Source: Candidatus Nitrosocosmicus franklandus
Lineage (GTDB): Archaea; Thermoproteota; Nitrososphaeria; Nitrososphaerales; Nitrososphaeraceae
Assembly (NCBI RefSeq): GCF_900696045.1
Contig: NZ_LR216287.1
Coordinates: forward strand, 1,178,001-1,242,000
Direction of reading: 5' to 3'
DNA length: 64,000 bases
A model generated the notes under the pieces. It searched no databases and was not told the DNA's origin. It saw only the letters and a program-made list of their open reading frames with translations. A program made the position numbers and the translations under genes. Of this stretch, positions 1 to 64,000 are shown piece by piece (the stretch's first letter is position 1; each line of letters starts with the position of its first letter).

Positions 1-1383
1 ATTTTTATGTACAGTTAACAGGTTATCGAGTACTTTGACAATATTTGGTAAAGCCTCGTTCATTGTTTTTGCGTTTAACCAAGCCACATTCATCAAATAA
101 ATAGGCCTATTTCTAATTGGAAAATCTGAGCTTTCTACTCTTATAAACTTGACATCATCGTCTTTCAGCCCCACAGCCTTGCACAAGTTTTCCTTACTCA
201 ATATGGTAGCGCTCATCAGAAGAGAAGTTTCACCCTTGTCAAATATGTCTTCAAAGTAATTTGATACTACCAAGGGTTCTAATTTAATTCTAGAAATTGT
301 ATTGTCAATTTCATTTCTAGTAATGTTTGTAACAAGCCAGTTATCCTTATGAAGCTTTAAATCTTCAAGAAAGGAAGTCAAGGTTTTTTCATAATTTAGT
401 GCATCTATAAGATTTTTTTCGCTCACATAAATGTCTCCTTCCTCCTCCTCCTGCTCCTTCAAATTATTTGAGCCATATCTGGAACTTTTGCTATTGTTGT
501 TAATACTTTTGCCTCCATAACTGTTACTACCACCACTATTACTACTAACAAGCCTACTACCGCTACTGCCACCATCTCCCAAAATGTTAGCGGCTCTTTC
601 GATATAACGTGAAAATTGATCCCTCAATGTAGTACAGAAGGCTATCCAGGTCTCAATATCAGTTTGTTTGTTGTCTGGGAATTTGATCCTAGGAAAGAAC
701 CTGGCCAGAGACTCTTTGCTAAATATGATATTCTTAAATGAAGAAAGTTCAGATTCCAGCGTATGTGCTTCATCTAGTATCAAAAGCTTTCTCTTGTTTA
801 CCCCCGAAGAATAAAATAAATCAGACAAAAAGTACTTGTAATTGTATATAGTATGGCTTGATTTTATAGATACCCATTTTTGATGATAATAAAGGCACGG
901 TTTCCACTCTATTCTAATCAGCTGAGAATGTTCTTTTGCTTTATCATGATATTTTTTTAATGCGTATTTGTTTATCTCGATATTTTCATAAATGGTCCCT
1001 TCAGCCTTTACATCATAGTCACTCATCCTTGTCTTGTAGATACAGTCAAAATTATCATCCTTTAGGCATGGTCCGTATTCACAGTTTTCACTTATTCCCA
1101 TATCTTCCTTGATTATGCACGGAAAATTATTACGTCCCTTTACTTCAGAAAGATAAGGAAAATCTCTGTTATACTGAGTTTGAAGGTCCTTGGTAGATGT
1201 ACATATATGTGAGCTTCCCAAAAATCTTGCAAGTGTTACTGCAACTGCACTTTTTCCAAACCCAGTGGGTGCTTCTAAAAATATAAATTTATATCTTGAC
1301 TTTAAAGCCTGATCAATCTCCTCGAGAACCTTTGCCTGCTTCGGACGGATGCTCTCAAAAGGAAAAAAACTTTGTATAGACAT
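1..1383 (-). CDS. XPD/Rad3-like superfamily 2 DNA helicase (3' part beyond window)
   Basis: The reading frame runs on the minus strand from an ATG at 1383 and is still open at base 1, so the C-terminal part is missing. The start is followed by a Walker A motif EAPTGFGKSA near residue 45. Four cysteines at about residues 80-110 (C-x11-C-x4-C-x7-C) are placed like the Fe-S cluster of XPD/DinG helicases. The Walker B motif is ILDEAHTLE and a motif III-like LLMSATI follows. XPD-family enzymes are ATP-driven 5'-3' DNA helicases used in repair. A Gly/Ser/Asn-rich stretch plus an acidic run (about 463-600) interrupts the protein, as in several other proteins here. The family is clear; whether it is XPD itself or a paralogue is not. 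Confidence 0.85.
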   Translation of the reverse strand, partial: MSIQSFFPFESIRPKQAKVLEEIDQALKSRYKFIFLEAPTGFGKSAVAVTLARFLGSSHICTSTKDLQTQYNRDFPYLSEVKGRNNFPCIIKEDMGISENCEYGPCLKDDNFDCIYKTRMSDYDVKAEGTIYENIEINKYALKKYHDKAKEHSQLIRIEWKPCLYYHQKWVSIKSSHTIYNYKYFLSDLFYSSGVNKRKLLILDEAHTLESELSSFKNIIFSKESLARFFPRIKFPDNKQTDIETWIAFCTTLRDQFSRYIERAANILGDGGSSGSRLVSSNSGGSNSYGGKSINNNSKSSRYGSNNLKEQEEEEGDIYVSEKNLIDALNYEKTLTSFLEDLKLHKDNWLVTNITRNEIDNTISRIKLEPLVVSNYFEDIFDKGETSLLMSATILSKENLCKAVGLKDDDVKFIRVESSDFPIRNRPIYLMNVAWLNAKTMNEALPNIVKVLDNLLTVHKN

Positions 1384-1442
1384 TAGAGGGGATGTTTATC
1401 TGTATACAAATGGCTTATTAAATCCTAACCAAACATCTTGTC

Positions 1443-2552
1443 CTATCCCATAATTCCATGACCCATTATCCTCATCCCCTTTGAATCAGGTCTGAATAAT
1501 ACACACTTGTCACCTTTGACGTATGCTATGGGTTTTTCAAATTGGACTATCAAGTTTGATTGGTGGTGGTGATGATGATGGTCGCCACCGTCGCTGCCGT
1601 TAGTGTGTTTTAGCTTTACCGTACGAATCTGAAGGCCTACACATGTCATATAGTTCTGAGTTTCAGAAATTTCTTCTTTAAAGAACTGATTCTTTATGAA
1701 TTTGATTTGAAATTCATTGTTTGCAATTTTGGCCAAACCAGGAGATGTAATCATATCACCTCGTGAAATTTCCTTTGCAGATATACCTTTGATGGCCAGA
1801 CCCACACGTGAAGGTTTCTTTGAAATATTAACAGGATCATCATGCATCTGAATTGACTTTATAAGTACGGTTTTATTGACTGGACTCAGTACAAGCTCAT
1901 CATATGTTTTGATTTCTCCTTGTTTCACTGAGCCCAGAACCACGGTTCCGACACCCTTGACATCAAATGCATGGTCTATGGAAACACAAACGCCCTTTTT
2001 CTCCACTTCTTCTTCTCGCACCTCTTCACCAGGGTCATTTTTTAAGAGACGGTCATTACCAACACCGGCATAAGAAGCTTGAGCAGCATCATCATCATCA
2101 ATATTATTGGTTTTCGTCCCCTTATTGACAACAGCAGAGGTAGAGGTAGAAGATGACGTCATTTCAGCAATCCTACTTTTTAGCTGATCTAAGCTATCTA
2201 AAATGGAAAAAGATGACAGTCGGGTATTTTTTATAATATTTTTTACCCTTTGGGCATCGATTTCATAGCTATGTAATATAAAACCATTCTTTATCCCAAA
2301 AATATCAACAGCAACAAGTTGTTCACCCAAAAAGGTATCAAGTTTCGATATATTGATTATAGCATAATCAGACATTGCAATTGATTGCAATAGTGGTTGA
2401 AGTTTTTCAGGGTACGTATTGGGGAAACAATAAGAAATAATTTTATCATTCGTTTTTCGATCGTATATTGTAATATCGCTCGAAGTCCCCTTTTTTCCCA
2501 ACTCGCCTGCAATAGAAGTATCGCCCAACAGAACAAAATTAAAGCTATCCAA
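1443..2552 (-). CDS. Degenerate translational-GTPase-like protein (EF-Tu domain 2; SelB-like)
   Basis: 369 residues. The C-terminal half carries an EF-Tu/SelB domain 2 signature (VDHAF-like SIDHAFDVKGVGTVVLGSV, then ISRGDMIT and a domain-3-like barrel). The N-terminal half looks like a reduced G domain with a poor P-loop (GELGKKGT) and no obvious NKxD, so GTP hydrolysis is doubtful. This fits the archaeal family of EF-Tu-domain-2 proteins with a lost GTPase core; the role is unknown, presumably in translation. A Ser/Thr/Asp-rich linker separates the halves. A run of six histidines (1563-1580, residues 325-330) lies in a Gly/Asp loop of the last domain. The gene is divergent from the DEAD helicase, with about 150 bp between. 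Confidence 0.7.
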   Translation of the reverse strand: MDSFNFVLLGDTSIAGELGKKGTSSDITIYDRKTNDKIISYCFPNTYPEKLQPLLQSIAMSDYAIINISKLDTFLGEQLVAVDIFGIKNGFILHSYEIDAQRVKNIIKNTRLSSFSILDSLDQLKSRIAEMTSSSTSTSAVVNKGTKTNNIDDDDAAQASYAGVGNDRLLKNDPGEEVREEEVEKKGVCVSIDHAFDVKGVGTVVLGSVKQGEIKTYDELVLSPVNKTVLIKSIQMHDDPVNISKKPSRVGLAIKGISAKEISRGDMITSPGLAKIANNEFQIKFIKNQFFKEEISETQNYMTCVGLQIRTVKLKHTNGSDGGDHHHHHHQSNLIVQFEKPIAYVKGDKCVLFRPDSKGMRIMGHGIMG

Positions 2553-2704
2553 AACCTCCTTGTGTACATGGAATTTTTAAATAAAATCGTTGCTTTTCTC
2601 CAAGCAAGCAAATTCCTAGTACTATTAAAGCATGTCTGATCATTTGAATGCATTGCTATTTATAAGGTATAACCACATTTAGTAATCCGAGCTGAATATA
2701 TTAA

Positions 2705-4153
2705 TTGGTTAGTTTTGAAGAACTTGGTATTGAAAAATCCATAGTTAAAGCATTAAAAGAAACAGGAATCGAACAACCATTTCCTATTCAAGAATCAATA
2801 ATCCCACTTATCTTAAAAGGAGAAGACGTTATTGGTAGATCGAATACAGGAACTGGTAAAACAGCCGCATTCGTACTACCTATGTTGAGTAAGTTGAATC
2901 CTAATAATTTTCTACAAGCACTTATTTTAGTTCCTACAAGAGAACTGGCTACACAGATTACAAGTACAATAAACCAGCTTGTAAAGTATAGCAACTTGAG
3001 GGCCGTAGCTATTTACGGCGGACAAAATTATCAAATGCAAAAGAAGATACTCAATAAAGGTGTAAATATAGTAGTCGCCACACCCGGCAGACTCTTAGAC
3101 CACATGAATCAGAGAACCATCAATTTAAGTAAAATTAATTTTCTTGTTCTTGATGAAGCAGATAGAATGTTAGATATGGGTTTCATTGATGACATCAAAG
3201 AAATCCTTTCACATATTGACAATAAAAAACAAATTTGTCTCTTTTCGGCAACAATGCCTGACTCTATAGTCCAGCTTGCCAAAGAACAAATGAACAGCCC
3301 AAAGCAAATAAGTATTGAAAAGACCATCTCACAGGCCAACATAAATCAATCTTATCTACTCCTCAATGAAAAAGACAAATTCAAACAATTGGTTAACACT
3401 CTCAAGCCCATCTCAAAAGACGACGAAAGTCATATTATTGTATTTACTGCAACAAAACAGAGAGCTAGAGATTTAACATTCAAGCTAAGAGACGACGACT
3501 TTTACGTAGAAAGTATTCATGGGGATTTGAATCAGAGACAGAGAGAAAGCACCCTTTCTAGATTTAGAAATAAAAGATTCAACATATTGGTCGCTACAGA
3601 CGTGGCATCCAGAGGTTTAGACATTTCATCAGTGAGCCACATCATTAACTACGACATACCTGACGATGTGGAAACATACTTCCACAGAATAGGCAGGACT
3701 GCTCGAGCAGGAGCAAATGGCACTGCACTTTCTTTTGTATCACAGAACGACATGTTTACCCTCAGGAAGATCCAAAATATTGCAAAGAATTCTCTAAAGA
3801 ATTTAAATACAGAGTATGGGATAGAAGTGGACTTTAACGTCAACAGCGCTCCTCGACCCAATCGCTTTAGATCTAATTATGGTCGTAAATATAACAACAA
3901 CAATAGTGGTGGTTACGGCAGAGGCTATGGCAGTCGAGGTGGTTATGGTCGCAATAACAACAGCAATAGCACAAGAGATAGGGATGGAGACAGTCAACGA
4001 GGGTATGGACGTAGTAGAATCCCAGCAGAACAGAGGGTCAGAAACAACTATGATAATAGCGGCAACAGTAAATATTATTCTAGAAGATTAAGCGGAATTA
4101 CTAGACCGCTTGGAAGAAGAAATAATTATAGCAACAGAGGAGACTTGGACTAA
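2705..4153 (+). CDS. DEAD-box ATP-dependent RNA helicase
   Basis: 482 residues from a TTG start; no in-frame ATG comes earlier than the helicase core. All core motifs are present in order: a Q-motif region, GRSNTGTGKT (I), PTRELA (Ia), TPGRLLD (Ib), DEAD (II), SAT (III), HGDLNQRQRE, ATDVASRGLDI (V) and HRIGRTARAG (VI). The last about 110 residues are a disordered Asn/Gly/Arg/Tyr tail with RGG-like and GYGR elements, as in cold-shock and RNA-chaperone helicases. It unwinds RNA secondary structure, probably in ribosome assembly or cold adaptation. The tail is encoded by repetitive AAC/GGT-rich DNA. Family assignment is certain, the specific RNA target is not. Confidence 0.93.
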   Translation: MVSFEELGIEKSIVKALKETGIEQPFPIQESIIPLILKGEDVIGRSNTGTGKTAAFVLPMLSKLNPNNFLQALILVPTRELATQITSTINQLVKYSNLRAVAIYGGQNYQMQKKILNKGVNIVVATPGRLLDHMNQRTINLSKINFLVLDEADRMLDMGFIDDIKEILSHIDNKKQICLFSATMPDSIVQLAKEQMNSPKQISIEKTISQANINQSYLLLNEKDKFKQLVNTLKPISKDDESHIIVFTATKQRARDLTFKLRDDDFYVESIHGDLNQRQRESTLSRFRNKRFNILVATDVASRGLDISSVSHIINYDIPDDVETYFHRIGRTARAGANGTALSFVSQNDMFTLRKIQNIAKNSLKNLNTEYGIEVDFNVNSAPRPNRFRSNYGRKYNNNNSGGYGRGYGSRGGYGRNNNSNSTRDRDGDSQRGYGRSRIPAEQRVRNNYDNSGNSKYYSRRLSGITRPLGRRNNYSNRGDLD

Positions 4154-4234
4154 AAGAGAATACAGATATAATTAGTTAACAATACTTCCGTAAGCCAGCC
4201 TATCCGCATGCAGCTTCATGGTGGGGCAGATAGA

Positions 4235-4280
4235 TTTTTCTTTTTTAGTTTTTCTATCTTGATTAAATTTTTTTCTTTGA
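4235..4280 (+). terminator. T-rich tracts downstream of the DEAD-box gene
   Basis: Several runs of five to eight T occur 80-130 bases after the helicase stop. Archaeal RNA polymerase terminates at such T-runs without a needed hairpin, so this is a plausible terminator. The rest of 4154-4560, a gap between convergent genes, shows no ORF or strong repeat. Confidence 0.35.
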
Positions 4281-4560
4281 TATAATAAACAGATAAGATG
4301 ATTAATCTACCTCCTACTACCTAAAATAACATTTGCTACTACAAAACGAAGTAATAGAATTACGGTGAGCTATGACTATTTTCTATCCTATGTGTATGTG
4401 TATATTACATGGATAGAAAGATAGAAAAATGGCATCTGGTAACGGTTAAACCACCAAAGTAAGCATGTTAAAATTTTTTGTAAAAATTATTCTTAATCTA
4501 AAAAAATTAAAATAAAAATAAGAAAAAAGAAGATATAATTTCTTGTCGTTATTTTACTTC

Positions 4561-5370
4561 TTATTCTGCGTGACTGTGGTCGTCGCCTAATGAACTAATT
4601 TCATTGACGCCCAAGACAACTGTAGATGTAGCCGGAAAGTCAATTTCGTCTGTAGAGTTATTTGCAATTGCAATATCTGTAATGGTGTTTGTGTCATCAG
4701 ATGCTATATCTGCATGATAAAGACACAATTCTCCGGGTGCAGATAATGGTGCAACATATTCTAATTCAGCTGGTGCTAAATTAGGTGCCTGACCAATTAA
4801 TACATCTACTGCGGTAGCATTGTCTTCACCGCATGGGACCTTTAATGCAACATGGCCATTCATTATCTTGTATGGTGTTGAATCGTACAAATGAATAAAG
4901 CTTCCTTCAGGTAAGCTTTGATCTTCTAATAATACAGTTAGAGAATCTCTGGTAACTGTACCTTCGCCTGCAGCATGTTCAGTATGTTCTTCTTCTCCTC
5001 CTGTAGCCTCATCTCTTGGTTCAGCACTTGTAACATTAGTGGTTACCAAGCCATCGGTGGTGGTAGGCAATAATTCTTCTTCAACCGGTACTGTGTCAGT
5101 TACATTTTCAGCAGTTTCTGTTTCATTAGCAGCTGCTGAAGAATCATCGGTTACCAAGCCATCGGTGGTGGTAGGCAATAATTCCTCTTCAACCGGTACC
5201 GTTGTTTGGGTTACATTAGTAGAATTGTCAAGTGGTACCTCTGTCACATTTAGAGCTTCAGACAGAGATTCGTTTTGTGCGTATACATTACCATTAACAG
5301 AAAAAATGGCTGATACAAGCACAAAGACTACAAAAAATGATACTTTTGTACTAGTTGATTTTTTCATCAT
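4561..5370 (-). CDS. Secreted Thr/Glu/Asn-rich repeat protein
   Basis: 269 residues with a clear signal peptide (MMKKSTSTK, then hydrophobic core, ending NVYAQ). The mature N-terminal third is low complexity, rich in Thr, Val, Glu and Asn, with many N-x-S/T sequons, and contains two copies of VEEELLPTTTDGLVT 36 residues apart. The C-terminal about 130 residues are folded-looking beta-type sequence (LLEDQSLPEGSFIHLYDSTP onward) and end in HSHAE. No known family is recognised. It is likely an exported, N-glycosylated surface protein, with the repeats as a stalk. The C-terminal domain, with its Asp/His ending, might bind metal, but that is only a guess. Confidence 0.75.
   Translation of the reverse strand: MMKKSTSTKVSFFVVFVLVSAIFSVNGNVYAQNESLSEALNVTEVPLDNSTNVTQTTVPVEEELLPTTTDGLVTDDSSAAANETETAENVTDTVPVEEELLPTTTDGLVTTNVTSAEPRDEATGGEEEHTEHAAGEGTVTRDSLTVLLEDQSLPEGSFIHLYDSTPYKIMNGHVALKVPCGEDNATAVDVLIGQAPNLAPAELEYVAPLSAPGELCLYHADIASDDTNTITDIAIANNSTDEIDFPATSTVVLGVNEISSLGDDHSHAE
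5041..5199. repeat. 51-bp direct repeat, 108-bp period, inside the secreted protein gene
   Basis: Copies at 5041-5091 and 5149-5199 differ at one base (5077 T against 5185 C). The 108-bp period keeps the frame (36 codons), so copy number can change without breaking the protein. Confidence 0.9.
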
Positions 5371-5425
5371 TATTTTATAATAAAATTACTTATATTTATG
5401 TAATTTTAGAACAATATTCGAAATA

Positions 5426-6163
5426 CTAGGTGGTTTGCTTTACCCCCTTGCGTCTTTTTATTCTTACAGCATACGAAATTCCTACCAAGGCTGCAATGAT
5501 GACAAAAATATAATAATAAGTAATTAAAAAGTTGGCTATAGACTCATTAATTCTCTCCAATACAGGTACTTGAACATCGATTTCAAAACTAGCAGTCAGA
5601 ACGTCCAAAGTGTAGAAAATATCCTTAATATCAACAAATAGAATATACTTGCCTGGTTCGCTAAAGGTATAGTTAAAATCATAATGACCCTGTCTTACCA
5701 GTACAAAATTATTCGGATCGGAAAATATGGGATCTCCTTCTTTTAAAATATAAAATGAAACAGGTAATTCTATAATTTCATCGCCCTGAGTTGATTTTAT
5801 CTGCATTAGAAATTCAGTGTTCTTGTCAATCATAGGTTTTGACGGATTCAGTAAAAGATCGATTACATAATTTCCAGCAGTCTGGTTTTTGGTGCCACCT
5901 AAACTGCTGATATCATCTTCACCTCCATCACTGCTACTGCCAAAAATGTGAGCAAAAGCCAGATAATTACCCTCAACAGTAATAAAATTAAATGAAATAG
6001 TAAAGAAAAATGCAGATAATACCAAAATCTTAAAATCCCCTAAACTAGTGAGCCTTTCTTGAACAGAATAGCTGTTAACTCTCTTAAGATTTTGAATAAA
6101 GACAATAGAATCTAATAGTCTAACAGCGTCAGACAAAAAAAGCATATACAAATAGTGAGTCAA
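5426..6163 (-). CDS. Membrane-anchored extracellular beta-domain protein
   Basis: Up to 245 residues. A hydrophobic segment (LVLSAFFFTISFNFI) precedes an extracellular domain of beta type (NYVIDLLLNPSKPMI, YDFNYTFSEPGKYILFV) and one C-terminal transmembrane helix followed by a basic tail RIKRRKGV. The layout fits an Ig-like domain facing outside with a C-terminal anchor. The listed TTG start at 6163 gives an odd 45-residue N-terminus; a TTG at 6025 would give a tidy signal peptide, so the start is uncertain. The domain resembles in style the N-terminal part of the gene at 57944-59083. Function unknown. Confidence 0.65.
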   Translation of the reverse strand: MTHYLYMLFLSDAVRLLDSIVFIQNLKRVNSYSVQERLTSLGDFKILVLSAFFFTISFNFITVEGNYLAFAHIFGSSSDGGEDDISSLGGTKNQTAGNYVIDLLLNPSKPMIDKNTEFLMQIKSTQGDEIIELPVSFYILKEGDPIFSDPNNFVLVRQGHYDFNYTFSEPGKYILFVDIKDIFYTLDVLTASFEIDVQVPVLERINESIANFLITYYYIFVIIAALVGISYAVRIKRRKGVKQTT

Positions 6164-6271
6164 AGTTTAATATAAATTCAATAATAAATTTGGTTTTCAG
6201 ATAAAAGAAGAATCATCATGCTTGTTTATTATTTAAGAATTAATATCTCACAGTATTATTGATTCTAGATA

Positions 6272-6778
6272 TTGTCTAAAGAAGAAGTAGAAGAAAGTGT
6301 ACAAAATATTGTCAAAAAGACAGTTCGAGACTCCGAGGCAGAAACTACAATTGTAATGCTACCTTCTGATGCCAATCCCCTTGGAAACGTATTTGGAGGA
6401 ATGATCTTAAAGTACGTAGACCTTTTAGCAGGATTGGTTGCAAAGAGACACGCAGGACATGCCAATATTGTGACAGCTAGTATAGATAGTATGACATTTC
6501 TAAAGCCAGTGTACATAGGAAATGCTTTGATCTTAAAGGCCAGGATAAACTATGTAAGAAGAACTTCTATGGAAGTGGAGGTGAATATCGAAGCAGAAGA
6601 CTTGAACAAGTCTCAAAAGACACACACAGGTACAGCATATGTAACTTTGGTGGCTCTTGATGAAAAGGGAAAGCCAACCGAGGTTCCCAAACTAATCCTG
6701 AGAAATGAGGAAGAGAAAAAGAGGTTTCAAGAAGGAGAGGAAAGAATGGCTGCCAGGTTGAAAAACAGGAAAAAGTAA
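6272..6778 (+). CDS. Acyl-CoA thioesterase, hotdog fold (YciA/BFIT type)
   Basis: 168 residues from a TTG start. Hallmarks of the acyl-CoA hydrolase group are present: NPLGNVFGGMILKYVDLLAG with the active-site Asp on the hotdog helix, then ASIDSMTFLKPVYIGNALIL and VEVNIEAED. The enzyme cleaves acyl-CoA to free acid and CoA in the cytoplasm. The C-terminus is charged (EEKKRFQEGEERM). It stands alone, with no lipid genes next to it. The family is secure, the chain-length preference unknown. Confidence 0.88.
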   Translation: MSKEEVEESVQNIVKKTVRDSEAETTIVMLPSDANPLGNVFGGMILKYVDLLAGLVAKRHAGHANIVTASIDSMTFLKPVYIGNALILKARINYVRRTSMEVEVNIEAEDLNKSQKTHTGTAYVTLVALDEKGKPTEVPKLILRNEEEKKRFQEGEERMAARLKNRKK

Positions 6779-7020
6779 CAACAGAACCAAAATAACAAGT
6801 AGACAGGCAAATAGCTAGGAATGTGGATAGGAAGGTATCAAATCGCTATTTTGACTGGGACAGGATTAGAAGTACATATAGATGACGCCGCAATCTTTGT
6901 GATGATAATATACGATTTTTTTTGTGAAAAAGCAGTAAAAAAGTTATCAGTCAGTTTAATCAATCAATAAAAAAAGAGCCACAACTCATATTCTTTGCAA
7001 ATTTCTCCGTCTTAAATCCT

Positions 7021-8079
7021 CTAATCCATGACTTTGGATTCATCTAGTGGATAAACATACACGTTTGCCTCCTCATGATCGATTTTAATGGAATCTAATA
7101 GTAATGAACTCTTCAGCTCCGTTCCGTCCGTCCCCCATCCTTTTTTCCCAAGTATGCAGGTGTCATCTACAGTGTACTTGAGAGTTTCGGGATTAAACGG
7201 TTCCAAGGTTACTCTCTCTTCTGCCAATAATCCATCTTTTCGAATCGATTCTGACATCTTCCTGCCTCCATCATTTAACAAATACTTGATACCATAATCC
7301 TTTCGAAGGGTTTGAAGGCCTTTGAGCATATCAAATTCTTCTTTTCCTGTGCGTAAATATGTAACTAGATCTGATTCTTTTATTGTCCTTGATAGGTGTT
7401 CGTATACTACATCCGTGGTTAAAATAATTACCTTCAAATTATTTTTTGGATCAAGCATTGAAAGTTCTTTTTTTTTATAAAATTCTATCAATCGCGATTT
7501 ATCTACGCTTTCAATCGAGCGAATAGATACTACAAAGTAAAACCTTTCCAAGTTTACAAACCTGTTTGCAAGTTTAAAGAGCTCATCATATACTTTTGGA
7601 TAACAGGGTTTTAGATGCTTGCCAAAAAAATCCCATGACCAAATCTGAGAATGATTTTCCATCATGTTGTTTACTGTAACCATAATGGCATTACTTCCTA
7701 CAAGGATCCTATGCAGAGAGGCAAAAACATTATCTCCAAGTTTTCTACTACCTCCGGTAAGTAATGTGACTCCTCCGCCCTTGAGTCCCAAAAGCTTAAA
7801 GGCATAGATTCCACTGTTTGGAGAAAAGATCTCTGCAGCAACAAAACTGGTGGCTTGATAGGGTACTGTTAATTTGTTAACAAATTCTTCTGAAGCTCCT
7901 ATCACTACATAAGGAATTATTTTAGATAAATAAGGACAGTCCAAATCATTAACAGTATCATAGACTTTTAGACCCCTTTTTCGAAAGTGGGTAACAACGT
8001 TTTGATCCATCACGCCAGTATCTAAAAGGTATTCAAGCTTGTCAAAGTGGTTTTTCTTGACCGCATCAAAATGCACCAT
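7021..8079 (-). CDS. Protein with RibD C-terminal (pyrimidine reductase)-like domain
   Basis: 352 residues. The last about 130 residues match the RibD_C/DHFR-like reductase pattern: LKVIILTTD, then LKGLQTLRKDYGIKYLLNDGGRKM and DGLLAEERVTLEPF. The N-terminal 200 residues include a glycine-rich stretch (LKGGGVTLLTGGSRKLGD) and cannot be assigned. Members reduce the ribosylaminopyrimidine of riboflavin synthesis with NADPH, but this protein is longer than the usual about 220 residues and lacks a clear N-terminal RibD_C start, so it may have another substrate. The insertion sequence at 8116 abuts its promoter region. Confidence 0.5.
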   Translation of the reverse strand: MVHFDAVKKNHFDKLEYLLDTGVMDQNVVTHFRKRGLKVYDTVNDLDCPYLSKIIPYVVIGASEEFVNKLTVPYQATSFVAAEIFSPNSGIYAFKLLGLKGGGVTLLTGGSRKLGDNVFASLHRILVGSNAIMVTVNNMMENHSQIWSWDFFGKHLKPCYPKVYDELFKLANRFVNLERFYFVVSIRSIESVDKSRLIEFYKKKELSMLDPKNNLKVIILTTDVVYEHLSRTIKESDLVTYLRTGKEEFDMLKGLQTLRKDYGIKYLLNDGGRKMSESIRKDGLLAEERVTLEPFNPETLKYTVDDTCILGKKGWGTDGTELKSSLLLDSIKIDHEEANVYVYPLDESKVMD

Positions 8080-8115
8080 ATATCAAAATCATCAAGAGAA
8101 AGCAAACAATATATT

Positions 8116-8789
8116 GGCTCTGTTCAGTTAACGATAAGCATATAGCTTGAAAGCATTCCATTTCTTTTATGCTTACTAGAAACAGAACGCCTTCAAAGTA
8201 TGTATGTTATGGGTTGCATTTGTACTTTTCAGGTTTATCTTTAAGAAAAGCCTCGGAAAGATTGTCTCAGATGTATAAAAGAAACCATGTCTCCATCTGG
8301 AATTGGATTCAAAAGTACAAGCCTCAAAAGCTGAAGTCAACTAGAAGAAGAGTTCTAGAGTATATAATAGATGAGACCATGTTGAAGGTGGGATCAGAGT
8401 TTGTCTGGCTCTGGGTTGCAACTGAACCAGACAGAAAACAGGCAAATTCTCGCACTGTCTATCTCTAAAGAAAGAAACATGTTTGTAGCTGAAAGATTCA
8501 TTTCAGATTTAGTCAAGATTCATGGAATTCATCCAGTTTCGACTGATGATGGAGGTACTTGGTATCCAATGGCCTGTAGATTCTTAAATCTCGATCATCA
8601 CATTCATTCCTCTCTGGAGAAAAGTCTGATTGAAAGAAAGATGCAATACATAAAGGATAGAACCGAAAGTTTCGATGACTACTTTCCTTGTAGAATAAAG
8701 AATTGCAAGTTAAAGCATGTACGGAATTGGCTGCGGCTCTTTGTAGACTATCACAACAATGAAATAAAACATATTAAGTGAACAGAGCC
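8116..8789 (+). mobile_element. Short IS6-like insertion sequence
   Basis: 674 bp bounded by inverted repeats: the left end GGCTCTGTTCAGTTAA and the complement of the right end GGCTCTGTTCACTTAA, 15 of 16 identical. ATATT flanks both ends (8111-8115 and 8790-8794), a possible but AT-rich target duplication. The inside is one DDE transposase frame broken by a frameshift. Confidence 0.85.
8169..8781 (+). pseudogene. Frameshifted DDE transposase (IS6-like)
   Basis: Two overlapping frames together make one transposase of about 203 residues. The first runs from ATG 8169 (helix-turn-helix like LSLRKASERLS, then YIIDETMLKV with the first Asp) to a stop at 8468. The second continues after about 8445 with ILALSISKERN, the second Asp in VSTDDGGTWYP and the Glu in SLIERKMQYIKDRTE, ending at 8781. 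One extra base near DRKQ explains the break. Moving from the first frame to the second needs a +1 step, unlike the usual -1 programmed shift, so the copy is probably dead. Confidence 0.8.
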
Positions 8790-8841
8790 ATATTAACATA
8801 ATTATCCATTTATATATTAGCTGTTGACCAACAACAACGCC

Positions 8842-8950
8842 GGTTCTACTATTTCACAGATTTTTTGGTTTAGATACGTTAACTAAATTGTAGTGTATAT
8901 CCAAGAGACACGAATTGCTCTTAATGCGCAGTTAATAGTGAAATAGAACC
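8842..8950. repeat. 109-bp sequence with imperfect terminal inverted repeats (possible MITE)
   Basis: GGTTCTACTATTTCAC at 8842-8857 faces GTGAAATAGAACC at 8938-8950; the arms match except for three extra bases. No coding frame lies between and no target duplication is visible. The remaining part of the gap 8790-9161 shows only AT-rich sequence and the start region of the next gene. Confidence 0.35.
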
Positions 8951-9161
8951 ATATAATTTTTTGTAATTGTAATTGTGGAAAACCCAGTACACTAGTAAAA
9001 ACTATTGATGCCTCATATATTCACTCACCCCGTTCTAAATAAAATTATCAAAAAGATACAATCAATCTTCTATTAGAATTGAATTATAGTTTTGAGAAAA
9101 AAATAAGTACATAATTATTAAAAACAATCCTCATAAAGAATATCTACTAAAAAATTATAAC

Positions 9162-10019
<858 letters not shown>

Positions 10020-10163
10020 CTCTTCTTTTTTTTGGGTGCTACCCAGATAGAGATAAAGAGAGATAAAAGAGACAAAGCACTTTCAAACCATAATTATCGT
10101 GTTAAATGAACAATGGCGTTTTGTATCTAAATATTCAAATAACAAACACATGAAAAAAAACTG

Positions 10164-10775
10164 ATGACAATAAACTTATTGGGAATTGCAGGGAGCATGA
10201 GAAACAATTCCTATAGTTTTAAGGCTTTAGATCTCGCATTAAAAATAGCTAAAGAAAGGTATAATGCAGAAATAAATTTATTTGATCTCAGGAAAAACAG
10301 ACTGCCAATTTATGAACCCAATTTACAGTTAGACAAGATTCAACAATCTGAAAAGGAAAGCTTGCAAATGGCCAACACCATGGTCAAATGGACAGATGCA
10401 ATAATCCTTGCCTCCCCAGATTACCATGGATCCATGTCAGGTGTGTTAAAAAATTTTTTAGATTTCTTTTGGAAAGAGTTTTCAGGAAAAACATTCGGAT
10501 ATATCTGTGCCTCTCATGAAAAGGGCCTCACAGTGATGGAACAAATGAGAACAGCAGTAAGACAATGCTATGGATGGAGTATGCCCTATGGTATTTCGAC
10601 TAGTTCCAATGATTTTGATATAGATGGCAATATAACGAATCAAAAAACTGTTATGCGTATAGAGATGTTGTCCAGAGACATCGTATTTTATGGAAAAGCC
10701 ATAAGAAATCAATTTCTTGCTGACACATCAAACAAAGTTAAAGAGTCATATTCATTTCTCACGCTGGAAAAATAA
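10164..10775 (+). CDS. NAD(P)H-dependent FMN reductase family protein
   Basis: 203 residues with the flavodoxin-like FMN-binding start LLGIAGSMRNNSYSFKAL and the second phosphate/flavin loop ILASPDYHGSMSGVLKNFLDF, which is diagnostic of the NADPH-dependent FMN reductase family. The protein is cytoplasmic and of normal length for the family. Members reduce flavins, quinones, azo compounds or metals with NAD(P)H. It stands alone between the secreted Asp/Lys protein and the methyltransferase, so the context gives no substrate. Confidence 0.9.
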   Translation: MTINLLGIAGSMRNNSYSFKALDLALKIAKERYNAEINLFDLRKNRLPIYEPNLQLDKIQQSEKESLQMANTMVKWTDAIILASPDYHGSMSGVLKNFLDFFWKEFSGKTFGYICASHEKGLTVMEQMRTAVRQCYGWSMPYGISTSSNDFDIDGNITNQKTVMRIEMLSRDIVFYGKAIRNQFLADTSNKVKESYSFLTLEK

Positions 10776-10880
10776 TGAGACAATTCGAGAAAAAGCGTTT
10801 TAGGAGTTTTTACCATAATTCTATTATATAGAAAACAATCATATGTCTTAATGTTAATCTAGTTTATAATAACATAGCAA

Positions 10881-11810
10881 TTGCAAAAAACTATTACAGG
10901 TTCTTTTTTAAAATGGGCAGGTGGAAAGAAAAGATTAGTAGTATTATTAGACAAGCTTACACCAAGTAATATCGAAAGATATTATGAACCGTTTTTAGGC
11001 GGCGGAGCTTTTTTCTTTTATCTAATTCAAACACGAAAGCCGTTTAAGGCATTTTTGTCAGATTCCAATCCTCAATTGATAAACACCTATAGAGTAGTCA
11101 AAAACAATGTAAAAGAATTAATAGAAATCCTGCAAGATCATCAAGAAAAATACTACCAAGGTGGTGAAAAATACTACTATATGGTCAGAGATAACAATAA
11201 CGGCTCTAAAGCCAACCCAACGGAATTAGCAGGCAGATTCATCTTCTTAAATAAAACCTGTTACAATGGATTGTATAGAGTAAATAAAATAGGAAATTTT
11301 AATGTTCCACATGGGAGATATTTTAATCCAAAAATTTGCAATAAAGAAAAGCTGATTGAATGTTCTCTTCTATTAAATCGTTCTGATGTAGATATCCAAT
11401 GTGATATTTATAAGAATACTACTTCAATGTGTAAGGAAGACGACTTTGTATATCTTGATCCCCCGTATTTTCCATTATCAAGAACATCAAACTTTACTGA
11501 TTATACAAAAGAAAGTTTTGGAGTCAAACAACATATGGAACTTGCTATTGAGTTTGACCGTCTGAACAATATTGGCGCTAAAGTATTGCTTTCAAATTCA
11601 AACTCAGAGTATGTGAAATCATTGTATGAAAAATATACCATTCTAAAAGTAAAAACACAAAGAAATATCAATTGTGATGCAAAAAGACGAAGAGATCATT
11701 ATGATCTGATAATCACCAATTTTGCCAAAAATACAAATACAAAGCAAACAGAAAATACCAGCGTAAGAAAAGTAACAAATAAGAAAAAAATTATTGCATC
11801 AAACATTTAG
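10881..11810 (+). CDS. dam: D12-class DNA adenine-N6 methyltransferase (Dam/DpnM-like), orphan
   Basis: 309 residues from a TTG start. The AdoMet motif is LKWAGGKKRL with YEPFLGGGAFFF, and the catalytic motif is YLDPPYFPL, in the D12 (Dam/DpnM) order; FLNKTCYNGLYR is also typical. The enzyme transfers a methyl to adenine N6, in this family usually within GATC. No restriction endonuclease or specificity gene adjoins it: the upstream gene is a flavin reductase and the downstream one is convergent topoisomerase VI. It therefore looks like an orphan methyltransferase with a regulatory, repair or defence-evasion role. Target site is inferred from family only. Confidence 0.88.
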   Translation: MQKTITGSFLKWAGGKKRLVVLLDKLTPSNIERYYEPFLGGGAFFFYLIQTRKPFKAFLSDSNPQLINTYRVVKNNVKELIEILQDHQEKYYQGGEKYYYMVRDNNNGSKANPTELAGRFIFLNKTCYNGLYRVNKIGNFNVPHGRYFNPKICNKEKLIECSLLLNRSDVDIQCDIYKNTTSMCKEDDFVYLDPPYFPLSRTSNFTDYTKESFGVKQHMELAIEFDRLNNIGAKVLLSNSNSEYVKSLYEKYTILKVKTQRNINCDAKRRRDHYDLIITNFAKNTNTKQTENTSVRKVTNKKKIIASNI

Positions 11811-11902
11811 AGACACAACACGAGATGTCTAGCACACATACTATCTTTTTCTCATCTCCTCTTTTTGTCTTTATTTATCTCTATGGGATTAAGATAGCAA
11901 GA

Positions 11903-13003
11903 TTAGATAACACCTGCCATTCGAAGTTTTTGAGGCAAATAAGTTTCAGACAAATACTTGAACCCATGTTTAAAGAAAGCATCCAATTCGCATTTTTCTT
12001 TTTTATTTAAAAATAGATTTAGCTCTTTTTGCCATTGCTTGTCTTGCATCCAAGGTTTTTTCTTCATATCGTTTGCTCTGTTGATGTCTTCGTCACTGGC
12101 TGTCAGTCGTGCAACTTCAGGAATGTTAAACTCATAAATATCAGAAAACATCATTCCGAGGACCTGAGCGTTTGGAGTAACTAGTCTCTCACTATCATAA
12201 CTTAATGATTCACTACCTATTTTGTACCTAAGGGCGATGCCTAGTCCCCAAGGATCTGCATCGGCAAAAACAACTACAGGTTTTTTCCATTTTTCGTTTA
12301 GAATCTTTACCATCATTCTCGTAGCTCGGTCTGGTTCCCCTGAGCCAGTCATCAAAATGGCATTATATTTCTGAATAAAACCTGATTTTCTAATGTTATT
12401 TAAAACGGTATCCTTTTCCACCACCATAACAAAGTCGGCCTTTACATCCTCGATTTGTACATCGCCTATATTAGTAGGTATTAACTGAGAAGTTGCTCGG
12501 CTCCCAAGGTTGCAATCAATAATATCCCCACCCACACGTAATTTTATAGGACCAGATATCATACCCTTTGGTTTAGAAGTAACAGAAAATTCCTCTCTTG
12601 GGATACCGGTCAAAAGTTCCAGTGCCTTTATGGCACTATCAGAGTCATCTTGACCTGACCAAAATTTTTGTTTATTTTTGTCATCGCCAACACTACTGAG
12701 AGTGGCATAGTACATCCCTCGTATGGTGCTTTCCATATCCTCATCGAGTAACTTTTTTACCGCATTGGCCATTACCAAATACTGAGCAAACGTAGGTATC
12801 CGCTTTACACTATCAGGGCTAACCTCTATTTTTTTATCACCTATAGTAAGCATTCTTTTTTCATCCGACCAAACGGTATTATCATAGCCTATCTTTGGTA
12901 AATCCAAGATGGGCATCTGATTATGTTTGATTACATCATCTGATATTTTCTTCATGATACGCTTTATGATGGTTATAAACTCCTGCTTTTTTACACTGGA
13001 CAA
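11903..13003 (-). CDS. top6A: DNA topoisomerase VI subunit A
   Basis: 366 residues from a TTG start. The winged-helix/CAP domain carries the catalytic tyrosine in IRGMYYATLSS (about residue 97). The Toprim domain has VVEKDTVLNN with its Glu and FADADPWG with the metal-binding Asp pair. This Spo11-like subunit cleaves both strands of DNA and passes another duplex through, relaxing supercoils together with subunit B. It follows the B subunit gene by 12 bp on the same strand, so the two are co-transcribed. Confidence 0.96.
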   Translation of the reverse strand: MSSVKKQEFITIIKRIMKKISDDVIKHNQMPILDLPKIGYDNTVWSDEKRMLTIGDKKIEVSPDSVKRIPTFAQYLVMANAVKKLLDEDMESTIRGMYYATLSSVGDDKNKQKFWSGQDDSDSAIKALELLTGIPREEFSVTSKPKGMISGPIKLRVGGDIIDCNLGSRATSQLIPTNIGDVQIEDVKADFVMVVEKDTVLNNIRKSGFIQKYNAILMTGSGEPDRATRMMVKILNEKWKKPVVVFADADPWGLGIALRYKIGSESLSYDSERLVTPNAQVLGMMFSDIYEFNIPEVARLTASDEDINRANDMKKKPWMQDKQWQKELNLFLNKKEKCELDAFFKHGFKYLSETYLPQKLRMAGVI

Positions 13004-13015
13004 TTAATAGATCAT

Positions 13016-15970
13016 CTATTTCCTTTTACCCTTATTTACCCTTTTATTGAATGAATCCATGGTTGATTGAAATTGTTTTGATTGAGAAGTGTAGGTGGAG
13101 GAGGAAATTTTACTTGCATTTCCGGGTCCAGAGTCAGATCCATTTTTAGCTACAAATGTCCCTCTATTGATATTCATCTTGCGTGATGGTTTTTTATTCT
13201 TGATTCTAAGAATGTCTTTTTTCAAAATATTATTAGTTCTATTTTCATCATTTTTATTTGATGTCGATGATTTCTTTAGTTTGGATTTTCTTTCTTTAGA
13301 TATGGTCTCTACCTTTGTAGCCTTTTTATTCAGTTTCCGATTTTCAGCAATACTCCTTGATTGTTTTGTTTTATTATCAAACTGATCCGATGATCTGCTT
13401 ATCTTCTTTATTGTGGTATTGGAATTATTGTTATTATTGATGCTTCCAGATTGCCTAATCGTGGAAATTGAATTTTCCTTTTTATGTTTGTTTGATCTTA
13501 AGAGCTGATTCTTTTTCCCATATTTATGATCAATTTCAGGTAACGATAGAGATTTCATATCCGAGGTATTGGATTTAGATTTGTCAAATTTAGGGGTAGA
13601 TGATCTACTAGTAGAGGATATAGGAGTAGATGAGGGTTTATTATTTGGATAAGAGAAGGATTGAGACCCAAAGGGTGAAGGGGATGAAGATGGGGCTAAA
13701 GACAGAGGATTATTAGAAGCAAAAGAAACTGAAGAAGACTTACCTTCAGATTCATCTGTCAGTGGTTTTTTAGACAAATGATTCTCAATTAGCCTAGTAA
13801 AAGATTCGCTTAATTTTGAACTCTTGACACCTAATGATTCATTTATAGAATCTACTATAAATGGTAGGTAATGTTTGTATAAGCGTAGTTTATTTTCAGC
13901 CTCTTTTAGTTTTAATTCTTTACGTATTTGGGTACTTAATTTCCTATATAGCTCTGAAAGACATGACTTCATATAATATTTTAATTCGCCTTCAGAAGCG
14001 ATACTTTCTTTTCCTGCAGTTTTGTATGGTATTTTAGTTGAACAAATGTGGAAGAAAATATGTAAAGGTAACACTTCAATTATCCTATCTTTCTTTGATT
14101 CCTTGGTGTTTGTAGCAGAGAATTGCTCTTTTGCCTGTTTTTTAGTAATTCCCATCTTGTTAATTTCAACTTCGGAAATTACCTCCCTTGCTACATCCGA
14201 TCCTTCATCATATAATAAAGGAATCTTGTTAGCGAATCTGTACATCTTAAAAGACGGAATATCTCCACCATAAGCTAAACCAGTTTCAACTATTGTCGGC
14301 CTATTGTTTATGACGCAGGTTCGTGATGTATACGCAGTCAGAACAGGTTTAAGAACTTTGACAGAAAAATTAGATTTAGATGTAGTAGTATTACCTTTAG
14401 TAGACGAAGACGATACCAATTTGTCGGAATTTGGAGATAAGCTTTTTAGCTTATCCTCGTTTGACAATGTCGTTGTATCGTCATTCGCTGATGATGGTAA
14501 CAGTGACGCTAGTGCCACTTGGGTCTTACCGGTAGCAGTAGCAGTGGTAGCATCGGTAGTAGTAGATACAGTAGAGGTAGAAGTAGAAGAAAGAGATGCT
14601 ACGGAATTACCAGGCTCCAATTGGTCAACCGATTTCCTAGTTCCCAAGTTCTCAGACAATGTTAGAGCATCATTGCTCTTACCAGAAACTATAGTATATT
14701 CAGACATCATACCAATGGTCAAAACATTCTCTCCGATAGGACTCAGATGGTCGGTATTAGGATTCTGGAACCGAGTTTTTTTGCATACATTCACTATCTT
14801 AATAAGATCATGTTCAGTGAAATCTCCAACACCGGTTTTTATAGAGAGGCCCGCCTTTGTTACAATATCTTTGGCCTTTTCATACGAGAGCTTTTGAAAT
14901 GACAAGCTTAATATTTTAGGTAACGATATTTTTTGAGCGTGAAATTTAGAAATTGCCTTTTTTAGCGTTTTGAGATCCATGTCGGAAGGATGTGGTAGAA
15001 TTTCTTGTGCAGGTTGAGGCATTATAGTTGTTCTTCTGTCAAAGTTAAAAATTCCATCATCTGTCTCGAAAGTTATAGATGCATAAGGATTTACGATACT
15101 TGTTTCAGAAACATATTCATAAATCTTATTTTTGGTTATAGGCATCAACTTTGCTCTTAAAATAACTTCTATTTTAAATCCAGATCTACTTTTGATATGA
15201 ACATCATTGCCTTTTAGTAATCTTTTAGATAATACTATTGGTTTATTGGTTCCTATATCGGTCCTAAGTTCAAAATAATATTCATCCGATTCATCTATTG
15301 AGCGATTCCATACCCTAATTGGAAAGTCGGTATCTTTCGTAGAGAAGGCCGCAACCATTTTTAACCCAACACCAAAAAGCCCTCTCTGTTGTTTTTCCAT
15401 ATATTTTGCAGAGGTTAAAAATGAGCACACAGCTACTGGTAATTTTTCTGAGTTAATACCTGTACCATTATCCTCGCATGAAAGAACCCACATGTCATTT
15501 GACGGGTCAAAGGTTTTAAGAGATACTTTGATAGATGGTAAAATCGAAAAACTTTCACAAGAATCTAATGAATTTTCAATTAGTTCTCTTATGGCCATAT
15601 ATAAAATACGTTCGCCAGTAAAACCTGCCAAAGCAGAATTATCTACAAAAAATTCAGATTCTGCCTTCTTGTTATAAATAATTCTATATTTTTCTAGCTT
15701 ACTAGACCTCCGGATATTTTCCTCCTCTTTACTTATCGGCTTCTTATCAGCATTGGAATCCAAAACAGCATCATCTGTTTTCGATGATACAGTAGTATTA
15801 GTAATAGAGTTGGCGGCATAATTGGTTGTAATGGTGGTGGAAATGGTTGTAGTAGTACTAGCAGTAGTCGAAACTAATGGGGTCTTGATAGCATTAACAT
15901 CATTGACAACATCGGCAGAAGTTGTTGAAGCAGAGGATTCGAGTGATATCGGCATCGGCATCGGCATCAA
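13016..15970 (-). CDS. top6B: DNA topoisomerase VI subunit B with large low-complexity insertions
   Basis: 984 residues against about 530-620 in usual archaeal subunits. The GHKL ATPase motifs are intact: RELIENSLDSCE (motif I Asn), CEDNGTGI, and GLFGVGLKM; the transducer domain follows (PTIVETGLAYGGDIP). Extra sequence comes in three blocks: a Ser/Thr-rich N-terminus of about 90 residues, a Ser/Thr insertion at about 430-537, and a Ser/Lys/Asn-rich tail from about 735 to the end. ATP binding dimerises the subunit and drives strand passage by subunit A. The start lies in a repeated ATGCCG tract (MMPMPMP), so exact initiation is unclear; ATG codons further in could also be used. Confidence 0.93.
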   Translation of the reverse strand: MMPMPMPISLESSASTTSADVVNDVNAIKTPLVSTTASTTTTISTTITTNYAANSITNTTVSSKTDDAVLDSNADKKPISKEEENIRRSSKLEKYRIIYNKKAESEFFVDNSALAGFTGERILYMAIRELIENSLDSCESFSILPSIKVSLKTFDPSNDMWVLSCEDNGTGINSEKLPVAVCSFLTSAKYMEKQQRGLFGVGLKMVAAFSTKDTDFPIRVWNRSIDESDEYYFELRTDIGTNKPIVLSKRLLKGNDVHIKSRSGFKIEVILRAKLMPITKNKIYEYVSETSIVNPYASITFETDDGIFNFDRRTTIMPQPAQEILPHPSDMDLKTLKKAISKFHAQKISLPKILSLSFQKLSYEKAKDIVTKAGLSIKTGVGDFTEHDLIKIVNVCKKTRFQNPNTDHLSPIGENVLTIGMMSEYTIVSGKSNDALTLSENLGTRKSVDQLEPGNSVASLSSTSTSTVSTTTDATTATATGKTQVALASLLPSSANDDTTTLSNEDKLKSLSPNSDKLVSSSSTKGNTTTSKSNFSVKVLKPVLTAYTSRTCVINNRPTIVETGLAYGGDIPSFKMYRFANKIPLLYDEGSDVAREVISEVEINKMGITKKQAKEQFSATNTKESKKDRIIEVLPLHIFFHICSTKIPYKTAGKESIASEGELKYYMKSCLSELYRKLSTQIRKELKLKEAENKLRLYKHYLPFIVDSINESLGVKSSKLSESFTRLIENHLSKKPLTDESEGKSSSVSFASNNPLSLAPSSSPSPFGSQSFSYPNNKPSSTPISSTSRSSTPKFDKSKSNTSDMKSLSLPEIDHKYGKKNQLLRSNKHKKENSISTIRQSGSINNNNNSNTTIKKISRSSDQFDNKTKQSRSIAENRKLNKKATKVETISKERKSKLKKSSTSNKNDENRTNNILKKDILRIKNKKPSRKMNINRGTFVAKNGSDSGPGNASKISSSTYTSQSKQFQSTMDSFNKRVNKGKRK

Positions 15971-16072
15971 ATATAGTAAGTAATATCTTATTTGATTTAA
16001 TCGTTATTCCATGCATATAGAAAATGATACTATCAGGTCTATAGATTTGTACAAAATAGATCCTAAAATCAA

Positions 16073-16231
16073 TTAATCGATCTGAGAACCATATGGAGTA
16101 GAGGAATTTTTTAATTCCCTGACAGTATCAGGCAGAATTTCCAACAGATAGCGTTTTTTCCCTTTTTGGATTACTATATAATCAGAACCAGATCCTACCA
16201 CAGTTCCATTTAACAATTCTTTAATTTTCAA
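16073..16231 (-). CDS. Small hypothetical protein, 52 residues
   Basis: A TTG-started frame of 52 residues with good protein character: MKIKELLNGTVVGSGSDYIV, then QKGKKRYLLEILPDTV. The alternation of short beta-like stretches around Gly/Lys turns resembles a small SH3/OB-like barrel. It lies just upstream of top6B on the same strand, about 100 bp away, and is divergent from the zinc-ribbon gene. No family is recognised. Confidence 0.5.
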   Translation of the reverse strand: MKIKELLNGTVVGSGSDYIVIQKGKKRYLLEILPDTVRELKNSSTPYGSQID

Positions 16232-16451
16232 ATAGATAGTATGATAAACAAAAGGGACATATACGTATTTAAATACTATTTTTTGTTTAGCTTTTACATA
16301 ACTATTGCAAATAGCTAGCTGTCAAATGGTTGTATAGATACAAATAACATGCAAACAGAGAGAAAATAGGATTATTGAATGAGTAATGGTTGTTCTGTTC
16401 AGATGCCATGATACAAAAGACATAAGAATTCTCTGGTCATAATATTCAATT

Positions 16452-16631
16452 ATGGATGCCAAATGTGTAAATTGCAACATGAGAGCAGAATTTAATATCG
16501 AGGAAAACAAGATAACATGCAAACGATGCAAATTAGAGATAGATTACGACGACTACATAGAACAAATGAAAGAAAAAGCTGCTACACTAGCAGATGACTT
16601 TCAGTCGAGTTGGAATAGAAGAGGGTTTTAA
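16452..16631 (+). CDS. Small zinc-ribbon protein, 59 residues
   Basis: ATG start at 16452. Two CxxC knuckles, CVNC and CKRC, fifteen residues apart are followed by an acidic helical C-terminus (YDDYIEQMKEKAATLADDF). This is a typical small archaeal zinc ribbon, possibly binding nucleic acid or a transcription or ribosome partner. It precedes the S6e gene on the same strand. Confidence 0.75.
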   Translation: MDAKCVNCNMRAEFNIEENKITCKRCKLEIDYDDYIEQMKEKAATLADDFQSSWNRRGF

Positions 16632-16727
16632 TTATCTCGATTTATCAAGTAAATGTATATTTATAGGTGAACATATTCAATTTTTCAGCAAGATTAATTA
16701 AGGCTACAAATTCAAATAAAAAAGACT

Positions 16728-17156
16728 TTGGTAGAATTTAAAGTAGTTATTTCAGATTCAACTGGCAAAAGCACTACACAGGATTTAAAAGACAAGAGTG
16801 CCCAGCCTCTTTTAGGTTCTAAGCTTGGAGATGTATTAGAATCATCTATTTTTGGGTTGAATGAAGGTAAGGTAAAATTAACAGGTGGCAGCGATAAATC
16901 AGGAACTCCTATGCGATCGGATCTGCACGGAGCTACAAAAAAGTATGTGCTCATGACAAAAGGTGTTGGAATGCGTAACTTACAACCAGGGGAGAGAAAG
17001 AGAAAATTAGTTCGAGGAAATCTTGTCACAGAAGAAATTTACCAGTTAAATTGTCAGCTGATAGATGCAAAATTACCTGAAAAGGAACAACCAGCTGCTG
17101 CTGATCCGGGTGCTGGATCTGGTGCAGATAGTACCAAAAACGAAGCATCTTCATAG
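16728..17156 (+). CDS. rps6e: Ribosomal protein S6e
   Basis: 142 residues from a TTG start. The S6e core is clear: VISDSTGKSTTQDL, LGSKLGDVLESSIFGL, KLTGGSDKSGTPMRSDLHG and MRNLQPGERKRKLVRGN. It is a small-subunit ribosomal protein. The last about 25 residues are an Ala/Gly/Pro tail not typical for the family. The gene leads into aIF2-gamma and a PIN gene, the usual archaeal translation neighbourhood. Confidence 0.95.
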   Translation: MVEFKVVISDSTGKSTTQDLKDKSAQPLLGSKLGDVLESSIFGLNEGKVKLTGGSDKSGTPMRSDLHGATKKYVLMTKGVGMRNLQPGERKRKLVRGNLVTEEIYQLNCQLIDAKLPEKEQPAAADPGAGSGADSTKNEASS

Positions 17157-17271
17157 TATGCAAAAATCAATCAAGATGATTGATTCATAGATGAGTTTTT
17201 ACCAAATTTTTTATTATTGTTCAATTGTAAATAACCATTTTTTGAGTTTAATATTTTAAGTAAATTAATAT

Positions 17272-18558
17272 TTGAATGAAAAAATACAAAAGGTATTGCA
17301 CTGGAAGGATACTTTACCTGAGTGGTATGTTCAAAAATATGGTTATCAACCCTGTATTAACATAGGTACCTCAGGACATGTAGATCATGGTAAAACAACA
17401 CTTATTGAAGCTATTACAGGAGTATGGACAAGTGGTCATAGTGAAGAGCTTCGACGAGGAATCACAATCAAGGTGGGCTATGCGGATGCCGCCTTTTATA
17501 AATGTCCAAATTGCCCTCCTCCGTCTAATTATTCAGTTCAACCCAAATGTAACCTATGCAACTCTCAGGCAGAATTATCCAGAGTAGTTAGTTTCGTAGA
17601 CTCTCCAGGACACGAGAGTTTGATGGCAAACATGCTCTCTGGAGGTGCGCTCATGGATGGTGCAATACTAGTTGTTGCTGCAAATGAAAAGGTACCTCAG
17701 CCTCAAACAAGAGAACACCTCTTAGCATTGCAAGTATTAGGTATTGAAAACATTGTGATTGTTCAAAATAAGGTAGATCTGGTTGAGAAAGAAAATGCCG
17801 TAGAAAATTATAATCAGATAAAAGAATTTGTAAAAGATAGCGTAGCAGAAAATGCGCCCATAATTCCAATTTCAGCTCAACATAGGGTAAATATTGACGT
17901 ATTAATAGAGTATATTGAAAAGTATATTCCCACTCCTGACAGGGTTAGTAACGATAACGGTATCATGCATATACTAAGATCATTTGATATAAACAAACCT
18001 GGAACTCCAATCAGGGCCATTAAAGGAGGTGTTTTGGGAGGAGCCCTGATTCAGGGTAAATTTGAAGTTGGAAATGAAATAGAGATTCTGCCTGGAATTT
18101 ATAATGAAAGAAAGAACAAGTATGAATCGATCTTTTCTGAGATAGCTTCCTTGGCTACAGGTGCTGGATTAGTAGAAAAAGTCAGACCAGGCGGGTTGGT
18201 AGCTATAGGCTCAAAACTAGACCCTTCCTTTATCAAGAGTGATTCACTGATAGGAGCTGTTGTTGGAAAGCCAAATTCTTTACCTCCAGTAGTCGATGAA
18301 ATTACCATAGACATTAATCTATTCGATACAGCAGTAGGGACTCAAGATCTGGTAAAGGTCGAGCCAATCAAGACAAGAGAGAATCTGAGGTTAAATATTG
18401 GAACCGCTGTTACTATCGGGAACGTTACAAATTCAAGAAACCAAAGAATCGAAGTAAAAATAAAAAAACCTGTTTGTTTAATGCCTAAAAGTCGGGTAGC
18501 TTTGAGCCGAAGAATTGCTGATAGATGGCGATTGATAGGTGCAGGAATAGCCGTTTAA
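17272..18558 (+). CDS. Translation initiation factor aIF2 subunit gamma
   Basis: 428 residues from a TTG start. The G domain has P-loop GTSGHVDHGKTTL, a switch region RGITIKVGYAD, the zinc knuckle C-x2-C ... C-x2-C (KCPNCPPP, KCNLCNSQ), DSPGHE and NKVD. Domains 2 and 3 follow with IRSFDINKPGT-type and GAVVGKP sequences. The factor carries initiator Met-tRNA to the small subunit in a GTP-dependent way. It lies four bases from the PIN gene, so they are co-transcribed. Confidence 0.96.
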   Translation: MNEKIQKVLHWKDTLPEWYVQKYGYQPCINIGTSGHVDHGKTTLIEAITGVWTSGHSEELRRGITIKVGYADAAFYKCPNCPPPSNYSVQPKCNLCNSQAELSRVVSFVDSPGHESLMANMLSGGALMDGAILVVAANEKVPQPQTREHLLALQVLGIENIVIVQNKVDLVEKENAVENYNQIKEFVKDSVAENAPIIPISAQHRVNIDVLIEYIEKYIPTPDRVSNDNGIMHILRSFDINKPGTPIRAIKGGVLGGALIQGKFEVGNEIEILPGIYNERKNKYESIFSEIASLATGAGLVEKVRPGGLVAIGSKLDPSFIKSDSLIGAVVGKPNSLPPVVDEITIDINLFDTAVGTQDLVKVEPIKTRENLRLNIGTAVTIGNVTNSRNQRIEVKIKKPVCLMPKSRVALSRRIADRWRLIGAGIAV

Positions 18559-18562
18559 AAAA

Positions 18563-19012
18563 ATGGAGATTGTTTGTGATACTAGTTTTTTAATGATCTT
18601 GTGTTATGAGCCAGTCAAGAACTTGGATGCAATGGAATCGAAATTCGGAAAATTAATTTGGTTAATTCATCCAGAAACAGTTGACGAACTAATAAAGTTA
18701 GAGAAAGCTGCAGGAGTGAAAAGATCCAAGATTGCAAAATTATCCCTAAAAATTGTCAAAGATCAGATAGAAAAAGGAGATTTCAGATATTTGGAGAAAG
18801 ATGATCTGAGTAAGTTTGAAAAAAGAGTTGAAAATTCTTCGGTAGACTCGGTCTTGCTAAATCTTTCTTACCTAAAGAAAAAGCCCCTTGCTACAATCGA
18901 TAAAGACTTGTCAAGACGAGCTTTAAAAAAAGGAGTCGACGTCATTACCCTAAAAAATAATAAGATAATATATGTTCATTCCAAACTTGGATCAAACTTA
19001 AATCAACCCTAA
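18563..19012 (+). CDS. PIN-domain protein (Fcf1/Utp24-like rRNA-processing nuclease type)
   Basis: 149 residues beginning EIVCDTSFLMIL with the first catalytic Asp, then ETVDELIKLEK, SSVDSVLLNLSYLKKKP and LATIDKDLSRRALKKGVDV, the acidic quartet of a PIN domain. Such single-domain PIN proteins next to aIF2-gamma are common in archaea and are thought to act in rRNA maturation. No antitoxin gene adjoins it, which speaks against a VapC toxin. Confidence 0.85.
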   Translation: MEIVCDTSFLMILCYEPVKNLDAMESKFGKLIWLIHPETVDELIKLEKAAGVKRSKIAKLSLKIVKDQIEKGDFRYLEKDDLSKFEKRVENSSVDSVLLNLSYLKKKPLATIDKDLSRRALKKGVDVITLKNNKIIYVHSKLGSNLNQP

Positions 19013-19028
19013 TCATTTTCTTTATACT

Positions 19029-19700
19029 ATGATTGATGTTGAAGGAGTGGAAATAAGATGGAATGGACACGATGGATTTAGGTTTGATTTAAAAGATAAT
19101 AAAAGGAAGATTTATGTCGATCCCTACAAGCTAATTTCAGGATACAATCACAAAAACGACGCTGATATAATTTTGATCTCACATAACCATTTTGATCATT
19201 TAAGTGTTGAAGATATAAACAAGATAATTAATAAGAATACTAGGATATATTGTGCAGAGGAATGTTTGGATTCTTTGAAAAAAAATTATCCACAAAACGA
19301 TATCACCGTATTAAAACCCGGAGAGACAAGAAAGTTAGAAGATGGAATAACGATTACAAGTGTAGAATCTTACAACACAAATAAGGACTTTCACCCGAAG
19401 AAGGATGAAAAAATAGGATTCCTCATAAAAATGAACAATAATTTGACAATTTATCACACAGGGGATACGGATATTATTCCAGAAATGGAAAAAGTAGATA
19501 CAGATATTTTGTTGATACCTGTTTCAGGTACATATGTAATGACGGCACAAGAAGCAATCAAGGCTACAAATGAAATAATAAAACCAAAAAAACTTGCAAT
19601 ACCAATGCATTATGGATCGATAGTTGGAAGTGTTAAAGATGCAGAGGAGTTCTGCAAAAATGTGAACGTTTGCAAGACTGTAATGCTAGAAATAGAATAA
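19029..19700 (+). CDS. Metallo-beta-lactamase-fold hydrolase (UPF0173 type)
   Basis: 223 residues. The metal site motif SHNHFDHL, GDTDII and the closing MHYG are present, with the compact length of the UPF0173 group (about 225). It begins 17 bp after the PIN gene and probably shares its transcript. The substrate is unknown; related proteins are general metal-dependent hydrolases. Confidence 0.88.
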   Translation: MIDVEGVEIRWNGHDGFRFDLKDNKRKIYVDPYKLISGYNHKNDADIILISHNHFDHLSVEDINKIINKNTRIYCAEECLDSLKKNYPQNDITVLKPGETRKLEDGITITSVESYNTNKDFHPKKDEKIGFLIKMNNNLTIYHTGDTDIIPEMEKVDTDILLIPVSGTYVMTAQEAIKATNEIIKPKKLAIPMHYGSIVGSVKDAEEFCKNVNVCKTVMLEIE

Positions 19701-19928
19701 ATAAATTCTACGCTTGTACATCTACGTCACGTCAATCTATTTTTCTACCCCTCAGTTTGTTGCGCGCGTATTCACTAATATATATATTGGGTATTTGCTT
19801 ATTTGTTTATTTGGTTGGTTGCGTATATGCATAACTGCTCTTGCGTCTTGTACCCATTGTCTCATCAAATACACTAAGAATGATTAAATATCAAATAAAG
19901 TTAGAAAAATCATAATAGCGTGTAGGTA

Positions 19929-22886
19929 ATGGCAGAAAAAAGTTTTTTTAAATCAGAGAAGAATAAAAAAATAACCAAATATCTTCTTGTAATCGCTGTA
20001 CTGTGCTTGGCTTTTTCAATTGCTTTCATACTTAGAGCTTATCCGATAAAGTATGGGTTTTATCTTAATGAATTTGATCCATTTTTTGATTATAGAGCTA
20101 CAGAATACATAGTAAATAATGGGATAGTAGCGTATTTTGACTGGCATGATTATAAATCATGGTATCCAGATGGCAGAGACATAGCAGGAACATCTCAGTC
20201 GGGCTTGCACCTGACGGCGGCCATTCTTTACCAAATTTTCGGACTGAACATGAAGTTAATGGATTTTACCATATGGTTTCCAGTTGTCATTGGGTCGGCG
20301 TCAACCGTATTAATATTCTTGCTAGTGCGAGTAATAACAGGTAGTACTGTTCCTGGCTTAATTTCATCTCTATTTTTTGCTGTGAGTCCAGCAATAATAC
20401 AAAGAGGTAACTTGGGTTGGTTTAAGTCAGAACCATTGGGACTATTTTATGGTCTTAGTGGTACTTACCTCTTCTTATCAGCCCTAAAGGATAAAAAATA
20501 CAAACATATAGTCCCAAAAGCAATTTTTGGAGGAATTTTAATAGGACTTGCAGTAACCTCATGGGGAGGATCTCAATATTTCGTAATACCGATTGGAATC
20601 TTCATAATAGTATTAGGATTTGTTTCTAAAGACCTCAAAAACAACTTGATAGTCGCCGTTTTGTTTACAATATCAGTCATCTCTGTGGCTGGTGCATTTC
20701 CAAGACCAGGAATGTCGTTTGTTATCGGTCTTCCAGGTATTTTATTAATGACCAGTACACTTTTCTTATTTGTAACCACTATAGTGAGATTAAAAAGTCC
20801 AGAGAGAAGAGCAACTCTGAAGACTGCAGTAGTATTAGGGATTTTCGTAATAATTGGAATTTCTATAGTGGCAGGAGGTTTTTACAAAACGCCATCATTT
20901 AGGTATCTCAATGCCATCAACCCGTTTCTCTCTGCAGAGAATAAACTAGTAGAATCAGTTGCAGAACACTTTACACCTACCCTAGTAGACTACTTTAGGC
21001 AGTTTTCGGTTCTAATAATTTTCGCAGGCTTGGGAATATGGCTGGCGTTTAAGAACAAGAGTAATAATTCCAATATGATTTTTGCATTGATCATAGGATT
21101 AACAGGGATTTACATTAGTGCGACATTTGCAAGATTGCTAGTATTTGCGTCGTTAAGTATTATAATACTATCAAGTATAGGGATTTACCAATCGATAAGA
21201 AGTATAACATCAATCAGAGCAGAATACGAACAAAGAGCCTTATCAACTTCTGCTTCTTCTTCCTCATCATCACCATCGTCCGCATCATCTGGTTCCTCTT
21301 CTCCGTCAAAAAAGGACGATTCGAAGATGAGAAAAGAGATGAAGATGAAGATGAGAAAGGACATCTTGCCTTATGTGGGTTTTGCAGGGATATTGATAAT
21401 TATGCTCACCATTCCCATGGTTTATGACAGCAATACAAACTGGATTACATCTGCTGATGTTCCAACTTCAATAGCTAATGGAGGTACTAACTATAGATTG
21501 ACTACTGATGATTGGATTGAAGCGCTGGATTGGATATCTGAGAACACACCCGAAGATTCGGTGATAACATCATGGTGGGATTATGGATATTGGATTACTA
21601 CACTTGGAAATAGAACATCTATTGCTGATAATGCAACGATTAACCAAACAAGGATTGAAACTATAGCAAAGATGTTTATCAGTCCGGAAGAGGAAGGATG
21701 GAAAATTGCCAACGATCTAAAATCAGACTATATATTGATATACATAGTAGGACAAAAGCTTCCGTCATTAGACCCTGCAAATCCAATTCCACTTTACGTA
21801 CTGGGTAGCGGAGGAGACGAAAGCAAGAAACAATGGTTTATCCGTATAGGAGGATTTAATGAAGCAGAATACGTAAGATCTGACGGCATAACTCCGACTG
21901 ACAAGTTATGGGATTCACTTTTAGGAAACATGATGCCCTTTGAGACAGTTGGATACTTTAATCCTAGTACTGGTACCCTGTCACCGACATATCAACCAAA
22001 CACTATTCCATTTTACACAAAGAATATCAAGTATCCTAAAGGCAATACAGAAGAACCTTTGTCTTTAGAATACGCGTCAAAGAGCTTTGAAAGCAATGAT
22101 CCAGGATTATTTTTTGGGGTCTTGTTATACAAAATAAATCAAGACTATAATCCCGACTCGGACACATCCAATGCTACAGCCACATCCACCAATGGAACAA
22201 CAACATCTGGATCAGCATCTTCATCATTGCTTTCCTCTGAGTCAGAAATAGGAGGTGTAACAGAAGGAAACCGCAATAATACAACAAATAATGGAACCAG
22301 CACCTCAAACTTACAGTCTAATATTTTAAATAATATGGGTAATACAACATCTTCGAATAACAACTTGACAAATGCTAACAACAATAATAACAATATCGCT
22401 CCGACTGCAACTATTGAAACAACACAAGGTCCAATAAAAGTAGAGTTTTATCCAGATATAGCTCCAAATCACGTAAAGAACTTTCAAGATCTAGCCCGTA
22501 AGGGATTTTATGACGGGATAGTATTTCACCGGATAGTTCCCGGATTTGTAATCCAAGCAGGTGATCCAAATACAAAAAATGATAGTGCTAGTAGAGACTC
22601 TTGGGGAACAGGGGGTCCAGGATATACCATAAATCAGGAATTCAACAGTATACCACATGAAAGGGGAATATTATCTATGGCTAGAACAAACGATCCCAAC
22701 AGCGCAGGTTCGCAGTTTTTTATAGTCCTCAACGATTCAAAATTTCTGGATAACCAGTATACCGTTTTTGGCAGGGTAATAGAGGGATTAGAAGTAGTTG
22801 ATAAGATTGCCAATACTACAACCAATTCAATGGATCAGCCACAAGACCCTAATGCAGCACGAATTACCAAGATAACAGTTCAATAA
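19929..22886 (+). CDS. aglB: Oligosaccharyltransferase AglB/STT3 fused to a C-terminal cyclophilin
   Basis: 985 residues. The N-terminal half has about 12-13 membrane helices with the metal-binding NEFDPFFDYR near residue 50. The catalytic WWDYG signature sits near residue 549 in the extracellular domain. A Ser-rich charged loop (about 437-475) lies between membrane helices. After the AglB globular domain comes an Asn/Thr/Ser linker full of N-x-S/T sites, then a complete cyclophilin domain (826-985) with FHRIVPGFVIQAGDP, including the catalytic Arg, and SQFFIVL, GRVIEGLEVVD. AglB transfers lipid-linked glycan to Asn outside the membrane; the cyclophilin would isomerise Xaa-Pro bonds in the same place. 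No stop or frameshift separates the parts. Confidence 0.95.
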   Translation: MAEKSFFKSEKNKKITKYLLVIAVLCLAFSIAFILRAYPIKYGFYLNEFDPFFDYRATEYIVNNGIVAYFDWHDYKSWYPDGRDIAGTSQSGLHLTAAILYQIFGLNMKLMDFTIWFPVVIGSASTVLIFLLVRVITGSTVPGLISSLFFAVSPAIIQRGNLGWFKSEPLGLFYGLSGTYLFLSALKDKKYKHIVPKAIFGGILIGLAVTSWGGSQYFVIPIGIFIIVLGFVSKDLKNNLIVAVLFTISVISVAGAFPRPGMSFVIGLPGILLMTSTLFLFVTTIVRLKSPERRATLKTAVVLGIFVIIGISIVAGGFYKTPSFRYLNAINPFLSAENKLVESVAEHFTPTLVDYFRQFSVLIIFAGLGIWLAFKNKSNNSNMIFALIIGLTGIYISATFARLLVFASLSIIILSSIGIYQSIRSITSIRAEYEQRALSTSASSSSSSPSSASSGSSSPSKKDDSKMRKEMKMKMRKDILPYVGFAGILIIMLTIPMVYDSNTNWITSADVPTSIANGGTNYRLTTDDWIEALDWISENTPEDSVITSWWDYGYWITTLGNRTSIADNATINQTRIETIAKMFISPEEEGWKIANDLKSDYILIYIVGQKLPSLDPANPIPLYVLGSGGDESKKQWFIRIGGFNEAEYVRSDGITPTDKLWDSLLGNMMPFETVGYFNPSTGTLSPTYQPNTIPFYTKNIKYPKGNTEEPLSLEYASKSFESNDPGLFFGVLLYKINQDYNPDSDTSNATATSTNGTTTSGSASSSLLSSESEIGGVTEGNRNNTTNNGTSTSNLQSNILNNMGNTTSSNNNLTNANNNNNNIAPTATIETTQGPIKVEFYPDIAPNHVKNFQDLARKGFYDGIVFHRIVPGFVIQAGDPNTKNDSASRDSWGTGGPGYTINQEFNSIPHERGILSMARTNDPNSAGSQFFIVLNDSKFLDNQYTVFGRVIEGLEVVDKIANTTTNSMDQPQDPNAARITKITVQ

Positions 22887-22900
22887 GATATTTTTTTATC

Positions 22901-23992
22901 TCATTTAGATACCAAGCCATAATAGATGAAAGGTAACACGGTACTTACATCAGCATGAATAGTAACTTGTTTGGCTTGAGTAGTAACTTTACCCCACGAA
23001 ATTGCTTCCGCAACAGGAGCACCACTTAAACTACCATCCCACTCAGAAGCTGTTGTAATATAAACAGCATAATCTAATCCACCCCTGTATTGATTCCACC
23101 AAAGGGTATGATGTTTTGATAACCCCCCACCCATCATAAATGCGCCAGTCATTTTGGCATCAAATATCATCTCGGATAAAATCGTTTGGTCCCTCAATAC
23201 ATCGACTTTAAAATCCTTATGAGATTGATTGAACAGCCAAATTTGGTTACCCACGGCACCATCTACTATTCCTGGAACTATTACAGGAATATCGTTTTTG
23301 GTAGCCCAGTATAAGAAGGAAGATTCATTTAGATGGCTTCCGATAAACCGGAGAATTTCAGAAGGTGCCAATCCTAGTGACTGTGATTGCGATTGCAAAC
23401 GGGATTTATTGATATTATAAAACTCCTGTAAGATAGGCTGGATTTTAGTTTCGATTAATGGGCCGTAATTATTGTTAGGAATAAGTATGTTACCTAATCG
23501 ATGAATTTCCTTTTCCAAAAGGAATTGATCGTTTAACCTAAAATCACCTTCATAATATGAAGAAAAGGACTTTGCAATATCATGATCCAACGCACCGCAT
23601 GTAGTTATAACGCAATCGAACATTCTATTTTTTATCATATCTCGAATGATACCCCGATTTCCAGTTGATACTAGAGCCCCAACAAATGAAAGGAACCTGG
23701 TGCAGTTTTTTTCTTCTATCATTTTTTTCAGTATTTCGATACCATAGGCCAGGTGTCTCCCTTCAAATCCACCCGAATCAGCCATGCCACTTAGGATTTG
23801 TTTCAATGATGTATTTCTGTTAATTGAATAATCGCTTACAGTTTTGGAAAGATATTCCAGGTCTGAACTATGTTTAACTATTGCATCATTATTTTTGATT
23901 TTTCTTTTACTGTTACTGTTAATATTGTTTTCTTTAAGGTCATTATTGTTATTCTTTCTGTGTCTTTCCTTTCTTTTTATGTAGTTCAACAA
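22901..23992 (-). CDS. dys: Deoxyhypusine synthase
   Basis: 363 residues. The catalytic lysine motif is present as LSGAPVAEAISWGKV near the C-terminus, and the NAD/spermidine regions FVGALVSTGNRGIIR, CVITTCGALDHDIA and VIVPGIVDGAVGNQIWLF match the family. The enzyme moves aminobutyl from spermidine to a lysine of aIF5A. A basic, Asn-rich N-terminus of about 50 residues precedes the core. It is divergent from a second family member with about 105 bp between. Confidence 0.9.
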   Translation of the reverse strand: MLNYIKRKERHRKNNNNDLKENNINSNSKRKIKNNDAIVKHSSDLEYLSKTVSDYSINRNTSLKQILSGMADSGGFEGRHLAYGIEILKKMIEEKNCTRFLSFVGALVSTGNRGIIRDMIKNRMFDCVITTCGALDHDIAKSFSSYYEGDFRLNDQFLLEKEIHRLGNILIPNNNYGPLIETKIQPILQEFYNINKSRLQSQSQSLGLAPSEILRFIGSHLNESSFLYWATKNDIPVIVPGIVDGAVGNQIWLFNQSHKDFKVDVLRDQTILSEMIFDAKMTGAFMMGGGLSKHHTLWWNQYRGGLDYAVYITTASEWDGSLSGAPVAEAISWGKVTTQAKQVTIHADVSTVLPFIYYGLVSK

Positions 23993-24098
23993 TGGATGTA
24001 ATTATTTTCGTATTAATAAACTGCATCGGGTAACATCCTCTTTATTATCCATCAACATAGCGATTACAAATATATAAGTTGGATATTGATTTAAGGGA

Positions 24099-25184
24099 TT
24101 GAACCATAACCGACATAGTTTTTCAGGAAAAAAAATAGATCCTCCAGAGATTTCTGCTAATATGAGCGTTTCAGAAATGGTAGATTTATTTAGAAACACA
24201 GGATATAATGCACGAAGATTAGCAGAGGCAGCTGATATATTGAAAAAAATGATCGAATCTAATGCCACTGTTTGTTTGACCATTGCTGGGGCATTAACAC
24301 CTATTGGATTTGGTAAAATGATAGCAACTATGATGGAAAAAGGTTTTGTGGATTGGATAGTTACTACGGGAGCGAATGCCTATCATGATTTACATTTTGC
24401 ATATGATTTGCCGGTTAGGCAAGGTCATTTTGATGTTGATGATGATATATTGTATTCAAAACAAATCGTGAGAATTTATGATGTCTATATAAAGGAATAC
24501 GGTACTCTCCAATCCCAAGATCTGATAATTCAGAGAAATATTCAAAAAATTTACCAAAAAGACATAGACATCTTAAATTGTTCAACTGCAGACTTATCTT
24601 ATTTAATAGGGAAGGAAGCCTTTGAAAAGTCTAAATCGCCTGAGAAATCCTTTATGGTAGAAGCGTTCAAATCCAATGTCCCAGTCTATATACCTGCGCT
24701 TAGTGACTCGTCAATTGGATTAAACATGTTGCCATCAATGCTAGATGGAAAAAGGTCAATAAATCCTATTAAAGACATTGCAGAATCAACAGCAATCCTT
24801 TGGAAAAGTAAAATTTCTGGGGGATTTGAACTGGGTGGAGGCGTTCCTAAGAACTTTTTTCAACAGACTGGTCCAGCACTATATCAAATTCTAAAAATAA
24901 AAGAAGGCGGTCATGATTTTATAGTCCAGCTTACTGATGCGAGACCCGATACAGGAGGATTGTCAGGTGCAACATTACAAGAAGGAAAAAGCTGGGGAAA
25001 AATCAAGACATCTCATAAAGGAAATGTAATAGTTTATGGAGATTCATCGGTTTATTTTCCAATTCTCTGTTCGTATTTGCTAAGTGAATGCGAGCCCAGA
25101 GAGAGAAAACAGATATTCAAAGAGAAAGATTTGTGGGTAGAAGAAATGAAGAATCAATATTTAACTTCTAAATCCAAGACCTAA
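24099..25184 (+). CDS. Deoxyhypusine synthase-like protein (second paralogue)
   Basis: 361 residues from a TTG start. Family motifs are TIAGALTPIGFGKMI, WIVTTGANAYHDLHFA, VPVYIPALSDSSIGLNM and LSGATLQEGKSWGKI with the catalytic-site lysine kept. The surrounding sequence (IVQLTDARPDTGGLSG) differs from classic deoxyhypusine synthase, as in the DHS-like group of archaea and bacteria that may act on other polyamine substrates. It starts back-to-back with the other copy. Activity is uncertain; one of the two presumably modifies aIF5A. Confidence 0.85.
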   Translation: MNHNRHSFSGKKIDPPEISANMSVSEMVDLFRNTGYNARRLAEAADILKKMIESNATVCLTIAGALTPIGFGKMIATMMEKGFVDWIVTTGANAYHDLHFAYDLPVRQGHFDVDDDILYSKQIVRIYDVYIKEYGTLQSQDLIIQRNIQKIYQKDIDILNCSTADLSYLIGKEAFEKSKSPEKSFMVEAFKSNVPVYIPALSDSSIGLNMLPSMLDGKRSINPIKDIAESTAILWKSKISGGFELGGGVPKNFFQQTGPALYQILKIKEGGHDFIVQLTDARPDTGGLSGATLQEGKSWGKIKTSHKGNVIVYGDSSVYFPILCSYLLSECEPRERKQIFKEKDLWVEEMKNQYLTSKSKT

Positions 25185-25351
25185 TCATGAAAATTTCCGG
25201 TTTTCCTTCTTTATCTCATAACAATAACAAACAGGTAATAATTTGGAATACTGCAGAAAAAATATTTAAAACAAACAGAAACCCTATCATTCAAACGACA
25301 AGAAACAGTAACATAAAAAGGTTGAAAATGGATATTGTAATTAGTCGTTAA

Positions 25352-25813
25352 ATGTCGGAATTCAATCAACTATTGGTAAGAAGGATAAAAAATGGTACTG
25401 TGATAGATCATATCGAGGCATCAAGGGCTTTACTTGTCCTTAACATTTTGAATATTACAGGCCAGGAGGGAAATGTAATAACTGTAGCATTAAATGTTCC
25501 AAGCGTTAAACAAAATAAGAAAGACATCATAAAAGTGGAAAACAAATTTTTAGAAAAGAAAGAAACCGACAAGCTAGCACTTATTGCACCTAATGCAACC
25601 ATCAACATAATCAAAGATTACAAATTGATTGAAAAAAGAAGAATTCAGCTTCCAGATAAAATAATAGGATTTTTCAAGTGTCCAAATTTAAGGTGCATAA
25701 CAAACACAGAAGAAGGATTAAGTTCAAAAATAGAGATCATTGATGAAAAAGAAATACTAATGAAATGTCAATACTGCGCAAGGTCAATAACCACCAGTGA
25801 ATTAATCAAATAG
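25352..25813 (+). CDS. pyrI: Aspartate carbamoyltransferase regulatory chain
   Basis: 153 residues. The N-terminal nucleotide-binding domain (LLVRRIKNGTVIDHIEA) and the C-terminal zinc domain with CPNLRC and CQYC are complete. PyrI binds CTP/ATP and the PyrB catalytic trimer in pyrimidine synthesis. No pyrB lies next to it in the window, unlike the usual pyrBI pair; the partner must be elsewhere. Confidence 0.95.
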   Translation: MSEFNQLLVRRIKNGTVIDHIEASRALLVLNILNITGQEGNVITVALNVPSVKQNKKDIIKVENKFLEKKETDKLALIAPNATINIIKDYKLIEKRRIQLPDKIIGFFKCPNLRCITNTEEGLSSKIEIIDEKEILMKCQYCARSITTSELIK

Positions 25814-25999
25814 TCAAAATAATTCAAAAAAGTTGTACTATAAGAATTTCAAATTTATCTATTATCTGCGGATCTGTAGATGAGCATATGTGTGTATGAA
25901 TGTTTATTATCTAGATAATTTTGGCATGCATTATCAATTAAAAAAAGGTTAATTGCGACATTTTAAGTTCAAGCAGGTTTTATAAATATTAATCACCAT

Positions 26000-26569
26000 C
26001 TATTCTCCTCTACAAACCTCGCAAGTATATGATCCATCAGCATATAGTAGAAAATCAGACCATTCGCCACATTCATCACAGTATCCAGAAATGTTTCTAG
26101 GTGAGCGCCCGATTTCACCTCGTATAAGCAAAGATTTTTCAGAAACTACATCGAATAATTCTGGAGTAACAGCGAGAACATCAGATACAGAGATAATTCC
26201 AACAAGATTACCTTTATGAGTTACGCCCAGGCGTTTAATCCCATGTTGTCTTAAAAGTCTTGCAGCGGAGGTAATACTCTCCTCACCGTTAATTGAAACC
26301 AATGGTTGCATTATACTTGATGCCTTTATTTCGGAAGGAATATGACCTAAAGCAACTGATTTGGAAACAATGTCCCAGTCTGTAACAATACCCAAAGGTT
26401 TGTCATTATCTATAATGATGATACTTCCAATTTTAGCGTCAGTCATTAGTTTTGATATCTTAACAAGATCATCGTTAGGCCCAGCATGAATAATAGGGCT
26501 ATTCATAACATCACTAACCAAAACTCGTGTAGTCATTCCCGTGGTTTCGTCTCTAATATCTTTAGACAC
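26000..26569 (-). CDS. CBS-domain pair protein with C-terminal zinc ribbon
   Basis: 189 residues. Two CBS domains (VSDVMNSPIIHAG ... IVTDWDIVSKSV and SSIMQPLVSINGEE ... IISVSDVLAV) are followed by a zinc ribbon CDECGEWSD ... CEVCRGE. CBS pairs sense adenosine nucleotides; the ribbon may contact nucleic acid or protein. The target is unknown. It is read in the same direction as the RqcH gene upstream, with about 80 bp between. Confidence 0.9.
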   Translation of the reverse strand: MSKDIRDETTGMTTRVLVSDVMNSPIIHAGPNDDLVKISKLMTDAKIGSIIIIDNDKPLGIVTDWDIVSKSVALGHIPSEIKASSIMQPLVSINGEESITSAARLLRQHGIKRLGVTHKGNLVGIISVSDVLAVTPELFDVVSEKSLLIRGEIGRSPRNISGYCDECGEWSDFLLYADGSYTCEVCRGE

Positions 26570-26648
26570 ATCAAATCTTCAGTGTTTGAATTTAATTACT
26601 TTTCTATTCATAGATTCCAAAGATAATTCAAACAACTATAACATAGAT

Positions 26649-28712
26649 CTATTCGCTCTGTTGAAGAACGTTGAACTCATGTTTGAATTCTCCTTTTTCA
26701 ATTGGCAAAAGTTTAAACTGACCCACAGGAAGAATTCGCACGATTTCATCTATGGAAAGATTTTTTAAGTGATTTATAACGCTGTCAGGAAATTCATTTT
26801 TTAAAGAATATTCTACAAAATCGGCCTTTATTTTTTTTGAAGCCTTTACTACATCAAAACCCGAGGGAGTGATCTTTCTCAAACACACTGATCTTTTGGC
26901 GATAGCCTGAGGAGGGCCAACGATCAATAATGGTCTTTCATCGACAAATGAAAGCCCTATTGCTAGTTTTATTTCCAAGTTTTTAACAAAATTCTTTTTA
27001 CCTTCAATTATAAACGCGCCTTTAGGCAGATATTGACCCGTTGGAGCTCCCTTCTTAACTTGATAAGGATAAACCCAATAAGCATCAGCCGAAGAAAGAT
27101 TATCTTTCCAAGATCTACTGAAAGATACAGTTGCTTGGGACACCTGTAGTATACTTTGAGAGATGTCTTCGACGGACTTGGTATTGGCGTTTTTTAATAT
27201 AAAGAATGGAGAGCCATGCACCTCTGCATGAAATACATAGTCATTTTCAGTCAAATGTTTTCTTATAAGCACCGAATTGGAAGAAGAATCTCTGCCTCCA
27301 ATGGCTAACATATCATCGGTAGTAAGAAACCACCTATATTTTTCGTACCATTCTTTATTAGTTAAGATTTTGATTTCCGACAATGGTTTCTTGTTTTTTT
27401 GTTTTTGGATTTTTTCCATTTGCTCAAGTAACCTTGCTCTAGAGGCTTCGATGGTGGTCAAGCCCCTTTCCATTTCTTTGGCAGCATTAAATAAAAGTGA
27501 CGAAATTTTCGGAATATTGATATTTCCTTTGTCCAAAGGTACTTTTTCTCCCATGATTTCCAGATAATCCTTACCCTTTATACTTACGATCTTGGCACCA
27601 AACTCATTTAATAACTCGGTTAGTGGTTGGTCATTATATTTCTCTGAAATAGCCTGCTCAGAAGAAGAAGAAGAAGAAGCGTAATGAGATGAAAAAGAAC
27701 CGGTAGAAGCTTTTTGCATAAGCAAAGTGGCAAAATTTCGAAGTTGGTTTGATTTTGAAAGAACTAGTTCTTTGGCTTTAGCCTGTTCATCTAAATCATG
27801 CTCTATTGATTCAATCTGTTTTTCTAACTCCGAATTTCTACTTGTGCTATTTTGCAAGATAGTATAATTCAAGTATTCGTCAATCGCTTCAGCATATGAA
27901 CTAAATCTTTTAACGTATTTGGAATCTACATCGATAGGAATTACAGGACTGATATCTAAAGGATTCTTGTTTTCGTCTAATATCAGACTTGGTTCATGCC
28001 CGACTCCAGCAGCAATATTTCTTATAACAGAGGTTAATACCCCGAACAAAATTTTTGTTTCAGAAGGAGTCAAATCTTTGATCTTCTTATTGGAAATCTT
28101 AGAATCATGAACAGCGAGTTCAATAAATTTCTTGGAAATGGACAAAGTTCTGCCCAACCATCTCTTTAAATCAATATTTTCAGAGTCACTTTTATCAAGT
28201 AAGGACAAAAAATCAGCATAGGTTATAGATAGAGGGTCGATTCCTCTTGTAGGTGGAGGAAAATACTTTAGACCGGTTCTTAGAATTCGGTGTCTGACAT
28301 TAATTGGGTTTAGAATGTTAAGAATTTTATAAGAATCATTACAAATTATTATATTTCCTTGACCGAACAATTCAACAATTAGGTAATATTTTACTCCTTG
28401 GATACTTTGAAAAACAAACTGAACTATTCGTTCCCCCTGAATTACAAAGGCATCTATAAGTTTGGAGCGTTCTAGATAGGTCTTGATCTTCTTTAGAATG
28501 TCATTGTCTTCAATAATAGAGTATTTGTATTTGGTAATACAAATTCCAAATGTAGAAACAAGAAGAGAGACATCATTTTTTTGAGAATGATGAAATTTGA
28601 TTATCAGAGAGTTTTTTGTTATAAGTGAAATGTTACTTACGTAATAAACGCTATCGATAACTTGTTTGATGTTATTTACGATAAATCTTAGCTCAATCTC
28701 CGAAATGGCCAT
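26649..28712 (-). CDS. rqcH: Rqc2/NEMF/RqcH homologue (NFACT family)
   Basis: 687 residues. The NFACT-N domain opens the protein (ISEIELRFIVNNIKQVIDSVYYVSNI), a helical coiled-coil middle follows (ELEKQIESIEHDLDEQAKAKEL), and the NFACT-R/DUF814 domain has RWFLTTDDMLAIGGRDSSSN and EVHGSPFFILKN. Homologues bind obstructed large ribosomal subunits and extend stalled chains with Ala tails for degradation. A short Ser run sits in the coiled-coil part. Length and domain order match archaeal members. Confidence 0.93.
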   Translation of the reverse strand: MAISEIELRFIVNNIKQVIDSVYYVSNISLITKNSLIIKFHHSQKNDVSLLVSTFGICITKYKYSIIEDNDILKKIKTYLERSKLIDAFVIQGERIVQFVFQSIQGVKYYLIVELFGQGNIIICNDSYKILNILNPINVRHRILRTGLKYFPPPTRGIDPLSITYADFLSLLDKSDSENIDLKRWLGRTLSISKKFIELAVHDSKISNKKIKDLTPSETKILFGVLTSVIRNIAAGVGHEPSLILDENKNPLDISPVIPIDVDSKYVKRFSSYAEAIDEYLNYTILQNSTSRNSELEKQIESIEHDLDEQAKAKELVLSKSNQLRNFATLLMQKASTGSFSSHYASSSSSSEQAISEKYNDQPLTELLNEFGAKIVSIKGKDYLEIMGEKVPLDKGNINIPKISSLLFNAAKEMERGLTTIEASRARLLEQMEKIQKQKNKKPLSEIKILTNKEWYEKYRWFLTTDDMLAIGGRDSSSNSVLIRKHLTENDYVFHAEVHGSPFFILKNANTKSVEDISQSILQVSQATVSFSRSWKDNLSSADAYWVYPYQVKKGAPTGQYLPKGAFIIEGKKNFVKNLEIKLAIGLSFVDERPLLIVGPPQAIAKRSVCLRKITPSGFDVVKASKKIKADFVEYSLKNEFPDSVINHLKNLSIDEIVRILPVGQFKLLPIEKGEFKHEFNVLQQSE

Positions 28713-29050
28713 TTGAATAATAATATTATGTTTTTAATGAATATAATAACGTAGGTGGATGATGTGCTATCATTTTTTCTCCATCTCTCCACTTCTCCAC
28801 CCCTGTTCCTCGCCACCTATGTTCCTGGCTACCACTCTTTCTCTCAACCTTCCTGTCCATAGTACAGAGGATGCGGTAAGCCGAGGGTGTGAGTATGAAG
28901 GCAATAAATAATAGTATTAGTTGTTAAAACAGCATCAAAATATAGATAATCAGGTATTTTTTGGTTTTTGGTTATCCCCAGGTAGGTTATTGTTAGAATT
29001 ATGAAAAGCAGAGATTAAATGTGGTTAATTAAAATTATTAGCACATACCA
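28713..29050. other. Intergenic gap with a pyrimidine-rich tract
   Basis: The gap between divergent genes holds a C/T-rich stretch on the plus strand (about 28776-28860) unlike the AT-rich surroundings, flanked by TAGGTGG and CCACCTA (28752 and 28813) that could pair. I see no ORF or known RNA. The promoter of the following operon must lie toward its right end. Confidence 0.4.
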
Positions 29051-29344
29051 TTGCAAATAGAAGATAAAATTTATTATTTAAGAATCGTTTTCGCTGCAAT
29101 AGCAGGATCGATTTTAGGTATTATAGTAAAGCCCAATTCGGATCAGTCTAATACAATTGGATTGACAATACTAATAGGCATTATTTTTTATGCGATATCT
29201 CAAATAATTGCAATCAGAATAGCTAAAAATGTACCCAAGGATAAAAAGAAAAAAGTCATTACCATTGCAATTTTTGGATTTATGTTCATGCTATTGGTAT
29301 TTATGATATTAATATACACGATCATGAACCAAAGCATCATATAA
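29051..29344 (+). CDS. Small membrane protein with three transmembrane helices (possibly EMC6-like)
   Basis: 97 residues, TTG start. Three hydrophobic helices (IVFAAIAGSILGIIV, GLTILIGIIFYAISQIIAI, VITIAIFGFMFMLLVFMILIY) with a basic loop VPKDKKKK. Length and topology resemble archaeal EMC6-like proteins, but no specific motif proves it. It is 15 bp before cbiT and probably co-transcribed with the cobalamin genes. Confidence 0.6.
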   Translation: MQIEDKIYYLRIVFAAIAGSILGIIVKPNSDQSNTIGLTILIGIIFYAISQIIAIRIAKNVPKDKKKKVITIAIFGFMFMLLVFMILIYTIMNQSII

Positions 29345-29359
29345 TTTGAAAGAAGATAG

Positions 29360-29947
29360 ATGACATGGAATTACAAGACTCCAGGTATTCCAGACGAATT
29401 ATTTGACAGGACTGAAAATGTACCTATTACAAAAGAAGACATCAGATCTATAATTATCAGTAAATTGCGTTTAAGAGAAGGGATTACAGCCATTGATATA
29501 GGATGTGGCAGTGGAAGTATAACTGTAGAAATCTCTCTTCAAACCAGAGCCAAGGTATTTGCGATAGATTCGGATATGGATGCAATAAATTTGACTGAAA
29601 AAAATCTCACAAAATTTGGGGTTTTAAATAATGCAGTTATTATTCATGGAAGGGCCCAAGATGTATTGCCAACCTTGCCGATGGTTGAAGCAATAGTAAT
29701 TGGTGGAACTACTGGAGAAACTGACAGAATAGTAAAGCTAGCACTATCAAAATTGAATAAAGGGGGAAGACTAGTTCTCACGTCGATTCTAATAGAGACC
29801 ATTTACAATGCTCTTAAGGCTATGCAAGAATCAAATTTACAAGACATAGACATTACTCAGGTAACGATTGCTAAGTCAAAGAAAACAAGTTCTGGTACAA
29901 TGATGATATCAAGAAATCCAGTCATAATTTTTTCTGGTACCAAATAG
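29360..29947 (+). CDS. cbiT: Cobalt-precorrin-6B C15-methyltransferase (decarboxylating)
   Basis: 195 residues. The opening GIPDELFDR followed by PITKEDIRSIIISKLRL and the AdoMet site AIDIGCGSGSITVEIS identify CbiT. It methylates C15 and decarboxylates the acetate side chain in corrin-ring synthesis. It is followed by two further corrin methyltransferases, forming a cobalamin operon. Confidence 0.93.
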   Translation: MTWNYKTPGIPDELFDRTENVPITKEDIRSIIISKLRLREGITAIDIGCGSGSITVEISLQTRAKVFAIDSDMDAINLTEKNLTKFGVLNNAVIIHGRAQDVLPTLPMVEAIVIGGTTGETDRIVKLALSKLNKGGRLVLTSILIETIYNALKAMQESNLQDIDITQVTIAKSKKTSSGTMMISRNPVIIFSGTK

Positions 29948-29994
29948 ATGTTCAAATATGAACATTTTAATTAAAATAATTTAGAATTCTACTT

Positions 29995-30726
29995 ATGCGT
30001 AATTCAGTTCTTTATTGTGTAGGTTGTGGTCCTGGTGATCCAGAGTTAGTAACTATAAAGGCAATTAATTTAATAAAAAATGCTGATATAGTTTTTACAC
30101 CTACAGCTCGTGAAAATAAGCCAAGTGTTGCTTTTAAAATCGTTGAAAGTTATGTCTCCAAGGAAACTGAAGTACGGCAATTAATATTTCCCATGACAAA
30201 AGATGTGACGAAATTACGAGAATCCTGGAAAAATAATGCCAAGGAAATATCGGATGCTGTGAGAAGTGGAAAAAAAACCGTTTATCTAACTGTAGGTGAT
30301 CCCTCATTGTACAGTACATGGATCTACATCTATAAAGAAATACAAAAGAGTCATAAAGATGTGGAGGTTGAAATTGTTCCCGGTATAACTTCAATCTTTT
30401 CATTTTCTGCCGAACTCAAGACTCCTGTTGGCGAAGGGGAGGAAATAATAGGCATAATACCCGCCTGTTATAATCTAGACAGGCTGAAAACTGCTGCAGA
30501 ATGTTGTGACACGTTAGTATTCTTAAAGGATGGAAGATATTTTAACAATGTAATTGATATTTTGATGAATTCCAATTTTCCAGCAGAGTCTGAGGTCTTT
30601 ATTGCCCAGGACGTGTCCACAAATGCCGAATCAGTAAAGAAACAAAAGTTAATAGATATTGCTAGTAACAAAAATGAAAACAATGATAAGTACTTTTCGA
30701 TAATGATAGCCAAAAAGAAAAAATGA
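29995..30726 (+). CDS. cbiL: Precorrin-2/cobalt-factor II C20-methyltransferase
   Basis: 243 residues of the tetrapyrrole methylase fold: VGCGPGDPELVTIKAINLI, VYLTVGDPSLYSTWIYI and VEIVPGITSIFSFSAEL, the last two being typical of CbiL/CobI. It adds the C20 methyl in cobalamin synthesis. The stop overlaps the start of the next gene by four bases, so translation is coupled. Confidence 0.92.
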   Translation: MRNSVLYCVGCGPGDPELVTIKAINLIKNADIVFTPTARENKPSVAFKIVESYVSKETEVRQLIFPMTKDVTKLRESWKNNAKEISDAVRSGKKTVYLTVGDPSLYSTWIYIYKEIQKSHKDVEVEIVPGITSIFSFSAELKTPVGEGEEIIGIIPACYNLDRLKTAAECCDTLVFLKDGRYFNNVIDILMNSNFPAESEVFIAQDVSTNAESVKKQKLIDIASNKNENNDKYFSIMIAKKKK

Positions 30727-31514
30727 TTCAAAAAAATACTGTGTACTTTGTTGGTTCTGGGCCAGGTGATCCAGAATTGATAACTATCAAAGGAAAAAAC
30801 CTTGTAGAAAATGCTGACGTGATAGTCTATTCTGGATCCTTGCTGAATCCAGAATTACTAAGATATGCAAAAAAAGATGCTCAACTATTTGATGCAGCAA
30901 AATTGAGTAGAGTTGAGATCTATGAAATTCTCAAAGAAGCTGCAAAGAATGACAAACTCGCAATAAGATTTCATGATGGGGACCCTGGTTTATTTAGCAC
31001 CATACGAGAACAAATAGACAAGTTGGAACAAGATAACATACGGTGTGATGTTGTACCTGGAATAACCTCGTTACTTGGTGCAGCAGCCTCCATGAACCTA
31101 GAAATGACCTTGCCAGGAATTACACAAACAATAATAATAACTAGAGCAGAATTTAGAACCCCGGTACCGGATAAGGAAAAAATCTCCGAACTGGCAAAAC
31201 ATGGAGCAACCATGGCATTTTATTTAAGCGTTCATTTGTTAGATAAGATAGTTAAAGAGCTGTTAAGTGGAGGAGTATACACTAATGATACACCTGTTGC
31301 GATAGTTTACAAAGCAACATGGAACGATCAAAAAACAATAATAGGAACAATTGGAACCATTGTGGCCAAAGTCAAAGAAGCAAGAATAGTTAAGACGGCA
31401 TTAATAATTGTTGGAGATGTTATTGCCCCAAAGAAATACGAATATTCAAAGGTTTATGATTCACAATTTACACACGGATATAGAAGGAGCAAAGTCATTA
31501 ATGATTCTTCTTAA
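30723..31514 (+). CDS. cbiF: Precorrin-4/cobalt-precorrin-4 C11-methyltransferase
   Basis: 263 residues. Motifs VYFVGSGPGDPELITIKG, VIVYSGSLLNPELL, RFHDGDPGLFSTIREQ and VVPGITSLLGAAASMNLEMT are diagnostic of CbiF/CobM. It methylates C11 of the corrin precursor. The gene meets a convergent small gene with a four-base overlap at the 3' end. Confidence 0.94.
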   Translation: MIQKNTVYFVGSGPGDPELITIKGKNLVENADVIVYSGSLLNPELLRYAKKDAQLFDAAKLSRVEIYEILKEAAKNDKLAIRFHDGDPGLFSTIREQIDKLEQDNIRCDVVPGITSLLGAAASMNLEMTLPGITQTIIITRAEFRTPVPDKEKISELAKHGATMAFYLSVHLLDKIVKELLSGGVYTNDTPVAIVYKATWNDQKTIIGTIGTIVAKVKEARIVKTALIIVGDVIAPKKYEYSKVYDSQFTHGYRRSKVINDSS

Positions 31515-31807
31515 TTGATCGGAATACGCTGTAATTCCTTTTGATTAACAGAAGCCCATGCACCCATCCCTCGGCCATTAGTTCCTTCAAAATCAATAAT
31601 CTGGCTTATGATTATCTCTTGAGGAGCCATAGGTGGCCAGAGCATAGCTACATAATCCCCTTGATTACCGGGCTTGTTCATGTCGGCCAAAATCATATTT
31701 TCAGGTTTAAACCCAACGGTAGAAAGCTTTGATTTTATTGATTCAAAAAGCTGTCTTTGGCCATGGACTATTATATGAACATTTTTATCTGAACTATAGT
31801 TAGACAT
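31511..31807 (-). CDS. Conserved-looking hypothetical protein, 98 residues
   Basis: A compact alpha/beta-looking protein (NVHIIVHGQRQLFESIKSKL, then FKPENMILADMNKPGNQ and MLWPPMAPQEIIISQII). No signal peptide or membrane helix. It is convergent with cbiF, with stop codons overlapping. The family is not recognised. Confidence 0.65.
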   Translation of the reverse strand: MSNYSSDKNVHIIVHGQRQLFESIKSKLSTVGFKPENMILADMNKPGNQGDYVAMLWPPMAPQEIIISQIIDFEGTNGRGMGAWASVNQKELQRIPIN

Positions 31808-31997
31808 ATACCAATACTAAAAGTTGTGATTTTATAAAGAGGTTGCTAATTCATATATTATTTATGCACCTTGACCGCGTTCACATTTGAACTATTTTAT
31901 ATGGATAACCTGCATTGGTTGCTGACCGGATGTCATATTTTTTGTGTTTAGTCATATCACATCTTCTATAAGTATACAGTTTGAGATAGTTTAAATA

Positions 31998-32025
31998 TTA
32001 GGCTAGCTTAATTAGGCATGACTAA
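31998..32025 (+). promoter_or_regulatory. Two tandem degenerate DtxR-type boxes at a leaderless promoter
   Basis: TTAGGCTAGCTTAA (31998-32011) and TTAGGCATGACTAA (32012-32025) each match TTAGG-N4-CCTAA except for one base. A TATA-like TTTAAATA ends just before the first box, and the second box runs into the ATG of the following gene. The layout equals that at 40353-40383. Confidence 0.55.
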
Positions 32026-32231
32026 TGACTGGAAGTCAAGCATCCTTATCTTTACCATTAATTAAGGTTCTCAAAAAGGACCAAGAGGAAGAACAGGAAG
32101 AGAAGAGCATCATAACATTTATTTGCGAAAATACAGACGGAATTTTGGATCCGTTGGATCAAATGACTTTTGCACTAAACGAAACTGCAGTAAGATATGG
32201 CCCCGTAGTAGTATTAAAGGATGCACCATGA
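32025..32231 (+). CDS. Small hypothetical protein, 68 residues, putatively metal-regulated
   Basis: ATG directly at the end of the tandem boxes, so translation is probably leaderless. The protein has an acidic stretch KKDQEEEQEEK followed by IITFICENTDGIL and NETAVRYGPVVVLKDAP. No family is recognised. The next small gene follows after 21 bp and probably shares the transcript. Confidence 0.55.
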   Translation: MTGSQASLSLPLIKVLKKDQEEEQEEKSIITFICENTDGILDPLDQMTFALNETAVRYGPVVVLKDAP

Positions 32232-32252
32232 GACTTATATTGGTCTTGAGAG

Positions 32253-32531
32253 TTGGTAACATCTACTTCTAATACAGCAGCTGGCAGCAATCCCTCTTCA
32301 GGTAAACACATTATTCCGGAAGATAAAACTGATGAGGTAAAGGCACTAATTGCTAGATATGTGTTGTTGAAAATAGAGCAAAAAAAAATTGAAGCCAAAT
32401 TAGCTGAAATAGCTAAATATTATGATGACGAGTCCTTAAGGACAATATTCGAACCCATAGGTGAATCAATGATGGGAGTAATTGGATTAGAATCATCTCA
32501 CAATAGGAAAAACAAGGGTTCTACTGTTTAG
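32253..32531 (+). CDS. Small helical protein, 92 residues
   Basis: TTG start. After a Ser/Asn-rich beginning comes a helical segment KALIARYVLLKIEQKKIEAK and LAEIAKYYDDESLRTIFEPI, which looks like a short coiled coil. No cysteines, no signal. Second gene of the putative metal-regulated pair. Function unknown. Confidence 0.55.
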   Translation: MVTSTSNTAAGSNPSSGKHIIPEDKTDEVKALIARYVLLKIEQKKIEAKLAEIAKYYDDESLRTIFEPIGESMMGVIGLESSHNRKNKGSTV

Positions 32532-32639
32532 AAAAGCTTACTAATCCATAAGATATCAAACTTACCACAAGTTTCATCAAGTTTGTCAGTCATTCAACTA
32601 ACATACTTGTTGTAAAATGCATTATGAACAGATTTCAAA

Positions 32640-32891
32640 TCAGAAAGATAAATCCTGTTTTATTTTAGGTCTATAGATGTGTAAACGCTTTTTAGCTAAT
32701 TTTCTTCTATATTTAGCAAGTGGATTTTTTCCAGTCTTTGGCAATACTCTTCCTTTTATAATGACTGTGCCACAATTATTACAACAACCACGTATAGTGA
32801 TCTTGTTATTTGCCAGTTTTACAAACTCTATATTTGACATAGTTACTGTGGATTTGCAGACAGTACAAAAATTAACCGAATAATCAGGCAC
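32640..32891 (-). CDS. Zinc-ribbon protein (DUF5679-like)
   Basis: The frame extends to an upstream ATG at 32969, but a GTG at 32891 gives an 83-residue protein starting directly before the conserved part: FCTVCKSTVTMSNIEFVKLA ... GCCNNCGTVIIKG. Two CxxC pairs form a zinc ribbon of the DUF5679 type. The C-terminus is strongly basic (NPLAKYRRKLAKKRLHIYR), which suggests binding to nucleic acid or the ribosome. Confidence 0.65.
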   Translation of the reverse strand: MPDYSVNFCTVCKSTVTMSNIEFVKLANNKITIRGCCNNCGTVIIKGRVLPKTGKNPLAKYRRKLAKKRLHIYRPKIKQDLSF

Positions 32892-33249
32892 AAAAAATAT
32901 GCTTTCTAATAGAAATTTAAATTTTCTGTTGACTTTGTTATAATTACAATGGAGCGCCACTAGGACCATGTTATCGAGGGGTCAGTTTTACAACCATCCA
33001 CCTTTACCAGTGTATTGATTACACGAAAAAAGATGGGTAAAAACATTCACGTATGGCTTGACGCGATTTATAGAGCAGTCCCCTCTTTTCCATTTCATAT
33101 GTTTGTAGTTAAATTTCTAAAGTAGAACTTAGATTGACGTATGAATTGGGAATATACGACGATCTTTAATACCTTAGGCGGCAGTTCCTAGGGATCAAGT
33201 ACACAATTAAAAAACATTTAATACCATGCTTAGTTAAATTAGAACCAAC

Positions 33250-33513
33250 ATGACATTACCAAAGGGATTTGGTTCACAATCTAAGACCCAAAAGAACAGA
33301 ACTTTTGATGAATGGTGGGCAACCGTACCTGGGGATTTGAAAACAAAAGCTCGTAAGGGCGATGAAGATAACAAGGTTTTATTGAACCAGGTAAATTATG
33401 TATTACTTCATCTTCATCTTCAAGGCAAACACGATACAAAACCATCTCATGAAGAATTAAAAGATTGGCTTCATAGTGGTCAAGTAGACGTAATGCGTCA
33501 AATAAAAAAATAG
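33250..33513 (+). CDS. Hypothetical protein, 87 residues
   Basis: ATG start with a TATA-like AT-rich region upstream. The protein is charged and helical (FDEWWATVPGDLKTKARKG, EELKDWLHSGQVDVMRQIKK). No known domain. A T-rich stretch after the stop (33525-33545) could be its terminator. Coding character is good. Confidence 0.65.
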   Translation: MTLPKGFGSQSKTQKNRTFDEWWATVPGDLKTKARKGDEDNKVLLNQVNYVLLHLHLQGKHDTKPSHEELKDWLHSGQVDVMRQIKK

Positions 33514-33618
33514 ACAATTTAGAAAATTTTATTTTTTTATTTTCTGTCTATTATAACATAAAAACTTTAAAATAAAATATATATATATATAAATATCCCT
33601 ACAGATAGAAAGTAAGTT

Positions 33619-34311
33619 TTGAAGAGAGGTAGCCATATTGCAATATTTGATACTTTTAAGACATATCAAGCAAAATCTACCAGGGAATCAAAACGTCAAA
33701 GAGGAATAATTGCTCATATTGCATTAGAAAAAGATCCTAATGCTAAAACGAGGACTTCGATTGCTCACATGTTGGCAAGAAAGTACGGTATTGCATGGCA
33801 AAATATCTACTCTGCAATCTTCAAAGATCTTGATGAAGTTTTGATACCTGCCAAAGTAGTAAGAGAAGGCGGTAGATTGCCAACCAAAAGAGGCCCAAAA
33901 GCCTTACAAATAGAAGGAATACCTTATTACGAGCTTACAAACACCGGGCTTTTAATTGCATCAACTATTGAAGAAACAGGGGATATTAGATTTCGCATGA
34001 AGTTATTGGAGCTTTACATATTGAATTCAAATATAAACAATACAACTAGAAATGAAAACACCTCAATAATTAACGAAGGTATTTTACTATTATCAAGATA
34101 CGCACCTTCCTTTATATTAAAAATAATTAATGAGTATATTATTGCATATAATAGAGGGGAAATCGAAAGATTAGACACTCTCGATATTGAAAATTTGAAA
34201 AAAGTAATCTCCAAGCAAATAGCCATTGAAAAAGAATTGGTTGAAGCTTGTATGGTATTATCCAATGACAAAAAGGAATTACTAAAGAACTTTATTGAAA
34301 AAATCAGTTGA
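33619..34311 (+). CDS. Putative DNA-binding protein, 230 residues
   Basis: TTG start. The N-terminal half is basic with a helix-turn-helix-like part (RTSIAHMLARKYGIAWQNIY followed by SAIFKDLDEVLIPAKVV and RGPKALQIEGIPYYELTNTG), which looks like a winged-helix. The C-terminal half is helical and charged. No named family can be given. It stands alone and is convergent with RNase Z. Confidence 0.6.
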   Translation: MKRGSHIAIFDTFKTYQAKSTRESKRQRGIIAHIALEKDPNAKTRTSIAHMLARKYGIAWQNIYSAIFKDLDEVLIPAKVVREGGRLPTKRGPKALQIEGIPYYELTNTGLLIASTIEETGDIRFRMKLLELYILNSNINNTTRNENTSIINEGILLLSRYAPSFILKIINEYIIAYNRGEIERLDTLDIENLKKVISKQIAIEKELVEACMVLSNDKKELLKNFIEKIS

Positions 34312-34337
34312 TATAATGCATATACTATAATTTAGAT

Positions 34338-35267
34338 TCAAGATCTATAGTCAACTCGGATGAGCTTTAAATCAAATGCAATTTCAGTAGATAAGAAGAC
34401 AGAACGCGCCTCGTTTAATAAAACATTTAGGTCTTTATACCTGCTACTAAAATGAGTCAGGCATAATCGTTGAACCGAGGCCATTTTTGCTAAGGTTGCG
34501 GTTTCAAGTGCTGTTGAATGATAGCTTTCCTTTGCCTTGGTCAATTCATTAATTGAAAAAGTAGACTCAAATATCAGTAAATCACAATTTCTAAAGAAAC
34601 TGCAAAGATTTTCAGATGGACGAGTGTCTCCTGAAATACCAATTTTTCTACCAGGTCTTTTTTGACCAACGATTTCACTAGAATGAATTACCCGATTCTT
34701 GTCTACAATATCAAATCCTTTTTGAAGTAAACCATACATCTCTCCTTCTGGAATACCGAGTTCTTTAGCTTTTCTTATATCGAATTTTCCGGGTCTATCG
34801 TTTTCAAGTAGACAGTAAGCGTAAGAGCAAATACCAGGCCCGTGTTCGGATTTACAATACAATATTTTATATTCTTTTTCTTCGACCAACGTTCCTTGAG
34901 AATCAAGAATCTTATGTATGTTTATTTGAAAAGTCAAATTGACATTCAGCAATCTAAAGTTCTCTATTATAAAATCATACAACGGTTCTGGACCAAAAAT
35001 ATCAATAGGCATAGTCCTACCTTGAAGTGAGAGCGTTTGGAGAAAACCTAAAATACCCAAAATATGATCAGAGTGTAAGTGAGTAATAAATAGCATAGTT
35101 CTTTTATTGAAACCAAGGCTTGCTCGAATAAAATTATACTGCATACCTTCTCCTGCATCAAAGATATGAAGAGTTCCATTTCTATTTACAACTACCGAGG
35201 AAAGAGATCGGTCAACTGTTGGCATTGCAGCAGATGTCCCCAAGAATGTTACTTCAAGACTCACCAT
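34338..35267 (-). CDS. rnz: Ribonuclease Z (tRNA 3' processing)
   Basis: 309 residues. The MBL-fold motifs of RNase Z are present: FLGTSAAMPTVDRSLSS, DAGEGMQYNFIRA, HLHSDHILGILGFLQT, GISGDTRPSENL, FESTF and LTHFSSRY. It cuts the 3' trailer from pre-tRNA. Length is normal for the family. It is 31 bp downstream of prs on the same strand. Confidence 0.95.
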   Translation of the reverse strand: MVSLEVTFLGTSAAMPTVDRSLSSVVVNRNGTLHIFDAGEGMQYNFIRASLGFNKRTMLFITHLHSDHILGILGFLQTLSLQGRTMPIDIFGPEPLYDFIIENFRLLNVNLTFQINIHKILDSQGTLVEEKEYKILYCKSEHGPGICSYAYCLLENDRPGKFDIRKAKELGIPEGEMYGLLQKGFDIVDKNRVIHSSEIVGQKRPGRKIGISGDTRPSENLCSFFRNCDLLIFESTFSINELTKAKESYHSTALETATLAKMASVQRLCLTHFSSRYKDLNVLLNEARSVFLSTEIAFDLKLIRVDYRS

Positions 35268-35298
35268 GACACACTCGATCTCAAGAAATAATTATCTA

Positions 35299-36198
35299 TT
35301 ATATATCTAAAATGGAGCACAATGTTTTAGCAATTTCATTGCTTAAATCTATCTTTGAACAAGATCTTGGAATACTATTGGTTGATATCAGATCCTGAAT
35401 TCCAGTTTCTCTGATAGCATTCAATGATTTCTCTTCGGATAACGCATGCACACACATTACAAAGATTCTACCACAATTATTTTTCCTCAAAATGTCGACT
35501 GCCTTCATTATAGTTCCTCCACTCGATATCATATCATCTAATAAAATGATGTCGCGGTCTCTGATATCTTCATGAAGATCTTCATCAATAGTTATGTTTC
35601 CAGTCTGCCTATCCCTTTTTTTTATTAAGCTTAAATAAGAAGTTTCTAGAATCTCAGAAAACACTTTGGCCCTATTGGCTCCACCCTCATCAGGAGAAAT
35701 AATAATGGGCGTATTTAGGTTGAAATTTGCTTTCGCATAGTTAGCAAGTAATGGAATGGAAGACATGTTAAAAACATTCAGATTAAAACAAGACAATGCG
35801 GTAGAACTGTGAATGTCGATAGTAACTAAATCTTTGATGTGAAAACATTCAAATAGTTTTGCAATAAGAGCCATAGTTACAACTTCGCCTTGTAAAAAAC
35901 TTCTATCTTGTCTTGCATATCCCATGTATGGGACGACGGGTATAACTGTCGCAGCACCCGAATTAATACAGTAAGAAAGCATCATAAACATTTGAAGATA
36001 ATGCGAATCAACTGGCGGAAAAGTGGATTGAACAACAATGCATTTTTTATTAACCAAGTTAGCATTTATTCTAATTTTGCTCTCCCCGTCAGAAAAAGTT
36101 CGTAGTTCAACATTAATAGGATCAACGTTTAAGCACGTAGCAATAGATGCTCCCAACTTGTTTGAGGATGGCCCAGGCAATACCGCTATATCTTTCAC
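35299..36198 (-). CDS. prs: Ribose-phosphate pyrophosphokinase
   Basis: 299 residues. RTFSDGESKIRI, VIPVVPYMGYARQDRSF, the PRPP loop IILLDDMISSGGTIMKAVD and ISPDEGGANRAKVFSE mark PRPP synthetase. It makes PRPP from ribose 5-phosphate and ATP for nucleotide, His and Trp synthesis. The gene heads a pair with rnz. Confidence 0.95.
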   Translation of the reverse strand: MKDIAVLPGPSSNKLGASIATCLNVDPINVELRTFSDGESKIRINANLVNKKCIVVQSTFPPVDSHYLQMFMMLSYCINSGAATVIPVVPYMGYARQDRSFLQGEVVTMALIAKLFECFHIKDLVTIDIHSSTALSCFNLNVFNMSSIPLLANYAKANFNLNTPIIISPDEGGANRAKVFSEILETSYLSLIKKRDRQTGNITIDEDLHEDIRDRDIILLDDMISSGGTIMKAVDILRKNNCGRIFVMCVHALSEEKSLNAIRETGIQDLISTNSIPRSCSKIDLSNEIAKTLCSILDI

Positions 36199-36402
36199 AA
36201 CATGATTGAGATGAAAAAGAATCTTAAAAATGTTAAACCTAATTCGTTAATACATCAAAATAGAGACAATGATCATTGATTGAAAATGTGTTTTTAAAAA
36301 ACGGTGTACTCAACATCACATTTGTTTCTCTTTAATGCTGTTTTTGACTACAAAAATAATAGTTAGGTAGTATGCCTATTCTCTGTCTACTTGCACCGGT
36401 AT

Positions 36403-38514
36403 CTACTTTTTTATTATTAACAAAACGTCTGAATCGATTTTGTTCAATTGTTCTGATATAGCTTGAATTACCTGTTCATTAGCATTAAGGCTAGAAAAAT
36501 CCAACAATTGAAATCCATCCAGTAGGTAAACTGCAGGACTTACATCAGATCTCGAGAACCTTGAAATGATTGAGGAAAGATCGGTATTTAATATGGTCGA
36601 TGGATTATGTATCAATTCACCATTTTCTAGTGAGAGGCGCACTCTGCCATATTTGTCTAATACAAGTATCGATTGCTTATTTGTATTAAAAAATAGCTTT
36701 TTGTGTTTATATGAATTACCAAAAATGTAATAATTCCCCAAATTATATTTGAGCGAAACATTACCACGAAATTGAAATAAGCTTCTTGCAATTTCAAACA
36801 ATTCCTCTTGTTTCAATTCTTTAGAACCATTATTATTTAAATCGAGTGTTACATTACCTATTGCAGTAACTCTTAATATAGATCGATCACTTATATATTC
36901 TGATTGGACTGATAGCGAATCAGGGGAGGCATTCTTTCGAATTGCTTCTTCTTTAACTTCGGCTATTAATTGAGCGAAATCTTGAGGGGTTGGATTGTTA
37001 ATTGTTCTTTCTTTTTCTTCATAAATCATCCCCGTTGCAACTCCAATTGAAGATATAACATCTGCATATTCCGCCTTCTTATATTCGAAATCAAGTCTTT
37101 TTGCAACCATCGGAACCAACACAGATGCACCTCCGCCTCCTCCTATAACTACTGTTCTGTTTTTAGATAACTTATATTCCTTAATCATGGGGATAACGTA
37201 ATCTACAATTTTAGAGACAGAGATATCTATTACTTGATTTGCTATCTTCTCAGGAGTCATTCCCATAAAGGTGGCTAATTTAGTAAATGCAATTCTCGCT
37301 GCATCGGTATTTCCATAAGCATTATCGTTCTTGGGAATAAGATTGAGTGCATTTGCTGCACATGTATTAGTTATTCCATATTTCTTTCCACCCGGAATTT
37401 GTATACAAACATAATCGTTTGGATCGTTATTTAATGGACTAATGGTAACAACTTCGCCCTTTTTTAAATCCTCAGGATTTGCAAAGCAGGAGTATTCTAA
37501 TCCTGCAATGTGTGATGATCTGGGACCAACGTCAATAATTTTCTTTTTCGGAGAAACTCTTATTAGTGATCCGCCAGCAACTCCACAAATTCTAGAGTCA
37601 AGGGACCTTATGCAAGTTGGGTGTTCCATAATGTTTACATATCGCATTTCTGGTTTCCCATCCTTAATTATACTAATATTAGTTGACGTGCCACCAACTT
37701 CAATAAATATTCCTTCTAATACCTGCAAAAATAGCAAAGCACCTACGACACTTGCAGCTGGACCTGACAATACCGTTACTATTGGTTTATGTAAAAAAGA
37801 ATCCAGAGTAGTTACTCCACCATCACCTTTCATTATCATTAGCGGTGCATTAATGCCAAGCTTGCTAACCGCGGACTTTACAAACGTTGCTGTGCTTGTA
37901 GCTTTTGGAAGAATACTGGCATTAATAGTTGCAGTCAAAGTTCTAATTTCCAAACCATAAATTCCAGTTAATTCGTGGCCTGCTGTGCATGGAAGTTTCG
38001 AATGTTTCATAACAAATAATTCATTACTAGGATCATCAACTCCAAAAGCTTCGCTTACGACTATCGATTGAGCCCCCTCAGATACCAAATTTTCTATAGA
38101 TTTGATAATACCAGGTTCTTCTAAATATTTAGAAGTGTCCAAAAAAGTATAACAGGTTTTTAGGGATTTATTAGAATTCAAAGATATATCTTTTATGTGA
38201 GTTCGTTTTACTACATTTGTTTTTTCCATCCCCACCCCCATTCCAATAATACCAACTTTAGAAACATCTCCTTCAAGAAATGCATTAACAGCTTGTGTTG
38301 TACTATGAGAAATCAACTCTATCTCTTCGTGGTTTATATTGCAATCCTCAATTAGTGCAGATAGTGCGTTTACAATACCAACAGAAACACCGCCTTCAGA
38401 CGAATGCGTTGTCGGGACAGATTTTTTTCCAAGGATTTTCTTTTCAACGACATCTATAGCGACGGCTTTAGTAAAAGTCCCCCCTACGTCTATACCAATT
38501 CGAATTTTTTTCAT
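36403..38514 (-). CDS. Hydantoinase/oxoprolinase (HyuA-like) family protein
   Basis: 703 residues. The ASKHA-type ATP motif IGIDVGGTFTKAVAID opens the protein; SHSTTQAVNAFLEGDVSKVG, MKGDGGVTTLDSF and VLSGPAASVVGALLFL are typical of HyuA, and VVIGGGGGASVLVPMVAKRL closes the core. Relatives hydrolyse hydantoins or 5-oxoproline with ATP, or carboxylate acetone; they normally pair with a HyuB subunit, which is not seen here. Its neighbour instead is a racemase-fold protein, 84 bp upstream. The substrate is unknown. Confidence 0.85.
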   Translation of the reverse strand: MKKIRIGIDVGGTFTKAVAIDVVEKKILGKKSVPTTHSSEGGVSVGIVNALSALIEDCNINHEEIELISHSTTQAVNAFLEGDVSKVGIIGMGVGMEKTNVVKRTHIKDISLNSNKSLKTCYTFLDTSKYLEEPGIIKSIENLVSEGAQSIVVSEAFGVDDPSNELFVMKHSKLPCTAGHELTGIYGLEIRTLTATINASILPKATSTATFVKSAVSKLGINAPLMIMKGDGGVTTLDSFLHKPIVTVLSGPAASVVGALLFLQVLEGIFIEVGGTSTNISIIKDGKPEMRYVNIMEHPTCIRSLDSRICGVAGGSLIRVSPKKKIIDVGPRSSHIAGLEYSCFANPEDLKKGEVVTISPLNNDPNDYVCIQIPGGKKYGITNTCAANALNLIPKNDNAYGNTDAARIAFTKLATFMGMTPEKIANQVIDISVSKIVDYVIPMIKEYKLSKNRTVVIGGGGGASVLVPMVAKRLDFEYKKAEYADVISSIGVATGMIYEEKERTINNPTPQDFAQLIAEVKEEAIRKNASPDSLSVQSEYISDRSILRVTAIGNVTLDLNNNGSKELKQEELFEIARSLFQFRGNVSLKYNLGNYYIFGNSYKHKKLFFNTNKQSILVLDKYGRVRLSLENGELIHNPSTILNTDLSSIISRFSRSDVSPAVYLLDGFQLLDFSSLNANEQVIQAISEQLNKIDSDVLLIIKK

Positions 38515-38598
38515 ACTCCCTATTCCCTCTTTGTCATTGAACCTCGAAAAACGAATAATGCATGAATGTCATGTAATTTAAATGCTCCCAAAAAAGCG

Positions 38599-39396
38599 CT
38601 AAAGCTGTAATGATACGTCAAAGATTAATTCGCGAACGCCCATATAGCGCAGGATAGATTGAAAATTATTCTTATCAGCAGATACCAAGATCTCAAGTCT
38701 GCCAGTACCATTTTTATTCAAATCCCCTACATACTTCAGATAATTCTTTACATCATGTGCAACTCCGGTTGAAGAATTTACGAGTTTAATTGATGGTAAA
38801 ATCACTTCAAGATAATTTTTGACCAGAGGAAGATGAGTACTGCATAGAGCTACCACATCAATTGTATCATTTATATATGGTTTAATTACTTTCTTGATTT
38901 TTTGGTGTGTTAATTTGTGATCAAATAAAAACGTTCCTTCCTCAACTAGATTAATTATTTCCGAAGAATCTATTTTTTCAACAAAAATCTGTTGTGGAAC
39001 TTCCTTTCTCAATAGATAATCGAATTCTTTGCTCATGAGTGTTCCTCGCGAGGCCATTATTGCAATATGCTTTTTTCTAGTTAGATTGATAGTTTTTTTT
39101 AACGGCAGTCGGGTTGAAATAATGGCAGTCGAGAAATTATTCTTTATCTCATCAAATATTTGGATTGAAGGAGTATTTGATGCCATTACTATTAATTTGG
39201 GCTGATATTTTTCTAAGAATTTGATTGATTTTGCCATAATGCCTTTTAGCTCATCTTTTGTCTTTACCCCGTATGGAAAATTCATTTTATCTGCGAAGTA
39301 GAGAATGTTCTCAGTCGGAAGGATTTTTCTTATCTCTCTAACAACAGATAAGGATCCTAACCCTGAATCAAATACAGCAATGGGTCTATAAAGCAC
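38599..39396 (-). CDS. Asp/Glu-racemase-fold protein lacking both catalytic cysteines
   Basis: 265 residues in the glutamate racemase (MurI) pattern: IAVFDSGLGSLSVVREIRK, YFADKMNFPYGVKT, then MASNTPS where MurI has A-C-N-T, and LCSTHLPL where MurI has L-G-C-T-H. Both cysteines that abstract and return the alpha proton are Ser. The fold is kept, yet racemisation by the known mechanism is not expected. Archaea have no peptidoglycan, so D-Glu for murein is not the reason. The gene lies between the DtxR-like gene (42 bp upstream) and the hydantoinase-like gene on the same strand. Confidence 0.85.
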   Translation of the reverse strand: MLYRPIAVFDSGLGSLSVVREIRKILPTENILYFADKMNFPYGVKTKDELKGIMAKSIKFLEKYQPKLIVMASNTPSIQIFDEIKNNFSTAIISTRLPLKKTINLTRKKHIAIMASRGTLMSKEFDYLLRKEVPQQIFVEKIDSSEIINLVEEGTFLFDHKLTHQKIKKVIKPYINDTIDVVALCSTHLPLVKNYLEVILPSIKLVNSSTGVAHDVKNYLKYVGDLNKNGTGRLEILVSADKNNFQSILRYMGVRELIFDVSLQL

Positions 39397-39438
39397 AAAT
39401 AATAAAATACATAATGGAACTAAAAATGTTTGAAATGA

Positions 39439-39912
39439 TTATCTACTATTATTAGTGCAACAATTACCCTCAGGTATTCGATATCCATGAGGACATATCC
39501 TTGGATGTTTTAATAAGGTACAAAGAGCATCAGTAAAGATATCTTTCATGTGATGTTCTATTCCACAAACCATTTCTTCATCAATATCAATCTTGAGGGC
39601 GTCTTTCATAAGTACTTCTAATAAGCGTGTGTTACGTATCATTTGTTTTCCTATCTTTTCTCCTTCACTTGTAAGGGTCACTATTGATCCCTTCTTGTAA
39701 TCGATAAGGAGTGAATCATTTAATTTATGAAGCATTTGAACGACGGAAGGTTGAGTTACATTTAAGATCTTGGCTATAGAGCTAACCTTTAACTCTTGCC
39801 CACTCTCCAAAATAGACCACATTGCCTTTAGATACATTTCGACATGCTCGGCTTCCGCCGTACCTACATACAATTGTTCAGAGAGTCCAGTGTTTTTTGA
39901 ATATGCAGACAA
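39439..39912 (-). CDS. DtxR/MntR-family metal-dependent transcription regulator
   Basis: 157 residues. An N-terminal winged helix (VEMYLKAMWSIL, KVSSIAKILNVTQPSVVQML) is followed by the dimerisation and metal domain with CGIEHHMKDIFTDALCTLL and HPRICPHGYRIPEGNCC, which carries the usual metal ligands. No SH3-like third domain is present, as in MntR-type members. It should bind Fe or Mn and repress uptake genes at TTAGG-N4-CCTAA-type sites, which occur in this window. Its own upstream region shows no such site. Confidence 0.92.
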   Translation of the reverse strand: MSAYSKNTGLSEQLYVGTAEAEHVEMYLKAMWSILESGQELKVSSIAKILNVTQPSVVQMLHKLNDSLLIDYKKGSIVTLTSEGEKIGKQMIRNTRLLEVLMKDALKIDIDEEMVCGIEHHMKDIFTDALCTLLKHPRICPHGYRIPEGNCCTNNSR

Positions 39913-39986
39913 CGTATATAATTACAATGTATTAATTTTTAACTTTATTGATTATGTTGTGATTAAAAAGAAATTTTTCAGAAAAC

Positions 39987-40352
39987 TCATGTTACAATGA
40001 AGTGCGGCAGACTCTTCTCGTTTTTCTTCAAATTCAGGACAACTTGTTTTTTATTTAATACAAGCTCCATAGACTGAATCCTACTTTTGTAAAATACGAC
40101 CTTTTTTCCCTTTTCATTAATTACAATTCTATCGATAATCAAGAGCCCAAGATCTTTGAGCTTTCTTATTTTTTTGTAAGTGGAGCTGATGGGTAGATCA
40201 TTTTCCCTGCAAATTTCAAATACAGTTTTTGAATCCTCAATAATAGACATTACTATTTTGTAAGAAAATCCATCAAATAGCTCCTTTAATAGAAGTGATG
40301 CATTATTCTTATTTTCGTGTGTTGAAAAATACATTTGGTCAGTGAACATCAT
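39987..40352 (-). CDS. Winged-helix transcription regulator
   Basis: 121 residues. A helix-turn-helix with wing (KTVFEICRENDLPISSTYKK, LKDLGLLIIDRIVINEKGKK) fits the ArsR/TrmB-like group of archaea. No metal-binding cysteines are seen apart from one. Two DtxR-type boxes begin one base before its start codon, so this regulator itself is probably metal-controlled. Confidence 0.75.
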   Translation of the reverse strand: MMFTDQMYFSTHENKNNASLLLKELFDGFSYKIVMSIIEDSKTVFEICRENDLPISSTYKKIRKLKDLGLLIIDRIVINEKGKKVVFYKSRIQSMELVLNKKQVVLNLKKNEKSLPHFIVT

Positions 40353-40383
40353 TTAGGCTTACCTAATTGTTAGGGGTCCCTAA
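40353..40383 (-). promoter_or_regulatory. Two tandem DtxR-type operators
   Basis: TTAGGCTTACCTAA (40353-40366) and TTAGGGGTCCCTAA (40370-40383) are dyads matching TTAGG-N4-CCTAA. Read on the minus strand, a TATA-like TTTAAATA ends immediately before them and the ATG of the winged-helix gene follows directly. A bound regulator would cover the transcription start. Confidence 0.75.
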
Positions 40384-40956
40384 TATTTAAACGGTGTTAT
40401 ATTTTTCTTATATCCTATAGATTATGCATCAATAAACCATAAATCATAGACCAATTAGGGCCTAACTGAAAATACGAAAATCTTTCGGTTTATGTTAAAA
40501 TAATTATTAGTTTTATCATCATACAAGTTCCAAATATCCAAGAACGATAATGGCAATGGCAATGGCAATGGCAAATACGCTGAAATTCTAGTTTTCTAAT
40601 TTCCTCACTTGATCATCAGGCAAACCTACAGATACCAACGTGATAATAATAAGATTTATCTCTTACTTCATAAGCAATTCTAAATTCCAATAAATTTACT
40701 TTTTCAAAAGTTTATTCACCAATCTTTATCTCTCAATAGTTCCCGATGTAGGGACACAGTACATTGATATGAGTATATCTTACGAACAAATACGAAAAAT
40801 AGAAATCGAATTAATCAAAGTCGAGATACTTATGGTTCCTAACAAAAAGAACAAAATGAGTAATTCAATAAAGGTTAGTTATCAAAAAAATATAATATTC
40901 ACGAAAAGCACAAATAATGCTAAATACAACGATTGAAAAACACCTCTTGAAAATAG
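40384..40956. other. Long intergenic gap between divergent genes
   Basis: Holds a further related palindrome TTAGGGCCTAA (40455-40465, half-sites one base apart), a GGCAAT microsatellite of four units near 40552-40574, and a possible 55-residue ORF (listed separately). No RNA gene is apparent. Confidence 0.5.
40769..40936 (+). CDS. Possible small ORF, 55 residues
   Basis: ATG-started frame encoding a Lys/Asn/Ile-rich peptide (MSISYEQIRKIEIELIKVEI ...). It ends 20 bp before the cyclase gene. The composition is close to what AT-rich noncoding DNA gives, so it may not be real. Confidence 0.25.
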   Translation: MSISYEQIRKIEIELIKVEILMVPNKKNKMSNSIKVSYQKNIIFTKSTNNAKYND

Positions 40957-41595
40957 TTGAAAATAGTTGATTTAACACAGGAAATTGATGAAGACACTCA
41001 AGTATTTCCGGGTTCACCGAGAGTCAGTTTATTGCAATGGTCTAACCATCGATCTCATAAGTATGCCTCTGAGGTGATTTTTAGTAGTACTCATATTGGA
41101 ACGCATATCGATGCTCCCTATCATTTTAAAAGCGGTGGCTGCACTGTAGAAAATATCCCTCTTGACAAACTAATAATTCAAGATAAAATAAGAGTTCTCA
41201 GAATAGAAAAGAAAGATGATGAAAAAATAGAAATTGATGATCTCGTCAATCAACAAATTGAGGAAAAAGATTCCATATTAATTAACACTGATTGGTCAAA
41301 ATATAAAAATACAGACAAATATTTCGATAAGAGTCCTGGTCTATCGAAAGCAGCGGCTGAATATCTGGTAAAAATCAAAATAAATCTTATAGGAATAGAT
41401 AGTCCAAATATCGATCCAGGCTCAGACGAAGAATTTAATTCTCACAAAATTTTTAGCGAAAGCAATATTCCTATTTTGGAGAATTTAATGAATCTAGACA
41501 AATTATTAAATAAGAAATTCACTCTAATAGCACTTCCCCTGAAACTCAAAAACTGTTCTGGATCACCTATTAGAGCAGTAGCCCTAGTAGAGTAA
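40957..41595 (+). CDS. Cyclase/kynurenine formamidase-family metal hydrolase
   Basis: 212 residues from a TTG start. The family signature is present: VDLTQEIDEDTQVFPGSPR and STHIGTHIDAPYHF with the metal-binding His/Asp residues, then IGIDSPNIDPG and PLKLKNCSGSPIRAVALV. Members hydrolyse formamides such as N-formylkynurenine or close and open rings with Zn or Mn. No tryptophan catabolic gene is nearby, so the substrate is open. Confidence 0.88.
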   Translation: MKIVDLTQEIDEDTQVFPGSPRVSLLQWSNHRSHKYASEVIFSSTHIGTHIDAPYHFKSGGCTVENIPLDKLIIQDKIRVLRIEKKDDEKIEIDDLVNQQIEEKDSILINTDWSKYKNTDKYFDKSPGLSKAAAEYLVKIKINLIGIDSPNIDPGSDEEFNSHKIFSESNIPILENLMNLDKLLNKKFTLIALPLKLKNCSGSPIRAVALVE

Positions 41596-41681
41596 TACTT
41601 GCATACGTCTAAACATTCAAAAAACACATCGCATAGTGCAAAGAGAAAATAACAGTTTACAAGATAAAAAAAGTCCACGAC

Positions 41682-42800
41682 TCAATTTTCTTTCTTATTC
41701 TTTGACTTTGTATTGCTAATTAATCCTACTAATCTATAACCATATTCAAAGTTATGTTTTACATGGTTAATACCATGTGTTAAATGGGGTTCAAATTTGC
41801 CATCCAATATATTTTCAATATAAAACTGCACCTTCTTAATTGAAATTTGTGAATGCCTAACTTGTTTATCAGACAAGGAACGTCCTAGTTCAGCTTCAAT
41901 CTCTTGCTTGAAATCCTTTAATTCAATTAATTTGCCGTACTTCTGAATCTTGTTGTAGTTGTTGCATATGTCATATAGTTTTTGTATTTCCTTTCCAGGT
42001 AACATGGACAATGAATTTCTAACTTGAGCAGGATCTCTATTAACAATTTGTGCTATCTTGTAAACTATTTCTTCTATCATAAGCATTTTGGCATCATCTT
42101 CACTAGCGGTAGAGAAATGACGGCTATCATCTTCTCTTGCAACAGTATCGTGTGATTTTTGCTTTGACGAATTTACGACGTTATCTGAGTTTTCGGTTAG
42201 TGACTCTACAGATTTCTTTCCTAGCTTGTTCGCCAACGAAGCAAGATCTCTGTTTGCATAAGAGTATTTACTGGAAACCAGTGAAGATTTTTTAGATTCA
42301 TAGTAAGTTTTTATCTGAAATAGTGAAATTCTTTTACCTTCTAAATTAGTCTTTAAGAATATAATAGACAAAACATCTACAAGCAGATTCGGGAACTGAA
42401 CTTTTACACTATCAGGAAAATTATCATAGTCATGTAGAATATCATTACAAATTTCAAAAACAACATTATCATAAGTGGATAATGTAAAGGGAATTGAATT
42501 TGAATTAACCTGTTTCTTAATTAAATGATTTGCAAGGAACTTGTATGACATTATAAAGAAATCATATACATCGCTTTTTTTTAGGACAAACTTTTGAGTT
42601 TGGATCATGATTGTTATTGTTTTTAATAAAATAAGGTGCTGATCTACAACCTTAACGTCAGGAAACAAATTTTTAAAGTCATTCATCATCATAACAAGAT
42701 AATCATCATTTTCTGTAATGTCCTCGACCCAATTAATCCCTAGTTGTTTAAAGTCCTTTTTAAATAATACATTGAAATCAGTGTTTGAATTGCCAGTCAT
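41682..42800 (-). CDS. Hypothetical protein, 372 residues
   Basis: Mostly helical, charged protein without signal peptide or membrane helices. A Ser/Asn/Asp-rich linker (about residues 195-240) divides an N-terminal helical domain from a C-terminal domain with IVYKIAQIVNRDPAQVRNSL and LGRSLSDKQVRHSQISIKK. No known family. Convergent with the cyclase gene. Confidence 0.65.
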   Translation of the reverse strand: MTGNSNTDFNVLFKKDFKQLGINWVEDITENDDYLVMMMNDFKNLFPDVKVVDQHLILLKTITIMIQTQKFVLKKSDVYDFFIMSYKFLANHLIKKQVNSNSIPFTLSTYDNVVFEICNDILHDYDNFPDSVKVQFPNLLVDVLSIIFLKTNLEGKRISLFQIKTYYESKKSSLVSSKYSYANRDLASLANKLGKKSVESLTENSDNVVNSSKQKSHDTVAREDDSRHFSTASEDDAKMLMIEEIVYKIAQIVNRDPAQVRNSLSMLPGKEIQKLYDICNNYNKIQKYGKLIELKDFKQEIEAELGRSLSDKQVRHSQISIKKVQFYIENILDGKFEPHLTHGINHVKHNFEYGYRLVGLISNTKSKNKKEN

Positions 42801-42898
42801 TGTTGGACACTCTATAAAGGTATTTTTTTGTTATTAAACATTAGAAAATAATTTAATTGTAAAATATTCTAACAAAAAATTACATAATAAATTCGATA

Positions 42899-43570
42899 TT
42901 ATTTTTTATTTTTATTATTGTCATGATCGGATTCTGTATCGGAGTTGTCGAGAGCCCAAGGAAACCATTTTCCAATTATTTTGGCCCAGTCAAATTTAAA
43001 AGCAAAAAATAGAACCAAAACTAGCAAGATTACCGACAACACTGCAATCAATATTGCAGAATATTGATCATTAGAATCAGTCATGGTCAAAAAGCCCTCC
43101 ATTATTGGTCTACCCAGATAAACTGTACCCCAAACAATTATTGCACCCATTAAGAACTTGCCTATAAACGTAAAAAACGCAAATCTGGATGGACTATATT
43201 TTGCTATCCCAAGAGGAATATAGACCAAATCATCAGGTATAGGAGTCAAAGCAGCAACAAAAACCCCTATCCCACCATATTTACTCAGCAGTTTCTGAAG
43301 AGGAAGCATCCTAGTTTTTGTCTTTTTACTCAGAATGTTGCGCCCATAATAGCTAGCAATAAATATTATTGTCTTAGCCATAACTGCACCGATTGCGCTT
43401 AACAAGATTATTAGATTCGGATCAAGACTCTTGTCCAGGCCAGAAGTAACTAAAACGGGGAAATATGGTACTGGAATAAATGGAATAATACTACCAATAA
43501 AGCTGATTAAGAATATACCTATATAGCCTGAACCACTATAAAAAGAATATAGGTCTTGTATATCAATCAA
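42899..43570 (-). CDS. DedA/VTT-family membrane protein
   Basis: 223 residues. The VTT-domain patterns FIGSIIPFIPVPYFPVLV, GAVMAKTIIFIASYYGRN and FVAALTPIPDDLVYIPLGIA, KFLMGAIIVWG are present, with several membrane helices. DedA proteins are linked to lipid flipping and membrane integrity. The C-terminus is a charged Asp/Asn/Lys tail. About 75 bp separate it from the FTR1-type gene upstream on the same strand. Confidence 0.85.
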   Translation of the reverse strand: MIDIQDLYSFYSGSGYIGIFLISFIGSIIPFIPVPYFPVLVTSGLDKSLDPNLIILLSAIGAVMAKTIIFIASYYGRNILSKKTKTRMLPLQKLLSKYGGIGVFVAALTPIPDDLVYIPLGIAKYSPSRFAFFTFIGKFLMGAIIVWGTVYLGRPIMEGFLTMTDSNDQYSAILIAVLSVILLVLVLFFAFKFDWAKIIGKWFPWALDNSDTESDHDNNKNKK

Positions 43571-43644
43571 TCAAGCAAATATTGAATTAACAAATATAAC
43601 TACTTTCTTAATTTTAGCAAGTTTTTCATAAAATTAAGAAATTA

Positions 43645-46461
43645 TTAGACGTCTTCAAGATCTCTATCTAGGTTTTTTCTCGCATTGTCAGTTATTGCGG
43701 TGCTTGTCTCCCTCTTTTCCTTTTCCATTTCTTTTTTTGCCACAGATTTTCTCATGGAAGCTATTTTTTGTTGTCGTCTAGGTTGAATGAATAGAATATA
43801 CAGCGACCCTACAACATAGATAGAAAGTAGAATCAACTGTCCAATAACAGTCTCTAGTGTTGGATGGATACCAGTCATCGTTGCTACATTAATATCAAAT
43901 CTAGGGATTATGCCCAAAAGATGTGTTGTTGGAATCCATCCAAGCTCTTGAAATTCACGGAGTGCATTGCCTAAGAACGTGATCGACATAAATGCTCCAA
44001 CTCCCATGGTTAGTCCAAATAATACCCTCAGGGGTAGTTTCTTTCCTAGCTTGCGAATGATAAATACAACAGCAATGATAATGGCCAACCCTATTACCAT
44101 CCCCGCCAGTACGTAGAGTTCCATATATTTTGCGAATGAGAACAACGCTTGATAGAATAGAACAGTTTCAAATCCTTCCCTATATACAGTGAAGAATGCT
44201 AGTAGAACAAATACCATAAAGCTACCAGTAGCAGTAGCCTGCCAGACTTTTGCCTTCACAAATTCAATCCATTTTTTAGTCTCGATCTTGTTTAGTACCC
44301 AGAAACTTACCCAGAACAGCACAGCCACAGCAGAAATTCCAGCAATAGCTTCAATGAGCTCCCTTTGAGCACCAGAAATATCAATTATGAATTCTGCTAC
44401 CATCCACGTAATGGCAGTAAGACCTATGGCAAGAATAATTCCAATATACACGTGTTTTTTGAACTTTTCATTTCTGGAGGCTTCCAAGTACGTAAGTATA
44501 GCACCAATGATCAAAGCCGATTCCAGACCTTCTCTAAAAATAATTGAAAATGAAGAAGAAAATGCTATAGCAGGAGCAACAACACCTATACCCTGAACAA
44601 ACCGTTCAGATTCATCAAGTCCGTTCTTTAGCTCATACACCTTAGAAACAATCTCATCTGGAGGAGCGTTAGCGGTTATAAGATTACGCAATTCTGCAAA
44701 TTTTATTTCCATTTCAAGTGTAAAATCAGGATCGATAGGTCTCAGAGGAATCTCTATATTTTCATAACTATCAAGATAAGCAGATCGGGCAGTAGCCAAA
44801 GCCTCAGATGATTCGTTTTGATTGACTAGACTTATGACTTGATCTAATTTTACCCTTATAGTATCTATATCGTTACGAACCTGTACTTTGAAGTCCTCTG
44901 TGGCGTTTCCCATATCTCGTCTTTCACCAGTATAAACTCCAAATCCCTCCTTCAGTGAGTCAATATTAGCAGTATTTGCCACAAAAGCCGAGGGAAGCGC
45001 TTGATTTCCCGGATTTGCTGACGAGGCACTGTTACTAATACTTAACAGCTGTCTGGAAACTTCCAGATCTGCTTTTATATCAGAGATATAGGCCTCTATG
45101 ACAGGTAACGAAGTTTTATTTTGGATCATGTCGCGCAGGTTCTCCCTCATGTTTGTTTCAATTTGTAGCATAAGAGTAGAATTCACTTTTTCTATTGGAG
45201 CTTCTAGATATTCAAAATTATCCAGATATGCAGAAGATACATTCTTGTCTGCAGCAACGTAATCACCATTTTGGAGTGAAGAAAGTGCATTATTTAGTAA
45301 TGTGTCTATGTTATCATAATAAGCTTGCAAAGATGAATCAATTCCACCACCACCACCAGAGGAAGTTGTACTTAACAGCTGTCTGGAAACTTCCAGATCT
45401 GCTTTTATATCAGAGATATAGGCCTCTATAACAGGTAACGAAGTTTTATTTTGGATCATGTCGCGCAGGTTCTCCCTCATGTTTGTTTCAATTTGTAGCA
45501 TAAGAGTAGAATTCACTTTTTCTATTGGAGCTTCTAGATATTCAAAATTATCCAGATATGCAGAAGATACATTCTTGTCTGCAGCAACGTAATCACCATT
45601 TTGGAGTGAAGAAAGTGCATTATTTAGTAATGTGTCTATGTTATCATAATAAGCTTGCAAAGATGAATCAAGGCTCTTGGAAGTATCTTGGATACGAATA
45701 TTGTTTGACTCATTTAGATCATTTTCTATTGCCGTAACCAATCTCAAAAATTCTGAAACATCTCCACTCTTAGATGCAACCAAATTATTAATACTGGAAA
45801 TGAAATAGTCTACTTCGTCAGATTTTGCACTTGTCATATTTGGTTTCAAAATTTCAAATATCGTCTTGGATTGATTTAACAATCCTAATGTATTCTCATA
45901 ATCAATCATCGCAAAATTTGCAGACTCTGGATCAAGTAAGTTGGAAGAATTGAGGTAAATACTGTATGAATTGTAAGCGTCTCTAAGCAGGTAGGACATG
46001 GTTTGGGATTCAAGGATGGAAAAATCTTGAGCCGGTAATGAGCCCTTTAATTTGGAGTAAAAGTCGTTAACCAAGTTTAAAGAGTCCACAATTTCAGATT
46101 GCAGAATCGATGACTCAGGAGCAGATCTAGAATTTATACCAATATCAGTCAAGTTAGCCTCTAAACTCTTGGCCAAATTATCGTCTAAAGATATTGCAAG
46201 TGGTTTTATTGAGGGATAGATAACAGAATGTGGGATATAGGCATGTTCAAACAAGAAAGAATTATTATTGTTATTTATTTTATCCAAAAGAATATTTAAT
46301 TGAGTTTCAATTCTGTTTAAATTTAGATTCAATAATAACAGATCTTCGTTAGAAATAGGGGGCGATGTTTCACTGGATGTGGAGGATTGTGCCAATACAT
46401 TACTAAGAGATATATTTAGAACGAGCACAAAAGTAATGAAAAATGCAAGAATCTTTACCAT
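43645..46461 (-). CDS. FTR1/EfeU-type iron permease with a long repeat ectodomain
   Basis: 938 residues. A signal peptide (MVKILAFFITFVLVLNISLS ...) leads into about 600 extracellular residues, mainly helical, containing two near-identical 101-residue units and a third diverged one (about 530-620), then the seven-helix permease with both REGxE iron motifs, REGLE (about 645) and REGFE (about 760). FTR1 proteins import ferric iron. The ectodomain may pass metal or an oxidase product to the channel, like the periplasmic part of EfeO/EfeU systems. A DtxR-type box lies 77 bp before the start. Confidence 0.9.
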   Translation of the reverse strand: MVKILAFFITFVLVLNISLSNVLAQSSTSSETSPPISNEDLLLLNLNLNRIETQLNILLDKINNNNNSFLFEHAYIPHSVIYPSIKPLAISLDDNLAKSLEANLTDIGINSRSAPESSILQSEIVDSLNLVNDFYSKLKGSLPAQDFSILESQTMSYLLRDAYNSYSIYLNSSNLLDPESANFAMIDYENTLGLLNQSKTIFEILKPNMTSAKSDEVDYFISSINNLVASKSGDVSEFLRLVTAIENDLNESNNIRIQDTSKSLDSSLQAYYDNIDTLLNNALSSLQNGDYVAADKNVSSAYLDNFEYLEAPIEKVNSTLMLQIETNMRENLRDMIQNKTSLPVIEAYISDIKADLEVSRQLLSTTSSGGGGGIDSSLQAYYDNIDTLLNNALSSLQNGDYVAADKNVSSAYLDNFEYLEAPIEKVNSTLMLQIETNMRENLRDMIQNKTSLPVIEAYISDIKADLEVSRQLLSISNSASSANPGNQALPSAFVANTANIDSLKEGFGVYTGERRDMGNATEDFKVQVRNDIDTIRVKLDQVISLVNQNESSEALATARSAYLDSYENIEIPLRPIDPDFTLEMEIKFAELRNLITANAPPDEIVSKVYELKNGLDESERFVQGIGVVAPAIAFSSSFSIIFREGLESALIIGAILTYLEASRNEKFKKHVYIGIILAIGLTAITWMVAEFIIDISGAQRELIEAIAGISAVAVLFWVSFWVLNKIETKKWIEFVKAKVWQATATGSFMVFVLLAFFTVYREGFETVLFYQALFSFAKYMELYVLAGMVIGLAIIIAVVFIIRKLGKKLPLRVLFGLTMGVGAFMSITFLGNALREFQELGWIPTTHLLGIIPRFDINVATMTGIHPTLETVIGQLILLSIYVVGSLYILFIQPRRQQKIASMRKSVAKKEMEKEKRETSTAITDNARKNLDRDLEDV
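45039..45671. repeat. Recent 303-bp in-frame tandem duplication in the permease gene
   Basis: Copies 45039-45341 and 45369-45671 differ only at 45100/45430. The period is 330 bp (110 codons), so the frame is kept. The spacer encodes a Ser/Gly-rich linker with five glycines. Confidence 0.95.
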
Positions 46462-46537
46462 TTCCTATTGTCCCTCGCATTAAATTCTAAGATGGTTTCA
46501 ACCGAAACTTTAAAACAATAGTTAAGCGGAAATAACA

Positions 46538-46551
46538 TTAGGCTTCCCTAA
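46538..46551 (-). promoter_or_regulatory. DtxR-type operator of the iron permease
   Basis: TTAGGCTTCCCTAA matches TTAGG-N4-CCTAA. On the minus strand a TATA-like GATATAAAG runs directly into it, so the box covers the expected transcription start of the FTR1-type gene. Confidence 0.7.
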
Positions 46552-46729
46552 CTTTATATCCAATATAATTTAAACATTATCAAGTGAATCTGTTAACTAT
46601 GACAGATCTTTAATAAAACTTTTATAATAAACAGATAAAATTTTGAATAAAATTACTATGATATATAGGAAATATACTACAAACTAAAAAATTTATCCAT
46701 AATAGATTATAAAAAATAGAAATATTTAA

Positions 46730-47194
46730 TTATGGAGTCACCGCAACACCAGAAGAAATTGTGTTTGATATAGGCTGAGTTCTGTTGAGATCTGTAAAAG
46801 TAACATTAACAAGGACATTTGTTAAAGATTGATCAGGAATTGCAGTTCTAAATTGGACAGTTCCGGATTCATCGGTTGGTGTAAACCCGTTACTGTAAGC
46901 AGATGTTTTTATAAGCGTTCCATTTGGCGCATATACTTTCATTTCACCATTGATGGTAGTACCTAAAAGAGAGAGATCCTTGATCTGATAGTCTACCAGC
47001 GAATATACCTGGTTTAAAGGATTAGAAGTAGATGGCCCAAATGTAAGCGTATTAAAATTAATTGTTAGTTTCTCCAATGATTGTGCATTTATGCCATTAA
47101 ATGTATAGATGCCCGAAAATAGCACAGTAATGGTAAAAAGTGCTGCAGAAAGCATCACAATACTTTTATGATTTTTTAGTGTAGTAAGCATCAA
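46730..47194 (-). CDS. Secreted beta-sandwich protein, 154 residues
   Basis: Signal peptide (hydrophobic core SAALFTITVLFSGIYTF, ending INAQS) followed by an Ig-like beta protein: VDYQIKDLSLLGTTINGEMK, then VYAPNGTLIKTS and VLVNVTFTDLNRTQPI. Several N-glycosylation sites. It sits between the permease and amt genes. Probably an exported single-domain protein; function unknown. Confidence 0.7.
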   Translation of the reverse strand: MMLTTLKNHKSIVMLSAALFTITVLFSGIYTFNGINAQSLEKLTINFNTLTFGPSTSNPLNQVYSLVDYQIKDLSLLGTTINGEMKVYAPNGTLIKTSAYSNGFTPTDESGTVQFRTAIPDQSLTNVLVNVTFTDLNRTQPISNTISSGVAVTP

Positions 47195-47279
47195 ATTAAA
47201 ATCAAATATATACTATAAAAACAATATGTTAAGATTTAGTTATACATTTTAATAAAAAAATTTAGATTGAAGAATATAT

Positions 47280-48509
47280 CTATTTGTTTTCGTACGCCAC
47301 CTCCTGGTGATAAGATATATCTAGACCCAAATCTTCCTCCTCTTCTGAAACTCTAAGGCCAACTGTGTATTGAATAATCTTTAGTACTACCACTGTGCCC
47401 ACAAAAGCCAAAACAGCGCCAACTCCAATTCCAAACGCCTGAATCGGTAATTGCATGGGATTACCATAGAATAGACCATCTGGACCTGCAGAATTTATTG
47501 CGGAGGTAGCAAATAATCCTATCCATAGTGCTCCAGTAATACCAGTTATACCGTGAACTGAGCTTACATCTAGCGCGTCGTCTATCTTCAATCTTTCTTT
47601 AATTAAGACGATACCATAATAGGATGCCAATCCAAGAACAATACCCAAGAAGAATGCAGACTGTCCGGTAATAAAACCAGCTGCAGGAGTAATACCTGCT
47701 AGACCAGAAATTCCACCGTTTATTACCGCGCTGACGGTAGGCTTTCCTGTTCGGGCCCAGCTTATCAGCACCCATACAAGCGCACACGTAGCAGCACCTA
47801 TCTGTGTAGCCAAAAATGCACTAGCCGCTAATTGTCCAGAAGCTAAAGCACTACCTGCATTAAATCCAAACCATCCTAACCACAAAAGCATTGCACCGAT
47901 GGCAGCAAGTGGCAGGTTATGAGGAACCATAATCTCTGGTCCATATCCTTTGCGTCTGCCCAGTACAAGTGCACACGCCAAGGACGCCATACCCGCACTA
48001 ACGTGGATAACTATACCGCCAGCAAAATCATAAACACCTAGTTGAGCTAGCCAACCTCCACCCCATATCCAGTGAGCAAGTGGATAGTAAACTATCAAGC
48101 TCCAGAGTATGACAAACAGAATAAAGCCGCTCCATCTAACACGCTCCGCAAATGCTCCTGTAATTAGCAATGGTGTGATTACTGCAAACATCATTTGGTA
48201 AGTAGCAAATGTAACTCCTGGTATGGTGGGCGCTATATCCATAGCCTCACTAAATGGCACGTTCTCATAGAAGAAATTGGAGAGGTCCCCTATAACACCG
48301 CTAACATCTGGCCCAAATACCAATGTAAAGCCTACTATAAACCACATTGTTGATAGCAGGGCCATGCCAGTTATTGTTTGCATGATTACAGATAAAGAAT
48401 TTTTTAATCTGATTAATCCCGACTCAAAAAAACCCAGAGCAGGAGTCATCAAAAATACTAACCCAGTGGCGACTAACATCCACGTGGTATCACCAGTATC
48501 TATTGCCAA
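47280..48509 (-). CDS. amt: Ammonium transporter Amt
   Basis: 409 residues, about 11 membrane helices, TTG start. The pore histidines are present in GIVIHVSAGMASLACALVLG and VSSVHGITGITGALWIG; GCAW/GFNAGSA-type stretches also match. It imports ammonium or ammonia, the energy and nitrogen substrate of this organism. The C-terminal tail is acidic (EEEEDLGLDISYHQEVAYENK-like, shortened here) and could be a regulatory contact. No GlnK gene adjoins it. Confidence 0.95.
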   Translation of the reverse strand: MAIDTGDTTWMLVATGLVFLMTPALGFFESGLIRLKNSLSVIMQTITGMALLSTMWFIVGFTLVFGPDVSGVIGDLSNFFYENVPFSEAMDIAPTIPGVTFATYQMMFAVITPLLITGAFAERVRWSGFILFVILWSLIVYYPLAHWIWGGGWLAQLGVYDFAGGIVIHVSAGMASLACALVLGRRKGYGPEIMVPHNLPLAAIGAMLLWLGWFGFNAGSALASGQLAASAFLATQIGAATCALVWVLISWARTGKPTVSAVINGGISGLAGITPAAGFITGQSAFFLGIVLGLASYYGIVLIKERLKIDDALDVSSVHGITGITGALWIGLFATSAINSAGPDGLFYGNPMQLPIQAFGIGVGAVLAFVGTVVVLKIIQYTVGLRVSEEEEDLGLDISYHQEVAYENK

Positions 48510-48530
48510 CGGTCACAAAAGGTTTACAGT

Positions 48531-48540
48531 AGATTATAAA
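48531..48540 (-). promoter_or_regulatory. TATA box of amt, leaderless start
   Basis: TTTATAATCT on the minus strand is centred 26 bases before the TTG start, the usual TATA-to-start distance in archaea, so the mRNA probably begins at the start codon. Confidence 0.5.
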
Positions 48541-48785
48541 GTTTTTCCTTTTTTGTTTAATAATTTTAATTAAAACACGGATATTAATAAAATTATCATA
48601 AAGTTTTGATTTTTTGATTAACAGTATTGATTAATAAAAGAATGGAGAATATAGGTAAATTGTGCATATATGTTTTCTCGATTGTAAATAATATAAAAAT
48701 AACAATAAACTTCATTTAATATTAGAAAGAACGAACTAAAACCAATTACATTTAGGTCAAATAGTAAATAAATTATTTTATACTA

Positions 48786-49088
48786 CTAATCTTGTCCAAA
48801 ATCCATAAATTTCTCCCAGAATTTCGTCACATTCAAGGTTTTTGGATTGGAATTTCCTCCTTCGGTCCCTGGTTCTTCTGCTTCATTATCATTAGAAGCA
48901 TTATTTGCATCTGTAGTTGAGCACGACTTGTCAGCACCGCATGTGGTTACTACACATGTGTCATTATTACATGTCCGCTCGTAATACGTAAAGCTGCTAT
49001 CTTTGTTATCTTGGGCATAGCCTAACGGTACGTAAAACATGGAAAGGCCTAGCGTAAATATAACTGCGATAACAATATACCCATTCAT
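48786..49088 (-). CDS. Small secreted cysteine-containing protein, 100 residues
   Basis: Signal peptide ending YAQD, then a segment with four cysteines (TCNNDTCVVTTCGADKSCST), an acidic Asn/Glu linker and a short helical C-terminus. The cysteines could form two disulfides or bind metal, as expected for a small exported protein of an ammonia oxidiser. No family is recognised. Confidence 0.6.
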   Translation of the reverse strand: MNGYIVIAVIFTLGLSMFYVPLGYAQDNKDSSFTYYERTCNNDTCVVTTCGADKSCSTTDANNASNDNEAEEPGTEGGNSNPKTLNVTKFWEKFMDFGQD

Positions 49089-49214
49089 ACCAAGTTTAAT
49101 TAATTAATATATTTTTAAATTTTGAAAGAATCTCAAAGATAAAATCTCACTATTCTTTAGCAATCTGAAAAAAATGTACCAAATTTATATAATAAACTAT
49201 CATTAGATCATAAA

Positions 49215-50249
49215 GTGAAAGCTCTTTTTTATTCGAAACCAGGTATAGAAAACCTTGTATTTTCAGATTATCAATTAGCCGATTTAAGAGAAGACGAGAT
49301 CTTAATTGAAACAAAATGCATGAGTGTTAATCCAATAGATTATTACACTGTTACTGGAATACATGGATTAGACGGTCCTAAAATGAAGATATCCCCTTAT
49401 CCACATATACCAGGTACAGAGGTCGCAGGGATAGTAAAGAAAAAGGGTTCTAAAGTAAAAACCAAACTTATCGAAGGTGACCGTGTAATAGTATACAATA
49501 GATTATTTGATGGAACATGCAAATACTGTAGAAACAATATGGAAATGCACTGTATTAATGGCGGAATGATAGGAGTAATAACAAATGGAGGATATGCAGA
49601 ATATATCAAAGTCCCTCATCACAATGTAATTCAAATTCCTGACGAGATAAGTTGGGACATTGCGTCTGCGTTACCAATTGGCGGACTTACTGCACTCAAT
49701 GCTATAGAAGAATCACGATTGAAAAGAGGCGATTTTCTATTGATATTTGGCGGTGCTGGCAATACAGGCCTTTTTTGTTCACAAATTGGCAAGATAAAGG
49801 GTGCTCAAACAATATCCATTTCTTCTAAGCAATGGGTTAAAGAATACGGAGCTGATCTTGTATTGGAAAATAATGCATCCTTAAAAGAAAACATTTCTCG
49901 TGTTACCAATGGGAGAATGATTGACCTAGTTATAAATTCTCTTGGAGAAAAAACTTGGAGTCAAGGAATGAATTTGGTAGGAAAGTTGGGTACGATTATT
50001 ACATATGGAGTACTGACTGGTGGTAACTTATTAACAGATGGTAGATTGCTTTATAATAATCAGATCACAATAAAAGGCACTACTGGCGGATCAGTTAAAG
50101 GATTAAACAGGCTGATAGAAATAGTAAAGGAAAATAACATTAAGACTAAAATTTGGAAACGCTATTCTTTGGAAGACTCGAAAAAAGCTATTGAAAAAGT
50201 CTTTGATAAGAACAGAGAGGGCCGTATTATAATAGAAAATGGTGGATAA
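49215..50249 (+). CDS. Zinc-type alcohol dehydrogenase-like (MDR) oxidoreductase
   Basis: 344 residues from a GTG start. MDR motifs: CMSVNPIDYYTVTG, HIPGTEVAGIVKKKG, a structural zinc region GTCKYCRNNMEMHC and the NAD(P) loop IFGGAGNTGLFCSQIGK. The catalytic Cys/His ligands of classic alcohol dehydrogenase are replaced (Ser-Val-Asn-Pro), so it may be quinone-oxidoreductase- or crotonyl-CoA-reductase-like. Substrate unknown. Confidence 0.85.
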   Translation: MKALFYSKPGIENLVFSDYQLADLREDEILIETKCMSVNPIDYYTVTGIHGLDGPKMKISPYPHIPGTEVAGIVKKKGSKVKTKLIEGDRVIVYNRLFDGTCKYCRNNMEMHCINGGMIGVITNGGYAEYIKVPHHNVIQIPDEISWDIASALPIGGLTALNAIEESRLKRGDFLLIFGGAGNTGLFCSQIGKIKGAQTISISSKQWVKEYGADLVLENNASLKENISRVTNGRMIDLVINSLGEKTWSQGMNLVGKLGTIITYGVLTGGNLLTDGRLLYNNQITIKGTTGGSVKGLNRLIEIVKENNIKTKIWKRYSLEDSKKAIEKVFDKNREGRIIIENGG

Positions 50250-50373
50250 ATTATTTTGATAAACTTTAGTACTAAGAAAGTATAATACAATTACTCAATT
50301 GGAATTATAACGATACATCTTAAATTACTAACCAAGGTATTACTTTTATAACAAGAAAAAATATTGATAACAT

Positions 50374-50685
50374 ATGAATAATCTAGGCAAAATATCTATT
50401 GTATTGATAGCTGTTTTCATAGCAGGTAATTCCATGTACCCTATCAATCAGCTGGTTCATGCACAATTAGATATTTTAGAAACACCCACGAATCCTAATA
50501 ATACGTCCACTTCTTCAACAACTACCACTACTCCTAAAGCCATAGACACCCAGAAAAATGCAAAAATTAAAGAAGCATTAGCCAATATCTTTGAAATTTA
50601 TCAGGTCTTGGCTGAAAGAGGAGATGTAGACTCGCTACTAAAACTTAATACGATAGAGAGAATATTGCTCGAGTTATTAAAATAA
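50374..50685 (+). CDS. Small secreted protein, 103 residues
   Basis: Signal peptide (ISIVLIAVFIAGNSM, ending VHAQ), a Thr/Asn/Pro linker with sequons, and a helical C-terminus KIKEALANIFEIYQVLAERG. No known domain. Convergent with nirK. Confidence 0.65.
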   Translation: MNNLGKISIVLIAVFIAGNSMYPINQLVHAQLDILETPTNPNNTSTSSTTTTTPKAIDTQKNAKIKEALANIFEIYQVLAERGDVDSLLKLNTIERILLELLK

Positions 50686-50778
50686 GATATAAAAAATAAA
50701 CTAAAAACTGGACAGATAAATTTCTTTTTTATATATATTATTGCAGTTGTAAAAAATCTAATATTTTAAAAAAATGGG

Positions 50779-51987
50779 TTATTGGCCATTCCATGCTAGG
50801 GGTGTACCTAACATGTATGGTTTTACCGTCACTGGAATGCTGTTTGCACCAGTTGGTGGAATTGCATTGGATGGATTTGCATCATCAGTCAAGCCTAACA
50901 AAGCACTTGTACCATTGTCTGGTCCATCAACTACAATTAAGCCTGCTTGACCTTTGAACAATTGTGCATAGTCATGGTTTACAAATGCATAGACACCTGG
51001 TAGGTCAAATACTACATCAACAATTGCATCATTGGATCCACCTATTGTGTATGTTTGTTTGCCTATTCCGCTAACAATGCTACCGTCGGTAACTCTGTCT
51101 AATATTTCACCTACTATGTGGAAGTTGACAGGTAAGTCACCATGGTTTAGCAAGAAGAACCTAACATGGTCACCTTGTTTGAAGAATAGAGTTGTTGCAT
51201 TAGGTGTCTTGGTGATTACTGGGTCATATCCAAATGGGATACCATTGATCCATGAAGCTGTTGGTTGGTGTGCGAACATTGCTGCAGCATCATATTGACC
51301 AGATGGATCAAGATAGTATTCTGAGAATTGTAATTGAACTTCCTTTGCATCAGCATCTACTTCGGTTGTAGTTAGAGCGTTAGTACCATTTTCAACACCT
51401 ACACCTTCATATCCTGTGTATCCAACTTGTGGGTCGACAATCACACCACCAACCATTCCTTGGAATACGTGTTGATCCATTGTCAATACGTTATTTCCTT
51501 CACAGTGATACTTGAAGAATCCTGGTTGAGTAGCTACAAAGGAATATTGTTTTGAATCACTTACATTGATAGCCCCAAAGTTAGGTACTGCGCTTATAGT
51601 TGAAGCATGGTGATCCAAACTGTGGATCAAAGTATTGTTTGGATGATTAATTATATTGACATTTAAAACATCACCTTGAGTTACACGGATTGTTGGACCG
51701 GGGATAGTTCCATTCCATGTTAATGCGGCAACTTGTTGACCACTGGGTAATGTGAGATTCTTCTCGATAGCTACAAATGTTACATTTCTTACTGGAGCAT
51801 CACTTTCCTCTGCCTCTTCAGTAGAGATTTGTTGGAATGCGCCGCCTATTTTGAAGTTCATATCGGCCAGTGTTAATTGACCTTGCTCATTTGATATTGC
51901 AAATGATTTCATGTTTATGCCAGGAAGTAAAATTAATCCAGACATAAGAACAGCTGACAAAGCAAAAATTGCTAATGTACTCTTCAT
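50779..51987 (-). CDS. nirK: NirK-type multicopper oxidase (copper nitrite reductase family)
   Basis: 402 residues with a signal peptide. Two cupredoxin domains carry the copper ligands: SLDHHAS with the active-site Asp and His, YHCEGNNVLTMDQHVFQGM holding the type 1 Cys, His and Met, and FVNHDYAQLF as the second-domain type 2 His. NirK homologues of ammonia-oxidising archaea are abundant and linked to NO and nitrite chemistry during ammonia oxidation. The protein acts outside the membrane. A leaderless promoter and dyad sites lie upstream. Confidence 0.93.
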   Translation of the reverse strand: MKSTLAIFALSAVLMSGLILLPGINMKSFAISNEQGQLTLADMNFKIGGAFQQISTEEAEESDAPVRNVTFVAIEKNLTLPSGQQVAALTWNGTIPGPTIRVTQGDVLNVNIINHPNNTLIHSLDHHASTISAVPNFGAINVSDSKQYSFVATQPGFFKYHCEGNNVLTMDQHVFQGMVGGVIVDPQVGYTGYEGVGVENGTNALTTTEVDADAKEVQLQFSEYYLDPSGQYDAAAMFAHQPTASWINGIPFGYDPVITKTPNATTLFFKQGDHVRFFLLNHGDLPVNFHIVGEILDRVTDGSIVSGIGKQTYTIGGSNDAIVDVVFDLPGVYAFVNHDYAQLFKGQAGLIVVDGPDNGTSALLGLTDDANPSNAIPPTGANSIPVTVKPYMLGTPLAWNGQ

Positions 51988-52009
51988 TGAAGCTAAATTA
52001 ACTGGTAGA

Positions 52010-52019
52010 TATTTTTAAA
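52010..52019 (-). promoter_or_regulatory. TATA box of nirK
   Basis: TTTAAAAATA on the minus strand is centred about 27 bases before the ATG at 51987, pointing to a leaderless transcript. Confidence 0.55.
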
Positions 52020-52102
52020 CCTTTTGGACATAAAAATTTTATAGAATAATGTTTCATTTATAATAATTTCGATAATGTATTCAAGTAAATGAATAATATT
52101 TA

Positions 52103-52169
52103 ATTTGCATTGCAAACATTGCAAATGTTTAACAAAACTGCAAAAAGCCGTAATACTGTATGAATTACG
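52103..52169. promoter_or_regulatory. Two dyads upstream of nirK, candidate regulator sites
   Basis: ATTTGCA and TGCAAAT (52103-52109, 52120-52126) face each other with extended partial symmetry, and CGTAAT and ATTACG (52149-52154, 52164-52169) form a second dyad. They lie about 85-150 bp upstream of the nirK TATA box. The rest of the gap 51988-52360 shows no ORF. Confidence 0.4.
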
Positions 52170-52360
52170 TTAAGATTAAATAATTTTTCCTGAAATTATC
52201 AAAGATTTTGAAAGTTTCACTGATTATCGTGCTTCAATATCCGTTAATCTCATTTGTATATTCTTTGTGAATTTATCGAAATGATTAGTTTCATGAGAAA
52301 GACTAAGATGCTTTGATCATGAGATCAGATCATACCAGAATTAGTTAATTTGATGAATAT

Positions 52361-52576
52361 ATGAAATTCCATATAAGATTTATACCTTCTTGTCTATATA
52401 TCACTATGATCAGCAATGATTTTCTCTTAAAAATCTTGATTATTTTAATAATTGTTGTGGTTTTTGCAGTTATTTTAAGTTTTTTTGCCCCAATTATAAT
52501 AATTTTAATAATTGGAATTGTAGGCTTCTATATTTATGTAAAGTACTTCAGAAATAGAAATAGGAGGATATTATAG
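52361..52576 (+). CDS. Small membrane protein, up to 71 residues
   Basis: Hydrophobic throughout its second half (ILIILIIVVVFAVILSFF, PIIIILIIGIVGFYIYV) with a basic end YFRNRNRRIL, giving two transmembrane helices. An internal ATG at 52406 is an equally likely start. Function unknown. Confidence 0.45.
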   Translation: MKFHIRFIPSCLYITMISNDFLLKILIILIIVVVFAVILSFFAPIIIILIIGIVGFYIYVKYFRNRNRRIL

Positions 52577-53354
52577 ATATGTATCTGAAATCCAGGCAAG
52601 TCGTTGTGTTTAGATTTCATTGTACAGTGTTTCAAGATATTAAGTGAGGCTCTAAAAAATTTGTTTTAGGTCCCAATTCTACCTTAGAATTATCATCATC
52701 TATACATAGATCTTTCCAAATTCTTATATCCACCATATTATAACGATAGATTTCCCTTCACAAAGACGTTTAATTCACAAAAATTCTCGGGTCGGACGAA
52801 TACCATAACGGTTAACTCAAGACCGAGGTCTCCGAAAGTATATGATTGGATCACTTCTAATATCATCATCGCATTAACAAGAGCAATTTGTTGGCTTTGC
52901 TCCCACAAGTTATTACGGGAATGCCATGCATTTGTAATATATTAACGGCTACCTGGAGACGAAGATATGGAATACGATACTAATTCTAACTATAATAAAT
53001 TAACTACAAATTCTAGAGATATTTTTCTATTGTGATGCACTTTCTCACTGATGTAAGTTAAGATCCAGTATCATGTATAGGATCAAGATCGTCTTTTAAA
53101 GAAGAGTCGACCTTTAGTAGGGCTTGGTAAAGATTCGCAAGTAAATCCCACAAGGCTCTCATCTACACTTTACAATTTAAGAGAACGCTTTTAGAAAACA
53201 TGATGATCATTTAGTCAAGATGACTTCAATAAACATATTACTTGATTTTTCGATTTCAATCTGAAATATTTCATTATAACAATTATCCAAACTTCAAATA
53301 TTACTAAATCAAAAATGGCATAGATAAATAAGGAAATTCAACTTATAATAGTAT
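52577..53354. other. 778-bp gap with a possible structured or remnant segment
   Basis: Most of the gap is AT-rich. From about 52770 to 52960 base composition is more balanced. There CTCGGGTC and GACCGAG can pair with one bulge, and a minus-strand frame is open (listed separately). No tRNA or known RNA fits. Confidence 0.4.
52738..52908 (-). CDS. Possible small gene or gene remnant, 56 residues
   Basis: From a TTG at 52908 the frame encodes a protein-like sequence (IALVNAMMILEVIQSYTFGD, then LELTVMVFVRPENFCELNVF). No start signal is obvious and no homologue is recognised, so it may be a fragment of a lost gene. Confidence 0.25.
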   Translation of the reverse strand: MWEQSQQIALVNAMMILEVIQSYTFGDLGLELTVMVFVRPENFCELNVFVKGNLSL

Positions 53355-54245
53355 ATGAAGTATTCGTGGCAAAAGACAGATACTGGACTAACGGCAAGGA
53401 TCATAATCTGTTTTGCAATCTTGACAATTTTATATCTAGGATTTATTACAATTTTATACTATTTAGGATTAGGCTTCATTCCAATAGTTATTATTTCCGG
53501 TGCTTTTATTTTGGGTCAATGGTTTTTCTCGGATAAAATCGTTCTATGGAGCACGGGTGCAAAAATAGTTACGAAAGAACAATATCCAGTTTTACACGAA
53601 ATAATAGAACGAATAGTATCTGCAAATGGTATGCACAAACCTAAAATCGCTGTAATTAATAGCAGAGTCCCAAATGCGTTTGCCACAGGAAAAGGACAGC
53701 GCAGTTCGGTTGTGGCTGTCACCTCTAGCTTAATGGACATACTGGATTACGACGAGTTGGAGGGAGTTTTGGCTCATGAATTGACACATATAAAGAACCG
53801 TGATGTGATGGTTATTACCCTAGCGAGTTTATTTTCAACTATTGCATGGCAGATAATGCAGTTTGGTTTTTTTGGAGGGATGTATGGAGCAGGAAGAGAC
53901 CGCAATAACGGAGGAGCAATACTAATCATAATTGCAGTTGCCTTTGTTACATGGATTGTAAGTTTTCTGATAATTAGGGCAATTTCTAGATATAGAGAAT
54001 TTTCAGCAGACAGAGGCTCTGCCCAAATGACAGGCAAACCCGCTGAATTAGCCAATGCATTAATGAAAATAAGCGGGTCCATGAATAAAGTACCAACCAG
54101 AGATTTACGACATGTTGAAGGATACAATGCATTCTTCATAGTACCAGCAATCTCCGGAAAGACAATAGCTAACCTCTTTGCAACCCATCCTCCAGTAGAG
54201 AAACGAGTCGAAAGATTGCTAAGTATGGAGAGATCCATGTATTGA
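53355..54245 (+). CDS. htpX: HtpX-family membrane zinc protease
   Basis: 296 residues. Two N-terminal membrane helices, then the M48 motif LAHELTHIKNRD with the HExxH zinc site, two further helices (TLASLFSTIAWQIMQFGFF, IIIAVAFVTWIVSFLII) and the third ligand region SRYREFSADRGSA. It degrades damaged membrane proteins. Its last codons overlap the next gene by four bases. Confidence 0.94.
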   Translation: MKYSWQKTDTGLTARIIICFAILTILYLGFITILYYLGLGFIPIVIISGAFILGQWFFSDKIVLWSTGAKIVTKEQYPVLHEIIERIVSANGMHKPKIAVINSRVPNAFATGKGQRSSVVAVTSSLMDILDYDELEGVLAHELTHIKNRDVMVITLASLFSTIAWQIMQFGFFGGMYGAGRDRNNGGAILIIIAVAFVTWIVSFLIIRAISRYREFSADRGSAQMTGKPAELANALMKISGSMNKVPTRDLRHVEGYNAFFIVPAISGKTIANLFATHPPVEKRVERLLSMERSMY

Positions 54246-54943
54246 GATTTTTTAGAAAGTTACTAGGCAGTAAAAAACCTGTAACTATGAAAATGGACGA
54301 CACTGAAGCAATATTTGCCATGGCATCTGCTAGTATGTTACTAGAAGAAAAAATGAACATAAAATTTGCTAACATGTGTTCGCTTTGTATCAAAATAATT
54401 CATGGAAGTCATTTTAGAAATACAATCGCCGATTGCGAAAATTTTCTAAAAGTATCAATGGATGAATTCGAATTCAAATATAAAATTTTGAAAGATAAGT
54501 TTGGTTATCTATGGTTCGTGATAACAGCACAAGATATAACGTTAAAGTATAATAGTATAACAAACATAGCAGCAGCGATTTCTTCATTAGGCGATATTAT
54601 AGAAGAAAATGGTTTTGCCTTACAGATTCTATCGGTGATATTTAAATTCGAATTCTTGGAAAAAGACTTTAGCTGGGCAGACAGATCTACCATTTTAGAA
54701 GAACATGTAAAAATAAACCAGTATGACTCGAAAAGCTATCAGCAGAACAGTAGTAATAGGAGCACGATTGATTTGTATATAATATATAATTACAAGACTA
54801 ATAAGTTTTACCCTTTAATCCCTGCTTTGAGAAAAAATAAAGATATGTCTAAAGAAATGAAAATACATTCAATTTTAAAAAATTCTATACCTACTGAAAA
54901 CGATTTTTCAAAATGGTTTCCAATTAAGGATATCCCATTCTAA
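54242..54943 (+). CDS. Hypothetical protein, 233 residues, coupled to htpX
   Basis: TTG start overlapping the htpX stop, which implies translational coupling. The protein is soluble, alpha/beta-looking (MDDTEAIFAMASASMLLEEK, FKYKILKDKFGYLWFVITAQ, NIAAAISSLGDIIEENGFAL) and ends with SKWFPIKDIPF. No known domain, but linkage to htpX suggests a role in membrane protein quality control. Confidence 0.7.
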   Translation: MRFFRKLLGSKKPVTMKMDDTEAIFAMASASMLLEEKMNIKFANMCSLCIKIIHGSHFRNTIADCENFLKVSMDEFEFKYKILKDKFGYLWFVITAQDITLKYNSITNIAAAISSLGDIIEENGFALQILSVIFKFEFLEKDFSWADRSTILEEHVKINQYDSKSYQQNSSNRSTIDLYIIYNYKTNKFYPLIPALRKNKDMSKEMKIHSILKNSIPTENDFSKWFPIKDIPF

Positions 54944-55111
54944 TTCATAGCAAAAGATCCTTTTCCATGATCTGAATCAATCTGACATTCTGTAGCTCTT
55001 TTGAGCATGCTAAAATTCTTCATTAATTACATCTTTAACACTAAAGTGGTCAGTCATATTCTTTGGTTTGTTTATTTATGAGGTCTATGAAACTAGAATC
55101 AAAGGAGGTTT

Positions 55112-55447
55112 TTAGTACAAGTCATCGATTATACCTTCGCCTTTAAATAATTCTCTGGCCTTTTTTAGATCGATATCCAATCCAGGTATGATTATGTCAG
55201 ACGCCGTGATTTCTTTAAATTCTATTTTTATACCCTTTTCATTAATTTTGTCATAGATTTTCCTTATTTTCTCGTCAAATTCCTTTTTCACAGTTTCATT
55301 ATTTTCGTTGTTCTGCAGTAGAGAAACCATTTCATTATCTATCTGATTGATCTCTTTTACAGTATCGAGATCTATTTTGAACTGACCGCCGCCTAATATG
55401 CGTACCGTCTTGAATTCTCGTTCGATTTCGTTGTTCATAGTATTCAA
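55112..55447 (-). CDS. pspAA: PspA-associated protein (PspAA domain)
   Basis: 111 residues with the PspAA pattern: VRILGGGQFKIDLDTVKEIN, QIDNEMVSLLQNNEN, and a C-terminal TASDIIIPGLDIDLKKAREL. Such proteins are encoded next to PspA in archaea and actinobacteria. The gene follows pspA by about 30 bp on the same strand. The molecular role is not established. Confidence 0.8.
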   Translation of the reverse strand: MNTMNNEIEREFKTVRILGGGQFKIDLDTVKEINQIDNEMVSLLQNNENNETVKKEFDEKIRKIYDKINEKGIKIEFKEITASDIIIPGLDIDLKKARELFKGEGIIDDLY

Positions 55448-55479
55448 TATTTTTGATATTACATAACCTGTTAATAGGT

Positions 55480-56181
55480 CTATTTTGTAGCCAAACTGGA
55501 CTTCAACTTGGCTAGTTCCGATTCCACTTTCTCCTTTGACTCTGCTCTTTCTAATTCCATATCTATCTGGTCCTTGCTATTTGTATAATCCGTTAACATT
55601 CCAGAATCAATCATTTCATCTATAGCCATGGATTTTGATTTTAGTGCCTCTGTCTTTTCCTCTGCTCGACTAATAGCAACACCAATATCAGACATTTCTT
55701 CTGATATTCCAGTAAGATTTTCTTTTACCCTCACTTGCGCTTCAGCAGCAGAGTATTTTGCTTTTATTATCTCCTTTCTGGATTTGAATGATTCTATTTT
55801 TGCGGATAAACGACTTTCTGCTTCTTGCAATTTAGTCTGTTCGTTCTGAATTTCCAGAATCTGATTATCTAAATCTTTGATCTGAGACAAATTTGCATTT
55901 TTTCTTTCTAATGCTAGCCTTGCCAAATCATCCCTGCCAGATTTAACTGCAGAAATCGCTTGATCATCCAATCGTTTTATATTATCTTGTAGGCGTGATT
56001 TTTGCATTTCAAGACGTTTTTTTGAAGCCGTTATCTCTATGATATCTCTTCTCAGCCTCTGTATCATTTCAGTCTGTTTTACGGCCGAATAATCAAGAGC
56101 TTCTCGAGGATCTTCGTGTTTTTCTATCAGTTTATTTACTTTTTGTTTTATTATATTAACAATCCTATCAGAAAGACTCAT
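55480..56181 (-). CDS. pspA: PspA/IM30 (Vipp1) family membrane-remodelling protein
   Basis: 233 residues, nearly all coiled coil (IEKHEDPREALDYSAVKQ, LRRDIIEITASKKRLEMQ, ARLALERKNANLSQI), with the family's alternating heptads and the AMDEMI-like IDEMIDSGML near the end. PspA proteins are ESCRT-III relatives that coat and repair stressed membranes. The neighbouring pspAA and the nearby htpX fit an envelope-stress group. Confidence 0.92.
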   Translation of the reverse strand: MSLSDRIVNIIKQKVNKLIEKHEDPREALDYSAVKQTEMIQRLRRDIIEITASKKRLEMQKSRLQDNIKRLDDQAISAVKSGRDDLARLALERKNANLSQIKDLDNQILEIQNEQTKLQEAESRLSAKIESFKSRKEIIKAKYSAAEAQVRVKENLTGISEEMSDIGVAISRAEEKTEALKSKSMAIDEMIDSGMLTDYTNSKDQIDMELERAESKEKVESELAKLKSSLATK

Positions 56182-56659
56182 ACTATTATATAAATAGGGA
56201 TTAAGTTATTTTAATTGTTTGTTGAGTAAATTTTTATCGTCGGTCGGGAAATAAATATGAAAAGCCCTTCTTAAAATTGCATTGCTAATATTATTTAGTT
56301 TCAAAATTTGGATACATTATGACATGATCACCAGCTTTGGCACAAACATATTTTCATTAGTAACCATCAGAAAACCAGCCAAATGAGAGACGAGATATTT
56401 TACTATTACAACATGTATATTTGACGCATTAAAAACAAGTGGCTGAAGAAAATTAAATCATCTGAGAAAATATATTGGTAACGAAAAATAGGGTGAAACT
56501 AAGGATATACTGAAAATATGTTGATTGATTGATTCTGATAATGATTCAAACAGAGCTAGTCGTTTATTTGCTAGGTCAAATTTATACGATTATCTTGCCA
56601 CCTCTATTAGAATATATTAGAATCTATCGACAACAAGGAGATAAGAAATTGATAATCCA
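56182..56659. other. Intergenic gap, nothing recognised
   Basis: AT-rich DNA between the divergent pspA and a small gene. Only short GATT repeats (about 56521-56535) are visible. No ORF, RNA or clear dyad. Confidence 0.5.
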
Positions 56660-56905
56660 GTGAATAAAATTGATTTAATAAACTACGAGAGATTCTGTAA
56701 AATAGTAGTCAACAAAGACAAGGTAAGACTGTTGGGGAAACATGGCGTGATACTATTTAAAAGAACCAAAATCAAATTGGTAAATGAAATTAAATCGATT
56801 CTCGAGACAAATCATTATCTAAAGGATATTAAGCGATACGTGGAATATTTCAGGTTCAGGATAGATCCTACTATTGAATCCACGTTCATTCATTATTATC
56901 TATAG
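56660..56905 (+). CDS. Hypothetical protein, 81 residues
   Basis: GTG start. A basic protein (NKIDLINYERFCKIVVNKDK, LLGKHGVILFKRTKIKLV, YVEYFRFRIDPTIESTF) without membrane segments or signal. Its 3' end overlaps the convergent CDF gene by 20 bp. Coding character is moderate. Confidence 0.45.
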   Translation: MNKIDLINYERFCKIVVNKDKVRLLGKHGVILFKRTKIKLVNEIKSILETNHYLKDIKRYVEYFRFRIDPTIESTFIHYYL

Positions 56906-57842
56906 GATGAAATCGCTCTATTTGAATGGTTGAATGAGTGATATTAAATTTTTTTTCTAATAAAGAATTAATCTCATCTAATATTTGGTATGAATTGCTA
57001 GTATCCATTACAACTACATGGGCTGACAAAGCGTGTAAACCTGACGTTATACTCCAAATGTGTAGATCAAAAACTCCTGTTACTCCTTTTATCTTCAATA
57101 GTTCCTGCTGTATAAGCTCGTATGATATGTTGGAAGGTACACCTTCCATCAATATATGTACAGATTTTTTCAATAAATTGAATATACGAGGTAATATAAA
57201 TAAAGAAAGTCCAATACTTAATATAGGATCGATTACGTTTATACTTGTAATTGCTATTAAGATGCCACCCGATATTACACCTACAGAGCCGATGGTATCG
57301 CTCAATAGTTCCAGCTTAGCTCCTTGGATATTCAGATCCTCTGTTTCAATTACCTGTTTATTTGTGTGTTTCTTATTTTGAGTAACTTCATCCTCATTGT
57401 TATGTGTATGAAAGTACTCTCCCCGTAAAACATACATCCCAATAATATTTATTATTAAACCTACTATAGCAACGATAATCATAGGCAAGCTTTGGATCTC
57501 TAATGGTTCAAAAATTCGCCTATAAGCCTCGTAAATTATGATTATAGACAAAAGTGATAAAATTATACTATTTAGGAAGGAAGCAAGAATTTCTGTCCTA
57601 AAAAAGCCAAATGTGTGAACAGGAGTGGCTTCCTTTTTGCTATAAATTGCCGCAATCAATGCAATACATATTCCAAATGTATCAGCAAGCATATGTCCAG
57701 CATCGGCAATGAGAGCCAGACTACCTGTATAAAAACCAGTAAGAATTTCGACAACTAAATAAGAAGCAAGTAAGACCAGGACAATTTTCAATTTCCTTAT
57801 TTTCAGATTACTTTTAATAATCTCTGTTCCGGTATTATGCAA
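56886..57842 (-). CDS. Cation diffusion facilitator (Zn/Mn/Fe efflux)
   Basis: 318 residues, six membrane helices. TM2 carries LIADAGHMLADTFG with the HxxxD metal pair. TM5 has LELLSDTIGSVGVISGG, where the usual HxxxD is ExxxD. The His-rich loop YFHTHNNEDE and a C-terminal cytoplasmic domain (GVTGVFDLHIWSITSGLHAL) complete the family pattern. It exports divalent metal in exchange for protons. The altered site may shift metal preference. Confidence 0.92.
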   Translation of the reverse strand: MHNTGTEIIKSNLKIRKLKIVLVLLASYLVVEILTGFYTGSLALIADAGHMLADTFGICIALIAAIYSKKEATPVHTFGFFRTEILASFLNSIILSLLSIIIIYEAYRRIFEPLEIQSLPMIIVAIVGLIINIIGMYVLRGEYFHTHNNEDEVTQNKKHTNKQVIETEDLNIQGAKLELLSDTIGSVGVISGGILIAITSINVIDPILSIGLSLFILPRIFNLLKKSVHILMEGVPSNISYELIQQELLKIKGVTGVFDLHIWSITSGLHALSAHVVVMDTSNSYQILDEINSLLEKKFNITHSTIQIERFHPIDNNE

Positions 57843-57943
57843 ATTAACTAAAAAATTAAAGTGACATAATGTTATAAACTTGCTCCAAAACTGCGTAACT
57901 CTACAGGTTTTTATAACTAGAACTCGATTAATATTAACTAGTA

Positions 57944-59083
57944 TTGATTAATTGTAGAAGTATTCGTTTTAGTTCTTTTACAACTCCAATAGTTATTCTC
58001 ACTTTAATATTTTCATTATTTTGTATAGTTCTTGTAATTTCACCGATTTATATCTCAGTATATGGTCATTTTAGCCATGCAGCACATTATAATAACGGAC
58101 AAATTGGTATAGGAAATGAAATCTCGGTTTTTCAACAAATGGAACCAGAATATCCAAAACCCAATGAAACTGCATACATTCAATTTAGTATACAAGATAA
58201 ACAAGGCAGAGACACAACCAATAAAGTAGTCTTGGTAGAAATATATTCTACACTTACGAATGAACGTATAGCTGTTTTTCCTTGGACCATAGTTGAAATT
58301 GGAGATTTCCAGGTTCCCTTCATCTTTCCCAAAATTGGAAATTATCAAATTGTATTAAGTCTATTGAATGCTGATGCCAATCCCGATGAAATACTCAATA
58401 CAGTTCCCCCTCCTAGAAATATTTTGGTGGATAGCTTAAATTGCAATTGTGAAAGAGCAGTGTTTAATATTTCAGTAGGAGAATCTTTTGGATCTATTTT
58501 CCTTGCCGTAATTTATGGTTCAATTTTAGGAGTTGTTTTCATAGTTGGCGGAGTTTTATCATGGATGTATCTTAGTAGAAGAAAAAGCAAAACAAATCCC
58601 ATTTCAAATGAAGAGTTTATAAAATACTCGGTTCTGTTTTTGGCCGTTGGGGCATCGATAGTTCATATCGCGGTTTATTCAGGGCATGCAACTTTGAGGT
58701 TGGAATACAGCATATTCTTGATATCTGCAGCTGGGGGGCAACTCTTCTATGGAATTTCATATATCTTTCTAATTTTTTCCGACGACAGACTACCTATAAA
58801 GAAAACAGACAAAAGATTCATCACAAAAGAATATTATAAAAAATCAAAGATATTAAATTTGATAGGATTAGCAGGTTCATTGGTTCTAATAGGTTTATAT
58901 ATCTACTCAGTTACTTTTCCTCCTCCCCTTTCACCAAATGCACATCCAGAAGATGTCGATTTTGCAGGTATTCTTGATAAGTCTCTAGAGATCTTATTGG
59001 TAATCGGAATTATATACTTGATGAAAGTAGAGAGGAAGAGGTATTTGTATAGCAGACAAATTTCAGATAATAAAAATATTTGA
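57944..59083 (+). CDS. Membrane protein with extracellular beta domain, 379 residues
   Basis: TTG start. A signal-anchor helix (IVILTLIFSLFCIVLVISPI) is followed by an outside beta domain (ETAYIQFSIQDKQGRDTTNK, FPWTIVEIGDFQVPFIFPKI) with a CNC pair, a helix GSIFLAVIYGSILGVVFIVG and three more membrane helices. An HxxxH-containing VHIAVYSGHATL lies in one helix, which could hold metal or heme. No family is named; the outside domain resembles that at 5426-6163 in style. Confidence 0.65.
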   Translation: MINCRSIRFSSFTTPIVILTLIFSLFCIVLVISPIYISVYGHFSHAAHYNNGQIGIGNEISVFQQMEPEYPKPNETAYIQFSIQDKQGRDTTNKVVLVEIYSTLTNERIAVFPWTIVEIGDFQVPFIFPKIGNYQIVLSLLNADANPDEILNTVPPPRNILVDSLNCNCERAVFNISVGESFGSIFLAVIYGSILGVVFIVGGVLSWMYLSRRKSKTNPISNEEFIKYSVLFLAVGASIVHIAVYSGHATLRLEYSIFLISAAGGQLFYGISYIFLIFSDDRLPIKKTDKRFITKEYYKKSKILNLIGLAGSLVLIGLYIYSVTFPPPLSPNAHPEDVDFAGILDKSLEILLVIGIIYLMKVERKRYLYSRQISDNKNI

Positions 59084-59336
59084 TCTAGTGGGTTCGGCAG
59101 CCTAAAAAATGATTATATACCCAATATAGTTCAAAAGTAAATGCATAGTCAAATAGAAATATGTTTTTCTATTTTCGACAATTGATTGGCATTAACCTGC
59201 AAATGCTCTTTTAAAGTAGCAAAAATACTAGTCATACATAAATAGTTAATACCTAATACTATTTAGTTTACAATAGTTTTTAAAATATTTGCTCCTTTTT
59301 ATTATATCATTTAGGAATTGCTCTGCCTGAATCACA

Positions 59337-59753
59337 TTAAGATTCATAGCCTCGGCAACATAGGATACAATTTTTATTTTGCCCTTTACAGATCAAGTGC
59401 AGTGTATCTTGGAGCGTTTTTACCGGGTCAGGACTATTTAATGCTCCAACCACGAGCATACTAAGATATTTTACTTTATCGCTTTCGTTATTCCCATCGA
59501 ATTCTTTTTCTAGCTCTGAAAATGGCAGGATCAACTTTCCAAAAATATCGATGATACTTTGTTCTTCAATCCCATGTTCATATAAAAGATCAGGATTTGT
59601 TGTGCTGTTTAATTGCTTGCTATTCTTATACACGAATCCATTTGTATCATTATGAATTATAGCCAATTCATGATGTATCTGTCTATTATGACGCAAAGCA
59701 TTCCATTTCCTATTGAATTTTTTATTACACTGATTACAAACATAATTGCCCAT
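59337..59753 (-). CDS. C2H2 zinc-finger protein
   Basis: 138 residues. A single N-terminal classical finger, YVCNQCNKKFNRKWNALRHN followed by RQIHH, is joined to a helical domain (SIIDIFGKLILPFSELEKEF) and ends in CILCCRGYES. Eukaryote-like C2H2 fingers are a known feature of several Nitrososphaeria. It probably binds DNA or RNA; target unknown. Confidence 0.85.
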   Translation of the reverse strand: MGNYVCNQCNKKFNRKWNALRHNRQIHHELAIIHNDTNGFVYKNSKQLNSTTNPDLLYEHGIEEQSIIDIFGKLILPFSELEKEFDGNNESDKVKYLSMLVVGALNSPDPVKTLQDTLHLICKGQNKNCILCCRGYES

Positions 59754-59885
59754 ATTATAATAGGTGTTTGGGTTCTACTTATAATGAGTCACTCTGAGTG
59801 ACTTAAATTAATATCGAATAAGTTGGTTATTTTGAAAACACAAACAAAATATCAACTTACAGGAGGAAAGAAGCAAGAGAATAAA

Positions 59886-60671
59886 CTAAGCTAAGAGATC
59901 CTTGTTTTTAGATATAAATTTGTGAATATTAGATCCATATTGAATAGCTTTTTTTGGCTTATAAGCTGATTCTTTGGGAACGCCTATTTTTAGAGCCACT
60001 TCTCTTAAAATATGTTTTCGCAATAGATCATTAGAACTTGTTATCTTGTGCTTAAGAGGAATATTTTTACAAAATTTGATAAATGGTTCGGAGAGAAAAG
60101 GCTGAAAGGATTCTATTCTTAGTTCATTTATTACCTCGGAAATTTCTTTCATCATATGAGCTTCGTTTGCCAATTTTTCTTCCATGTATTTGTTAATGGC
60201 GACCTCACCTTGATTATAGTATGATCTATATCTATCGTATCCACAAAACAATTCATCGAAGCCGTTGGCTGTCAGAAAAAAATTGCCCAAGTTGTTATTT
60301 CTTATCACGCAACTAATTTGATAAAAGGCAAGGCAATTTTCAATATGAGAAAGATTATTACATGACAATTTATCTTTTACATACTTGATATCTCTAACAA
60401 TATCAACAGGACTAATTTCAAAAGTTATATGATGTAATTGCAAAGCGGACAATCTTGAGATGGATTTTGAAAATAAAAGATCATGAGATTCGGGAAAACC
60501 AACGGTAACTAGATAAACATGCTTTCCTAAATCTTTACAAATTTTTGCTAATATAGAACTATCAACACCTCCAGAAAATGCAATCACAACTTTATCGACG
60601 CCTTTTACGAAAATTTCAACAGCAGAATATAAATGGAGAGTGAGTTCTTCGGATAATAGCACTTTTATCAT
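59886..60671 (-). CDS. Asparagine-synthase-like ATP pyrophosphatase without amidotransferase domain
   Basis: 261 residues. The N-type ATP-PPase loop VVIAFSGGVDSSILAKI and the asparagine-synthase motif TANGFDELFCGYDRYRSYYN are intact, with RIESFQPFLSEPFIKF following. Full asparagine synthetase B has a glutaminase domain of about 200 residues in front, absent here, so ammonia or another donor may be used. The gene is divergent from the PTPS-like gene, with 61 bp between. Confidence 0.85.
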   Translation of the reverse strand: MIKVLLSEELTLHLYSAVEIFVKGVDKVVIAFSGGVDSSILAKICKDLGKHVYLVTVGFPESHDLLFSKSISRLSALQLHHITFEISPVDIVRDIKYVKDKLSCNNLSHIENCLAFYQISCVIRNNNLGNFFLTANGFDELFCGYDRYRSYYNQGEVAINKYMEEKLANEAHMMKEISEVINELRIESFQPFLSEPFIKFCKNIPLKHKITSSNDLLRKHILREVALKIGVPKESAYKPKKAIQYGSNIHKFISKNKDLLA

Positions 60672-60732
60672 TTAATTCCTTCAAAATATATTTGTAATAA
60701 TTATAATAGAGAGATGGTAATAAGTAATAGAT

Positions 60733-61515
60733 TTGGATAAGGATCTAAAGTTTATAGGTCAAAATAAAAACTTAGTTGAAAATAGAACAGGATATTCGAT
60801 ATCAAAACTGTTGGATTTTCTAAAAATAAAATACGAATACAATAACAAATTTAATGACTCTGATCTTAATATTGATTTTAAAATTGGTGATAAATATATT
60901 AAAATAATAGAAGACGAGTCCGACATGAATGAATTCAGACTAATCAAAGAAAAGTTTCCATTATTAGATATAATAGCCATAGGAAAATCATCCTTTTTAG
61001 GAAAAATTAATGAAATGGATAGTATTTTTTTGTTTGACAAACAGAGTGAGCAAATTGGATCGATTTTTATAGATGACCCTTCCTTGGCCTTTGATTATGC
61101 TCATATTCTTCCTTTAGTAGAAAAATGTTCTATAATTCATGGCCACACTTCAACAATCATGGTTGAGATCATAGGAGAGATGAAAAACAATCTTGTAATC
61201 GATTTTTCAGAGGCAAAGAAAATAATAAAAGAAGCTTTGTATCAGATAGATCACAAATTCTTCATCAATAAAAAATATTTAAAGAAAGAAGAAGGTGATC
61301 ATTATTTTATAGAGTTTGATGGTCCCAAGGGCTATTTTGATTTGAAAGTGCCCAAATATACAACATATCTTTTAGACGGAGAAGCAACTGTTGAAAATTT
61401 ATCTACTGAAATAATCGCAATGCTCTCAAATAAGATGCCACCAAATGTTCAGGCTTTAGGTGTGTATATCTATGAAGGAGTCAATAAAGGAGCTCACATA
61501 CTTTCTTACATCTAA
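60733..61515 (+). CDS. 6-pyruvoyltetrahydropterin synthase/QueD-like protein with extra N-terminal domain
   Basis: 260 residues from a TTG start. Residues about 115-260 form the PTPS/QueD fold with the zinc His in FDYAHIL and HGH, the active-site Cys in CSIIHGHT, IDHKFF and ATVENLSTEI. QueD makes carboxytetrahydropterin for queuosine/archaeosine. The N-terminal about 110 residues (SKLLDFLKIKYEYNNKF, IDFKIGDKYIKIIEDE) are not part of normal QueD and look like a small alpha/beta domain, distantly nuclease-like, without proof. Confidence 0.85.
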   Translation: MDKDLKFIGQNKNLVENRTGYSISKLLDFLKIKYEYNNKFNDSDLNIDFKIGDKYIKIIEDESDMNEFRLIKEKFPLLDIIAIGKSSFLGKINEMDSIFLFDKQSEQIGSIFIDDPSLAFDYAHILPLVEKCSIIHGHTSTIMVEIIGEMKNNLVIDFSEAKKIIKEALYQIDHKFFINKKYLKKEEGDHYFIEFDGPKGYFDLKVPKYTTYLLDGEATVENLSTEIIAMLSNKMPPNVQALGVYIYEGVNKGAHILSYI

Positions 61516-61853
61516 ACGATTTAGTCGGTAGAATTTAACTATTAAAAATTATCAATAACAGTAGTAGGACTCATTTTAGGGCAGAGAATTTATTTTCCAA
61601 GACATTCTAAGTAAATTCACGGTATTCAAAGTAGATGTCAATAATAAATAAAATTTGTCAAGCCTTGACCAATGATTTTCTTCTACAGATTACCAAGAAT
61701 GTGAGCAATAAATTTTGACAGCAGGAAATAATACTAATTAGATGTTCATAGCCCAATCATACACATCATTTATTTGATGGAAAAACGACAACCTTTGAAA
61801 TAATGCGAGGAAGATTAATAACTAATTAAATAAAGAATATTACAAATTAAACT
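61516..61853. other. Intergenic gap, nothing recognised
   Basis: AT-rich sequence before the synthetase gene, without ORF or RNA-like structure. The promoter of the following gene is expected in its right end. Confidence 0.5.
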
Positions 61854-64000
61854 TTGAGTGTAAAGATTACAGATAAGGCCTGGTCATCGGAATTAGAAAA
61901 AAAAATTATACATGATTGGAGGAATAATAAGACATACGACTTTGATGCAACAACCGATCAAAGTAATGAAAAATATTTTGTCATAGACACTCCCCCTCCT
62001 TATCCCTCAGGAAGACCATGGCATATTGGAGCTGCTGCACACTATGCTCAAATAGATATGATTGCCAGGTTTGCACGTTTAAAGGGATTAAAAGTAATCT
62101 TTCCTATTGGGGTAGATCGTAATGGAATTCCTGTAGAAATTCACACTGAAAAAAAATACAAGATAAGGATGAGGAATACCGATAGAAAAGAGTTTTTGAA
62201 ACTATGCAAATTAACTTTGGATGAAACAGAAGACGAATTTATGGGGATCTTGACTAGTCTTGGTCTGAGTGCAAACTTTAACCAAAAATATCAAACTGAT
62301 TCCCCGGACTTTAGGGCCTTTACCCAAGCAACATTCATTGAAATGTGGAATAGGGGTCTTGTATACCTTGGCAACAGACCAAATAATTACTGTGTTGACT
62401 GTGGTACAACGATAGCCGATGCAGAGATCATATATTCGGATATCGAAACAAAGTTGGTTTACATAAAATTTTATTTTAAAAATAGTAATGATAGTATTGT
62501 CATTGCAACTACTAGACCTGAGCTACTTTTTGCCTGCCAAGCCATAATTGTAAATCCAGAAGATGAGCGATATAAAAAAATTCAAGGAAAATTCTTGAAA
62601 ATTCCGTTGTTTGAAAGGGAAGTTAAAATAATACCTCATAACTCTGCTGACATGAATTTTGGATCTGGAGCGGTCATGATATGTAGTTATGGTGATCTTA
62701 ATGATGTTCAACTATTCAGGGAATTAGGGCTTACAGAAATCCGATCTATCGACTTGAATGGAAGGACAACCGAATTTGCAGGTGAATTTGCCAACCTGAA
62801 GATAAAAGAAGCAAGGGATAAAATAGTAGATGGATTAACAAATCGAGGATTAGTCGAAAAAATAGAGATCATTACTCACAGAACACCCCTTTGTGAAAGA
62901 AGCAAGACACAGATTGAAATAATTTCGCTTGAAGATTATTATCTTAAACAAGTAGACATAAAATCAGAATTACTAGAACGATCGAATTCGATCAAATTTT
63001 ATCCTGAAATGCATAGGCAAATTCTTGTAAACTGGATAAACTCTATTGCCATTGATTGGCCAATATCAAGAAGACGATTTTACGGAACAGAGATTCCGAT
63101 ATGGTATTGTACAAAATGTAATAGTCCAAATCTACCTCAGCCAGGGAAATACTACAGACCATGGGAAGAGGATCCTCCATTTGAAAAATGCAACAAGTGT
63201 AATAATGACAAGTTTGAAGGAGAAAAAAGGATTTTTGATACATGGATGGATTCCAGTATAACTCCTCTTTACATCACAAAATTTAACAAGAATAAAGAAA
63301 TTTTCGAAAAATCTTATCCGACAGCGATCAGACCTCAAGGAAAGGACATCGTAAGAACTTGGTTATATTATACCATCCTGAGGTGTGTATATCTTACAGA
63401 CCAAATTCCATGGGAGAGCGCATGGATAATGGGTTATGGTGTAGATGAAAAAGGAGAGAAAATGAGTAAAAGCAAGGGAAATGTCATTGATCCACTCCCA
63501 CTAATTAATAAATATGGTGCAGATGCCTTTAGATTTTGGTCTGCAAGTGAAACTAATATAGGATATGATTTTAGATGCTCGGAACTGAAAATACAAGGAG
63601 CTCAAAAGTTCTTGTCAAAATTGTGGAATATTGGAAGATTTATTTCTAATTTTGAAGTTGTTGAAGAAAATAACAAGCCTCATGAATTAAATCCAACAGA
63701 CAAGTGGATACTCGCAGAACTATCGAAAACAACAGAAAAATGCCTCGAAGGATACGAAGAATTGAACTTTTTCATACCTGCAAATGTGATAAGGGAATTT
63801 ACCTGGAATATATTCGCTGCTCACTATATAGAAATGATCAAAGGTAGAGCATATAATACAAAATCTGATGACAATAGAAAATCGGCTCTTTATACCATCC
63901 ACAAATGTTTTAGAACAATATTGCTTCTGTTAGAACCAATTTCTCCATTTATCACTTATGAACTTTGGTCAAAGATTTATGGTAAAGAGGAAATGCTTTC
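61854..64000 (+). CDS. valS: Valyl-tRNA synthetase (3' end beyond window)
   Basis: Open from a TTG at 61854 to the window end (715 codons visible). Class I motifs: DTPPPYPSGRPWHIGAAAHY in place of HIGH, an editing domain with ATTRPELLFA, a zinc site with CTKCN and CNKCN, FDTWMDSSITPLY, and the ATP loop GEKMSKSKGNVIDPL. DTWMDSS-type sequence and PPP-Y-P-S-G favour valine over isoleucine. It charges tRNA-Val. The second His of the HIGH motif is Ala. Confidence 0.88.
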   Translation, partial: MSVKITDKAWSSELEKKIIHDWRNNKTYDFDATTDQSNEKYFVIDTPPPYPSGRPWHIGAAAHYAQIDMIARFARLKGLKVIFPIGVDRNGIPVEIHTEKKYKIRMRNTDRKEFLKLCKLTLDETEDEFMGILTSLGLSANFNQKYQTDSPDFRAFTQATFIEMWNRGLVYLGNRPNNYCVDCGTTIADAEIIYSDIETKLVYIKFYFKNSNDSIVIATTRPELLFACQAIIVNPEDERYKKIQGKFLKIPLFEREVKIIPHNSADMNFGSGAVMICSYGDLNDVQLFRELGLTEIRSIDLNGRTTEFAGEFANLKIKEARDKIVDGLTNRGLVEKIEIITHRTPLCERSKTQIEIISLEDYYLKQVDIKSELLERSNSIKFYPEMHRQILVNWINSIAIDWPISRRRFYGTEIPIWYCTKCNSPNLPQPGKYYRPWEEDPPFEKCNKCNNDKFEGEKRIFDTWMDSSITPLYITKFNKNKEIFEKSYPTAIRPQGKDIVRTWLYYTILRCVYLTDQIPWESAWIMGYGVDEKGEKMSKSKGNVIDPLPLINKYGADAFRFWSASETNIGYDFRCSELKIQGAQKFLSKLWNIGRFISNFEVVEENNKPHELNPTDKWILAELSKTTEKCLEGYEELNFFIPANVIREFTWNIFAAHYIEMIKGRAYNTKSDDNRKSALYTIHKCFRTILLLLEPISPFITYELWSKIYGKEEML

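Follow-up and report, generated by a model that had tools for sequence, protein, structure and literature searches.

The IdeR/DtxR box of Actinobacteria, the textbook operator of DtxR-type iron repressors, spans 19 bp (TTAGGTTAGSCTAACCTAA) and holds two interleaved dimers at an offset of 5 bp. Archaeal members of the DtxR family include Idr1 and Idr2 of Halobacterium and TroR of Haloferax, and Leyn and Rodionov reportedly predicted FetR/MntR regulons in archaea in 2015. MDR1, the DtxR-type repressor of Archaeoglobus fulgidus, acts at several operators placed downstream of the TATA box and blocks polymerase recruitment. A lone CCTAA dyad with 4 bp between its arms can also serve IdeR as a "half site"; in Saccharopolyspora erythraea it is described as two CCTAA repeats carrying one dimer, and IdeR contacts DNA through Gln43 and Pro39 (PMC10317159).

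We analysed a 64-kb stretch of a Candidatus Nitrosocosmicus genome (the window) whose operators and candidate regulator resemble the actinobacterial system in many respects: TTAGG/CCTAA half-sites, the 4-bp spacer, Pro/Gln recognition residues, primary-site iron ligands, iron-uptake targets and an operator over the start region. In contrast to that system, the dyads lie side by side, at spacings of 14 or 17 bp, rather than being interleaved, and the regulator lacks an SH3 domain and has Thr at the position of His79; the promoter is of the archaeal TATA type. No 19-mer within three mismatches of the interleaved box was found in any locus searched. The single or adjacent dyad, an exception in S. 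erythraea, is the standard form here. DtxR-family control of metal homeostasis through palindromic operators would be common to this locus, FetR/MntR, Idr1/Idr2 and TroR; MDR1 has a similar repressor and operator layout, whereas its lineage and targets differ. For the winged-helix, small-protein, TFB-like and non-coding RNA targets reported below, no description was found in the literature searched.

Operator dyads and their conservation

The original prediction placed dyads close to TTAGG-N4-CCTAA at three promoters, and all of them lie exactly at those positions (Table 1). The exact motif occurs three times in the window. Shuffled sequence contained it 0.13 times on average, and no shuffle out of 100 had as many as three copies. 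Dyads with two mismatches are not enriched (17 versus 32 expected in the window), so only near-exact copies are informative. The degenerate pair at the small-protein promoter draws its support from orthologues and not from its own statistics, which do not validate it: tandem dyads with the same 14-bp spacing stand at the same place in seven genomes (G002, G006, G003, G022, G029, G035 and G025), and matches to a TATA box plus tandem lie shortly upstream of the small-protein gene in G013, G012 and G005. A dyad at 49368 was rejected as an operator because it lies inside an alcohol dehydrogenase gene.

Table 1 Coordinates of the operators, TATA boxes and genes in the window.
Feature	Position	Strand	Sequence or detail	Support
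Operator dyad, ATG-proximal, winged-helix promoter	40353..40366		TTAGGCTTACCTAA	Exact match; arms invariant in 14 genomes
Operator dyad, TATA-proximal, winged-helix promoter	40370..40383		TTAGGGGTCCCTAA	Exact match; arms invariant in 14 genomes
Operator dyad of FTR1	46538..46551		TTAGGCTTCCCTAA	Exact match; dyad kept in orthologous promoters
Tandem operator, small-protein promoter	31998..32025		Two one-mismatch dyads, 14 bp apart	Orthologous tandems in other genomes
TATA box, winged-helix promoter	40384..40391	minus	TTTAAATA	Abuts operator; conserved
TATA box, small-protein promoter	31990..31997	plus	TTTAAATA	Abuts dyad; conserved
TATA box of FTR1	46568..46574	minus	TTTAAAT	16 bp upstream of dyad; conserved in FTR1 promoter alignment
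DtxR-family metalloregulator, likely repressor	39439..39912	minus	157 aa, without SH3/FeoA domain	PF02742/PF01325
Winged-helix protein, candidate second-tier regulator	39987..40352	minus	121 aa, ArsR/Phr-like fold	AlphaFold model, pLDDT 77.6; orthologues
FTR1-type iron permease	43645..46461	minus	938 aa, long N-terminal ectodomain	PF03239, TIGR00145/EfeU
Small protein	32025..32231	plus	68 aa, motif ICENTDGILDPLDQ...VVLKDAP	Present in 13 of 61 genomes, its own among them
Second small ORF, possibly same operon	32253..32531	plus	92 aa	ORF list

A TATA box had been predicted directly next to the dyads of each promoter. This is the case for the winged-helix and small-protein promoters but not for FTR1, where the GATATAAAG touching the dyad is not conserved in the promoter alignment and the conserved TATA box stands apart.

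A pattern search of the home genome returned six exact dyads, four of them at conserved promoter-type positions (two at the winged-helix gene, one at FTR1 and one at a putative non-coding RNA). A single dyad lies between SufB and SerA and another within a gene; the dyad at 605704 was rejected, being located within a gene. The raw count does not exceed that of a reversed-pattern control (6 versus 11), and the proof of the dyads therefore lies in position and conservation, not in number. One-mismatch dyads across the genome look like background, with 39 of 63 being intragenic. One such site, TTAAGTATACCTAA, lies 23 bp before the start of a Rieske gene.

Comparison of 14 Candidatus Nitrosocosmicus genomes revealed that all 20 arm columns of the winged-helix operator are invariant, as against 3 of 11 other positions (Fisher p 2e-5, phylogeny ignored), with the spacers varying between fixed arms. 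The FTR1 dyad is likewise kept in the orthologous promoters of G003, G006, G007, G008, G009 and G013 and in other genera. Over 61 genomes the tandem-dyad pattern gave 56 matches versus a single control match. The dyads are 14 bp apart in 45 operators and 17 bp apart in 10. Operators precede FTR1, ZIP, FeoA-type DtxR and TFB-like genes, FTR1 being the most frequent transporter target, and one also occurs near a PhnD-like gene. This comparative evidence is decisive, the paired sites being conserved in dozens of genomes of soil ammonia-oxidizing archaea.

The regulator and its metal

The assignment of the gene at 39439 to the DtxR family held up: the N-terminal winged helix (PF01325, 9e-13) and the metal-binding and dimerisation domain (PF02742, 4.8e-20) both score above cut-off, and the PDB matches are SloR, ScaR, MntR, DtxR and IdeR. 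Orthologues are present in nearly all genomes of the family and in several other families. The primary metal site corresponding to Met10/Cys102/Glu105/His106 reads M, C115, E118 and H119 in all Nitrososphaeraceae orthologues aligned, and the equivalents of Pro39 and Gln43 fall within QPSVVQ as its P and Q, which most aligned orthologues retain. In the same alignment the ancillary site His79/Glu83/His98 is incomplete, with the Glu83 equivalent kept, Thr in place of His79 and a residue other than His at position 98; the CPH motif might form part of a second metal site like that of ScaR/SloR. Because the IdeR/DtxR-type iron ligands and the CCTAA-reading Pro/Gln pair are both kept, Fe(II) as the co-repressor is the best reading of these residues.

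A regulon sensing manganese or another divalent metal, in the manner of MntR, appears rather unlikely. The protein does score slightly better to MntR, SloR and ScaR than to DtxR, ZIP genes are targeted in relatives, and Glu replaces the primary-site Met in the f4 family (G039 and G055). Yet the manganese ligands Asp8 and Glu99 of MntR are absent, Met and Cys of the DtxR/IdeR set standing at those positions, and the commonest transporter target is FTR1.

Linkage of regulator and operator

In the home genome the DtxR gene lies 0.45 kb from the operator. In G039 and G055 its orthologue directly follows an FTR1 gene that has the operator in front, and in G051 it lies downstream of two dyads. Among genomes from other families, those with this orthologue have the tandem operator in 7 of 11 cases and those without it in 1 of 13 (p 0.008). 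This linkage and co-occurrence, together with IdeR-like recognition residues, favour the 39439-type protein over the two other DtxR paralogues of the genome (G000:C1:556053 and 694233), either of which might instead bind the operators. We consider such a paralogue an improbable repressor, even though the promoter of a FeoA-type DtxR gene in G039 holds three dyads and G054, from another family, has tandem operators and no close 39439-type orthologue.

Conservation of the tandem operators is highest for those lying immediately at the winged-helix gene, as would be expected if its product were an autorepressor binding the dyads and the DtxR gene a mere neighbour. This is very unlikely, since tandem operators precede other metal genes in genomes without a close winged-helix orthologue (ZIP-like genes in G004, G016, G017 and G021; also G037, G039 and G055) and the motif itself is a classic half site of DtxR/IdeR (PMC10317159). 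The top PDB match of the winged-helix protein is Phr of P. furiosus (2p4w, E 1.2e-4). A role as second-tier regulator is plausible, given an ArsR/Phr-like fold in which no metal site is obvious and the TFB-like genes under the same operator in other families. Palindromes at a transcript's 5' terminus could also fold into hairpins, but hairpins or activator sites hardly deserve credence as an explanation, for the dyads begin at the TATA edge and in most cases precede or span the predicted start, a place for occlusion, and their spacers vary while the arms are fixed.

Target genes and putative non-coding RNAs

The FTR1 annotation was confirmed by PF03239 (4.8e-17) and TIGR00145 (1.9e-34), and the permease carries the two REGxE motifs REGLE and REGFE. 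No Pfam or NCBIfam match was obtained for the 68-aa protein and no family for the 92-aa ORF.

Outside the window, the same operator precedes conserved, apparently non-coding elements. The Nitrosocosmicus element (G000:C1:134663-134930) is conserved over about 200-230 nt, and a conserved protein within it was rejected on account of reading frames broken by indels. A family sharing the motif GTCTGG-x-TTGGCATCT and a 3' hairpin occurs in Nitrososphaera and a third genus. Rfam gave nothing convincing on the window and two of the non-coding loci, and searches for mRNA targets of the motif, one by complementarity and one with an SD+AUG pattern, returned no consistent target. These elements are possibly iron-regulated small RNAs. 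We tentatively suggest that in soil ammonia-oxidizing archaea a DtxR-type iron repressor controls iron uptake together with dedicated small RNAs which, with a winged-helix/TFB-like second tier, would form a RyhB-like iron-sparing layer.

Proposed iron regulon

The operators with their conservation and position, the genes they stand before and the regulator's IdeR-like residues were observed directly; from them we infer binding by this particular protein, a response to iron, repression and a second tier formed by the winged-helix protein. The dyads of Candidatus Nitrosocosmicus probably mark an iron regulon whose repressor is of the DtxR/IdeR type and most likely encoded at 39439-39912. In iron-sufficient cells, dimers loaded with Fe(II) would bind the TTAGG-N4-CCTAA dyads, two of them between TATA box and start site at tandem operators and one over the start site at the single FTR1 dyad, and would block recruitment of RNA polymerase. 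When iron runs short, the metal would leave and the dimers fall off the DNA, inducing the FTR1 permease, the winged-helix protein, the small-protein operon and, elsewhere in the genome, a non-coding transcript. Repression by a metal-loaded DtxR protein, as originally predicted, gains support: the target genes, the IdeR-type residues, the linked and co-occurring regulator gene and operator, and the operator's place over the TATA-to-start region all agree with it. Points against the model are the two DtxR paralogues, the change of His79 to Thr, the unenriched raw dyad count, the background-like one-mismatch dyads and the G054 tandem without an orthologue.

Much soil nitrification is the work of ammonia-oxidizing archaea. 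No iron regulator was named for this archaeal lineage in the literature searched. The present analysis supplies a candidate regulator, an operator rule (a TATA box followed by TTAGG-N4-CCTAA once or twice) and a list of genes. The adjacent-dimer geometry departs from the textbook interleaved IdeR box. The 68-aa protein would mark iron limitation, and the operator-led non-coding transcripts would be an initial lead towards an iron-sparing RNA in archaea.

Metal-regulon operators in the window and in related genomes

The metal regulon proposed in the original prediction, with winged-helix, FTR1 and small-protein promoters, is real, and its interpretation was largely right; a DtxR-type archaeal metal regulon as such is of a known kind. 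The claimed TTAGG-N4-CCTAA dyads are present, and the exact ones lie beyond chance, with three in 64 kb against 0.13 expected and none of 100 shuffles containing three. Two-mismatch dyads showed no enrichment in the window, and degenerate copies therefore need independent support. Family profiles also bore out the DtxR-family and FTR1-type permease genes. Across 61 genomes, the core tandem pattern of two adjacent dyads gave 56 matches, versus 1 for the reversed pattern. The genome containing the window is a single 2.84 Mb contig.

Features of the regulon and of related non-coding stretches (window positions; L numbers denote local sequence stretches around loci)
Feature	Location	Basis
Exact TTAGG-N4-CCTAA dyads	40353-40366, 40370-40383, 46538-46551	Sequence match
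One-mismatch dyad copies	31998-32011, 32012-32025	Sequence match
DtxR-family protein	39439-39912	Family profile match
Winged-helix protein, 121 aa	39987-40352	AlphaFold model; no confident Pfam family
FTR1/EfeU permease with long ectodomain	43645-46461	Family profile matches
Small protein, 68 aa, no family	32025-32231	Profile searches
GTCTGG-x-TTGGCATCT non-coding stretches	L142, L145, L146, L147, L148, L263-L267, L269-L273	Shared motif, 3' hairpin

Promoter conservation and operator geometry

In all 14 Nitrosocosmicus genomes with the winged-helix gene, its promoter reads TTTAAATA-dyad-3 bp-dyad, followed within a few bases by the start codon. This operator is invariant at all 20 arm positions, versus 3 of 11 spacer positions, a comparison that ignores shared ancestry. 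Most other genera with the gene carry a pair of dyads spaced 14 bp. A single dyad is retained at the FTR1 promoters of at least seven Nitrosocosmicus genomes, the window's included, and of other genera. The TATA box had been placed directly before the FTR1 dyad; in the window, 16 bp separate the conserved box from the dyad downstream of it, which places the dyad over the expected start site. Orthologues of the small protein occur in 12 other genomes, and its promoter in relatives retains a TATA box and tandem dyads, perfect or near-perfect in G022, G029 and G035. The FTR1 gene also holds a perfect 300-nt direct repeat of period 330 (45039-45668), a recent in-frame duplication within the ectodomain, and a short AATGGC hexamer microsatellite lies in intergenic DNA at 40549-40573.

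Dyads start at the TATA box edge or sit over the transcription start. By analogy with IdeR and archaeal MDR1, the metal-loaded repressor would block RNA polymerase recruitment, and scarce iron would induce the regulon genes. The chief difference from the classic IdeR system, with its interleaved 19-bp box, is that the dyads here are adjacent: among distinct multi-dyad operators, the distance from one dyad start to the next is 14 bp in 45/60 and 17 bp in 10/60, and no interleaved box was found within 3 mismatches among the operators searched. In the operators with 14-bp spacing, mirror-like spacer pairs are more frequent than after shuffling (p 0.0025, related sequences included).

The probable regulator

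Orthologues of the 39439-type DtxR occur in nearly all family genomes; in G039 and G055 the gene closely follows an FTR1 gene headed by an operator, and in G051 it lies downstream of two dyads. Outside the family, 7 of 11 genomes with an orthologue carry the tandem operator versus 1 of 13 without (p 0.008), in a test that ignores ancestry and takes the orthologue split from E-values. Aligned to DtxR and B. subtilis MntR sequences, the protein retains the primary DtxR/IdeR metal ligands and the Pro/Gln residues for CCTAA recognition; for MntR, HMMER alignments to a variant chain agree in the segments shown. Its orthologues share a C-terminal CPHG-xx-IP-xG-x-CC motif, possibly an extra metal or cysteine site, whose CC is missing from DtxR and B. 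subtilis MntR.

The winged-helix protein itself is unlikely to be the dyad binder, because genomes that lack a close orthologue of it also carry operators. Its AlphaFold model (pLDDT 77.6) resembles ArsR-type regulators, with top likeness to the Pyrococcus heat-shock regulator Phr. Having no evident metal ligands, it would serve as a second-tier regulator beneath the DtxR-family protein. TFB-like proteins seem to hold this place in other families: TFIIB-repeat genes directly follow tandem operators in G037 and G053 (L136, L137), and these are possibly metal-controlled general transcription factors. A G038 gene behind an operator (L150), with no Pfam match, is possibly TFB-like.

Other operator-led genes

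In relatives, operators precede genes for FTR1-type permeases, a ZIP transporter (G016, with a similar gene in G017), a phosphonate-binding-like ABC protein (G038) and, behind three dyads, a FeoA-domain DtxR (G039). Single dyads lie near a VIT1 transporter gene in G038 and, as an exact copy, at the start of a hydantoinase-like gene in G025, unlike the window's hydantoinase-like gene (36403-38514), which has none. In the window's genome (G000), the divergent SufB and SerA genes have an exact dyad between them (G000:C1:1978448-1978461), which is kept in G003 and G006. A one-mismatch dyad 23 bp upstream of a Rieske [2Fe-2S] protein gene (G000:C1:830642-830655) may be chance.

Operator-led non-coding stretches

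Outside the window, a conserved element follows a TATA box and dyad in nine Nitrosocosmicus genomes (G000:C1:134663-134930; L165 about 2190-2440). Indels break its reading frames, folding z-scores range from -0.9 to -3.9 against mononucleotide shuffles, and an Rfam search gave no match; it is a candidate iron-regulated RNA. Tandem operators in Nitrososphaera and one further genus head non-coding stretches that have GTCTGG-x-TTGGCATCT and a strong 3' hairpin in common, with slight covariation support (2 and 1 compensated pairs); a control for this pattern gave zero matches in 70 genomes. Some of these stretches contain CACCTCC, resembling the 16S rRNA 3' end. A search for targets of the operator-led stretches found none.

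The regulon is of specialist interest for its operator geometry, its small-protein marker, its second-tier regulators and, above all, its predicted operator-led non-coding transcripts.
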